A program made the translations under genes and the position numbers. Positions 1 through 36,601 of a stretch of DNA of 36,601 nt are shown one piece after another (position 1 is the first letter of the stretch; every line of letters starts with the position of its first letter). Location: assembly GCA_007375725.1 (NCBI GenBank), contig VMEV01000011.1:1-36601 (forward strand). The letters are read 5' to 3'. Under the pieces are notes generated by a model. That model searched no databases. It had not been told where the DNA came from and saw only the letters and a list, made by a program, of their open reading frames with translations. This DNA comes from Parcubacteria group bacterium Greene0416_36 (GTDB taxonomy: Bacteria; Patescibacteriota; Patescibacteriia; VMEV01).

Positions 1-102
1 TTATTCTTTTTCATAGGAAGGATGATTTTAATGGTTACTAAACATTTCCATTATCTCATCCCTTCTTTTTTATTTACACACTTTTAGTTTACAGTACCTA
101 GT

Positions 103-447
103 ATGAGTCTTGAAATGCCAAATAATGTCGAAAAAAAGTCCGAACAGTTTCCCACTCGGGAAGGAATAATTTCTGAGTTGGATAAAATAATTAAAGGCCC
201 TTATCAAATAGGAAGGGATTTGAAGGATGCAAAAGGGTGCACGGTGATTGAAGCTTTTGTTATAGATGAAAAAACCAAAGAAAAGGCAGAACATCTATAT
301 TTGAGAGAGGGGAATCATGGAACGGATTCCAGTGCCGTCACTAGCATTATCGTGAGTTATGCCGATCTGACCGCCCAGGGGAAGTACGAGGCTTCATTCG
401 CCAAGCCTATCGCTGAATATCGCGAGGGGAAATGGGTATATTTATAA
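103..447 (+). CDS. hypothetical protein (114 aa)
   Basis: Intact ORF followed directly by a perfect terminator-like hairpin; no family recognised. Confidence 0.6.
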   Translation: MSLEMPNNVEKKSEQFPTREGIISELDKIIKGPYQIGRDLKDAKGCTVIEAFVIDEKTKEKAEHLYLREGNHGTDSSAVTSIIVSYADLTAQGKYEASFAKPIAEYREGKWVYL

Positions 448-481
448 TCAAATAATCAACACGATGGCTTTGAGGAAAGCT

Positions 482-516
482 AAAAAATCACTTTATCAGA
501 AATAAAGTGATTTTTT
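482..516. terminator. Rho-independent-type terminator (bidirectional)
   Basis: aaaaaatcacttta / taaagtgatttttt, perfect 14-bp stem with a 7-nt loop, between convergent ORFs. Confidence 0.85.
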
Positions 517-561
517 AAAAGCGAGATTTTTGGATGCCTTTTCAAAAGTCGCCTCGCTGAT

Positions 562-2019
562 TTATAGGAACGAGTTTGACGACACCGGCGGCAAGTATTC
601 TCCGATATGTTCGCGTTTCCACCATGCGCCGGTTTGTTTTTTTTCTTCGGGGGTTGTGAATTGATAGCGGTAAAATTGGGCGCGGATAAAACTGGGAGGA
701 GACTCTGGAAAAGGATTGGTGCCGAGAAGTTTTATTATTTGGGGATCTCCTCTTAGTAATTTTTGTACGAAATTGATAAACCAGGGTTCGTATCCATACA
801 TTTTGATTTTTTTATCTGTTATTTTCACTGAAAAAGGCAGGAACCACATGAGCCAATCCAAACGCAGGTGGTAGGGTGCCACTTGTGGCGGGGTTCTTTG
901 GATATTTCCGGGTTTGCCTTTCCATTCGTATTCTTTCCATTGGCTTCCGGCGGAAAGAATCGGAGAGTCTGTACCCTCGAGAATGATTTCGTAGCGTTTT
1001 TGGGTCACGGATCCAAAAGCGCCGTAGGTATTGACGAGATGAAAGGGATTATAGCTGTAGTTCATGAGTTGATTGCGGGAGAACAAATTGAGAATCGGCT
1101 GGATGCTCAAGAGGGTCGTTACACCGGCTAGCGCGAGCAGGATTAGATTATAAAAATGAGGAATAGCTGAGCCAGAAGCAATAGTAGATAGGGGCAAAAA
1201 GAAGCCTAACTGAGCATCGTTGAGCGCGGTAATGCCCAAGACTATAGTCAGCCAATTGAGCCAAGAATAATTTCCGCTCACGATCAGCCAGAATTGGTGG
1301 AAAATAATAAGTCCGCCGCAGATCCCGGCTATCGGTTGGGGGGCGAAAAGTCCAAATGGAACAATAATCTGGACAAAGTGGCTAAATAAAATGCTGAATT
1401 GATGAATGATTTTGGGGAAGTGATGAAAATACCAGCTCAAAGGATTGGGGAGGGGCTGGGTTTCGTAGTGATAGAAAAGACAGGTCAATTTTTGCCAGCA
1501 TTCATCGTGTCGCAGTTTGATCAGGCCTGCCCCCAGCTCGGTCCGAAAAAGCATCCAGCGGAGGATCAAGATCGGGATAATAGGCGTTTGCCATGAGGCG
1601 GGACCCAGAAATGCGGCAAAACATCCAGCTTCTAGGAGCATGGATTCCCATCCGAATGCGTAAAAAACCTGTCCGACATTTACGATTGAGAGGTAGATAA
1701 ACCAGAGGGCAAGCCATATTCCCATGGAAAGCCACCATGAGCCTTGGTCAGGTAGTCCTAATAATACCGCGGCTGATAATGCGGCTCCGAGAATGGCCAG
1801 CGCTCTCAAGAAACGATCGGAATAATGCCAATGAAAAATACTGGGAGACTGCCAAAATGAGGCTCTTTTGACAAATTGGAACGCCGGCAGCAATCCTTTT
1901 TCTCCCAAAAGAGCAGGGAATTGTTTCCATGCCGAGATGAAAGCCACGAGGTAGATTCCGGCTAAGGCATGCTGGAAGATCCAACGCACCCAGTTTAAGT
2001 CTCCAAAATAGGATTCCAT
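562..2019 (-). CDS. lipase maturation factor (LMF)-family-like polytopic membrane protein
   Basis: 485-aa multi-TM ORF; motifs such as YAFGWESMLLEAGCFAAFLGP, ILRWMLFRTELGAGLIKLRHDECW and PLPNPLSWYFHHFPK match the LMF1/2-like family as I know it. Confidence 0.85.
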   Translation of the reverse strand: MESYFGDLNWVRWIFQHALAGIYLVAFISAWKQFPALLGEKGLLPAFQFVKRASFWQSPSIFHWHYSDRFLRALAILGAALSAAVLLGLPDQGSWWLSMGIWLALWFIYLSIVNVGQVFYAFGWESMLLEAGCFAAFLGPASWQTPIIPILILRWMLFRTELGAGLIKLRHDECWQKLTCLFYHYETQPLPNPLSWYFHHFPKIIHQFSILFSHFVQIIVPFGLFAPQPIAGICGGLIIFHQFWLIVSGNYSWLNWLTIVLGITALNDAQLGFFLPLSTIASGSAIPHFYNLILLALAGVTTLLSIQPILNLFSRNQLMNYSYNPFHLVNTYGAFGSVTQKRYEIILEGTDSPILSAGSQWKEYEWKGKPGNIQRTPPQVAPYHLRLDWLMWFLPFSVKITDKKIKMYGYEPWFINFVQKLLRGDPQIIKLLGTNPFPESPPSFIRAQFYRYQFTTPEEKKQTGAWWKREHIGEYLPPVSSNSFL

Positions 2020-2120
2020 AAGGGAGAGTTATGTATATTGATGTCTATATTGTAATATAGAAATGTCGAGTTATCTATAAATTTGATAAATTAATTATTA
2101 AGAGATTTAGTCTTTTTTAT

Positions 2121-3017
2121 ATGCTGCCAAAATTAAATAAACCGTCGGACGCGAGTCCATCATCGGGGAAAATGCCTCGTGCATATTGGGTGAAGACTTT
2201 TGTTTGTCTGGTTGTTTTTTGGGCCGCGATGGCTTTTTTCGGCTTAGTTTGTAGGGAATTGGTGGACAATTATTTTATTCTGCTGCTCCCTTCCGCGGGG
2301 GTTACGATCAGCTGGATTGTCCGCCTATTGATGGGTTCCTTATTTGTGGGTTTGAGCACTGGGATTTTGGTCATGCTGGTGCGGCCTGCGTGGGTCGTCA
2401 TCACGGCCTATATCATCGGCTCCATCCTTTTTGCGTTGATGTTGGGGGCTGGGTTTTCCGGCTGGATCGTGGCTTTGATTTTTGCCGCGGCACTCACGGT
2501 GCATTTTTGGATTGCCGAGCGGCAGATGAATAATCAAATTCACTATTCGATTCATCCTCTCTCGGATCTGAAGCTTTTTTTATTTGCCTGTATCGCGGGA
2601 TTGTCAAGCATCGCTTTTGGTCTGGGTTATCAGGCTGATGTTGCTCGTCGACAATATGCCATTCCTCCTGAGATTCGAAAACTCGCCTTAGATTCTTCGA
2701 CAAAACAGTTTGGGATTGTATTGGAAGTCTTGAAAATCGGAGCTGCCCAGAGGCAAGTCTTCATGGGAAATACGGAGAAAAGTATTGCCGCCGCGCTGGA
2801 GGGTATGGAACAACAATTAAAATCTTATGCGTCCGTGATCCCATTAGTATTGGGTGCTGTGCTTTTCGCGCTGCTCTTGCCTTTCTTTTTTCTCTTGTCG
2901 ATTCTCGAGGTCTTGGGATTGGCTATTCTCATGTTTTTCCTGCGTCTTTTGGGCTTTGCACATGTGCGTACCGAGATGCTGGAAGTGGAGAGATTAACAT
3001 TGCACAATCTCAAATGA
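2121..3017 (+). CDS. polytopic membrane protein of unknown function
   Basis: 298-aa ORF with several hydrophobic segments, ending in TGA just before a bidirectional terminator. Confidence 0.65.
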   Translation: MLPKLNKPSDASPSSGKMPRAYWVKTFVCLVVFWAAMAFFGLVCRELVDNYFILLLPSAGVTISWIVRLLMGSLFVGLSTGILVMLVRPAWVVITAYIIGSILFALMLGAGFSGWIVALIFAAALTVHFWIAERQMNNQIHYSIHPLSDLKLFLFACIAGLSSIAFGLGYQADVARRQYAIPPEIRKLALDSSTKQFGIVLEVLKIGAAQRQVFMGNTEKSIAAALEGMEQQLKSYASVIPLVLGAVLFALLLPFFFLLSILEVLGLAILMFFLRLLGFAHVRTEMLEVERLTLHNLK

Positions 3018-3052
3018 ATTCGCTTTTATTCTTTATTCATGCTGACATGGAA

Positions 3053-3084
3053 AAAAAGCACATTACATATGTAATGTGCTTTTT
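3053..3084. terminator. bidirectional terminator (perfect palindrome)
   Basis: aaaaagcacattacat/atgtaatgtgcttttt, perfect 32-bp palindrome between convergent genes. Confidence 0.85.
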
Positions 3085-3117
3085 AAAACTATATTTTCAC
3101 CAAAACCATTCTATCTT

Positions 3118-4740
3118 CTATTTGATGGTCCCTAGTGGGATTTTGGTTAAATCACTATTTTTGATTCCCATCCCCAAGTTTTTAATTATAGAGAGGGCGT
3201 CAAGCGGGCGGCCGAGAAAATATCGTTTCCGATTTACTGGATTGTAATACCAAGCTTCTCCCTTTGACTGGACTTGCAGTAAAATATATCCGATCTTGCC
3301 ATTGCTGGTACTCGTTCCATTTCCATTGGCAACAGAAATTTTCGCCAGATCTGTATTGGTGATGCCCAAGCCTAATTTTCTCATTACATTGAAGGCATCG
3401 CTAGGGCGGCCCAGATAATATCTCTTATTGTCCTTCGGATAGATGTACCAGGCTTCTCCCTTTTTATCGACATCAATCAGTATTCTCCCGGCGAGGCGTT
3501 GCCCCAATCCATTGCCATTGACGATATAAAAAGGATTCTTTTTTTCTTCCAACAGTTTCCCATCCAAATAGAGTCGAATATTGATTTCATACATTCCGGA
3601 AGAGGCAGTGCGGGGGATGGAATAGGATGGATTCAAGTCCACTGATTTGTCGGCATCCAAAGTCTGGGTTCCGGATGTCTCAAAAATAGTTTTGCCCGAA
3701 GAATCCAATATTCTTCTATTGAGATTGAAAGTCTTTTTTGTTTTATGCAGATTTTTCAATCGATAAGGATGGATGAGGGTATCTCCTGCCTTGGGATCCA
3801 GAGGCTTCATCTCTAAAAATTGTATAAAAGCAGCACTGATTATCTTTGTTTCTTTTGGCTGAGGTTCAGCTGTAAATAGGGGGGGGAGGGAAGCATTATC
3901 CGTAGTAGAAGGAGTAGGGATAATAGCCGGGATAGTTTGAATCGGTTTAGTGATTGGTTCTGTCTCTTGCGGAACAAGGGGGGCAATTGGAGCCGTAGTC
4001 ACTCCGGACACGATTTCGAAATTCTGATCGCTGGCATCGATTAATACTAAACCTGTGGTTGTGGTGGCTTCGATTTTTACTTTGGATATTTTATTTGGCA
4101 GATTAGAAACTTTCCATAGAAAGTTGCCTTTATTGGATTGGAGAGGAGCGATGATTACCGGAAATGTTGATCCTCCGTCCGTGGAAAGGTGGAGGGATAT
4201 ATTCGTTATTGTTACTAAACCTTGGGTTACCCATTGGATGAGATGATCTTCTCCTGGTTTCAAAGCTTCAAATCCATTGGGATTGAGAAGCCGGACTGCC
4301 GGGGGTGAGAATTGAAAAGCGACCGAGCCCCCTCCGCCGCCCCCTCCGCCGCCAGCAGGCAATAAACAAAGATTTGTGATTGGAGTAAAGGTTACTGTGC
4401 GGGGACCGGTAACGGTTATGTCATTATTTCCTGCTATTTGGTTACAAGAAGGCACAGTTCCGCCTGAATCATTGTTGAGTGTACCCGGGTTGGGGCCCGG
4501 ATAGCGAATTGAGAAATTTTCGGCCGCGGCTACGGTTACGGTAAAAGTCGTATTGAGAACCGTGAGTAAATCCGCTTGCGAGCCGTTGCGAATAATCAGA
4601 TTGATATTAGGGCCGGCTATTTGCAAGGTCGTATCATTGTTCCAAGTGATTGTAGCCGCATAGCCGGGGGACGGAGAGGCAAAAATAAATAATAGGGACA
4701 GTAGAAAGAAAGAATAAATATGGCGAGACAGCCTATACAT
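3118..4740 (-). CDS. secreted protein with a poly-Gly linker and two C-terminal GEAWY-RYYLGRP repeats
   Basis: 540-aa ORF with N-terminal signal peptide; GGGGGGGGG stretch; two ~50-aa C-terminal repeats (KGEAWYIYPKDNKRYYLGRPSDAFNVMRKLGLGI and KGEAWYYNPVNRKRYFLGRPLDALSIIKNLGMGI). Confidence 0.8.
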   Translation of the reverse strand: MYRLSRHIYSFFLLSLLFIFASPSPGYAATITWNNDTTLQIAGPNINLIIRNGSQADLLTVLNTTFTVTVAAAENFSIRYPGPNPGTLNNDSGGTVPSCNQIAGNNDITVTGPRTVTFTPITNLCLLPAGGGGGGGGGSVAFQFSPPAVRLLNPNGFEALKPGEDHLIQWVTQGLVTITNISLHLSTDGGSTFPVIIAPLQSNKGNFLWKVSNLPNKISKVKIEATTTTGLVLIDASDQNFEIVSGVTTAPIAPLVPQETEPITKPIQTIPAIIPTPSTTDNASLPPLFTAEPQPKETKIISAAFIQFLEMKPLDPKAGDTLIHPYRLKNLHKTKKTFNLNRRILDSSGKTIFETSGTQTLDADKSVDLNPSYSIPRTASSGMYEINIRLYLDGKLLEEKKNPFYIVNGNGLGQRLAGRILIDVDKKGEAWYIYPKDNKRYYLGRPSDAFNVMRKLGLGITNTDLAKISVANGNGTSTSNGKIGYILLQVQSKGEAWYYNPVNRKRYFLGRPLDALSIIKNLGMGIKNSDLTKIPLGTIK

Positions 4741-4751
4741 AAACGGGATCG

Positions 4752-4788
4752 AAGTAAACTCCTCCCCCGAGCAGGGAGGAGTTTACTT
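4752..4788 (-). terminator. terminator between two minus-strand surface-protein genes
   Basis: aagtaaactcctccc / gggaggagtttactt, 15-bp stem with a 7-nt loop, just downstream of the 4796-6883 gene. Confidence 0.8.
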
Positions 4789-4795
4789 TGTTTAT

Positions 4796-6883
4796 TTAGT
4801 TATTGCTGGTTGAACCCTGGATCCACATCGACTGTGTGGAGTCATATCGGAATGAGATAGCGTCATGGTCATCTAGCGTGGCAGCGCTCCCTTGCTGTTG
4901 GCCCACAACATCGGCAAAAGAACATGTTCCAGCGTTATTAGTCGTACCATCGACAATGATATCGATAACTTGCCCATCGATCGCTCCTGTTTCAGATATA
5001 TCCACGGCCGTATCCGCTGCAGCAGCGCGGTTGCATTGCAGGATAATAAAGCTGCTGGTAGGTGTAAGAGTGGCAGTCGCTGCCGCAAAAGCCGTTTCTC
5101 TTTGAGGTGTATCCGCTAATTCTCCATTCAGCTTGATAGTTCGGCCGCCTACTCCTCCAGCCCCATCTCCCGTTGCAGCGACGGATAAACCGAGGTTCCC
5201 ATCAATTTGTAAGGCTAATGTATGAAGGCCCGCGTCCACACCTGAGACATCAATATTGAAATTCAGGGCGGTCTGGTTTGAATCGGAAGTCAAAGAGGCA
5301 ATGTTTGTAATAGCGCCGGCAGTGCTGATATCCCAATCGCTAGAATCAATCGCCACGGTTGCGGAGTTATTGCCAATAGTGGATACACCTGTTGATGTTA
5401 GAGTCGTGAAGGCACCCGTGCCAGGAGTGGCAGCGCCAATAGATACAAAGTTAGCCAGACCAGCAGCTGTTACGTTCCAGTTATTGTCAGCCAAAGACAA
5501 AGTATCACTGATGACGGTTATGGTATCAGCCGCGGCTCCGAGCAGAATATTATCTGCTCCCGCGTCGTTGGCGGTTACATCACCCGTTGCGGTCAACGTT
5601 GTGCCAACGATTGCCGTAAATGTTCCAGCTGCCGGCGTCACGCCCCCAATCACGGAGTTGTTAACCGTGCCACCTGAAATAGTGAGGGCATCCGTAACTT
5701 GAGCGTCGGTGAGAGCGGAGAAGGAAAGCACTCCTGCTCCATCAGAAACCAAGGGCTGTGCCGCATCCGTTGCGGGGAGAGTGAAATTTCGATCAGCAGC
5801 TAATAAATCTGGAGCTTTAAATGAAACCACGTTGGTTCCATTGGCAGCTAATTCTCTAAATCTGATTTCTCCCGTATTGCCTGCAACTGCTCCGAATGGC
5901 AGAAAAGTCATTCCGGCTTGAGCGCTGGAAGAAAGGGTTGTGAAAGCACCTGTGCCAGGAGTGGCAGCGCCGACAGATACAAAGTTAGCCAGACCCGCAG
6001 CTGTTACGTTCCAGTTATTATCAGCCAAAGACAAAGTATCGCTGATGACGGTTATGGTATCAGCCGCCGCTCCGAGCAGGATATTATCTGCTCCCGCGTC
6101 GTTGGCGGTTACATCACCCGTTGCGGTCAATGTTGTGCCAACTATTGCTGTAAAGGTTCCAGCTGCAGGCGTCACGCCTCCGATGACGGAGTTGTTCACC
6201 GTACCGCCAGAAATCGTGAGTGCATCGTTGATATTTGCATCTCCTAGGTTTCCAGCCACTTCCGCGGTTGCTAAGTCCACCGCGTTCGTTGTGGAACCGC
6301 CTCCAATAAAGATCGAGGAAGTAAGCACATCTGCCACTTGAGCGTCGGTGAGAGCGGTAAAAGACAAAACACCCGCTCCGCTGGAAACAAGAGGAAGAGC
6401 GGCGTCAACTGCGGGAAGAGTAAAAGTGAGAGTCCCCGCTAAGTTATCGGCAGCTTTAAACGCGAAAAAGTTCACGCCATTGGCGGCTAATTCTCGAAAT
6501 CTCATTTCGCCCGTATTGCCGGCACCCACTCCAAAGGGCAAAAAAGTAAGTCCAGCTTGAGCATTGGTTGATAGTGCTGTAAAGTCTCCGGTTCCCGGAG
6601 CGGCGGCGCCTATGGAAATAAAATTTGAAAGTCCGGCCGCGGTGATATTCCAGTTATTGTCGGTTAAAGACAATGTGTCGCTGATAACCGTGACGGTATC
6701 GGCAGCAGCGCCAAATAAAAGATTATCCGCTCCGGCATCATTCAATGTGACATTTCCGTCTATTGCTAAATCAGTTCCTATAGTGCTAGCCCAAAGCGGT
6801 GCGCTTGGAGCTAAAAGTAAAGAAAGGACTAGAATAGACACAAAAAAGGCATTGGTAGTCCTTTTTAATGTGTTCCCCTCCAT
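4796..6883 (-). CDS. secreted repeat protein (tail-fibre/adhesin-like repeats)
   Basis: 695-aa ORF with signal peptide; repeated ADNILLGAAADTITVISDTLSLADNNWNVTAAGLANFVSIGAATPGTGAFTTL and NNSVIGGVTPAAGTFTAIVGTTLTATGDVTAND units. Confidence 0.8.
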   Translation of the reverse strand: MEGNTLKRTTNAFFVSILVLSLLLAPSAPLWASTIGTDLAIDGNVTLNDAGADNLLFGAAADTVTVISDTLSLTDNNWNITAAGLSNFISIGAAAPGTGDFTALSTNAQAGLTFLPFGVGAGNTGEMRFRELAANGVNFFAFKAADNLAGTLTFTLPAVDAALPLVSSGAGVLSFTALTDAQVADVLTSSIFIGGGSTTNAVDLATAEVAGNLGDANINDALTISGGTVNNSVIGGVTPAAGTFTAIVGTTLTATGDVTANDAGADNILLGAAADTITVISDTLSLADNNWNVTAAGLANFVSVGAATPGTGAFTTLSSSAQAGMTFLPFGAVAGNTGEIRFRELAANGTNVVSFKAPDLLAADRNFTLPATDAAQPLVSDGAGVLSFSALTDAQVTDALTISGGTVNNSVIGGVTPAAGTFTAIVGTTLTATGDVTANDAGADNILLGAAADTITVISDTLSLADNNWNVTAAGLANFVSIGAATPGTGAFTTLTSTGVSTIGNNSATVAIDSSDWDISTAGAITNIASLTSDSNQTALNFNIDVSGVDAGLHTLALQIDGNLGLSVAATGDGAGGVGGRTIKLNGELADTPQRETAFAAATATLTPTSSFIILQCNRAAAADTAVDISETGAIDGQVIDIIVDGTTNNAGTCSFADVVGQQQGSAATLDDHDAISFRYDSTQSMWIQGSTSNN
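5416..6230. repeat. long intragenic direct repeat (~270 bp, two highly similar copies)
   Basis: The ~5420-5690 and ~5948-6225 stretches are nearly identical at DNA level (…gtgccaggagtggcagcgcc…acaaagttagccagacc…gctgttacgttccagttatt…). Confidence 0.85.
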
Positions 6884-6955
6884 AAAAAAGTATTTCTGCC
6901 ATAGGCAAATTCGCCTGATGGCATGAAAAAATCAATAATGATAAAAAATAATAAT

Positions 6956-7357
6956 TTAGTTTGGCAATTCTTGTTTATCTGTCGGGACATCCGGGTTCCA
7001 AGGAGCAATATCTCGGATTTTATGCGCTATGGGATCATAAAGTATGGCACGTTTGGCCTCCTTATACATAAGAAGTTTATCTCCCTTTTGGCTCTCCGCA
7101 AAAAAAGGATTGTCTTTCAGTTTTTCTGGATCATTGATAGAGGCGATTTGAGGCTCCTCTTTTGGAAGATATAAGATTTGTCCGACTCTCGCTAGGGTTT
7201 TTTGTGCTTCCTGCCTGGCAGCTAAGGCCGGGTCTTTTTTTAGTGCCTGGGCTTCTTGATAGTAATAAAAACATCCCGCTAATGCAGCGATGGCTATTAT
7301 TCCAATACCTATGGAAACTAGACGTAAATTTAAAAACATATTCAGAAAAATGATCAA
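6956..7357 (-). CDS. small membrane-anchored hypothetical protein
   Basis: 133-aa ORF with an N-terminal TM (LRLVSIGIGIIAIAALAGCFYYY) and a soluble tail. Confidence 0.65.
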   Translation of the reverse strand: MIIFLNMFLNLRLVSIGIGIIAIAALAGCFYYYQEAQALKKDPALAARQEAQKTLARVGQILYLPKEEPQIASINDPEKLKDNPFFAESQKGDKLLMYKEAKRAILYDPIAHKIRDIAPWNPDVPTDKQELPN

Positions 7358-7506
7358 TCAATTATATTTCTATTCATTATAAACTATTTATTTTAAATAA
7401 GTCTGTGGATAACTTATATTGCTTGAAGCCGAATCTTTTGGTTGATTGATTTTTCTATATATTAAATTTAATATAATGGGATGTTGTAATTAGAAATCTC
7501 ATTTCT

Positions 7507-9192
7507 ATGTCAGTGATCATAATCAAAATTGCGGAATTAAAATATACAGGGGATTCTATCGGTGATGATATCCGTTTGGAAGTGGAATTTTTGGGTAAAA
7601 GTTTTAGTTTTGATAAAAAAATAAAACCGATGGGGATTTTTAAGATTAATAAAGAAATTGGCCGGATTGAAACAGATAATCAAGTTTTTGAAAAACCTAT
7701 AAAAATAAAGGTTATTGAACAGGATCTTGTTTTTGATGATATCGGGAAAGCGGAAAGTGTTGTAAAAGTAGATACTGCGGTTGGATCTCCTCAAAAATGT
7801 AGTTTTACAGTTAAAGTTCAGGAATTTAATAAAACACTAAGAAAATCGAGTGCGATTTTTGAAGTTGTGTTAGAAGTTGAGATAGTAGAACCAAAAAAGA
7901 TAATCAAACTTCAACAATATCGTCCTAGTTTATTTGGCGAAGATTATAATAAATATGATGCGGAAATTATCGAAGCGGTAAATTATTGGAATGAATTTTT
8001 TGCACAGCAGAAAGAGGCGCCGCTTGAACTTTTAGACCCCAATCTGGTGAAGGCGATGGCTTATGTTGAAAGTAAGGTTGGAAATTTCCGTCCTAAAAAT
8101 AAAAAATTTTATCCTGGTTTTCCGGACATTATGCAGGTGGCGGATCCTCGTAATGGAGCTATCTATGCTTTACAAAATAGTATTAATCCGGAATCTGGCA
8201 AAAAATCTACTGAATATGAGGTTCATGACGGAAAACTTGTTCGATTGCAATATCCTGAAGCCAATGGAAGTGAGATGGAAGAGAGCCTTAAGTGGGGTGT
8301 TCGTTGGTTATATCGTGTCGCCCAAGCCAATATTGAAGAAAATGGTGTTTGGCGACGTCAGTGGAGAAGTTGGAAAGATGCAGTTATGAAATATAATAAT
8401 GGGGGTGATAAAAATTATGTCCCAAAAGTTTATGCTGCCTATGAAAATGGAATAGGTGAGCAAAATTTTAAATTGTGGATGATCCCTATTTTGATATTAT
8501 TAGGTCTGGGTATCGGAGGATATCAGTTGAGTGCTACGGAAGATGTGGATTCTCTTCCGGTTGATACGGTAATAGACGAGACTCGATTTCCCGATAGGAC
8601 TAATTTTATTCCCGCCACGCGCTTTGATTCATATGAAGGAAGTACTACTACTCTTGGATGGGACATGTATCCCCCGACCGGCTGTAAATCAGATCAAGAT
8701 GATATGAAAACTGAAGAAAATTTAAAAAACTGTAATTATACGGTCGGAACAAATTGGTCTCCGCAATGGACAGTGAAACTAACAGATGGACTCTATTATT
8801 TTATAAAAAAAGACTTGGCGATGGAACTTGATAATGAAGTTGATGGTCCTGCTCACGTAACCTTTGAACAAAGTGCAATTGGAGATCTCAATCATGATGG
8901 ATTGGATGATGCCGTCGTTGTGTTAAATGTAAATTATGGTGGCACTGCAAATGTGCTTAATATGGTGGTTCTTGTCCAAGACGGCATGGGGCAGTATACG
9001 CAAATGGCTGATTATATGTTTCTAGATCGTGATGTTATACAGTACCTGTTTATCGATCATGGGGTTATCACTGCTCGTGTATTTGTTCATGCGGAGGACG
9101 ATCCTCTTTGTTGTGCAACACACTATGATACCTATCGATTTAAAATTGTGGATTGGTCTGTTTTAAGGCCGAACGATGATTTGCGAAATTAA
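7507..9192 (+). CDS. multidomain protein: N-terminal beta domain, lytic-transglycosylase-like domain, central TM, C-terminal FG-GAP-like domain
   Basis: 561-aa ORF; NLVKAMAYVESKVG…GFPDIMQV…SLKWGVRWLYRV…SWKDAVMKYNNGGDKNYVPKVYAAYENG resembles SLT/lysozyme-fold signatures; TM LWMIPILILLGLGIGGYQ; C-terminal AIGDLNHDGLDDAVVVL. Confidence 0.65.
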   Translation: MSVIIIKIAELKYTGDSIGDDIRLEVEFLGKSFSFDKKIKPMGIFKINKEIGRIETDNQVFEKPIKIKVIEQDLVFDDIGKAESVVKVDTAVGSPQKCSFTVKVQEFNKTLRKSSAIFEVVLEVEIVEPKKIIKLQQYRPSLFGEDYNKYDAEIIEAVNYWNEFFAQQKEAPLELLDPNLVKAMAYVESKVGNFRPKNKKFYPGFPDIMQVADPRNGAIYALQNSINPESGKKSTEYEVHDGKLVRLQYPEANGSEMEESLKWGVRWLYRVAQANIEENGVWRRQWRSWKDAVMKYNNGGDKNYVPKVYAAYENGIGEQNFKLWMIPILILLGLGIGGYQLSATEDVDSLPVDTVIDETRFPDRTNFIPATRFDSYEGSTTTLGWDMYPPTGCKSDQDDMKTEENLKNCNYTVGTNWSPQWTVKLTDGLYYFIKKDLAMELDNEVDGPAHVTFEQSAIGDLNHDGLDDAVVVLNVNYGGTANVLNMVVLVQDGMGQYTQMADYMFLDRDVIQYLFIDHGVITARVFVHAEDDPLCCATHYDTYRFKIVDWSVLRPNDDLRN

Positions 9193-9209
9193 GATTGTAG
9201 GCTAAATTT

Positions 9210-9707
9210 ATGCGTGTCCCCTATCGTAAACCCGGCCAATATACGGACATGAGGCCGGATCCACACATCACTCCCGCCAAACAGGACGAGCTTATCCGCG
9301 AGCTGGAGAGTATCAAAAGAAGGCTTCCGGGCATGATCCAGGAAGTTCAGCGGTTGGCCGCCATGGGTGATTTTTCGGAGAATGCGGGCTATCAAATCGC
9401 AAAAGGAGCTCTTCGCCATGCTAATTGGCGTGTTTTGGAAATTGAAGATGCTTTGAAGCAGGCCATTGTCTTCGAGAAGCCAGCTTCCACGGACCGTGTC
9501 CAACTGGGCCACACTGTGACTTTCAGTATGGGTGGCGTGACCAAAAAATATCAAATCCTCGGATCTTCCGAGACCGATCCCAATTCCAGCGTCATTTCCC
9601 ATAATTCACCCATCGGCGCCGCGCTCTTGGGCAAACGAGTAGGGGATTCGTTCACCTTGCATTTGGCGAATAAGGAGGTGGTGTGCGAGGTGAGGAAAAT
9701 TGAATAG
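9210..9707 (+). CDS. GreA/GreB-family transcription elongation factor
   Basis: N-terminal coiled coil with MGDFSENAGYQIAKGALR and a C-terminal FKBP-like SPIGAALLGKRVGDSFTL motif. An alternative start at 9249 is possible. Confidence 0.85.
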   Translation: MRVPYRKPGQYTDMRPDPHITPAKQDELIRELESIKRRLPGMIQEVQRLAAMGDFSENAGYQIAKGALRHANWRVLEIEDALKQAIVFEKPASTDRVQLGHTVTFSMGGVTKKYQILGSSETDPNSSVISHNSPIGAALLGKRVGDSFTLHLANKEVVCEVRKIE

Positions 9708-9753
9708 CAACAAACCCCTCTCGGTCTCCCATTAACAAGGGAGAAGTTTGTTG
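9707..9753. repeat. short divergent relative of the AACAAATCCC interspersed repeat
   Basis: gcaacaaacccctctcggtctcccattaacaagggagaagtttgttg after the GreA-like gene; keeps the inverted CAACAAA/TTTGTTG ends. Confidence 0.5.
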
Positions 9754-9843
9754 TTTGGCTTGCTCTGAGCTTTCTTTTGAAAGCTGAATATTGAAAAAGA
9801 TCCTTGATTATTGTATGATAATCAAGATTTTTTAATTTATCTT

Positions 9844-11310
9844 ATGTCAGCAAACAATGTCGTTTTACGTTTTTCCGAGGTGAATTTTTCTTTTGAGCAG
9901 AAAGTGATTCTGGATGAAGTCTCTTTTTCCGTCCGGGAGAATAGCAAAATTGCGCTCATGGGCCAGAATGGGGCAGGGAAAAGCACCTTGTTTTCACTCG
10001 TTACTGGAGAGTCAAAACCTGCTTCCGGAGGTGTTTTTGTGTCTCCGAAAGAGACGACCATCGGCATAGGCCGTCAGGTCATGAATCCGGAAGATCTGGA
10101 TCTCACCATTCGCGACTATTTCATCAAATCGTTTGCCGAGGTCCCCTATGATTTAGACCGTCACATCAAGGAGGCTCTGGATGTCGTGAATCTCGACCTG
10201 CCTTATGATCGAGTCATTCGCGTCTGTTCTGGAGGCCAGCAGGCTCGTCTTTTATTGGCTTATGCCATCATTCAAAATCCTGACATTCTCCTGCTCGATG
10301 AACCGACCAATAATCTCGACACCGAAGGCATCGATCATCTCACCACTTTTCTTATCATGTATCCCAAAACCGTGATTGTGATTTCGCACGACGCGGATTT
10401 TTTGAATGCGTTTACGGACGGCGTTTTGTATCTCGATGTATTCACTCACAAAATTGAGCAGTACACCGGCAATTATTTCGACGCGGTCGAGCAGATTGCC
10501 GCGCGCGTGGAAAAGGAACAATTGCTCAATGTCCGCGCTGAGAAAGATATCCGTCGCCTCAAGGCTCAGTCCGAAGTTTTTGCCCACAAAGGAGGCAAAC
10601 TCCGCTCCGTGGCCAAGAAGATGAGAGACGCCGCGGCCGAGGCCGAAGAATCCATGGTGGATGTGCGGCGCGAGGACAAAACCATCCGCGATTTCGAGAT
10701 CTCGACTCAGGAATATCCGTCATTTTTTGATGGTAAAATCATTGAGATTCGGGGAGTAACGCTCATCAAAAAACACAAACCCGTCCGTTTTCCGCTCGAT
10801 ATTCTGCTTCGCCGCGATATGCATCTCTTGGTCTCCGGCCCCAATGGTATCGGCAAGAGTACATTTCTCGAGGGCATTATTTCGGGAAAATCGCCAGATG
10901 CTACTATCGGCCAAGGCGTGGTTGTAGGGTATTATCGCCAGGATTTCGGTATGCTCAATTTTAAGCAAAAGGCTTATGATTGTCTTTTGGACGTGATGGA
11001 AAAGAAGGACAATGAGGTACTTCGATCCACCGCTGCCCGATTTTTGCTCGACGGCAAGGTACTCGATACCGAGATCAAGAGTTTGTCGGAAGGGCAGAAG
11101 GCTCTCTTGTCGTTTGCCCGTTTGGTCCTCATGAAACCAGGACTTCTCATCCTCGATGAACCCACTAATCATATCAACTTTCGTCACCTCCCCGTGATCG
11201 CGGCCGCTCTCAGCGAATATAAAGGCGCCTTGATTCTCGTCTCTCATATCCCCTCCTTTGTCGAGCAGATTCGGATTGATAATACGCTCGCTTTGGGGGA
11301 TTTAGTGTAA
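9844..11310 (+). CDS. ABC-F family ATPase
   Basis: Two ATPase domains: GQNGAGKST/CSGGQQARLLL/ILLLDEPTNNLD and GPNGIGKST/LSEGQKALLSFARL/LLILDEPTNH. Start moved from 9811 to ATG 9844. Confidence 0.9.
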   Translation: MSANNVVLRFSEVNFSFEQKVILDEVSFSVRENSKIALMGQNGAGKSTLFSLVTGESKPASGGVFVSPKETTIGIGRQVMNPEDLDLTIRDYFIKSFAEVPYDLDRHIKEALDVVNLDLPYDRVIRVCSGGQQARLLLAYAIIQNPDILLLDEPTNNLDTEGIDHLTTFLIMYPKTVIVISHDADFLNAFTDGVLYLDVFTHKIEQYTGNYFDAVEQIAARVEKEQLLNVRAEKDIRRLKAQSEVFAHKGGKLRSVAKKMRDAAAEAEESMVDVRREDKTIRDFEISTQEYPSFFDGKIIEIRGVTLIKKHKPVRFPLDILLRRDMHLLVSGPNGIGKSTFLEGIISGKSPDATIGQGVVVGYYRQDFGMLNFKQKAYDCLLDVMEKKDNEVLRSTAARFLLDGKVLDTEIKSLSEGQKALLSFARLVLMKPGLLILDEPTNHINFRHLPVIAAALSEYKGALILVSHIPSFVEQIRIDNTLALGDLV

Positions 11311-11435
11311 GCAACAAATTTTGCCTCTTTTTTCATTGGCCTTTAAGATAGAAGAAGGGATTTCATCGACAGTATGGATATGTTGGGGAAAGAGGGGGAA
11401 AGAATATCAAATTTTTTTATAAATATTTGAAAAAT

Positions 11436-11942
11436 ATGGAGGATCATTCCAATCATGAAGGCAAGGTCATTTTTATCCGCAATTTTATTTTTGGGGTGGA
11501 GGACAGCTTGGTCTCCACGGTGGGGCTTCTCTCGGGTATTGCCTGGGCTGGGGTAGCTCGGGAGACGGTATTTCTCACCGGAGTAGTCCTCGTTCTCGTG
11601 GAAGCCTTTTCCATGGCTGTGGGGAGCTTTCTGACTGAGCATTCGGCTGAGGAGTATATTCATGGGACAGCCGTGCCTTCCCGCATGCCCATTTGGGGCG
11701 GGATGATTATGTTTATTTCTTATTTCATCAGCGGTTTCATTCCACTCTCTCCCTATATCTTTTTATCTATCCCCCAAGCCTTCCCCTTGTCGATTATCCT
11801 GTCTCTCCTCAGCCTCTTCATCCTTGGTGTCCTCGGTGCCCGCTTTGCCCGCACCTCCTGGGTTAAAAGCGGCCTTCGCATGTTCCTTGTAGGGGGAGCC
11901 GCTATTTTTGTTGGGGTTTTGGCCGGGAATTTGGCGGGGTAG
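11436..11942 (+). CDS. VIT1/CCC1-family-like transporter
   Basis: IRNFIFGVEDSLVSTVGLLSGIAWAG…EAFSMAVGSFLTEHSAEEY matches the VIT family N-terminal signature; ATG at 11436 preferred over TTG 11427. Confidence 0.8.
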   Translation: MEDHSNHEGKVIFIRNFIFGVEDSLVSTVGLLSGIAWAGVARETVFLTGVVLVLVEAFSMAVGSFLTEHSAEEYIHGTAVPSRMPIWGGMIMFISYFISGFIPLSPYIFLSIPQAFPLSIILSLLSLFILGVLGARFARTSWVKSGLRMFLVGGAAIFVGVLAGNLAG

Positions 11943-12025
11943 GCAGGAACTAAGATTAGCTAAATTTGATTTATTGTTCAAAATATGTTATTGTTAATCT
12001 AGCAAAAAGTTGTTTTTTTAGGTTT

Positions 12026-12151
12026 TGTCACAGCTATAGATAAAACAGTTATAAATCCCGCATAAGTGCCATATAGAAATAGAATAAAAAAGGCTATTTT
12101 GGGGGAAATTATGCGTGGAATTTAACTGGTTTATCTATAGAAACTGTGACA
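12026..12151. mobile_element. MITE-like element with ~25-28 bp terminal inverted repeats
   Basis: Left end TGTCACAG---CTATAGATAAAACAGTTA; right end reverse-complemented TGTCACAGTTTCTATAGATAAACCAGTTA. Confidence 0.6.
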
Positions 12152-12157
12152 TTTGAA

Positions 12158-13405
12158 GGGTCTGTCGCGGAAAGACAATTTAGATAGAAGATGACAGGAA
12201 CGAAATAAAATCGGTAGAGATTTTAACTCGTTTTTGTCATTTTTTTATTTCTTGATTCCGTTAAAGCATATTTTTATAGGATTTTGACATAATGCACCCT
12301 TGGAAGGTTCATATGGTAAATGCACCAAGCTTGGGCAAAACGACAACGGCCTTTTTAAGATTATGAACAATGCCCTCAAAAAAACATTGAAAGGTCACTT
12401 TTATTAAACCTCTATATTTAGCTCGTTTACTGCATTTAGAAAATGTACCCTCAAATGGCATTCGAATGCCCGATCGCCACCGGTCCAAATCTTTATTCTT
12501 ATCAGAATTATTGTTTTTGCGAATCGTGGCCGCCTTGCAACCATTAGCTTTGATCCAAAAATCCGCTTCATGACAATCGTAAAGTTTATCCATAAAAACC
12601 ATTCCCTGATCCGGACAAATGTTTTTCACAGTTTTAAAATCTGGTACATTTGCCGGCGTCACAGCCAATTTGCTTACGAGACCGTAACGCATGTCTACCG
12701 CTTCATGACGTTTGTAACCAAACCAAATTTTGTTTTTAGATTTAGCTCCCCATTTCGCTTCTGTATCTGCGGCATACCGAGAAACATTAGCATTATTAAG
12801 CTTTTCTTCTCCATCTTTTAGTGCCTGATCGCGCTCCTCCCAAAGCGCGGTTTTTGTTATGATCGATGATGCATCAATGAACGCGAACACATTTCCAAAT
12901 AATCCACGGGATTCTAAAATCTCATTTATTTTTTTAAAAATATTTGCCAGCTGCTCCGTTCCAATTCTTTTTCTCAATTTCCCAAAATAGGAATGATCAG
13001 GCGTTTCTTCCATAATCCCAAAACAGCAAAACCACCTGACTGCCATATTTTCTCGAAGTGCTTTTTCCATTTCTCGATCCGAATAGTCCTCCCAAAACTG
13101 GACCAACAAAGCCTTAAATCCCTTTTCAATCGCAATGCCTTCTGTCCCTAGTTCGCTGTAGCATTTTTGTAATGGAGCAATCAGCGACGGGAAATCGATG
13201 ATCTCATTAAGCTTTCGAAATGGATGATCTTCCGGAATAATTTTTTTAAATATCTTTTCTTCCGACATGGGTAACATTTGTATCGTCTTATTTCCTACTA
13301 TATTTATCATATTTTTAGTGGTTTTTTTATCTATTTTCCTACTCCATTTTACCACTTTCCCCATTTCTTTTTTTCAAAAAAAAATCCGCTTTCGGCGACA
13401 GGCCC
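12158..13405 (-). mobile_element. IS5-like insertion sequence with terminal inverted repeats
   Basis: Left GGGTCTGTCGCGGAAAG; right reverse-complemented GGGCCTGTCGCCGAAAG (15/17 match); flanked by direct TTGAA (12153-12157 and 13406-13410); encloses one transposase. Confidence 0.85.
12309..13364 (-). CDS. IS5-family-like DDE transposase
   Basis: FRKLNEIIDFPSLI, DHSYFGKLRKRIG, FAFIDASSI, KIWFGYKRHEAVDMRYGL, VFMDKLYDC, RMPFEGTFSK…KYRGLIKVTFQCFFEGIVHNLKK motifs. Confidence 0.9.
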   Translation of the reverse strand: MGKVVKWSRKIDKKTTKNMINIVGNKTIQMLPMSEEKIFKKIIPEDHPFRKLNEIIDFPSLIAPLQKCYSELGTEGIAIEKGFKALLVQFWEDYSDREMEKALRENMAVRWFCCFGIMEETPDHSYFGKLRKRIGTEQLANIFKKINEILESRGLFGNVFAFIDASSIITKTALWEERDQALKDGEEKLNNANVSRYAADTEAKWGAKSKNKIWFGYKRHEAVDMRYGLVSKLAVTPANVPDFKTVKNICPDQGMVFMDKLYDCHEADFWIKANGCKAATIRKNNNSDKNKDLDRWRSGIRMPFEGTFSKCSKRAKYRGLIKVTFQCFFEGIVHNLKKAVVVLPKLGAFTI

Positions 13406-13421
13406 TTGAAAGGAATTTAGA

Positions 13422-13724
13422 ATGAAAATTAATATTCAAAAAGGATTTTCGCGAACGAATACAAACTCCAAAGACAAAAGAGAGGGAAACCTCCAGGTTT
13501 GTGTTTGGGTGGAGCAGGGGGAGAATTTAGTGATTTGGGCTTCTGATCTGATTAAAGATAGGGGTCATCCTAACTACGAAAGGAGATCTCGAGCAAATAA
13601 ATATCGCACATATTTAAATCAACCCGGCACGGTATTTGTGGACCATGATGAGGGTCCGGATACGCATGCCGATAAAATTTTCTACATAAGTTTCTTCCCT
13701 GAAGGAGAAGAAACTAATAAATAA
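13422..13724 (+). CDS. hypothetical protein (100 aa)
   Basis: Intact ORF with an AAAGGAA ribosome-binding-like site straddling the IS target duplication; strong downstream hairpin. Confidence 0.6.
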   Translation: MKINIQKGFSRTNTNSKDKREGNLQVCVWVEQGENLVIWASDLIKDRGHPNYERRSRANKYRTYLNQPGTVFVDHDEGPDTHADKIFYISFFPEGEETNK

Positions 13725-13762
13725 AAAATATCAGTCCAAATATAATTTGGTCTGATATTTTT
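13723..13762. terminator. terminator hairpin
   Basis: aaaaatatcagtCCAAAtataaTTTGGtctgatattttt. Confidence 0.8.
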
Positions 13763-13779
13763 CGTTTCGGTGGAAAGAT

Positions 13780-14165
13780 TTATTGCTTCTGGGCCATCAA
13801 ATGGAATTCAACTTTAAATTTGTCGTCAATGACATTGTTGGCGAGGTTGTCGAAGAATTTGTTGGATCCGAAACGGATGTCCCAGAGGGTGCGGTCGACG
13901 AGGGCGGTGGCGATGATATGGGCGAGTCCGTCATTTTTGGAATAGATTTCGGCGGGGAAAGAGAGGGGCTGGGTAATGCCTTTGATGGTGAGATCCCCGC
14001 TGATTTGGCGGTTTTGACTTTCTCGGCAATGACATTCTTGTGGGGTTCATTGTCTGCCACGGGGACGGCCGGTGCTTTTGGTTCACCGGACCAGATCAAA
14101 GAAGCGACTAAGGCGACTACGGCGCAGGCACCGAGCCCGAAAAGAAATTTCATTCGCATAGACAT
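13780..14165 (-). pseudogene. YceI-family protein, frameshifted and internally deleted
   Basis: Signal-peptide start (MRMKFLFGLGACAVVALVASLIWSGEP) in one frame; an alternative minus-strand frame reads ISGDLTIKGITQPLSFPAEIYSKNDGLAHIIATALVDRTLWDIRFGSNKFFDNLANNVIDDKFKVEFHLMAQKQ*, a YceI C-terminus. The central half of a normal YceI domain is missing. Confidence 0.75.
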
Positions 14166-14224
14166 ATGCGAAAATAAATAACTAGTGAGTTTTTTTAGAA
14201 TAGCAGGTTTTTAATGAAAATTCA

Positions 14225-14252
14225 AAAGCCGCTCTTGTTCGAACGGCTTATT
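14225..14252 (-). terminator. possible terminator of the nuclease gene
   Basis: Hairpin aagccg…cggctt followed on the minus strand by a T-rich tract. Confidence 0.45.
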
Positions 14253-14276
14253 TTGTTTTTTTCAAAACAATTGTAA

Positions 14277-14750
14277 TCATTGCCACAATCCCACTCTTTC
14301 TTGTTTCGCTATTTGTTCGGCAGCCTGAAATTCTGATTGTTTGTCATAGGGGACTTCTTCATCATACGTATATTCGTACGCGAAGCCTTCTTCAACCAGT
14401 TGTTCATTGATATTTTTTCCATTCAAAAAAATATACCGCAGCAATCTGTGATATTTGTCCCGATTATCTTGATTGGTATCCGATTCCATTTCGATTTTTT
14501 GTCCTTCGAGCAGTTCGCGTGTTCTCTGGCAGGCTTCTCTGGCGAGCCACTGTGGTTTTTTTCCGTGATTATGGAGTTCTGGAGTATCTATTCCGATCAT
14601 CCGGACCTTCTCTGTCTTTTGAGTATTCATCATTTTGACTTCCAGCGTGTCTCCATCAATCACTCTCATCACTAATGCGGTTTCAGCCGAAATAAAAGAG
14701 GCTGGAAATAGGCATAAAAAGAACAGTATTCCGACGGCTATTTTTTCCAT
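14277..14750 (-). CDS. secreted thermonuclease (SNase-like) family protein
   Basis: Signal peptide then VMRVIDGDTLEVK…VRMIGIDTPEL…DKYHRLLRYIFLNGKNINEQLVEEGFAY. Confidence 0.9.
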   Translation of the reverse strand: MEKIAVGILFFLCLFPASFISAETALVMRVIDGDTLEVKMMNTQKTEKVRMIGIDTPELHNHGKKPQWLAREACQRTRELLEGQKIEMESDTNQDNRDKYHRLLRYIFLNGKNINEQLVEEGFAYEYTYDEEVPYDKQSEFQAAEQIAKQERVGLWQ

Positions 14751-14830
14751 TTTCCATTCCTTCCGTGTGAAGTTTTTCTTTATTATAGGGGGAATAAATA
14801 TTCGGCGAAAGGGTTATTTCTACTGTGATT

Positions 14831-14882
14831 TTGTTGTTTCTCCCTTCCTTGTTAAGGGAAGGGCCGGGGATGGGTTTGTTGC
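14831..14882. repeat. short divergent relative of the AACAAATCCC interspersed repeat
   Basis: ttgttgtttctcccttccttgttaagggaagggccggggatgggtttgttgc: same terminal ttgttg and internal GGGA/TCCC hairpin. Confidence 0.5.
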
Positions 14883-14889
14883 TTGTTGT

Positions 14890-16038
14890 CTATCTGTTTT
14901 TCGCTGGCAGTGCTTCGAGCGACTGCTTGATTTTCGCGTTTACTTTATCCATCCAGACGGAGAGAGTTTCCGTCTCATTTTCGATATAGCAGGTTTGTTT
15001 GGTTCCTTTGGGGCCGAGCGGTTTGGTCAGATCGAGAGTATTGAAATAATCGCTGTAAACGAGGGATTTATTTTTCCCTTCCTGTTTTTGCCAGGCCAAA
15101 TGAATGATCTGTGCCTGCGGAGAACAGTTGAGGATTTCCTCGATCATTTCTTCGAGTGTCTCTTCTCCGGCTCCGGAATTCTCAAAATCCGCGCGTTCGA
15201 TCCGGGTCCAGGCGAGCTTGAGATTATTGTCGTATTGCAATCCCAAGAGAACTTTTCCCCAGAGCTTGAGGGTTTCCAGGGATTTGGTGCGGTATAAATT
15301 CTGAATTATATCATCCCGCCTTGCGCCGAATCCGAGAAGCTGGCTCACCATATTGAGCGTCTTGGGCGTGATCTGGGGAGTCTTGAAGCTCTTGGTTTTG
15401 GCGATAATGCCGGTTAAAAGTGTCGTAGCCATAGGCTCGTCTAGGAGATTGTCATTTTTCGGGAAAAAGAGGTCGTAAATGACCTCGGTGGTGGAGGTGG
15501 CGGTCAGATCAATGTGGTGTACCTGTCCGAACCGGGTATTTTCAGCGACATGATCGATATTGATGACCGGTGTTTTGTAAAAAAATTCGGTATTATTTTC
15601 AAAAACCGAGCCCAAGTGTTCGATATCTTGAGTATCGACCACGATGGCCAGATCATATTTAAAATTGCCGGAAGAGCAGCTCACCATGCTCTTGTCGAAG
15701 GATCCGTTTTTGGGGGTGAGATAAATATTAAGGCGATTTTCGGCGATATCATAGGTGAATTCGTCGATTTTATTTTGCGTGATATCCAAACTGATGATGA
15801 ATTTATTCATCGGCACGATTGGCGTCAAGAGGGCGTCCAGATTGGGGAGGAATTTCAGTCTCAGGGGGATTTTGGGAGTGTCCAAAATAATTTGGGCGTC
15901 TTTACGCAATTTTTTCAGAATAATATAGAGGCTCAAAAGAGAAGCAATGGTATCCGTATCCGCATTTTTTTTCGCGGTGAGCAGTATCTTATTGCTATTC
16001 TTGATAGACAGGAGCACCTGTTCCGGGGAATTCAACAT
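14890..16038 (-). CDS. DHH/DHHA1-type phosphoesterase
   Basis: NADTDTIASLLSLY, LAIVVDTQDIEHLG, PVINIDHVAENTRFG, DLTATSTTEVIYDL motifs. Confidence 0.85.
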   Translation of the reverse strand: MLNSPEQVLLSIKNSNKILLTAKKNADTDTIASLLSLYIILKKLRKDAQIILDTPKIPLRLKFLPNLDALLTPIVPMNKFIISLDITQNKIDEFTYDIAENRLNIYLTPKNGSFDKSMVSCSSGNFKYDLAIVVDTQDIEHLGSVFENNTEFFYKTPVINIDHVAENTRFGQVHHIDLTATSTTEVIYDLFFPKNDNLLDEPMATTLLTGIIAKTKSFKTPQITPKTLNMVSQLLGFGARRDDIIQNLYRTKSLETLKLWGKVLLGLQYDNNLKLAWTRIERADFENSGAGEETLEEMIEEILNCSPQAQIIHLAWQKQEGKNKSLVYSDYFNTLDLTKPLGPKGTKQTCYIENETETLSVWMDKVNAKIKQSLEALPAKNR

Positions 16039-16111
16039 AGGGGGATGCTTTTAGAGTAAAAGTCGTTAAACACAAGAGCTTAGGATATTTGGAATTTTGT
16101 GTCAATTGTTG

Positions 16112-16200
16112 GCAACAAATCCCTCCCCAACCCTCCCTTTGACAAGGGAGGGGGTAACAGCCTCCCCCTTGTCAAAGGGGGACTGAGGGGGATTTGTTGC
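16112..16200 (+). repeat. interspersed double-hairpin repeat, copy R1
   Basis: gcaacaaatccctccccaaccctccctttgacaagggaggg…cccccttgtcaaagggggactgagggggatttgttgc. Confidence 0.9.
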
Positions 16201-16713
16201 TTACGTAGGCCTCGTTATCTTAAACCCCTCAGAGTATTCTCCTGTCGAGAAATCCAGCTCGAGGCTCGTGAGCTGTTTTTTTTGTTTTGCTGGGATCAGA
16301 ATCTTGAGGGATCCGATTTTGATCTCGTCGCAGTCCGGAGTTTTTTCGGTGGTGAAATCCAGAGAATAGTTATCCTCTTCGAAATCATCTTTGAACACGC
16401 CGATTTCTAGGTACTGGTCGGGATTTTCTTCTTCTTTGAGAATATCGGTGATCTCGGCCATAGCATCAGGCGTGATCGATATTCCGTATTGTTTTATATT
16501 CTCCTCGTATTTCTGGTATTTTTGGTTGATTTCGGAGATAATTTGATTGACGTTTTGGTCCGTGAGACCGTGGCTTTTGGCTCCGTCGCGGAGATTTTCG
16601 AGTTCCGCTCCGTGGCAGGACGTGCAGTGGAGTCCGTGTCCGGTCATGACTGACTCGGCTCCGGGATAAATCTTGAGTATTTCGGAAATGGTTTGTGTGG
16701 GGGAGAATAACAT
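16201..16713 (-). CDS. DUF1858-like domain fused to an A-type Fe-S carrier (IscA/HesB)-like domain
   Basis: N-terminal TISEILKIYPGAESVMTGHGLHCTSCHGAELENLRDGAKSHGL is DUF1858-like; C-terminal ISITPDAMAEITDIL…YLEIGVF…YSLDFTTEKTPDCDEIKIGSLKILI…LELDFSTGEYSEGFKITRP follows IscA-like fold signatures. Confidence 0.75.
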   Translation of the reverse strand: MLFSPTQTISEILKIYPGAESVMTGHGLHCTSCHGAELENLRDGAKSHGLTDQNVNQIISEINQKYQKYEENIKQYGISITPDAMAEITDILKEEENPDQYLEIGVFKDDFEEDNYSLDFTTEKTPDCDEIKIGSLKILIPAKQKKQLTSLELDFSTGEYSEGFKITRPT

Positions 16714-16738
16714 AAATTACGAATTAAGAATTACGAAT

Positions 16739-16828
16739 GCAACAAACAACAAATCCCCCTTAATCCCCCTTTGACAAGGGGGAGACAGTTCCCTCCCTTG
16801 TCAAAGGGAGGGTTAGGGAGGGATTTTT
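16739..16828 (-). repeat. interspersed double-hairpin repeat, copy R2 (inverted relative to R1)
   Basis: gcaacaaacaacaaatccccct…ctttgacaagggggagacagttccctcccttgtcaaagggagggttagggagggattttta. Confidence 0.9.
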
Positions 16829-16830
16829 AG

Positions 16831-18231
16831 ATGATATTTATGCGTCAACACTTCAGTATAATTCAGTCTCTGGCTTTTGTCGAGGAGATCCGGACGAGAT
16901 ATCCGGATTCTTCGATATTTGTGGTGGGCGGGGCGGTGCGGGATGTGATGTTGGCCAAAGGCGGGATACGAGACTGGGATCTGGTGGTTCGAGGTATTCC
17001 GATTGATGAATTAGAGGCCTTGTTAGCAGACTTTGGCAGCGTGGTTTTGGTGGGGAGAAAGTTCGGGGTGTTCAAATTGTCTTTGAGCGACGAGCGTTTC
17101 GCTGATTACCACTTTGATATCGCACTTCCTCGAACAGAGTTTGCACTTTCCGGTTCAGGTCGGAGAAATGATTTTTCGGTGGAGTCCAATCATCTCCTGC
17201 CCATAGAAGACGATCTCTCCCGACGCGACTTCACGATCAATGCCATGGCTTGGGATTTGGGCAGGGAGGCACTAGTGGATCCTTTTGGCGGGCAGAAAGA
17301 TCTCGAAATGAAAACCATCCGGGCGGTGGGGGATCCAGAGACTCGGTTTCGAGAGGATTATACGCGGCTTCTCCGAGCTGTCCGTTTTGCCGCGGTATTG
17401 GGATTTGATGTCGAGGAGAAAACTTCCTTAGCCATGAAAGCCGTGGCCGCGGAAATTTCTCGGTCCGGCGCTATTCCCAAAGAAATGATCGCTCTGGAAT
17501 TTTATAAATCTCTAGCTGCAGATCCCGTACGAACTTTGAAATTATATGATTCCTCGGGTATTTTGCTTGCTGTGTTTCCAGAGCTCGCTAAATATAAAGA
17601 GATAGAGATTGTGCATGGTTTGTCTTTGTGGAATTATACGCTATCCCTACTCTCCAGAGTGGGGAAGAGCCGAGGGGAGCTCCGGAGCGAAGATTTTTTT
17701 GCCGCGGTTCTTTTTGCGCTTCTGCTTCATAGCGGCCGTACTTTGGGCGGAGAAGTTGCTCGTTCGTGGGATCGCCGCATTGATTTCGCGCATGGCTTTT
17801 GCCGCAATTATTGCCTTTCCATGGCTGCCTCGGGCATTGAAGAAAGCGTGACTTGGATGCTCAAAACCTGTCGTTTTTTGGAAGAGGGAGACGGATCCTT
17901 GGCCGAAGCCGAGAAACTATTATTCAGCCCTCATTTTCATTGGCTGGTATTGGCCATTGTTCTGCGAGAAGACTCGCTCCTCAGCATGGAAGTGTCGAGT
18001 TCTCCCTCTCCTTTTTATGCCCGCCTGAGTGCTATTTTACAGAAATTACCGATTGTCGGAGGCGTTTTGCCCCCGAGGCTTGTTGATGGTGATATTTTGA
18101 AAAAAGAACTGGAAATCGAATCAGGGCCGCGCATGAAAGAGTTACTCGCCTCTATTCGGGAAGCCCAACTTCGAGGCAAGTTCAAGAATCAAAAAGACGC
18201 GATTATTTATGCGAAGTCATTAATTAAATAA
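16831..18231 (+). CDS. CCA tRNA nucleotidyltransferase / poly(A) polymerase family protein
   Basis: VVGGAVRDVML…RDWDLVV…DLSRRDFTINAMAWD…DPFGGQKDLE…FREDYTRLLRAVRFAA. Start may be 16831 or 16840. Confidence 0.9.
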   Translation: MIFMRQHFSIIQSLAFVEEIRTRYPDSSIFVVGGAVRDVMLAKGGIRDWDLVVRGIPIDELEALLADFGSVVLVGRKFGVFKLSLSDERFADYHFDIALPRTEFALSGSGRRNDFSVESNHLLPIEDDLSRRDFTINAMAWDLGREALVDPFGGQKDLEMKTIRAVGDPETRFREDYTRLLRAVRFAAVLGFDVEEKTSLAMKAVAAEISRSGAIPKEMIALEFYKSLAADPVRTLKLYDSSGILLAVFPELAKYKEIEIVHGLSLWNYTLSLLSRVGKSRGELRSEDFFAAVLFALLLHSGRTLGGEVARSWDRRIDFAHGFCRNYCLSMAASGIEESVTWMLKTCRFLEEGDGSLAEAEKLLFSPHFHWLVLAIVLREDSLLSMEVSSSPSPFYARLSAILQKLPIVGGVLPPRLVDGDILKKELEIESGPRMKELLASIREAQLRGKFKNQKDAIIYAKSLIK

Positions 18232-18263
18232 GGGGGCTCTTTTTAGAGAGACCCCCATTTTTT
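18232..18263 (+). terminator. terminator hairpin
   Basis: gggggctct tttt agagacccccattttttt. Confidence 0.7.
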
Positions 18264-18326
18264 AGGTAGTTATCGGCAAGTAATCGAGAATTTGAAAAGA
18301 TTGGATTTGTCTGGTTTTCTTAATGT

Positions 18327-19034
18327 CTAGAAAATGTCTTCTTGGTAGATGAGTTCGGGGTTTGGTGTTTCTTGCAATACTTTTTCTTCAAAAATATTGC
18401 ATTCATTGTAATAGTGATTGAAGTGAAAAAAGCACATGGGTAAATATTTGTTTTTTTCTAATTCCACTATGGGGCCATTGGTATGTCGGTTTGTAAATTG
18501 TTTGTAGCTGTGTGTTGCATGGTGCCATGTACATCGTGGAATCGAACATCGAGCTGTCAGGGTGACATCTATGTCGACTATTTTACGGCGGATTATTTCT
18601 AATGGTGTTTGGAAAGGGGTTCCATCCCAGACCAAATTTAATCCTTCAATGGACAGTGGTGCTTCTTTTTTTATTTCTTCTAGTGCGGAACATAAAGCTG
18701 CTGCATTTGTCCAAAATTGGCTTTCACCTATAAAGATACGGTCAATTCTAGCACGTTTTTGGGCGATAGATTTTGAAATCGTTATGATTTCCTCTGGATG
18801 ATTCACCGGAATGGGAATTGATACGTACTCTTGGGGAAAAGTTCGGGATTTGAAGATTTCTGCATGTTTTTTGGTTTCTGGTTTATTTTCGAACCATGGT
18901 TTGAAAATAATGAAACATTGGTCACCTTTTCTTCGCAGGCGCTCAATTTCCATGACCATGTTCCCTGTCTTATCTGAACACATGGGACCTCTATATAAAA
19001 TAGAGGCATTATCAGGAGGTGTTGGGATTTTCAT
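18327..19034 (-). CDS. divergent thymidine-kinase-like protein
   Basis: YRGPMCSDKTGNMVMEIERLRRKGDQCFIIFKP aligns by eye to the TK P-loop region; FIGESQFW, LVWDGTPFQTPLEII and LTARCSIPRC follow the TK order. Confidence 0.6.
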   Translation of the reverse strand: MKIPTPPDNASILYRGPMCSDKTGNMVMEIERLRRKGDQCFIIFKPWFENKPETKKHAEIFKSRTFPQEYVSIPIPVNHPEEIITISKSIAQKRARIDRIFIGESQFWTNAAALCSALEEIKKEAPLSIEGLNLVWDGTPFQTPLEIIRRKIVDIDVTLTARCSIPRCTWHHATHSYKQFTNRHTNGPIVELEKNKYLPMCFFHFNHYYNECNIFEEKVLQETPNPELIYQEDIF

Positions 19035-19122
19035 TTCTTTCCTCTCTAGATAAAAATTTGATTTTAAGCTATAAAGTACACACTAATACGCAGTTAATCA
19101 TGTTTTTAGTTTTGAGGTCAAT

Positions 19123-19896
19123 ATGTCTCCATTAGAGCCAAAAATCATTGCGGAAGAGAAAGATTACTGGGTTGTGGATAAACCCTCGGGTATTGCCGCG
19201 CATCCGGACTCAAAACACCAAGGAAACACAGTGGTTGATTTTTTGCTTCAAAAAGATTCCAAGCTGGCCAAGATCGGGGATGATCCCAGCCGACCTGGCA
19301 TCGTGCATCGTCTGGACTTGGGAGTATCGGGACTGATGGTGGTGGCACGGACTTCCAAATTTTTCAAATTGCTTAAAGCTCAGTTTGGCCACCGCTCCGT
19401 GGAAAAGCGATATTGGGCGCTTGTTCATGGAAAAAATATCGCGGAGGAAGGAGAGATCCATTTCCCAATCGCGCGATCCAGAGGCGATCGTACCCGCATG
19501 GCCGCTTTGCCGGATGTAGAGATTAATACGTCCAATTTGGGAAAAATCGATCATACTTTAGCCCAAGAGGATATCCATTCTCGAGACGCCCTCACTTTAT
19601 TCACGGTCTCTCGTCGCTGGGTCAATTACACATTATTGGATATCGAGATCAAAACTGGCCGCACGCACCAGATTCGGGTCCATATGCAGGCCTTTGGTCA
19701 TCCGGTTGTCGGCGACATGAAATACCGCCTAAGGAAACAGGAAGTCGATACGGATCTTGGCCGATTGTTTTTGCACTCTTATAGACTGGGATTTCAAGAC
19801 GCGAAAGGGAAGCCGGTTATCTTTGAGAGCCCCTTGCCCGAGAAATTGGAGGAGTATTTGAAGGGACTGCGTGGTGAATTAAAAATTAAAAATTAA
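19123..19896 (+). CDS. RluA-family pseudouridine synthase
   Basis: VDKPSGIAAHP, IVHRLDLGVSGLMVVA, GRTHQIRVHMQAFGHPVVGD, LFLHSYRLGF motifs. Confidence 0.9.
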   Translation: MSPLEPKIIAEEKDYWVVDKPSGIAAHPDSKHQGNTVVDFLLQKDSKLAKIGDDPSRPGIVHRLDLGVSGLMVVARTSKFFKLLKAQFGHRSVEKRYWALVHGKNIAEEGEIHFPIARSRGDRTRMAALPDVEINTSNLGKIDHTLAQEDIHSRDALTLFTVSRRWVNYTLLDIEIKTGRTHQIRVHMQAFGHPVVGDMKYRLRKQEVDTDLGRLFLHSYRLGFQDAKGKPVIFESPLPEKLEEYLKGLRGELKIKN

Positions 19897-19972
19897 AAAT
19901 GGAACAATAAATTTGAGGGTCTGTTGGCTGTTCTAATTTTTAATTATTAATTTTGCATTTTTAATTGTTTCT

Positions 19973-20512
19973 ATGTTTCCATCCATCATCACCCTCTCCG
20001 GTGTGCCGGGGTCGGGAAAAAGTACGGCGGCGAGATCGCTGGCTGAGAAATTGGGCTATCAGTATTATGGCGTGAGCGGTTTTTTTCGTGCCATGGCTGT
20101 GGAAAAAGGGATCTCGTTGCTCGAGTTGGGAGCCATGGCAGAGAAAGATCCTACCCTAGACCAAGAAATCGACCGTCGGATGGTGGAATTTGTCAGGTCT
20201 CATCCAAAATCGGTGATCGATGGCCGGATCGCCGGATGGATTCTCCGCCAAGAGCAGATTCCCTCATACAATATTCTACTCGGAGCCAGCCTTGAAATCC
20301 GCGCCCAGCGTGTGTCTTTGCGCGAAAATAAGCCTTATCCAGAGGCTTTGGCCGAGACTGAAATGCGGCAGAAGAATGAGAGGAATCGTTACAGGAGGGG
20401 TTATAATATTGACATTGACGATAAATCCGTCTATGATTTACTCGTTATTACGGATCGATTGAAGCCTAATGAGGTGGTCGATACGATTATGGAGAAAATG
20501 AATAAATTATAA
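19973..20512 (+). CDS. cytidylate kinase-like NMP kinase
   Basis: [71 protein letters not shown]. Confidence 0.8.
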
Positions 20513-20516
20513 TTTT

Positions 20517-20870
20517 ATGGCAAAAGCACAAGCATTAAGTGTTATCGCGCGAGAAGAAGTCGCTTCTGGAATGACTATTCGTATTCACCAGAAAATCAAA
20601 GAAGAGGCGGTAGTGGGCAAGAAAGGAAAAGGGGAAGAAGCCAAGGAACGCATGCAGATTTTTGAAGGTTTGGTCATCGCCCGCCGAGGCGCCGGACAAT
20701 CCGCCTCCATCACCGTTCGAAAAATCGCCGAGGGCGTGGGAGTAGAAATGATTTTCCCTTTGTATATGCCTGCTATCGAAAAAATAGAAAAAGTGAAGGA
20801 ATCTAAGGTTCGACGATCCAAGCTCTATTTCATGAGGGATAATCCAAAGAAACTTAAGGATCTGGTTTAG
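20517..20870 (+). CDS. rplS: 50S ribosomal protein L19
   Basis: [11 protein letters not shown]…[64 protein letters not shown]. Confidence 0.93.
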
Positions 20871-20889
20871 TTGTTTGGACTATTCGGAA

Positions 20890-20949
20890 AGAGGAGAATT
20901 TTTTTGTAGGGACGTTGCATTCAACGTCCCTACAAAAAAATTCTCCTCT
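20890..20949. terminator. very long perfect hairpin downstream of rplS (terminator and/or palindromic repeat)
   Basis: agaggagaatttttttgtagggacgttg-catt-caacgtccctacaaaaaaattctcctct, 28-bp perfect stem. Confidence 0.85.
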
Positions 20950-21007
20950 AGTTTTTTTGGGGAGGCCTTTATTTTTTCATTTAGAATTGGTAATTTTGTT
21001 CATGTTA

Positions 21008-21089
21008 GCTGGGGTGGTGGAATTGGTAGACACACAGGCTTGAGGGGCCTGCGGGGCAACCCGTAAGAGTTCAAATCTCTTCCTCAGCA
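21008..21089 (+). tRNA. tRNA-Leu (GAG)
   Basis: Acceptor GCTGGGG/CCTCAGC, anticodon arm CAGGC-TTGAGGG-GCCTG, long variable arm CGGGGCAACCCG, T-arm GTTCAAATC; no encoded full CCA. Confidence 0.93.
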
Positions 21090-21102
21090 CCGAAGCAAAA
21101 TA

Positions 21103-21179
21103 GGATGTTTAGCTCAGCTGGTTAGAGCGTCTCGTTTACACCGAGAAGGTCTGGGGTTCGATCCCTCAAACATCCACCA
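21103..21179 (+). tRNA. tRNA-Val (TAC)
   Basis: Acceptor GGATGTT/AACATCC, anticodon arm TCTCG-TTTACAC-CGAGA, T-loop GTTCGATCC, followed by ACCA. Confidence 0.93.
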
Positions 21180-21330
21180 CTTCGCTCTTTTGCGATAGCA
21201 AAAAGGAGCTAAGTGTCCCGCGAAGCCGCAGGCGTAGTGGGACTTGTGTCAGAGATATTTACATGTCGCAAAAGAGCTTCGCGGTGCAAGCACCCTGAAG
21301 AGGACAAATATCATTAAGGAGGAATAGTAT

Positions 21331-21624
21331 ATGTCCATTCTAGTAGGCTTTATTTTAGCGCTCGTCGGTTTTGTCTTCGTTTGGAAGTCCGAGGGCTTTT
21401 ATGAATTCTTTGGTACCGTGGATTTTGCCGAGCAGTATTTGGGCACATCCGGAGGGAGCCGGTTTTTCTATAAGCTTCTGGGCCTTGCCATCATTTTCGT
21501 GGGATTCATGATCATGACGGGACTCCACACCGGGGTCGGGCAGTGGATGGGCAAGACATTCTTTGGTGCCTACACTCCGCCGTCCGAGGAAAGCGTGAAA
21601 AAAGCCGCGGAACCGGATTTTTAG
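21331..21624 (+). CDS. small two-TM membrane protein, unknown function
   Basis: 97-aa ORF with RBS-like aaggagg upstream and two hydrophobic segments. Confidence 0.7.
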   Translation: MSILVGFILALVGFVFVWKSEGFYEFFGTVDFAEQYLGTSGGSRFFYKLLGLAIIFVGFMIMTGLHTGVGQWMGKTFFGAYTPPSEESVKKAAEPDF

Positions 21625-21628
21625 GTTG

Positions 21629-21696
21629 TAGCTTTTTAGCTTCGTTAGTAAACAATAAAACATAGAATGTTTTTTCCTAATGAAGCTAAAAAGCTA
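21629..21696. repeat. palindromic intergenic element with AGCTAAAAAGCT-type arms
   Basis: TAGCTTTTTAGCTTCGTTAG / CTAATGAAGCTAAAAAGCTA, 19/20 inverted match. Confidence 0.8.
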
Positions 21697-21720
21697 AAGA
21701 AGCTAATTTCCTAGCTATAT

Positions 21721-21793
21721 GGGCTTATAGCTCAGCTGGTAGAGCACCTGCTTTGCAAGCAGGGGGTCGAGAGTTCGAGTCTCTCTGAGTCCA
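21721..21793 (+). tRNA. tRNA-Ala (TGC)
   Basis: GGGCTTA acceptor, CCTGC-TTTGCAA-GCAGG anticodon arm, GAGAGTTCGAGTCTCTC T-arm. Confidence 0.93.
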
Positions 21794-21877
21794 CCCCACT
21801 ACGTTGCCATCGCTACGCTCATAGGCGAGCTACGCGGGGCGCGCCCCACCTGACTTTTTTGTTGGGAATGGGCCATA

Positions 21878-21912
21878 AAAAAATAGGCAAAAGTTGTTTT
21901 TTGTCTATTTTT
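21878..21912. terminator. possible terminator hairpin
   Basis: aaaaataggcaaaa / ttttttgtctattttt. Confidence 0.5.
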
Positions 21913-22050
21913 GATATAAAAGTTTGTAATTTAATTTTTGTTTTTTTTGCATATACTTGCTTTTTTTTGTCAAAAACGATAATTTGACGGGTTGTTTATG
22001 GTTTAGAGATCAGTCTTTAGTTTGTTTTTTATACAAAGGAGTTCTTTATC

Positions 22051-22326
22051 ATGCAGACTACAGAAAATGCCAAAACGTGGGTGAGGGTGGTGAGAGAATC
22101 CAAAAAGGTGAGAGTATATCTCCAATCAAGAGGACTGTCCAAGCAATATCAATCGAGAAAGAGGCATATTGTTTTGGGTCGCCGTTTGGTTACCAGGCGG
22201 TATATTAAGGGGGAACTTACCCTGTATTTTCGAATCAACAGGCAGTTTCGAGCATTGTGTTTTCTTGAGGAAGGTCGAATATTGGAGGTATATGAGATTT
22301 ATAATCACCAAAAAAAATTAAGATGA
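22051..22326 (+). CDS. small basic protein, possible RelE/HigB-fold protein
   Basis: Strong RBS (caaaggagttctttatcATG); C-terminal KGELTLYFRINRQFRALCFLEEGRILEVYEIYNHQKKL resembles RelE/HigB cores. Confidence 0.5.
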   Translation: MQTTENAKTWVRVVRESKKVRVYLQSRGLSKQYQSRKRHIVLGRRLVTRRYIKGELTLYFRINRQFRALCFLEEGRILEVYEIYNHQKKLR

Positions 22327-22346
22327 GTGGGGGGGCTTTAGCTTCT

Positions 22347-22375
22347 AAATCAGTGCCGAATGGACACTGATTTTT
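22347..22375 (+). terminator. terminator hairpin
   Basis: aaatcagtg ccgaatgga cactgattttttt. Confidence 0.85.
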
Positions 22376-22393
22376 TTGTGGGGGCCATTTGCG

Positions 22394-22414
22394 ATATACC
22401 CCCAGGGGGTATAT
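22394..22414. promoter_or_regulatory. CsoR-type operator
   Basis: Perfect 21-bp palindrome ATATACCCCC-A-GGGGGTATAT, 11 bp upstream of the csoR-like ORF. Confidence 0.85.
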
Positions 22415-22425
22415 ACTGAAATTAT

Positions 22426-22701
22426 ATGAAATATATGCAAGATCAAACAAAAAAACAATTGATGCGCCGCTTGAAGATTATCGAAGGGCAAGTGAGGGGG
22501 CTACATGAAATGATAGAGAAAGAGACGTATTGCATCGATGTTATTACGCAAACGTCAGCAACAAAGCAGGCATTGTGCAATGTAGAAGATTTGCTTTTGG
22601 AGAATCATTTGGGTACTTGCTTACTTCGACAAATTGAATCGGGCAATACAAAAAAAGCGAAAGATGAAATTCTCAAGGTGTATAAGCTTAAAAGAAAATA
22701 A
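22426..22701 (+). CDS. csoR: CsoR/FrmR-family metal-sensing repressor (copper type by ligand pattern)
   Basis: MRRLKIIEGQVRGLHEMIEKETYCIDVITQTSATKQALCNVEDLLLENHLGTCL carries the C…H…C ligand pattern of Cu(I)-CsoR. Confidence 0.9.
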   Translation: MKYMQDQTKKQLMRRLKIIEGQVRGLHEMIEKETYCIDVITQTSATKQALCNVEDLLLENHLGTCLLRQIESGNTKKAKDEILKVYKLKRK

Positions 22702-22702
22702 T

Positions 22703-24994
22703 ATGTCCTCTCATACCTATAAAATCAAAGGCATGCACTGCGCCTCATGCGCGGCCACGCTTGAAAAAGCTTTCAAAAAAACAGAAGGAGTGACTTCTGC
22801 GGAAGTGAATTATGGAACCGAGACAGCCAAGCTCGGCTATGACGATACAAAAATAACTCCGGATTATCTCTTAAAAAAAATTGAGCCGCTGGGCTATTCT
22901 TTGATTATTCCAACGGCTGGAGAGATGGGCATGTCGGAGAGCGAACATGCCGCTCATCTGGGAATCGGCCAATCGAAAAAGGAGAAGATTGAGGAACTTA
23001 GCGTATTCAAAAGAAAGGTCATGTCAGTTATTCCGCTAGCCGCATTCAGCCTTTTTGTGATGGGGTGGGATATCTTGGCTCAGTTTAATATAATTTCTGC
23101 AGCTCCTGAAATGTGGAGAGAATTTTTCCATCATCTGTTTCCGATTTTTGCCACTTATACTTTATTTATCGTCGGTCAGCCTTATCTTGTCGGCATTTAT
23201 CGTTTTTTGCGCTCTGGAAGTGCCAATATGGATACCCTCATCGGCATTGGGACTTTGGCCGCTTTTATCTATAGTTTTATTGTTTCAGCTTTCGAGGAGC
23301 CCCTGCGATCTTTTATTAATGTCGAGCATACTTACTATGATGTGACCATTGTGGTTATTGCTTTTATTACCTTGGGTAAATATCTAGAGGCCAAAAGCAA
23401 GCTCAAAACTGGAGATGCCATCGAAAAATTGCTGGGTCTTCAGGTAAAAACTGCGCTTGTGGTGCTCCATAATAAAGAGATGGAGATTCCGATTGGCGAG
23501 GTCGCAAAAGGAGATATCCTGATCGTCAAGCCGGGCGGAAAAATTCCGGTGGATGGAGTGATTATCGAAGGAACGCCCTTTATAGACGAGGCGATGGTAA
23601 CAGGGGAGCCAATGCCGGCCCAAAAGCATGAGGGAGATGGGGTTATTGCCGGAACTCTAAACACTACGGGTGTATTTACTTTCAAGGCAACCAAGGTGGG
23701 GTCGGAAACCCTTCTTTCTCACATCATTCAAATGGTCAGCCAGGCGCAGGCCAGCAAGGCGCCTATTCAGGCCCTAGCAGATAAAATATCAGCAGTATTT
23801 GTACCCATTGTACTTGTTTTGTCGGTCTTATCGCTTTTGGCCTGGCTGATTGTGGGAACTGAGTATTTAGGGTTTTCTCAGGCGCTTTCTTATGGGTTGG
23901 TTTCTTTTGTAGGGATTCTTGTTATCGCTTGCCCTTGCGCGTTAGGTTTGGCCACGCCTACCGCGATTATTGTCGGCGTGGGCAAAGGGGCCCGCGAAGG
24001 AATCTTAGTCAAAGATGCCGCTACTCTTGAAAAGCTCCATAAGGTTGATGTTGTTGTGGTGGATAAGACGGGGACGATTACAAAGGGCAAGCCAGAGTTG
24101 GTTTCCATCAATGCTTTGAATGGAATCCGAGAAAAGGAATTGATTTCTATCCTTGCTTCGCTGGAAGCTCAATCAGAACATCCTATTGCCCATGCGATTG
24201 TTTCATACGCCCAAAAAAATAAGCTGGAAATCTTGCCGGTCAAGCAATTTGAAATCATCAAAGGAATGGGATTGAAAGGCAAAATTGGAAATATTGAATA
24301 CTTCGCTGGAAACGCGAAATTTTTAGAAAATTTGAGCCTGAATATAGAGAAAAAATCATTTGAAAAAGATACTCTTGAAGGCAAAACCCCGGTGATTTTG
24401 GCCACAAAAGACAAAATATTGGGAATCGTCATGGTGGCGGATGCTCTCAAGAGCGAAGCTAAAGAGGCGGTATCGAAACTCCACAAACTCGGCATCAGGG
24501 TCATTATGGCTACGGGAGACGACAAAAATACCGCGCGTTATATTGCCAGTCAAGCGGGAATTGATGAGTTTGTGGCCGAAGTGCTGCCTGCCGATAAATT
24601 GCTGAAGATTAAGGAATTGCAGTCAAAGGGATTCATTGTGGCTATGGCGGGGGATGGAGTGAATGATGCGCCGGCGCTCGCTCAGGCTGACGTGGGGATC
24701 GCCATGTCAACCGGAACGGATGTTGCCATCGAATCCGCAGGCATTACTCTCTTGAACGGTGATATTTCCAAGCTGGTAAAGGCCATTCGCCTTTCAAAGT
24801 TCACCATGCGCGGCATCCGGCAGAATTTATTTTGGGCATTTATTTATAATATAATTGGCATTCCTCTTGCGGGGGGAGCTTTGTATCCGATTTTCGGCTG
24901 GCTTTTAAATCCAATATTTGCGGGATTGGCCATGGCTTTTTCAAGCGTCTCGGTTGTATCTAATTCTCTTCGGCTCAAATCTAAAAAATTATAA
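22703..24994 (+). CDS. copA: copper-translocating P1B-type ATPase
   Basis: N-terminal GMHCASC HMA motif, IACPCALGLATP, DKTGTITKGKP, GDGVNDAPALAQADVGIAM. Start taken at ATG 22703 rather than 22634. Confidence 0.93.
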   Translation: MSSHTYKIKGMHCASCAATLEKAFKKTEGVTSAEVNYGTETAKLGYDDTKITPDYLLKKIEPLGYSLIIPTAGEMGMSESEHAAHLGIGQSKKEKIEELSVFKRKVMSVIPLAAFSLFVMGWDILAQFNIISAAPEMWREFFHHLFPIFATYTLFIVGQPYLVGIYRFLRSGSANMDTLIGIGTLAAFIYSFIVSAFEEPLRSFINVEHTYYDVTIVVIAFITLGKYLEAKSKLKTGDAIEKLLGLQVKTALVVLHNKEMEIPIGEVAKGDILIVKPGGKIPVDGVIIEGTPFIDEAMVTGEPMPAQKHEGDGVIAGTLNTTGVFTFKATKVGSETLLSHIIQMVSQAQASKAPIQALADKISAVFVPIVLVLSVLSLLAWLIVGTEYLGFSQALSYGLVSFVGILVIACPCALGLATPTAIIVGVGKGAREGILVKDAATLEKLHKVDVVVVDKTGTITKGKPELVSINALNGIREKELISILASLEAQSEHPIAHAIVSYAQKNKLEILPVKQFEIIKGMGLKGKIGNIEYFAGNAKFLENLSLNIEKKSFEKDTLEGKTPVILATKDKILGIVMVADALKSEAKEAVSKLHKLGIRVIMATGDDKNTARYIASQAGIDEFVAEVLPADKLLKIKELQSKGFIVAMAGDGVNDAPALAQADVGIAMSTGTDVAIESAGITLLNGDISKLVKAIRLSKFTMRGIRQNLFWAFIYNIIGIPLAGGALYPIFGWLLNPIFAGLAMAFSSVSVVSNSLRLKSKKL

Positions 24995-25008
24995 TTAACT
25001 TCAATCAT

Positions 25009-25140
25009 ATGTGGAACATGATGACAAATATAGGAAGTTTTTGTGGAGTGGGAATGCTGGGTGGGATTGTTATCAGCGCGCTTATTATCGTAGTTTTGGT
25101 TTTGCTTATTATATGGCTATGGAAACAAATCCAAAAATAG
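25009..25140 (+). CDS. 43-aa single-TM peptide in the copper operon (below ORF-track cutoff)
   Basis: MWNMMTNIGSFCGVGMLGGIVISALIIVVLVLLIIWLWKQIQK*, a clean hydrophobic helix with polar ends, overlapping the start of the next gene. Confidence 0.6.
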   Translation: MWNMMTNIGSFCGVGMLGGIVISALIIVVLVLLIIWLWKQIQK

Positions 25141-26171
25141 AGGGAACTCTATTAAAACAGAAGATTTATACTTTTCATGTGCATGGCATGCATTGTCATT
25201 CCTGCGTTTTACTTACCCAAAGTGAGCTTGTGGAACATCCCAAAGTCTCATCGGTGAAATCCAGCTTAAAGACTCGTTCGGTTGAGATTTGCGGCGATTT
25301 TTGCGATAGGTCTTCCCATGACATTCTTGAAGAACTTAATCGTTTGCTTTCCCGGCATTCGCTTTCCCAAGAAAAGCAAAATAAAGAAGTAAATTGGCAT
25401 GAATTTGTAACGGCTATTCCGATCGCTTTAGGATTCGTATTTTTGTTTATTCTCCTGCAAAAAATAGGGATTGTGAATTTAGTCAGTACGAGTAATGTCA
25501 CTTATGGGACCGCATTTGTAATAGGTGTCATGGCTTCGCTTTCCACCTGTATGGCGGTTGTCGGAGGGTTGGTATTATCAATGTCCTCGACTTTTGCGCG
25601 CGAAGGCAATAATATCCGTCCTCAGCTTTTTTTTCATGCGGGACGGCTAGTTTCGTTTTTTATTCTAGGTGGCGTTATTGGAGCGGTTGGATCTTTTTTT
25701 CAATTTGGAGTAGTCGGCACTTCTATTTTGGGAATGGTTATTGGCTTGGTCATGCTTATTTTGGGTATTAATTTATTAGATGTTTTTCATTGGGCCAAAA
25801 GATTCGAGCCAACTATGCCAAAGTTTTTTTCGGAAAAAGCTCTCGCTATCGTAAAGTCAAGCCATTCATTCACGCCTCTATTTATTGGCGTCGCGACATT
25901 TTTTCTTCCCTGCGGGTTCACGCAAGCCATGCAGATTTATACGCTTTCCACAGGAAGTTTTTTCCAAGGAGCCCTTACAATGTTTGCGTTTGCATTGGGA
26001 ACTTTGCCTGTACTGGCCTTAATTAGTTTCAGTTCTTTGGGAATTCATGGTAAATCAAATAAGGGAATCTTTTTCAAAAGCGCTGGGCTGATTGTCATTT
26101 TCTTTGCGATTTTTAATATTATTAATAGCATGGTAGCAATCGGATGGATTCCGCCGGTATTTAATTTTTAG
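25113..26171 (+). CDS. HMA domain fused to a TauE/SafE (UreH-like) membrane domain
   Basis: FHVHGMHCHSCVLLTQSELVEHPKVSSVKSS (HMA) then a six-TM-like region with GVMASLSTCMAVVGGLVLSMSSTFA…FHAGRLVSFFILGGVIGAVGS and FFLPCGFTQAMQIYTLSTGSFFQGALTMFAFALGTLPVL. Start at 25113 or 25119. Confidence 0.85.
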   Translation: MAMETNPKIEGTLLKQKIYTFHVHGMHCHSCVLLTQSELVEHPKVSSVKSSLKTRSVEICGDFCDRSSHDILEELNRLLSRHSLSQEKQNKEVNWHEFVTAIPIALGFVFLFILLQKIGIVNLVSTSNVTYGTAFVIGVMASLSTCMAVVGGLVLSMSSTFAREGNNIRPQLFFHAGRLVSFFILGGVIGAVGSFFQFGVVGTSILGMVIGLVMLILGINLLDVFHWAKRFEPTMPKFFSEKALAIVKSSHSFTPLFIGVATFFLPCGFTQAMQIYTLSTGSFFQGALTMFAFALGTLPVLALISFSSLGIHGKSNKGIFFKSAGLIVIFFAIFNIINSMVAIGWIPPVFNF

Positions 26172-26173
26172 AT

Positions 26174-26599
26174 ATGTCATCAGTTGTAATTTCTATCAAT
26201 ATGAAATCCATTGCGATATCTATTATATTGACAATATTGTTTGTCGGAGGAGCTAGTTTCCTTTTGCGGGAGGGAGATTCAAATTCAGCCAATATCAAAG
26301 ATCCACAAAGCAATATTTCTATTGTCGATGGAAAGCAGATTATAGAAGTGACTGCTAAAGGAGGTTATTCACCAAGAAATATGGTTGCAAAGGCGAATAT
26401 GCCAACTGTCCTCAAGATGAAAACGAATGGCACATTTGATTGCTCTTCGGCCTTCACGATTCCAAGTCTCGGTTATCGGAAAAACCTTCCTGCTTCAGGA
26501 GAAACTCTCATCAATGTGCCTCCTCAAAAAGAGGGTTCCACTTTGCGAGGCCTCTGTTCGATGGGAATGTATCATTTTGCGGTGGATTTCAATTTGTGA
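26174..26599 (+). CDS. membrane-anchored cupredoxin-domain protein
   Basis: N-terminal TM; IEVTAKGGYSPRNMVAKANMPTVLKMKTNGTFDCSSAFTIPSL…LRGLCSMGMYHFAVDF matches a cupredoxin core with a CSMGM ligand loop. Confidence 0.8.
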   Translation: MSSVVISINMKSIAISIILTILFVGGASFLLREGDSNSANIKDPQSNISIVDGKQIIEVTAKGGYSPRNMVAKANMPTVLKMKTNGTFDCSSAFTIPSLGYRKNLPASGETLINVPPQKEGSTLRGLCSMGMYHFAVDFNL

Positions 26600-26617
26600 A
26601 AAAATATATGAAATTAT

Positions 26618-27097
26618 ATGCCTAAAAATATGAAAATTGCCGCTTTTGGCGCTGGGTGTTTTTGGGGGGTGGAGGCGGAATTTCGAAAAATGAAAGGAGT
26701 GGCAGAGACGGCTGTGGGCTTTATGGGCGGGAAGGTGGAGAATCCGTCCTATGATCGTGTGTGTTTTGGGAATACAGGACACGCGGAGGTCGTGGAGGTC
26801 CAGTATGATCCGTCGGTTGTGTCCTATGAACAATTGCTCGCGAAATTTTGGAATCTGCATGATCCTACTCAATTTCACCGCCAAGGTCCGGATGTGGGAA
26901 GCCAATATCGCAGCGTGATTTTTTATTATTCCGAAGACCAGCGCCTAGCCGCCGAGGCATTCAAATCCAAGCTCGAACAATCCAAGAAATGGTCGCGGCC
27001 GGTAGTGACAGAAATTATGCCCTCCGCTCCATTCTATCGCGCAGAAGAATATCATCAGCGGTATTTGGAGAAGACAGGGAGGAATGTTTGCCACTGA
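26618..27097 (+). CDS. msrA: peptide-methionine (S)-S-oxide reductase
   Basis: GAGCFWGVEAEFRKMKGVAETAVGFMGG…GHAEVVEVQYDP…FWNLHDPTQFHRQGPDVGSQYRSVIFY. Confidence 0.95.
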   Translation: MPKNMKIAAFGAGCFWGVEAEFRKMKGVAETAVGFMGGKVENPSYDRVCFGNTGHAEVVEVQYDPSVVSYEQLLAKFWNLHDPTQFHRQGPDVGSQYRSVIFYYSEDQRLAAEAFKSKLEQSKKWSRPVVTEIMPSAPFYRAEEYHQRYLEKTGRNVCH

Positions 27098-27100
27098 AAT

Positions 27101-27184
27101 ACAAATCTCTCCCCAACCCTCCCTTTGACAAGGGAGGGAGCTTGTTTCCCCCTTGTCAAAGGGGGATTAAGGGGGATTTGTTGC
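27101..27184 (+). repeat. interspersed double-hairpin repeat, copy R3
   Basis: acaaatctctccccaaccctccctttgacaagggaggg…cccccttgtcaaagggggattaagggggatttgttgc. Confidence 0.9.
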
Positions 27185-27199
27185 TACGAATAACAATTT

Positions 27200-27748
27200 A
27201 TGCGAGTACGAAAAAAGACTTATCGACTGCTATTTGCTTTGCTTGCCGGGCTTGTTGTGTTTTTATTTCAGGGAGAATTGCTGGTGAGTCTGGGGGTAGA
27301 AAATACAGGCGCGGTTGAGGATTCGAGGGGACTTTATCCCGTTACTCGGGTGGTGGATGGGGATACGATCCATGTTATGCTGGAGGGAAAGGACGAGACG
27401 ATCCGGTTTATCGGGATCAATACGCCCGAGACTAAGGATCCAAGGAAGAAAATAGAGTGTTTTGGCACAGAGGCCAGTGCTTTTGCCAAAAGTTTCTTGG
27501 AGGGTCAGAGGGTGCGTCTGGAGGCGGATTCCACGCAAGAAGATCGTGATAAATACGGCAGACTGCTTCGATATGTGTATTTGGAGGACGGGACTTTGGT
27601 GAATGAGATTTTGATTCGCGAGGGATACGCTCACGAATACACTTATAAAATCCCGTATCGTTTCGTCGATCAATTTAACAATGCCGAGGCATTGGCAGAA
27701 AAAGATAAAAAAGGATTATGGGGGGAGAAATGCACCTCCGTAAATTAA
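27200..27748 (+). CDS. thermonuclease (SNase-like) family protein, second paralogue
   Basis: Hydrophobic N-terminus; VTRVVDGDTIHVM…IRFIGINTPETKDPRK…DKYGRLLRYVYLEDGTLVNEILIREGYAHEYTY. Confidence 0.9.
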   Translation: MRVRKKTYRLLFALLAGLVVFLFQGELLVSLGVENTGAVEDSRGLYPVTRVVDGDTIHVMLEGKDETIRFIGINTPETKDPRKKIECFGTEASAFAKSFLEGQRVRLEADSTQEDRDKYGRLLRYVYLEDGTLVNEILIREGYAHEYTYKIPYRFVDQFNNAEALAEKDKKGLWGEKCTSVN

Positions 27749-27760
27749 CTTTTATATTTT

Positions 27761-28681
27761 ATGTCTAGAGAGAAAAAGAAATTGGTGATTATTGGTTCCG
27801 GGCCGGCGGGACTCACAGCCGCGATTTACGCCTCGCGTGCCATGCTGGATGTCACGGTTATTGCGGGGCGCACGCCGGGAGGCCAGCTCATGATGACCAC
27901 GGCGGTGGAGAATTTTCCGGGATTTTCAAAAGGGATTCAAGGTCCGGTGCTCATGTCCGAGATGCGACGCCAGGCCGAACATTTTGGGACAAAATTTGTG
28001 GACCGCTGGGCGGACCAGGTAGATTTTTCGGGGAAGGTGAAGAGAATCGGAGCGGAGGGAAAAGAGTTGCTGGCCGACGCAGTGCTCATTGCTACTGGGT
28101 CGAAGAATCGCTGGCTGGGACTGCCTCACGAAAAAGATTGGGTGGGCCGCGGGATTTCTACTTGCGCTACCTGCGACGGCTATTTCTTCCGCGATCAGGA
28201 TATCGCGGTGGTCGGCGGGGGAGACAGCGCCATGGAAGAGGCGACGTTTCTCACGGCATTTGCCAAGTCCGTATCAGTTCTGGTTCGCGGCGATGCGCTC
28301 AAAGCCTCCCGAATCATGCAGGAAAAAGCTTTTGCCAATCCTAAGATTAAGTTTTTTTTGAATACCGAGACCACCGAGCTTTTGGGAAAAGATAAGTTGG
28401 AAGGGCTCATGACCAAGAATACAAAATCAGGCAGGGTGGAAAAATTGAATGTCGCGGGTTTGTTTTTGGCCATTGGCTGGTCACCAGCCACGGATATTTT
28501 CAAGGGCCAGGTGGATGTAGATGAGAAGGGTTTTATCCGTGTGATCGACGAAGTGAAAACGTCGGTTGAAGGCGTTTTCGTGGCCGGAGATGTATCGGAC
28601 CCTATTTATAAGCAGGCGGTCTATTCCGCCGGTATGGGATGTCGGGCGGCGCTAGAGGCGCAATGGTATTTGGATAATTAA
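27761..28681 (+). CDS. trxB: thioredoxin-disulfide reductase
   Basis: IIGSGPAGLTAAIYASRA, GISTCATCDGYFFRDQDIAVVGGGDSAMEEA, GVFVAGDVSD. Confidence 0.93.
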   Translation: MSREKKKLVIIGSGPAGLTAAIYASRAMLDVTVIAGRTPGGQLMMTTAVENFPGFSKGIQGPVLMSEMRRQAEHFGTKFVDRWADQVDFSGKVKRIGAEGKELLADAVLIATGSKNRWLGLPHEKDWVGRGISTCATCDGYFFRDQDIAVVGGGDSAMEEATFLTAFAKSVSVLVRGDALKASRIMQEKAFANPKIKFFLNTETTELLGKDKLEGLMTKNTKSGRVEKLNVAGLFLAIGWSPATDIFKGQVDVDEKGFIRVIDEVKTSVEGVFVAGDVSDPIYKQAVYSAGMGCRAALEAQWYLDN

Positions 28682-28711
28682 ATTAGGTGGTAGGCGAGAT
28701 TGGGGCATTTG

Positions 28712-28800
28712 ACAACAAATCCCTCCCCAACCCTCCCTTTGACAAAGGAGGGGGTAGCAGCCTCCCCCTTGTCAAAGGGGGACTGAGGGGGATTTGTTGC
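28712..28800 (+). repeat. interspersed double-hairpin repeat, copy R4
   Basis: acaacaaatccctccccaaccctccctttgacaaaggaggg…cccccttgtcaaagggggactgagggggatttgttgc. Confidence 0.9.
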
Positions 28801-28825
28801 TCTCATTCCAGATTCTCATAAATTT

Positions 28826-31612
28826 ATGGATCCCAGCAAAATTTATGAACATTATCAATCGAGCGCGGAGGGGTTGAGTGCGGAAGAGGCAGCGAGACGG
28901 CTCGTGCAATATGGACGAAATGAGATCAAAAGTCATGAATCTAAATCCTGGATTCGTGAATTTTTGGTTCAGTGGCAGGATCCATTAGTTTTGATTCTGA
29001 TTTTCGCTTCTTTAGTGGCTCTCCTCTCTGGTCAGTGGAAAGAAGCGGTAGTGATTATTGCCGTGGTTTTTATCAATTCCACTATCGGTTTTGTCCAGCA
29101 ATATCGGAGCGAGAAAACCATTGCGGCTCTCTTGGGCATGATTGTGGCTACTTCCCGCGTGATCCGCGAGGGGGTGGAACATCAAATCTCTACTAATTTA
29201 TTGGTTCCCGGGGACCTGATTATTTTGGGGGAGGGAGCGACGGTTCCTGCGGATGCTGTGCTCGTCCAAGCGGATTTGCTCCGTGTGGATGAATCCTCTC
29301 TCACTGGGGAGTCGGTGGCGGTGAATAAATATTCTCTGGGTGAAGCAGGGGCGGACAAAGAAAATGCCAGGATTTCCATGGGGACCTTTGTAGTTCGTGG
29401 ACGGGGCAAGGCGATAGTAACGGCCACAGGAATGGCTACGTCATTTGGCTCTATTGCCAAAACCGTCTCTAGCGGCAAGCGCGAAATCACCTCCATTCAA
29501 AAAGAATTGGGAGAGATCGGTGTGTTTGTGGGAAAAGCGGTTTTGGCAATCGCCGTGCTTTTATTTTTATTTAATGCGGTATTTGGCGGGCTGGGGATTT
29601 TGGATAATCTGATTTTCGCTCTTTCCATTGCTGTAGCGGCCGTTCCAGAAGGGCTGCCGGCAACCATTACGATCGCTCTAGCTTTGGGAGCCAAGGCCAT
29701 GGCCCGCCGCAAAGCTCTCATCCGCAGGCTCAGTGCGGTGGAAACCTTAGGAAGCGTATCGGTGATCTGTTCGGATAAAACCGGCACTTTGACTAAAAAC
29801 GAACTGACTCTGAAAGAATTCTCTTCTGCAGAAGGTTTGGATTTCCATTTTCATGGTGTGGGTTATGATCCCCGAGATCCGCATTTGAGCCTCAAGAACG
29901 ACTCGGGCCTGGCAGCCTTGGATGCTCGGCTGGTTCCGGATTCCCTCATCAAGGCTGCTCGTATTTTTTATTACTGCAATGATTCGGTTCTAGAGGAAGT
30001 TGGAGGCAAGTATCGCATATTGGGAGATCCGACTGAAGGAGCTATGATTGTGGCTTCCAGGAAAATCGAAACTTATTTTTCACAAAAACCCCTGGGAGCG
30101 GAAAAAGTTTTTACACTTCCATTTTCCAGTGATCGTAAGCGCATGTCCGTGGTTGTCGCTGAACGGTCCGAATTCATCGTGTATTCCAAAGGCGCGCCGT
30201 CCGTGATTTTAGATGGCTCGGATTTTTATTGGGATGGAACCTCGGTCCGTGAAATGGATGATGCAAAAAAGAGACAGTTGTTAGAAGAGTCGGACGGTCT
30301 TGCAAAGGCGGGGATGAGGACCCTGGGGCTTGCCTGGAAGCCTTTGTCTGGATGGAAGAGGCCTGTGGGTACCGAGGATGTTTCGTATCTGGAAAAATCC
30401 ATGATTTATTTGGGATCCTGCGGTCTCATTGATCCTGCGCGCATTGAGATCAAGGATTCCATCCGCATGGCCGCCAGAGCCGGGATTCGGGTATTCATGC
30501 TCACGGGAGATCATCCAGGTACTGCTAAGGCCGTGGGGGCTCATTTGGAATTGTGGGACACTTCTGGTCGTCTCCGGATTCTCGAAGGTACCGAGCTTTC
30601 CGGTTTATCGGATGGGGATTTTGGAAAAATATTTGCGCAGAATAAGAACATTCTATTTGCCAGAATGTCTCCGTCCGACAAACGCCGGATTGTCGAGGTG
30701 CTGCGGGGCATGGGGGAGCGGGTCGCGGTCACGGGAGATGGGGTCAATGATGCGCCCGCGCTCAAGAAAGCCAATATCGGTATTGCCATGGGAATTACCG
30801 GCACGGATGTGGCCAAGGAGGCCTCGGATATGGTGCTCTTGGATGATAGTTTTGCTTCTATTGTAGAGGCTGTCCGAGAGGGCCGCCGGATTTATGACAA
30901 TATGAAGAAATTCATATGGTTTATTTTTTCTACCAATATTTCCGAGCTGATTTTGATTTGTCTGGCCCTCATTTTGGGGTTTCCTGCCCCACTCACCGCG
31001 GTGCTTATTCTCCTGATCAATTTGGGAACGGATGTGTTCCCGGCCGTGGCTTTGTCTTTGGAGGAGTCGGGGGATGATGTGATGAAACGCCCTCCTCGTG
31101 AGGCTCATGTCCGGATCATGAATCGTGATTTTGTGCTTCATTTTGTGGTGATGGGATCGATTTTGGGGATTATGGCTCTCTCATTATTTGTCCATAAGTT
31201 ATTGGAAGGCGGTTGGAGCCTGGGTTATGTGTGGACCTCCGGCGATCCTTTCCATTCGTATTTGGTGACTTTGTCTTTTACGGCTTTAGTGGTCATGGAG
31301 CTGGCCAATGCGCTGAATGCCAAATCCTTAGACTATAGTCTGTTTTCGAGGAAAATCTTTACTAATATTTATTTGTGGCTCTCGTTAGCGGGGTCACTTT
31401 CGCTTGTTTTGTGGGTGGTCTATCATCCTTTCGCGCAAAACTTATTCGGCACATCGCCGCTGCCTCGGTCTGATTGGGGGACGATTCTGATCTTTGCTTT
31501 AGTCGTGATTTTATTTGAAGAAGTTCGAAAATATATAGCTAGGCATATCCGGGCCAAAGAGAAGGGCTTTGCCTTATTGGGGTGGAATGGGGATAAGGAG
31601 AAGGTGTTGTAA
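28826..31612 (+). CDS. type II (Ca2+-transporting-like) cation P-type ATPase
   Basis: N-terminal cation-ATPase domain; VDESSLTGES, AVPEGLPATITIALALGAKAMARR, CSDKTGTLTKNELT, VTGDGVNDAPALKKANIGIAM, FIWFIFSTNISELI. Confidence 0.92.
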   Translation: MDPSKIYEHYQSSAEGLSAEEAARRLVQYGRNEIKSHESKSWIREFLVQWQDPLVLILIFASLVALLSGQWKEAVVIIAVVFINSTIGFVQQYRSEKTIAALLGMIVATSRVIREGVEHQISTNLLVPGDLIILGEGATVPADAVLVQADLLRVDESSLTGESVAVNKYSLGEAGADKENARISMGTFVVRGRGKAIVTATGMATSFGSIAKTVSSGKREITSIQKELGEIGVFVGKAVLAIAVLLFLFNAVFGGLGILDNLIFALSIAVAAVPEGLPATITIALALGAKAMARRKALIRRLSAVETLGSVSVICSDKTGTLTKNELTLKEFSSAEGLDFHFHGVGYDPRDPHLSLKNDSGLAALDARLVPDSLIKAARIFYYCNDSVLEEVGGKYRILGDPTEGAMIVASRKIETYFSQKPLGAEKVFTLPFSSDRKRMSVVVAERSEFIVYSKGAPSVILDGSDFYWDGTSVREMDDAKKRQLLEESDGLAKAGMRTLGLAWKPLSGWKRPVGTEDVSYLEKSMIYLGSCGLIDPARIEIKDSIRMAARAGIRVFMLTGDHPGTAKAVGAHLELWDTSGRLRILEGTELSGLSDGDFGKIFAQNKNILFARMSPSDKRRIVEVLRGMGERVAVTGDGVNDAPALKKANIGIAMGITGTDVAKEASDMVLLDDSFASIVEAVREGRRIYDNMKKFIWFIFSTNISELILICLALILGFPAPLTAVLILLINLGTDVFPAVALSLEESGDDVMKRPPREAHVRIMNRDFVLHFVVMGSILGIMALSLFVHKLLEGGWSLGYVWTSGDPFHSYLVTLSFTALVVMELANALNAKSLDYSLFSRKIFTNIYLWLSLAGSLSLVLWVVYHPFAQNLFGTSPLPRSDWGTILIFALVVILFEEVRKYIARHIRAKEKGFALLGWNGDKEKVL

Positions 31613-31693
31613 ATCCCTCCCCAACCCTCCCTTTGACAAGGGAGGGAGCTTATTTCCCCCTTGTCAAAGGGGGAATAAGGGGGATTTGTTGTT
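31607..31693 (+). repeat. interspersed double-hairpin repeat, copy R5 (overlaps the P-type ATPase stop codon)
   Basis: ttgtaaatccctccccaaccctccctttgacaagggaggg…cccccttgtcaaagggggaataagggggatttgttgtt. Confidence 0.9.
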
Positions 31694-31706
31694 ATGCCTT
31701 TTTTTA

Positions 31707-31742
31707 AAAAAAGCAGTCCGGTGTTATACCGGACTGCTTTTC
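31707..31742. terminator. bidirectional terminator hairpin
   Basis: aaaaagcagtccggt gttat accggactgctttt. Confidence 0.85.
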
Positions 31743-31744
31743 TT

Positions 31745-34435
31745 TTATTGAGGGTTCGTATTTGTCAAAGTCCGGAGTGGATCGGTGGTTGTGTTTTGTG
31801 GTGTTTCGGTAGTCGAAGGCGGGATCAGGTTTTCCAGAACAAAGGATTGGCTGGCTTTCTCTCGGAAATCGCGGATAAAATTTTCCAGTGATTCCGGATC
31901 TTTTAGGGTCATCATTTGGTTTCGGAGATTTTCCAGAGTGCTATAAATTTTTTTGCCATAGAAGGTCAGGATTTCTGACCCAGAGGCTTCTAGGATAAAT
32001 CCATTAATTTTATTGTCCCGCGAGAGAATCGCTTCTCTTTTTAGATTATCCAAATTGCCTTGGATCAAGCCCCCGTCATTCAACGCTCTCATTTTTTCCA
32101 AGAGAGCTGATAAACTGCTAAATTTTAAATTGACGATACCGCGAAAAAATCCGTCTTGATTGTATGTGTCCGTGAACTGGGCCAATATCTGATCTTTTTG
32201 AGTATTATTCGTTTGGTTCATATTTTCCTGGTTCCACATGCGGACCGAAATATTGAATTGATCGATAAAGATGTTGATTTCTTTGAGCGTCGCAAGAGTA
32301 TTGATTTTTTCCATCATGGCTTCTGGGCGGAGATTTTGGGCTCCGAGATATTTTTGTGTGAGCAGGTCGCCGTTGAGCAATTGATTGAAATTTTCCAGAA
32401 TGGTTTTCTTTTCCAAAGTATAGTTTTGGTCTCTTTCCTGAGCTAGAGTCTTCAAGATCTGTATTTGTCCTTCCAGTAATTGTTGGTCTTGTATTTTTTC
32501 GAGGTTCATTCTCAGTACTTCCATATTGCCGTATTTTTCCATGAGATATCGGGACAAATAAGGGGTGGCCTGGCTTTCCAGTAAGAAGGCCGAGATGATT
32601 TTTATTTTTGTATCTCCGTTTATTTTGATTTGTTCCTCGATGGTGGCGGTAGTTGTCGGCGAAAGTTCTCCTATTGATGTGGGTCTGATTTCTTCTTTTT
32701 CAGGAATAAAAAGCGTCTCTGGGGGTAGCGTATCGACGGATTGAATATCTTCTGTCGTGGCGCTGGGAACTTCTCGGCGCTCGGTTGTTTGCCCTTCCGG
32801 CGAGGTTCGGATGATTCTCCCGTCTGGAGTGATGGTCTCACGCCTCGAATCCGGCAGGGTTTTTTCGATGGTGCCGTCGGAATCTACCCGGCGGAGCGTT
32901 CCGTCAGGGAGGGTTTCTTCTTTTGACCCTTCTTTTTCATTCACAATATCAGCACGCCGCTCGGCGAGCGGCAGTTTTTCTTCCATTTTTCGTTCGAGTT
33001 TTTCAATTGGGAGAATGGGGAGCGTGCGCAGTTGGTCTATAGTTTTGGTGTCATTGATAGGGAGCTCATCGAGAATTTTTGTTTTTTCGGCCTCATCCAA
33101 TCGGCTTTCGATTTTTTCAAGGAATTCTCTGGCATTGTCCCACTTTTCTTCCAGGAGCAGGTTTTTCAAATCTTTTTCTTCGAGTTTTTCAAATTCCTCT
33201 CGTCGCTGAGCTTGCTTTTCTTCTCGGGCGGAGGACACGATCAAAGAAGCCAATTGGGTTTTGACTTCGAAGGATTCAGTATCTGGCAAAGTGCCTTTGA
33301 GATTATCCATGACGAGGAACATTTTTTTCTCCACCATTTCAGGTTCGCGTTCCACGAGGGCTGATTTTTCTTCCATCTCGGTTTTGGCCTCTTCCATTAT
33401 TTTGGAGGCTAAAATATTTTCATTTTCAGTAAATAAAACAGCACTGGAAGCCATTTTTTGTGTCCAGAAATCCATTTCCTTCTCTTCTCTTCTCTCATCG
33501 TCCACTACCGCCAAAACGATAGCTTGCATCGCGCGCTTGGCAGGGTAGAGAGGAGAATCCGGTAAGATGCCGGCTATGTCTCGGAGGTTTTCTTCTTTTT
33601 TGACTTTCACTTCCTCTGTGTACTGGGTATCTTTTATCAGATTTTCTTGGAGCCATGCGGATTCTTTTTCGGCGGGGGTGATTTTTTCCATGGAGAATCC
33701 AGCCTTTTCCATTTTCTGTTCATGCAAAAATTGCGCCATTTTCGGAGCGATATCGGGAGCCGCGGGTTTTTCCCATTCCATCACTTCAATCCGGGGTTTG
33801 ACGGCTAATGTATCGACGGGGAGATTTGCCTTTTGTCCCGCAGTCATAGCGATGATTTCTGGGAGACGGCTGGACGCGATGCCCATAGATCCTTCGTAGA
33901 GGCCCAAGGATATTTTTCCATTGGAGGACGGCGCGCCCAATCCCAAATCCGAGAGAGCCTTGGGTCGTTCGGCCCAGAAGGCGGTGCCGCGGATGGTGGC
34001 CACCGTGTCTCCCGCGGTCAGGGTGTAGGAGGAGTCGCGGTCTAGGAGATTGAGGAGTCGGCTCCAGATTCGTCCGAAATCAAATTCGTACTCGATATTG
34101 ATTTTATTGCGGCTCTGAGAGTCGATGAATAGCTTTCTAAGCGTGATTTGGCTGTCTCGGTCCAGTCGCGAGATTCCGGAATCAAAAAAATTGATGGCCG
34201 CTTCGCCGTCGAGGGCGGTTTTGACCGTGTCACCCTGTAGGAGCACGGCATTATTTTTGGCTTCCAGCCACACATTTTGTCCGGAGTGGCGGATGTAAAC
34301 ACTGCCGGAATAAACTGCAAGTGTGGTTTGGGGCAGCGGCAGTTCGAGCGGCCGTGCCATGGCCCAAACCCCATATCCTCCTGATGAAAATAGAAGAGCA
34401 AAAATAATGCCTCCTATCATTATTTTTTTATGCAT
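31745..34435 (-). CDS. large secreted/membrane FecR-domain protein with a DUF5667-like segment
   Basis: N-terminal TM; SGSVYIRHSGQNVWLEAKNNAVLLQGDTVKTALDGEAAINFFDSGISRLDRDSQITLRKL (FecR); GILPDSPLYPAKRAMQAIVLAVVDDERREEKEMDFWTQKMASS (DUF5667-like); DGTLRRVDSDGTIEKTLPDSRRETITPDGRIIRTSPEGQ repeats. Confidence 0.75.
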   Translation of the reverse strand: MHKKIMIGGIIFALLFSSGGYGVWAMARPLELPLPQTTLAVYSGSVYIRHSGQNVWLEAKNNAVLLQGDTVKTALDGEAAINFFDSGISRLDRDSQITLRKLFIDSQSRNKINIEYEFDFGRIWSRLLNLLDRDSSYTLTAGDTVATIRGTAFWAERPKALSDLGLGAPSSNGKISLGLYEGSMGIASSRLPEIIAMTAGQKANLPVDTLAVKPRIEVMEWEKPAAPDIAPKMAQFLHEQKMEKAGFSMEKITPAEKESAWLQENLIKDTQYTEEVKVKKEENLRDIAGILPDSPLYPAKRAMQAIVLAVVDDERREEKEMDFWTQKMASSAVLFTENENILASKIMEEAKTEMEEKSALVEREPEMVEKKMFLVMDNLKGTLPDTESFEVKTQLASLIVSSAREEKQAQRREEFEKLEEKDLKNLLLEEKWDNAREFLEKIESRLDEAEKTKILDELPINDTKTIDQLRTLPILPIEKLERKMEEKLPLAERRADIVNEKEGSKEETLPDGTLRRVDSDGTIEKTLPDSRRETITPDGRIIRTSPEGQTTERREVPSATTEDIQSVDTLPPETLFIPEKEEIRPTSIGELSPTTTATIEEQIKINGDTKIKIISAFLLESQATPYLSRYLMEKYGNMEVLRMNLEKIQDQQLLEGQIQILKTLAQERDQNYTLEKKTILENFNQLLNGDLLTQKYLGAQNLRPEAMMEKINTLATLKEINIFIDQFNISVRMWNQENMNQTNNTQKDQILAQFTDTYNQDGFFRGIVNLKFSSLSALLEKMRALNDGGLIQGNLDNLKREAILSRDNKINGFILEASGSEILTFYGKKIYSTLENLRNQMMTLKDPESLENFIRDFREKASQSFVLENLIPPSTTETPQNTTTDPLRTLTNTNPQ

Positions 34436-34488
34436 AGAAAAATAAGTTTCAAGTTACAATAAATATGTTTTTTAAAACTTGTGAGAAA

Positions 34489-34573
34489 GCAACAAATCCC
34501 CCTTAGTCCCCTTTGACAAGGGGGAGACTGCTCCCTCCCTTGTCAAAGGGAGGGCTGGGGAGGGATTTGTTGT
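34489..34573 (-). repeat. interspersed double-hairpin repeat, copy R6 (inverted)
   Basis: gcaacaaatcccccttagtcccctttgacaagggggagactgctccctcccttgtcaaagggagggctggggagggatttgttg. Confidence 0.9.
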
Positions 34574-34576
34574 TAT

Positions 34577-35515
34577 TTATAATTTTTTCCCATGGAACTG
34601 CTCATGCGTCTTTCGGAGTTGAGCGTGCGTGATGTGCGTGTAAATTTGTGTGGTAGTGATCGATTCGTGGCCGAGGAGTTCCTGAACGGATCGAATATCC
34701 GCGCCACCCAGAAGTAAATCCGTGGCGTAGCTGTGCCGCAATGTGTGTGGAGTGACTTTATTGGCTATTCCACAAATTTTAGCATATTTGGCGACAAGGC
34801 GTTGAATCGTTCGAGGAGTGAGTCCGGCAAGGCCGTCTTGTTTTTTGTCTCGGGAAATTTTTACTTTGTCATGGCTGGTGAAGAGAGAATCCGAGAGATC
34901 CTCTCTTTTTTTGAGATAGTCGGAGATCGCTTTTCCTGCTCGCTCCGAGAAGAAAATGAGGCGGATTTTTTTGCCTTTTCCCCGTACCGGAAATTCCCGC
35001 CGTTCGAGATTCACATCCTCTTTGTGGAGGCCCACAAGTTCAGAAACGCGGAGGCCCGTGGAGAATAGAAATTCCAAAATCGCTCGGTCTCGGAGTTTCA
35101 GTATCTCGCTTTGTTTGGTTTTGGAGGGAGCCGCGAGAAGCACGGCGAGATCTTTGGCTTCGAGAAACGCTACCTGCCTCATCTCGTTTTTTCCCAGCTC
35201 GATTTTTTCGGCCGCAAGTGCGGGTACATCTTTTTTGGACAAGAATTTTAGAAATGCCCGGAGCGAGATCAGATGATAGCTCTGAGTTTTTTTCGACAGC
35301 ACCTCGCCATTGGGCAGGACTAGTCGATTGAGCCAGAGGCGGTAAGCTGAGACGCGTTCGAGGGTGATATCGGACGTACTTTTCACTCCATTATCCATTC
35401 CCCAAGTCCTGAACCTCTCCAAATAAAACCGGTAATTCCGAATCGTCCCGAGACTGCGGTTGCGCTCGATTTCCAGGTATTGGAGGAATTGTTGGATGGC
35501 GGGGGGGAGAAACAT
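34577..35515 (-). CDS. XerC/XerD-type tyrosine recombinase
   Basis: LEFLFSTGLRVSELVGLHKEDVN, TPHTLRHSYATDLLLGGADIRSVQELLGHESITTTQIYTHIT (R-HxxR-H-Y catalytic set). Confidence 0.93.
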   Translation of the reverse strand: MFLPPAIQQFLQYLEIERNRSLGTIRNYRFYLERFRTWGMDNGVKSTSDITLERVSAYRLWLNRLVLPNGEVLSKKTQSYHLISLRAFLKFLSKKDVPALAAEKIELGKNEMRQVAFLEAKDLAVLLAAPSKTKQSEILKLRDRAILEFLFSTGLRVSELVGLHKEDVNLERREFPVRGKGKKIRLIFFSERAGKAISDYLKKREDLSDSLFTSHDKVKISRDKKQDGLAGLTPRTIQRLVAKYAKICGIANKVTPHTLRHSYATDLLLGGADIRSVQELLGHESITTTQIYTHITHAQLRKTHEQFHGKKL

Positions 35516-35752
35516 AAAATTAGCTTATAGCTTTCAGCTTATAGCTTTTTAGCATCGGATGTTCTGTTGTTTCCTGAAAGCTGATAGCTGATAGCTCTTT
35601 ACATTATCCCACTTCCACTTCATCTCGAATACTTGACTTTAATCTAAAAATATATTATCCTCCGATCAGTTATTTTTATGTTCAAATTTTTTGAAAGGGC
35701 AAACAAAGGGAAAAAATAGTTCGATTTTTATAGGTGACCAAAAGAGGTAAGA

Positions 35753-35789
35753 TTGCGCGTGAGGTGAAAAACATCTCCGCGCGATTTTT
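35753..35789 (+). terminator. terminator-like hairpin of an intergenic transcript
   Basis: attgcgcgtgaggtgaaaaacatctccgcgcgattttttg. Confidence 0.7.
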
Positions 35790-35867
35790 TGTTTAGGTAA
35801 TCGTGATTTTTTTTCCGAGTTATTGGGTATGTATTTCAAGAGTTTGTTCGGCTTTTTACTAAAATCA

Positions 35868-35896
35868 TTGACAAAATCATTATTCTGGTTTATTAT
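35868..35896 (+). promoter_or_regulatory. sigma70-type promoter upstream of the Rrf2 gene
   Basis: TTGACA - 17 nt - TATTAT. Confidence 0.75.
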
Positions 35897-35965
35897 ATTT
35901 GACTCGATGGTTAGTGGTTTTCGTTGTTTCCTGAATCCTAAATCCTGATTACTGGATCCTAAAAT

Positions 35966-36385
35966 ATGTTTTCCCTCTCCACAAAAGGCGATTATGGTCT
36001 CGCGATGATGGTTTATCTCGCTGGCAGTGGACCGAATAAAGCGGTTTCTATTGTGGATATGGCTCGAGATTTGGGGCTTCCCAAGCAATACTTGTCTCAT
36101 GTGATTTTGCCGCTTCGCCGAAAAGGATTGGTCAAAAGCTTCGAGGGCAAAAGCGGGGGATATGCTTTGGCGAAGAATGCTTCCAGTATCACGATTCTCG
36201 AGATTATTGAAGCCTTGGAAGGCAAAATTACCGTGGTCCGATGTTTGTCTTTGCCTGATGCCAAAGAAAAGCTCGCCTGCGCGGCCCTCTGTCAAACGCG
36301 GGGGCTTTGGGAAGGAGTCAATGAGAAGATTCGGGAGTATTTGGGCGGGATGACTTTGGCCGGGTTTGTAGGGAAGGGGCAATAA
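35966..36385 (+). CDS. Rrf2-family transcriptional regulator (possible Fe-S type)
   Basis: LSTKGDYGLAMMVYLA…ARDLGLPKQYLSHVILPLRRKGLVKSFEGKSGGYALAK; three Cys in VRCLSLPDAKEKLACAALC. Confidence 0.9.
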   Translation: MFSLSTKGDYGLAMMVYLAGSGPNKAVSIVDMARDLGLPKQYLSHVILPLRRKGLVKSFEGKSGGYALAKNASSITILEIIEALEGKITVVRCLSLPDAKEKLACAALCQTRGLWEGVNEKIREYLGGMTLAGFVGKGQ

Positions 36386-36388
36386 CTT

Positions 36389-36430
36389 CCTCAAATCAGC
36401 ATTTTTCATAGGAAAAATATTGATTTGAGG
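36389..36430. terminator. terminator-like hairpin
   Basis: cctcaaatcagcatttttc atag gaaaaatattgatttgagg. Confidence 0.6.
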
Positions 36431-36601
36431 AATGTGATTGAATCTTTTTTATTGGAGACTCAGAAATGGGAAAGTATGTTATCGCTTTGATTTTGGGGAT
36501 GCCTGAGAGTTAGGCCCCAAAAGCACCGATGAGGTGTTTTATTTTTTTAGTAAATTATTTTCTTTTAAGATTTCGATTGGGGTTTTCCAATCCAGTTTTT
36601 T

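Follow-up and report, generated by a model that had tools for sequence, protein, structure and literature searches.

A recurrent fusion of DUF1858 with an often degenerate A-type carrier domain, linked to suf genes in Patescibacteria and DPANN archaea

Introduction

The Suf scaffold is present in many Patescibacteria, and classical A-type carriers and NFU are rare across the sampled genomes of this phylum, which makes the route of iron-sulfur (Fe-S) cluster delivery a question. In A-type carriers, the first ligand cysteine lies on the GCSG loop, and the second and third ligands lie on a C-terminal CGCG tail. A locus of Parcubacteria group bacterium Greene0416_36 raises the question of what such a carrier fold does when none of these cysteines is left. 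It lies in a stretch of 36,601 nucleotides (contig VMEV01000011.1), the whole of which is called the window here, and it encodes a DUF1858 domain with a CxxC motif joined to a degenerate HesB/IscA domain. A preliminary description, made from the letters alone, had suggested that the protein is a repurposed Fe-S carrier fold that may use its N-terminal CxxC instead. The features of the gene are as follows:

16201..16713, minus strand: DUF1858-degenerate A-type carrier fusion, 170 aa (ATG at 16713, TAA at 16203-16201)
16525..16701, minus strand: DUF1858 / TIGR03980 domain, residues 5-63, all-helical (PF08984, TIGR03980, fold match 2k5e/2k53)
16615..16626, minus strand: CxxC motif C30-T-S-C33, retained in 32/33 fusions
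16207..16482, minus strand: degenerate HesB/IscA (A-type carrier) domain, residues 78-169 (TIGR00049 1e-9; IscA 1r94 TM 0.88)
16366..16389, minus strand: site of the GCSG loop, here DDFEEDNY (residues 109-116), without cysteine (alignments)
16330..16332, minus strand: C128 (in TPDCDE), the sole cysteine beyond the CxxC, unconserved and at no ligand position (alignments)
16201..16209, minus strand: chain end, PT followed by the stop codon, with the CGCG tail (ligands 2 and 3) missing (alignments)

Domains and fold of the window protein

The open reading frame had been placed correctly in the preliminary description, and both of its domain assignments were borne out. PF08984 (DUF1858) matches residues 5-50 (2.9e-10; 40.5 bits against a curated cut-off of 32.2) and TIGR03980 matches residues 5-63 (2.7e-13; 49.7 bits against 44.95). 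The GLxCxxC motif of DUF1858 is present as GLHCTSC (residues 27-33), and Foldseek identifies the N-terminal part with the DUF1858 structures 2k5e and 2k53. A profile search with PF01106 gave no match to an Nfu domain within the protein.

The remainder, which had been read as an IscA/HesB domain, is matched by the A-type carrier family TIGR00049, whereas PF01521 (1.1e-5, 26.1 bits) falls 0.2 bits short of its gathering score of 26.3, and the protein scores below the equivalog cut-offs of A-type carriers. An AlphaFold2 model (pLDDT 89.9, pTM 0.66; 25 relatives in the alignment) has E. coli IscA (1r94) as its best PDB match in Foldseek, with a TM-score of 0.88 (target), an rmsd of 1.3 Å and an E value of 8e-7, followed by SufA (2d2a), T. 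elongatus IscA with [2Fe-2S] (1x0g) and then DsrR (2k4z). The fold is thus IscA-like, and not of the unrelated kind that had been named as speaking against the preliminary description. A family profile search by sequence recovers the same proteins as the fold search.

The cysteine count also agrees with what had been noticed at the outset. The protein has three cysteines, C30 and C33 of the CTSC motif and C128, and none of the three ligand cysteines of A-type carriers (GCSG ... CGC), its last residues being FKITRPT.

Recurrence of the fusion

Relatives were sought among 380 genomes of the phylum to which the window belongs (the phylum sample). PF01521 alone overlooks the window protein and similar proteins of its class, and TIGR00049 and a family profile were therefore used. 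TIGR00049 is positive in 13 of the 380 genomes, and all of these matches are DUF1858 fusions except one stand-alone carrier (in G442); the family profile finds the fusion in 19 genomes and DUF1858 alone in 43 more. PF01521 matches in two genomes were set aside because their contigs look like contaminants and the genes do not look patescibacterial: those in G102 (L010, L011) lie on GC-rich contigs, and that in G160 (L009/L036, contig C36) lies on an archaeal-like trp contig and shows a frame break between DUF1858 and HesB.

A single-sequence pattern scan of GTDB genomes gave no relatives, but a profile scan of GTDB species recovered 26 full-length fusions, whose hosts are Peribacteria, Peregrinibacteria, Gracilibacteria, Aenigmatarchaeota, Woesearchaeota and Micrarchaeota, together with one record titled Staskawiczbacteria and one PVC-group bacterium. 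The fusion is therefore no one-off; it recurs in Patescibacteria and DPANN archaea and is confirmed as a real design. No description of a DUF1858-A-type fusion was found in the literature searched on DUF1858.

The CxxC is kept and the carrier ligands are often lost

Conservation was counted in an alignment of 33 fusions, the window protein included. The first HesB ligand is kept in 16 of them; eight lack it and have a cysteine-rich tail, and nine, among them the window protein, lack all three ligands as well as a cysteine tail. The same chain end as in the window protein is found in L069, L072, L075, L076, L047 and L050, and L072, L074 and L076 contain exactly two cysteines each, both in the CxxC. 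Only one fusion, L043, has an incomplete CxxC, and it keeps the full HesB triad. Since the CxxC is constant and the HesB ligands are dispensable among the fusions, the reading of a repurposed carrier fold leaning on its N-terminal CxxC gains strength from the 32 other proteins.

In a tree computed without the ligand and CxxC columns, explaining the loss of the first ligand takes three changes or more, and a tree that unites all ligand-less rows in one clade is rejected (p-AU 1e-4). The window row nests among the DUF1858 fusions and pairs with L076 (95/80), although its exact place is unsure because its branch is the second longest in the tree. Its nearest relatives, L069, L072 and L076, are all ligand-less. 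The window protein itself retains the family-invariant residues in an intact reading frame.

Two variants of the cysteine pattern were observed. At the L043 locus (1495-2094, minus strand), the HesB ligands are intact (GGCSG, CSCG) and the first CxxC cysteine of DUF1858 is lost. The family f142 (L048-L051, L126-L131) lacks the GCSG cysteine, mostly has cysteine-rich C-terminal tails and often bears a cysteine on the strand that follows (GGFCMEF); these strand and tail cysteines are perhaps a relocated ligand set.

Link to suf genes and searches for other carriers

The nearest relatives of the window protein stand in suf operons. L076 and L069 share the gene order Rrf2-SufC-SufB-SufD-SufS-SufU-fusion, with the fusion last and, in L076, overlapping the sufU stop codon; L072 has SufD-S-U-fusion, again with the fusion last, and its contig ends at SufD. 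Two archaeal fusions with full ligands are placed similarly, L064 after SufB-D-S-U-C and L066 adjoining sufB. In the window genome, a complete sufC-B-D-S-U set lies on contig C22, where no carrier gene was found in the suf stretch that was read, and the fusion lies elsewhere (C24) as a solitary gene flanked by genes for a DHH protein and a CCA-adding enzyme. In two further groups of Patescibacteria (L052-L056; L048-L051), too, the fusions have no suf genes next to them.

Across the phylum sample, SufB/D are present in 18 of 19 genomes with the fusion versus 117 of 361 others (Fisher 5e-8, with no correction for kinship), and all six fusion-bearing families contain SufB/D genomes. SufB/D also occur in 32 of the 43 genomes with DUF1858 only, and the two lie no more than 6 kb apart in 25 of the 31 such genomes with positions listed. 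In L002 and L003, which belong to the window's class, DUF1858 (in L003 at 1468-2171, minus strand) lies downstream of SufS, with SufU on one side and a ferredoxin on the other.

Other candidate carriers are scarce. Searches with TIGR00049, PF01106 and DUF59 found no second A-type carrier, no NFU and no SufT/DUF59 in the window genome. NFU occurs in none of 44 genomes with DUF1858 or the fusion versus 6 of 29 Suf genomes without them (Fisher 0.003), where the 44 counted as Suf genomes include one (G266) with the fusion and without SufB/D, and five of the six NFU-positive genomes belong to one class.

Several other observations concern these loci. The DUF1858 of L002 (1480-2088, minus strand) is fused to an IscU/SufU protein (NifU_N + DUF1858). 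In the window genome, a gene for a 23S rRNA intervening-sequence protein (PF05635; L106:5260-5634, minus strand) lies between sufS and sufU. The window encodes an Rrf2-family regulator at 35966-36385 (plus strand), 216 bases from the contig end, and regulators resembling it (37% identity in the case of L076) head the suf operons of L069 and L076. An end-to-end join of C24 and C22 would place this Rrf2 gene ahead of the suf operon in the same way, but no overlap of their ends was found.

Repeats and other genes in the window

Palindromic intergenic repeats (CCCCCTTTGACAAGGGGGA and kin) are found in the window, in most cases immediately 3' of genes, with 11 half-sites where 0.01 are expected. 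The fusion gene is flanked by two of them in opposite orientations, one of which adjoins its stop codon:

16133-16200: palindromic repeat (abutting the stop codon)
16765-16810: palindromic repeat
27119-27165: palindromic repeat
28763-28781: palindromic repeat
31627-31673: palindromic repeat
34507-34552: palindromic repeat

A likely copper-handling cluster occupies 22426-26599 (plus strand), with genes for a metal-sensitive repressor (PF02583) and a heavy-metal P-type ATPase and one for a membrane protein whose N-terminal domain is metal-binding-like. Two staphylococcal-nuclease-like secreted proteins are encoded in this one 36 kb contig, at 14277-14750 (minus strand; confirmed as PF00565) and at 27200-27748 (plus strand).

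Possible functions of the fusion

The fusion is best explained as an accessory factor of the Suf pathway built on the NfuA plan, with the CxxC of DUF1858 doing thiol chemistry, a reading to which we give a probability of about one half. In its favour are the IscA-like fold, a CxxC that is kept where the HesB ligands were repeatedly lost, the suf operons of close relatives, the co-occurrence with SufB/D, the pattern of NFU and the failure to find another classical carrier in the window genome; the site of the window copy outside its suf operon, the fusions without suf neighbours in other groups and the long branch of the window row weigh against it. The A-type domain of NfuA is described as 'degenerated': it directs NfuA to apo-proteins and does not itself bind the cluster, a [4Fe-4S] carried by the Nfu domain with its CxxC (PMC8593673), and P. 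aeruginosa NfuA requires its CxxC (PMC6084964). Likewise, the degenerate A-type domain of the fusion would no longer hold a cluster and would keep its fold for docking to scaffold or client proteins, and probably also for oligomerising, perhaps as a dimer, and the CxxC would carry out the thiol chemistry. Most likely, two subunits would hold a cluster (or the iron or sulfur of one) between their CxxC motifs; as L076 has two cysteines, a cluster there would need to bridge two subunits, as it does in holo-Nfu (PMC8593673). We infer cluster binding at the CxxC, dimerisation and the direction of transfer. The CxxC may instead be a thiol/disulfide redox or sulfur-relay centre. No biochemistry on DUF1858 as a cluster carrier was found in the literature searched, and DUF1858 exists in CxxU selenoprotein forms (PMC9312934), so that redox chemistry fits at least as well as cluster binding.

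A bolder form of this reading, which we offer only tentatively, takes DUF1858 for a so far unrecognised module for carrying Fe-S clusters, which in Patescibacteria and some DPANN archaea, with their minimal Suf systems, replaces A-type carriers and Nfu. The fusions would then record a stepwise take-over, from full ligands plus CxxC, through a cysteine-rich tail combined with a first loop that has no ligand, to the CxxC alone.

The chief alternative, possible if doubtful, is that the fusion serves Suf as a thiol-disulfide or electron-transfer partner, with a HesB domain that only docks and a CxxC that cycles between dithiol and disulfide or carries a persulfide, feeding electrons or sulfur. Besides the listed CxxU selenoproteins, the name of TIGR03980 (redox disulfide domain), the ferredoxin adjoining the DUF1858 genes of L002 and L003, the FAD/NAD reductase beside a second DUF1858 gene of L062 and a DsbA-like or VKOR-like neighbour common to L069, L072 and L076 are consistent with such a role. 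These redox genes are generic, however, and redox chemistry alone leaves both the fusion to a carrier fold and the apparent exclusion with NFU unexplained. The second DUF1858 ORF of L062 (7889-8858, plus strand) is stand-alone, with an FAD/NAD reductase and a ferredoxin-like ORF adjoining, on an archaeal contig that also carries a fusion.

A role outside Fe-S supply, in which the HesB domain is a protein-binding regulator and DUF1858 a redox switch, appears improbable. DsrR is among the fold matches and, according to the title of Grimm 2010 (cited in PMC11406059), is IscA-like without Fe or Fe-S binding; YneR/PdhI (9a4q) inhibits pyruvate dehydrogenase (PMC10090944); and the window gene is solitary. 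The window domain is nevertheless closer to IscA (27% identity, TM 0.88) than to DsrR (17%) or YneR (12%), the tree puts the protein among the DUF1858 fusions, and its nearest relatives reside in suf operons, which indicates Fe-S work.

That the window copy is a decaying or truncated gene whose ligand tail was removed by the repeat at its stop codon is very unlikely: at most a base or two separates the repeat at 16133-16200 from the stop codon, an inverted copy lies upstream and the branch is long, but six fusions, compared for chain end alone, end in the same way, the first ligand is also lost although it is distant from the repeat, and the reading frame is intact, with family-invariant residues retained and a confident AlphaFold2 model.

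Significance and comparison with known systems

Ligand-less carrier folds (NfuA, DsrR) and DUF1858 are already known. Apparently new, in that neither was found described in the literature searched, are a suf-linked family of DUF1858-HesB fusions that recurs in both Patescibacteria and DPANN archaea, and the stepwise loss of ligands with the CxxC retained. A suf-linked CxxC domain that outlasts the carrier ligands is a concrete, testable candidate for cluster delivery, and offers a first functional context for DUF1858, a domain of unknown function.

Proteins of the DUF1858/TIGR03980 type resemble the fusion in their N-terminal domain with a CxxC; elsewhere, they are usually stand-alone or joined to DUF2249, as in DrpB (PMC6282519), to SufT (PMC4982691) or, in L002, to IscU. 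A weak profile match to the DUF1858 part (9r7j, E 0.003) is the N-terminal domain of ScdA/RIC, an iron-sulfur repair protein, but ScdA, which has been reported as a nitrite reductase (PMC12412097), has a hemerythrin-like di-iron domain that is absent from the fusion.

DsrR, a regulator of sulfur oxidation, and YneR/PdhI, a regulator of pyruvate dehydrogenase, likewise employ HesB folds outside Fe-S carriage, and DsrR shares with the window protein an IscA-like fold without ligand cysteines. Both are single-domain proteins, unlike the fusion, and more remote in sequence and fold score; no dsr genes were recognised in the ORF listing of the window. IscA, SufA and ErpA (PF01521, TIGR00049) are like residues 78-169 in fold and sequence, but have the three ligand cysteines and no extra N-terminal domain.

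NfuA of γ-proteobacteria likewise combines a ligand-less carrier-fold domain with a small CxxC domain in an Fe-S context. It differs in having Nfu in place of DUF1858 as the CxxC domain, and in domain order, which is reversed in the fusion, where the CxxC domain comes first. The fusion is thus analogous to NfuA rather than a member of its family, and is apparently a second, separate instance of the same plan, in which a worn-out carrier fold docks and another domain does the chemistry.
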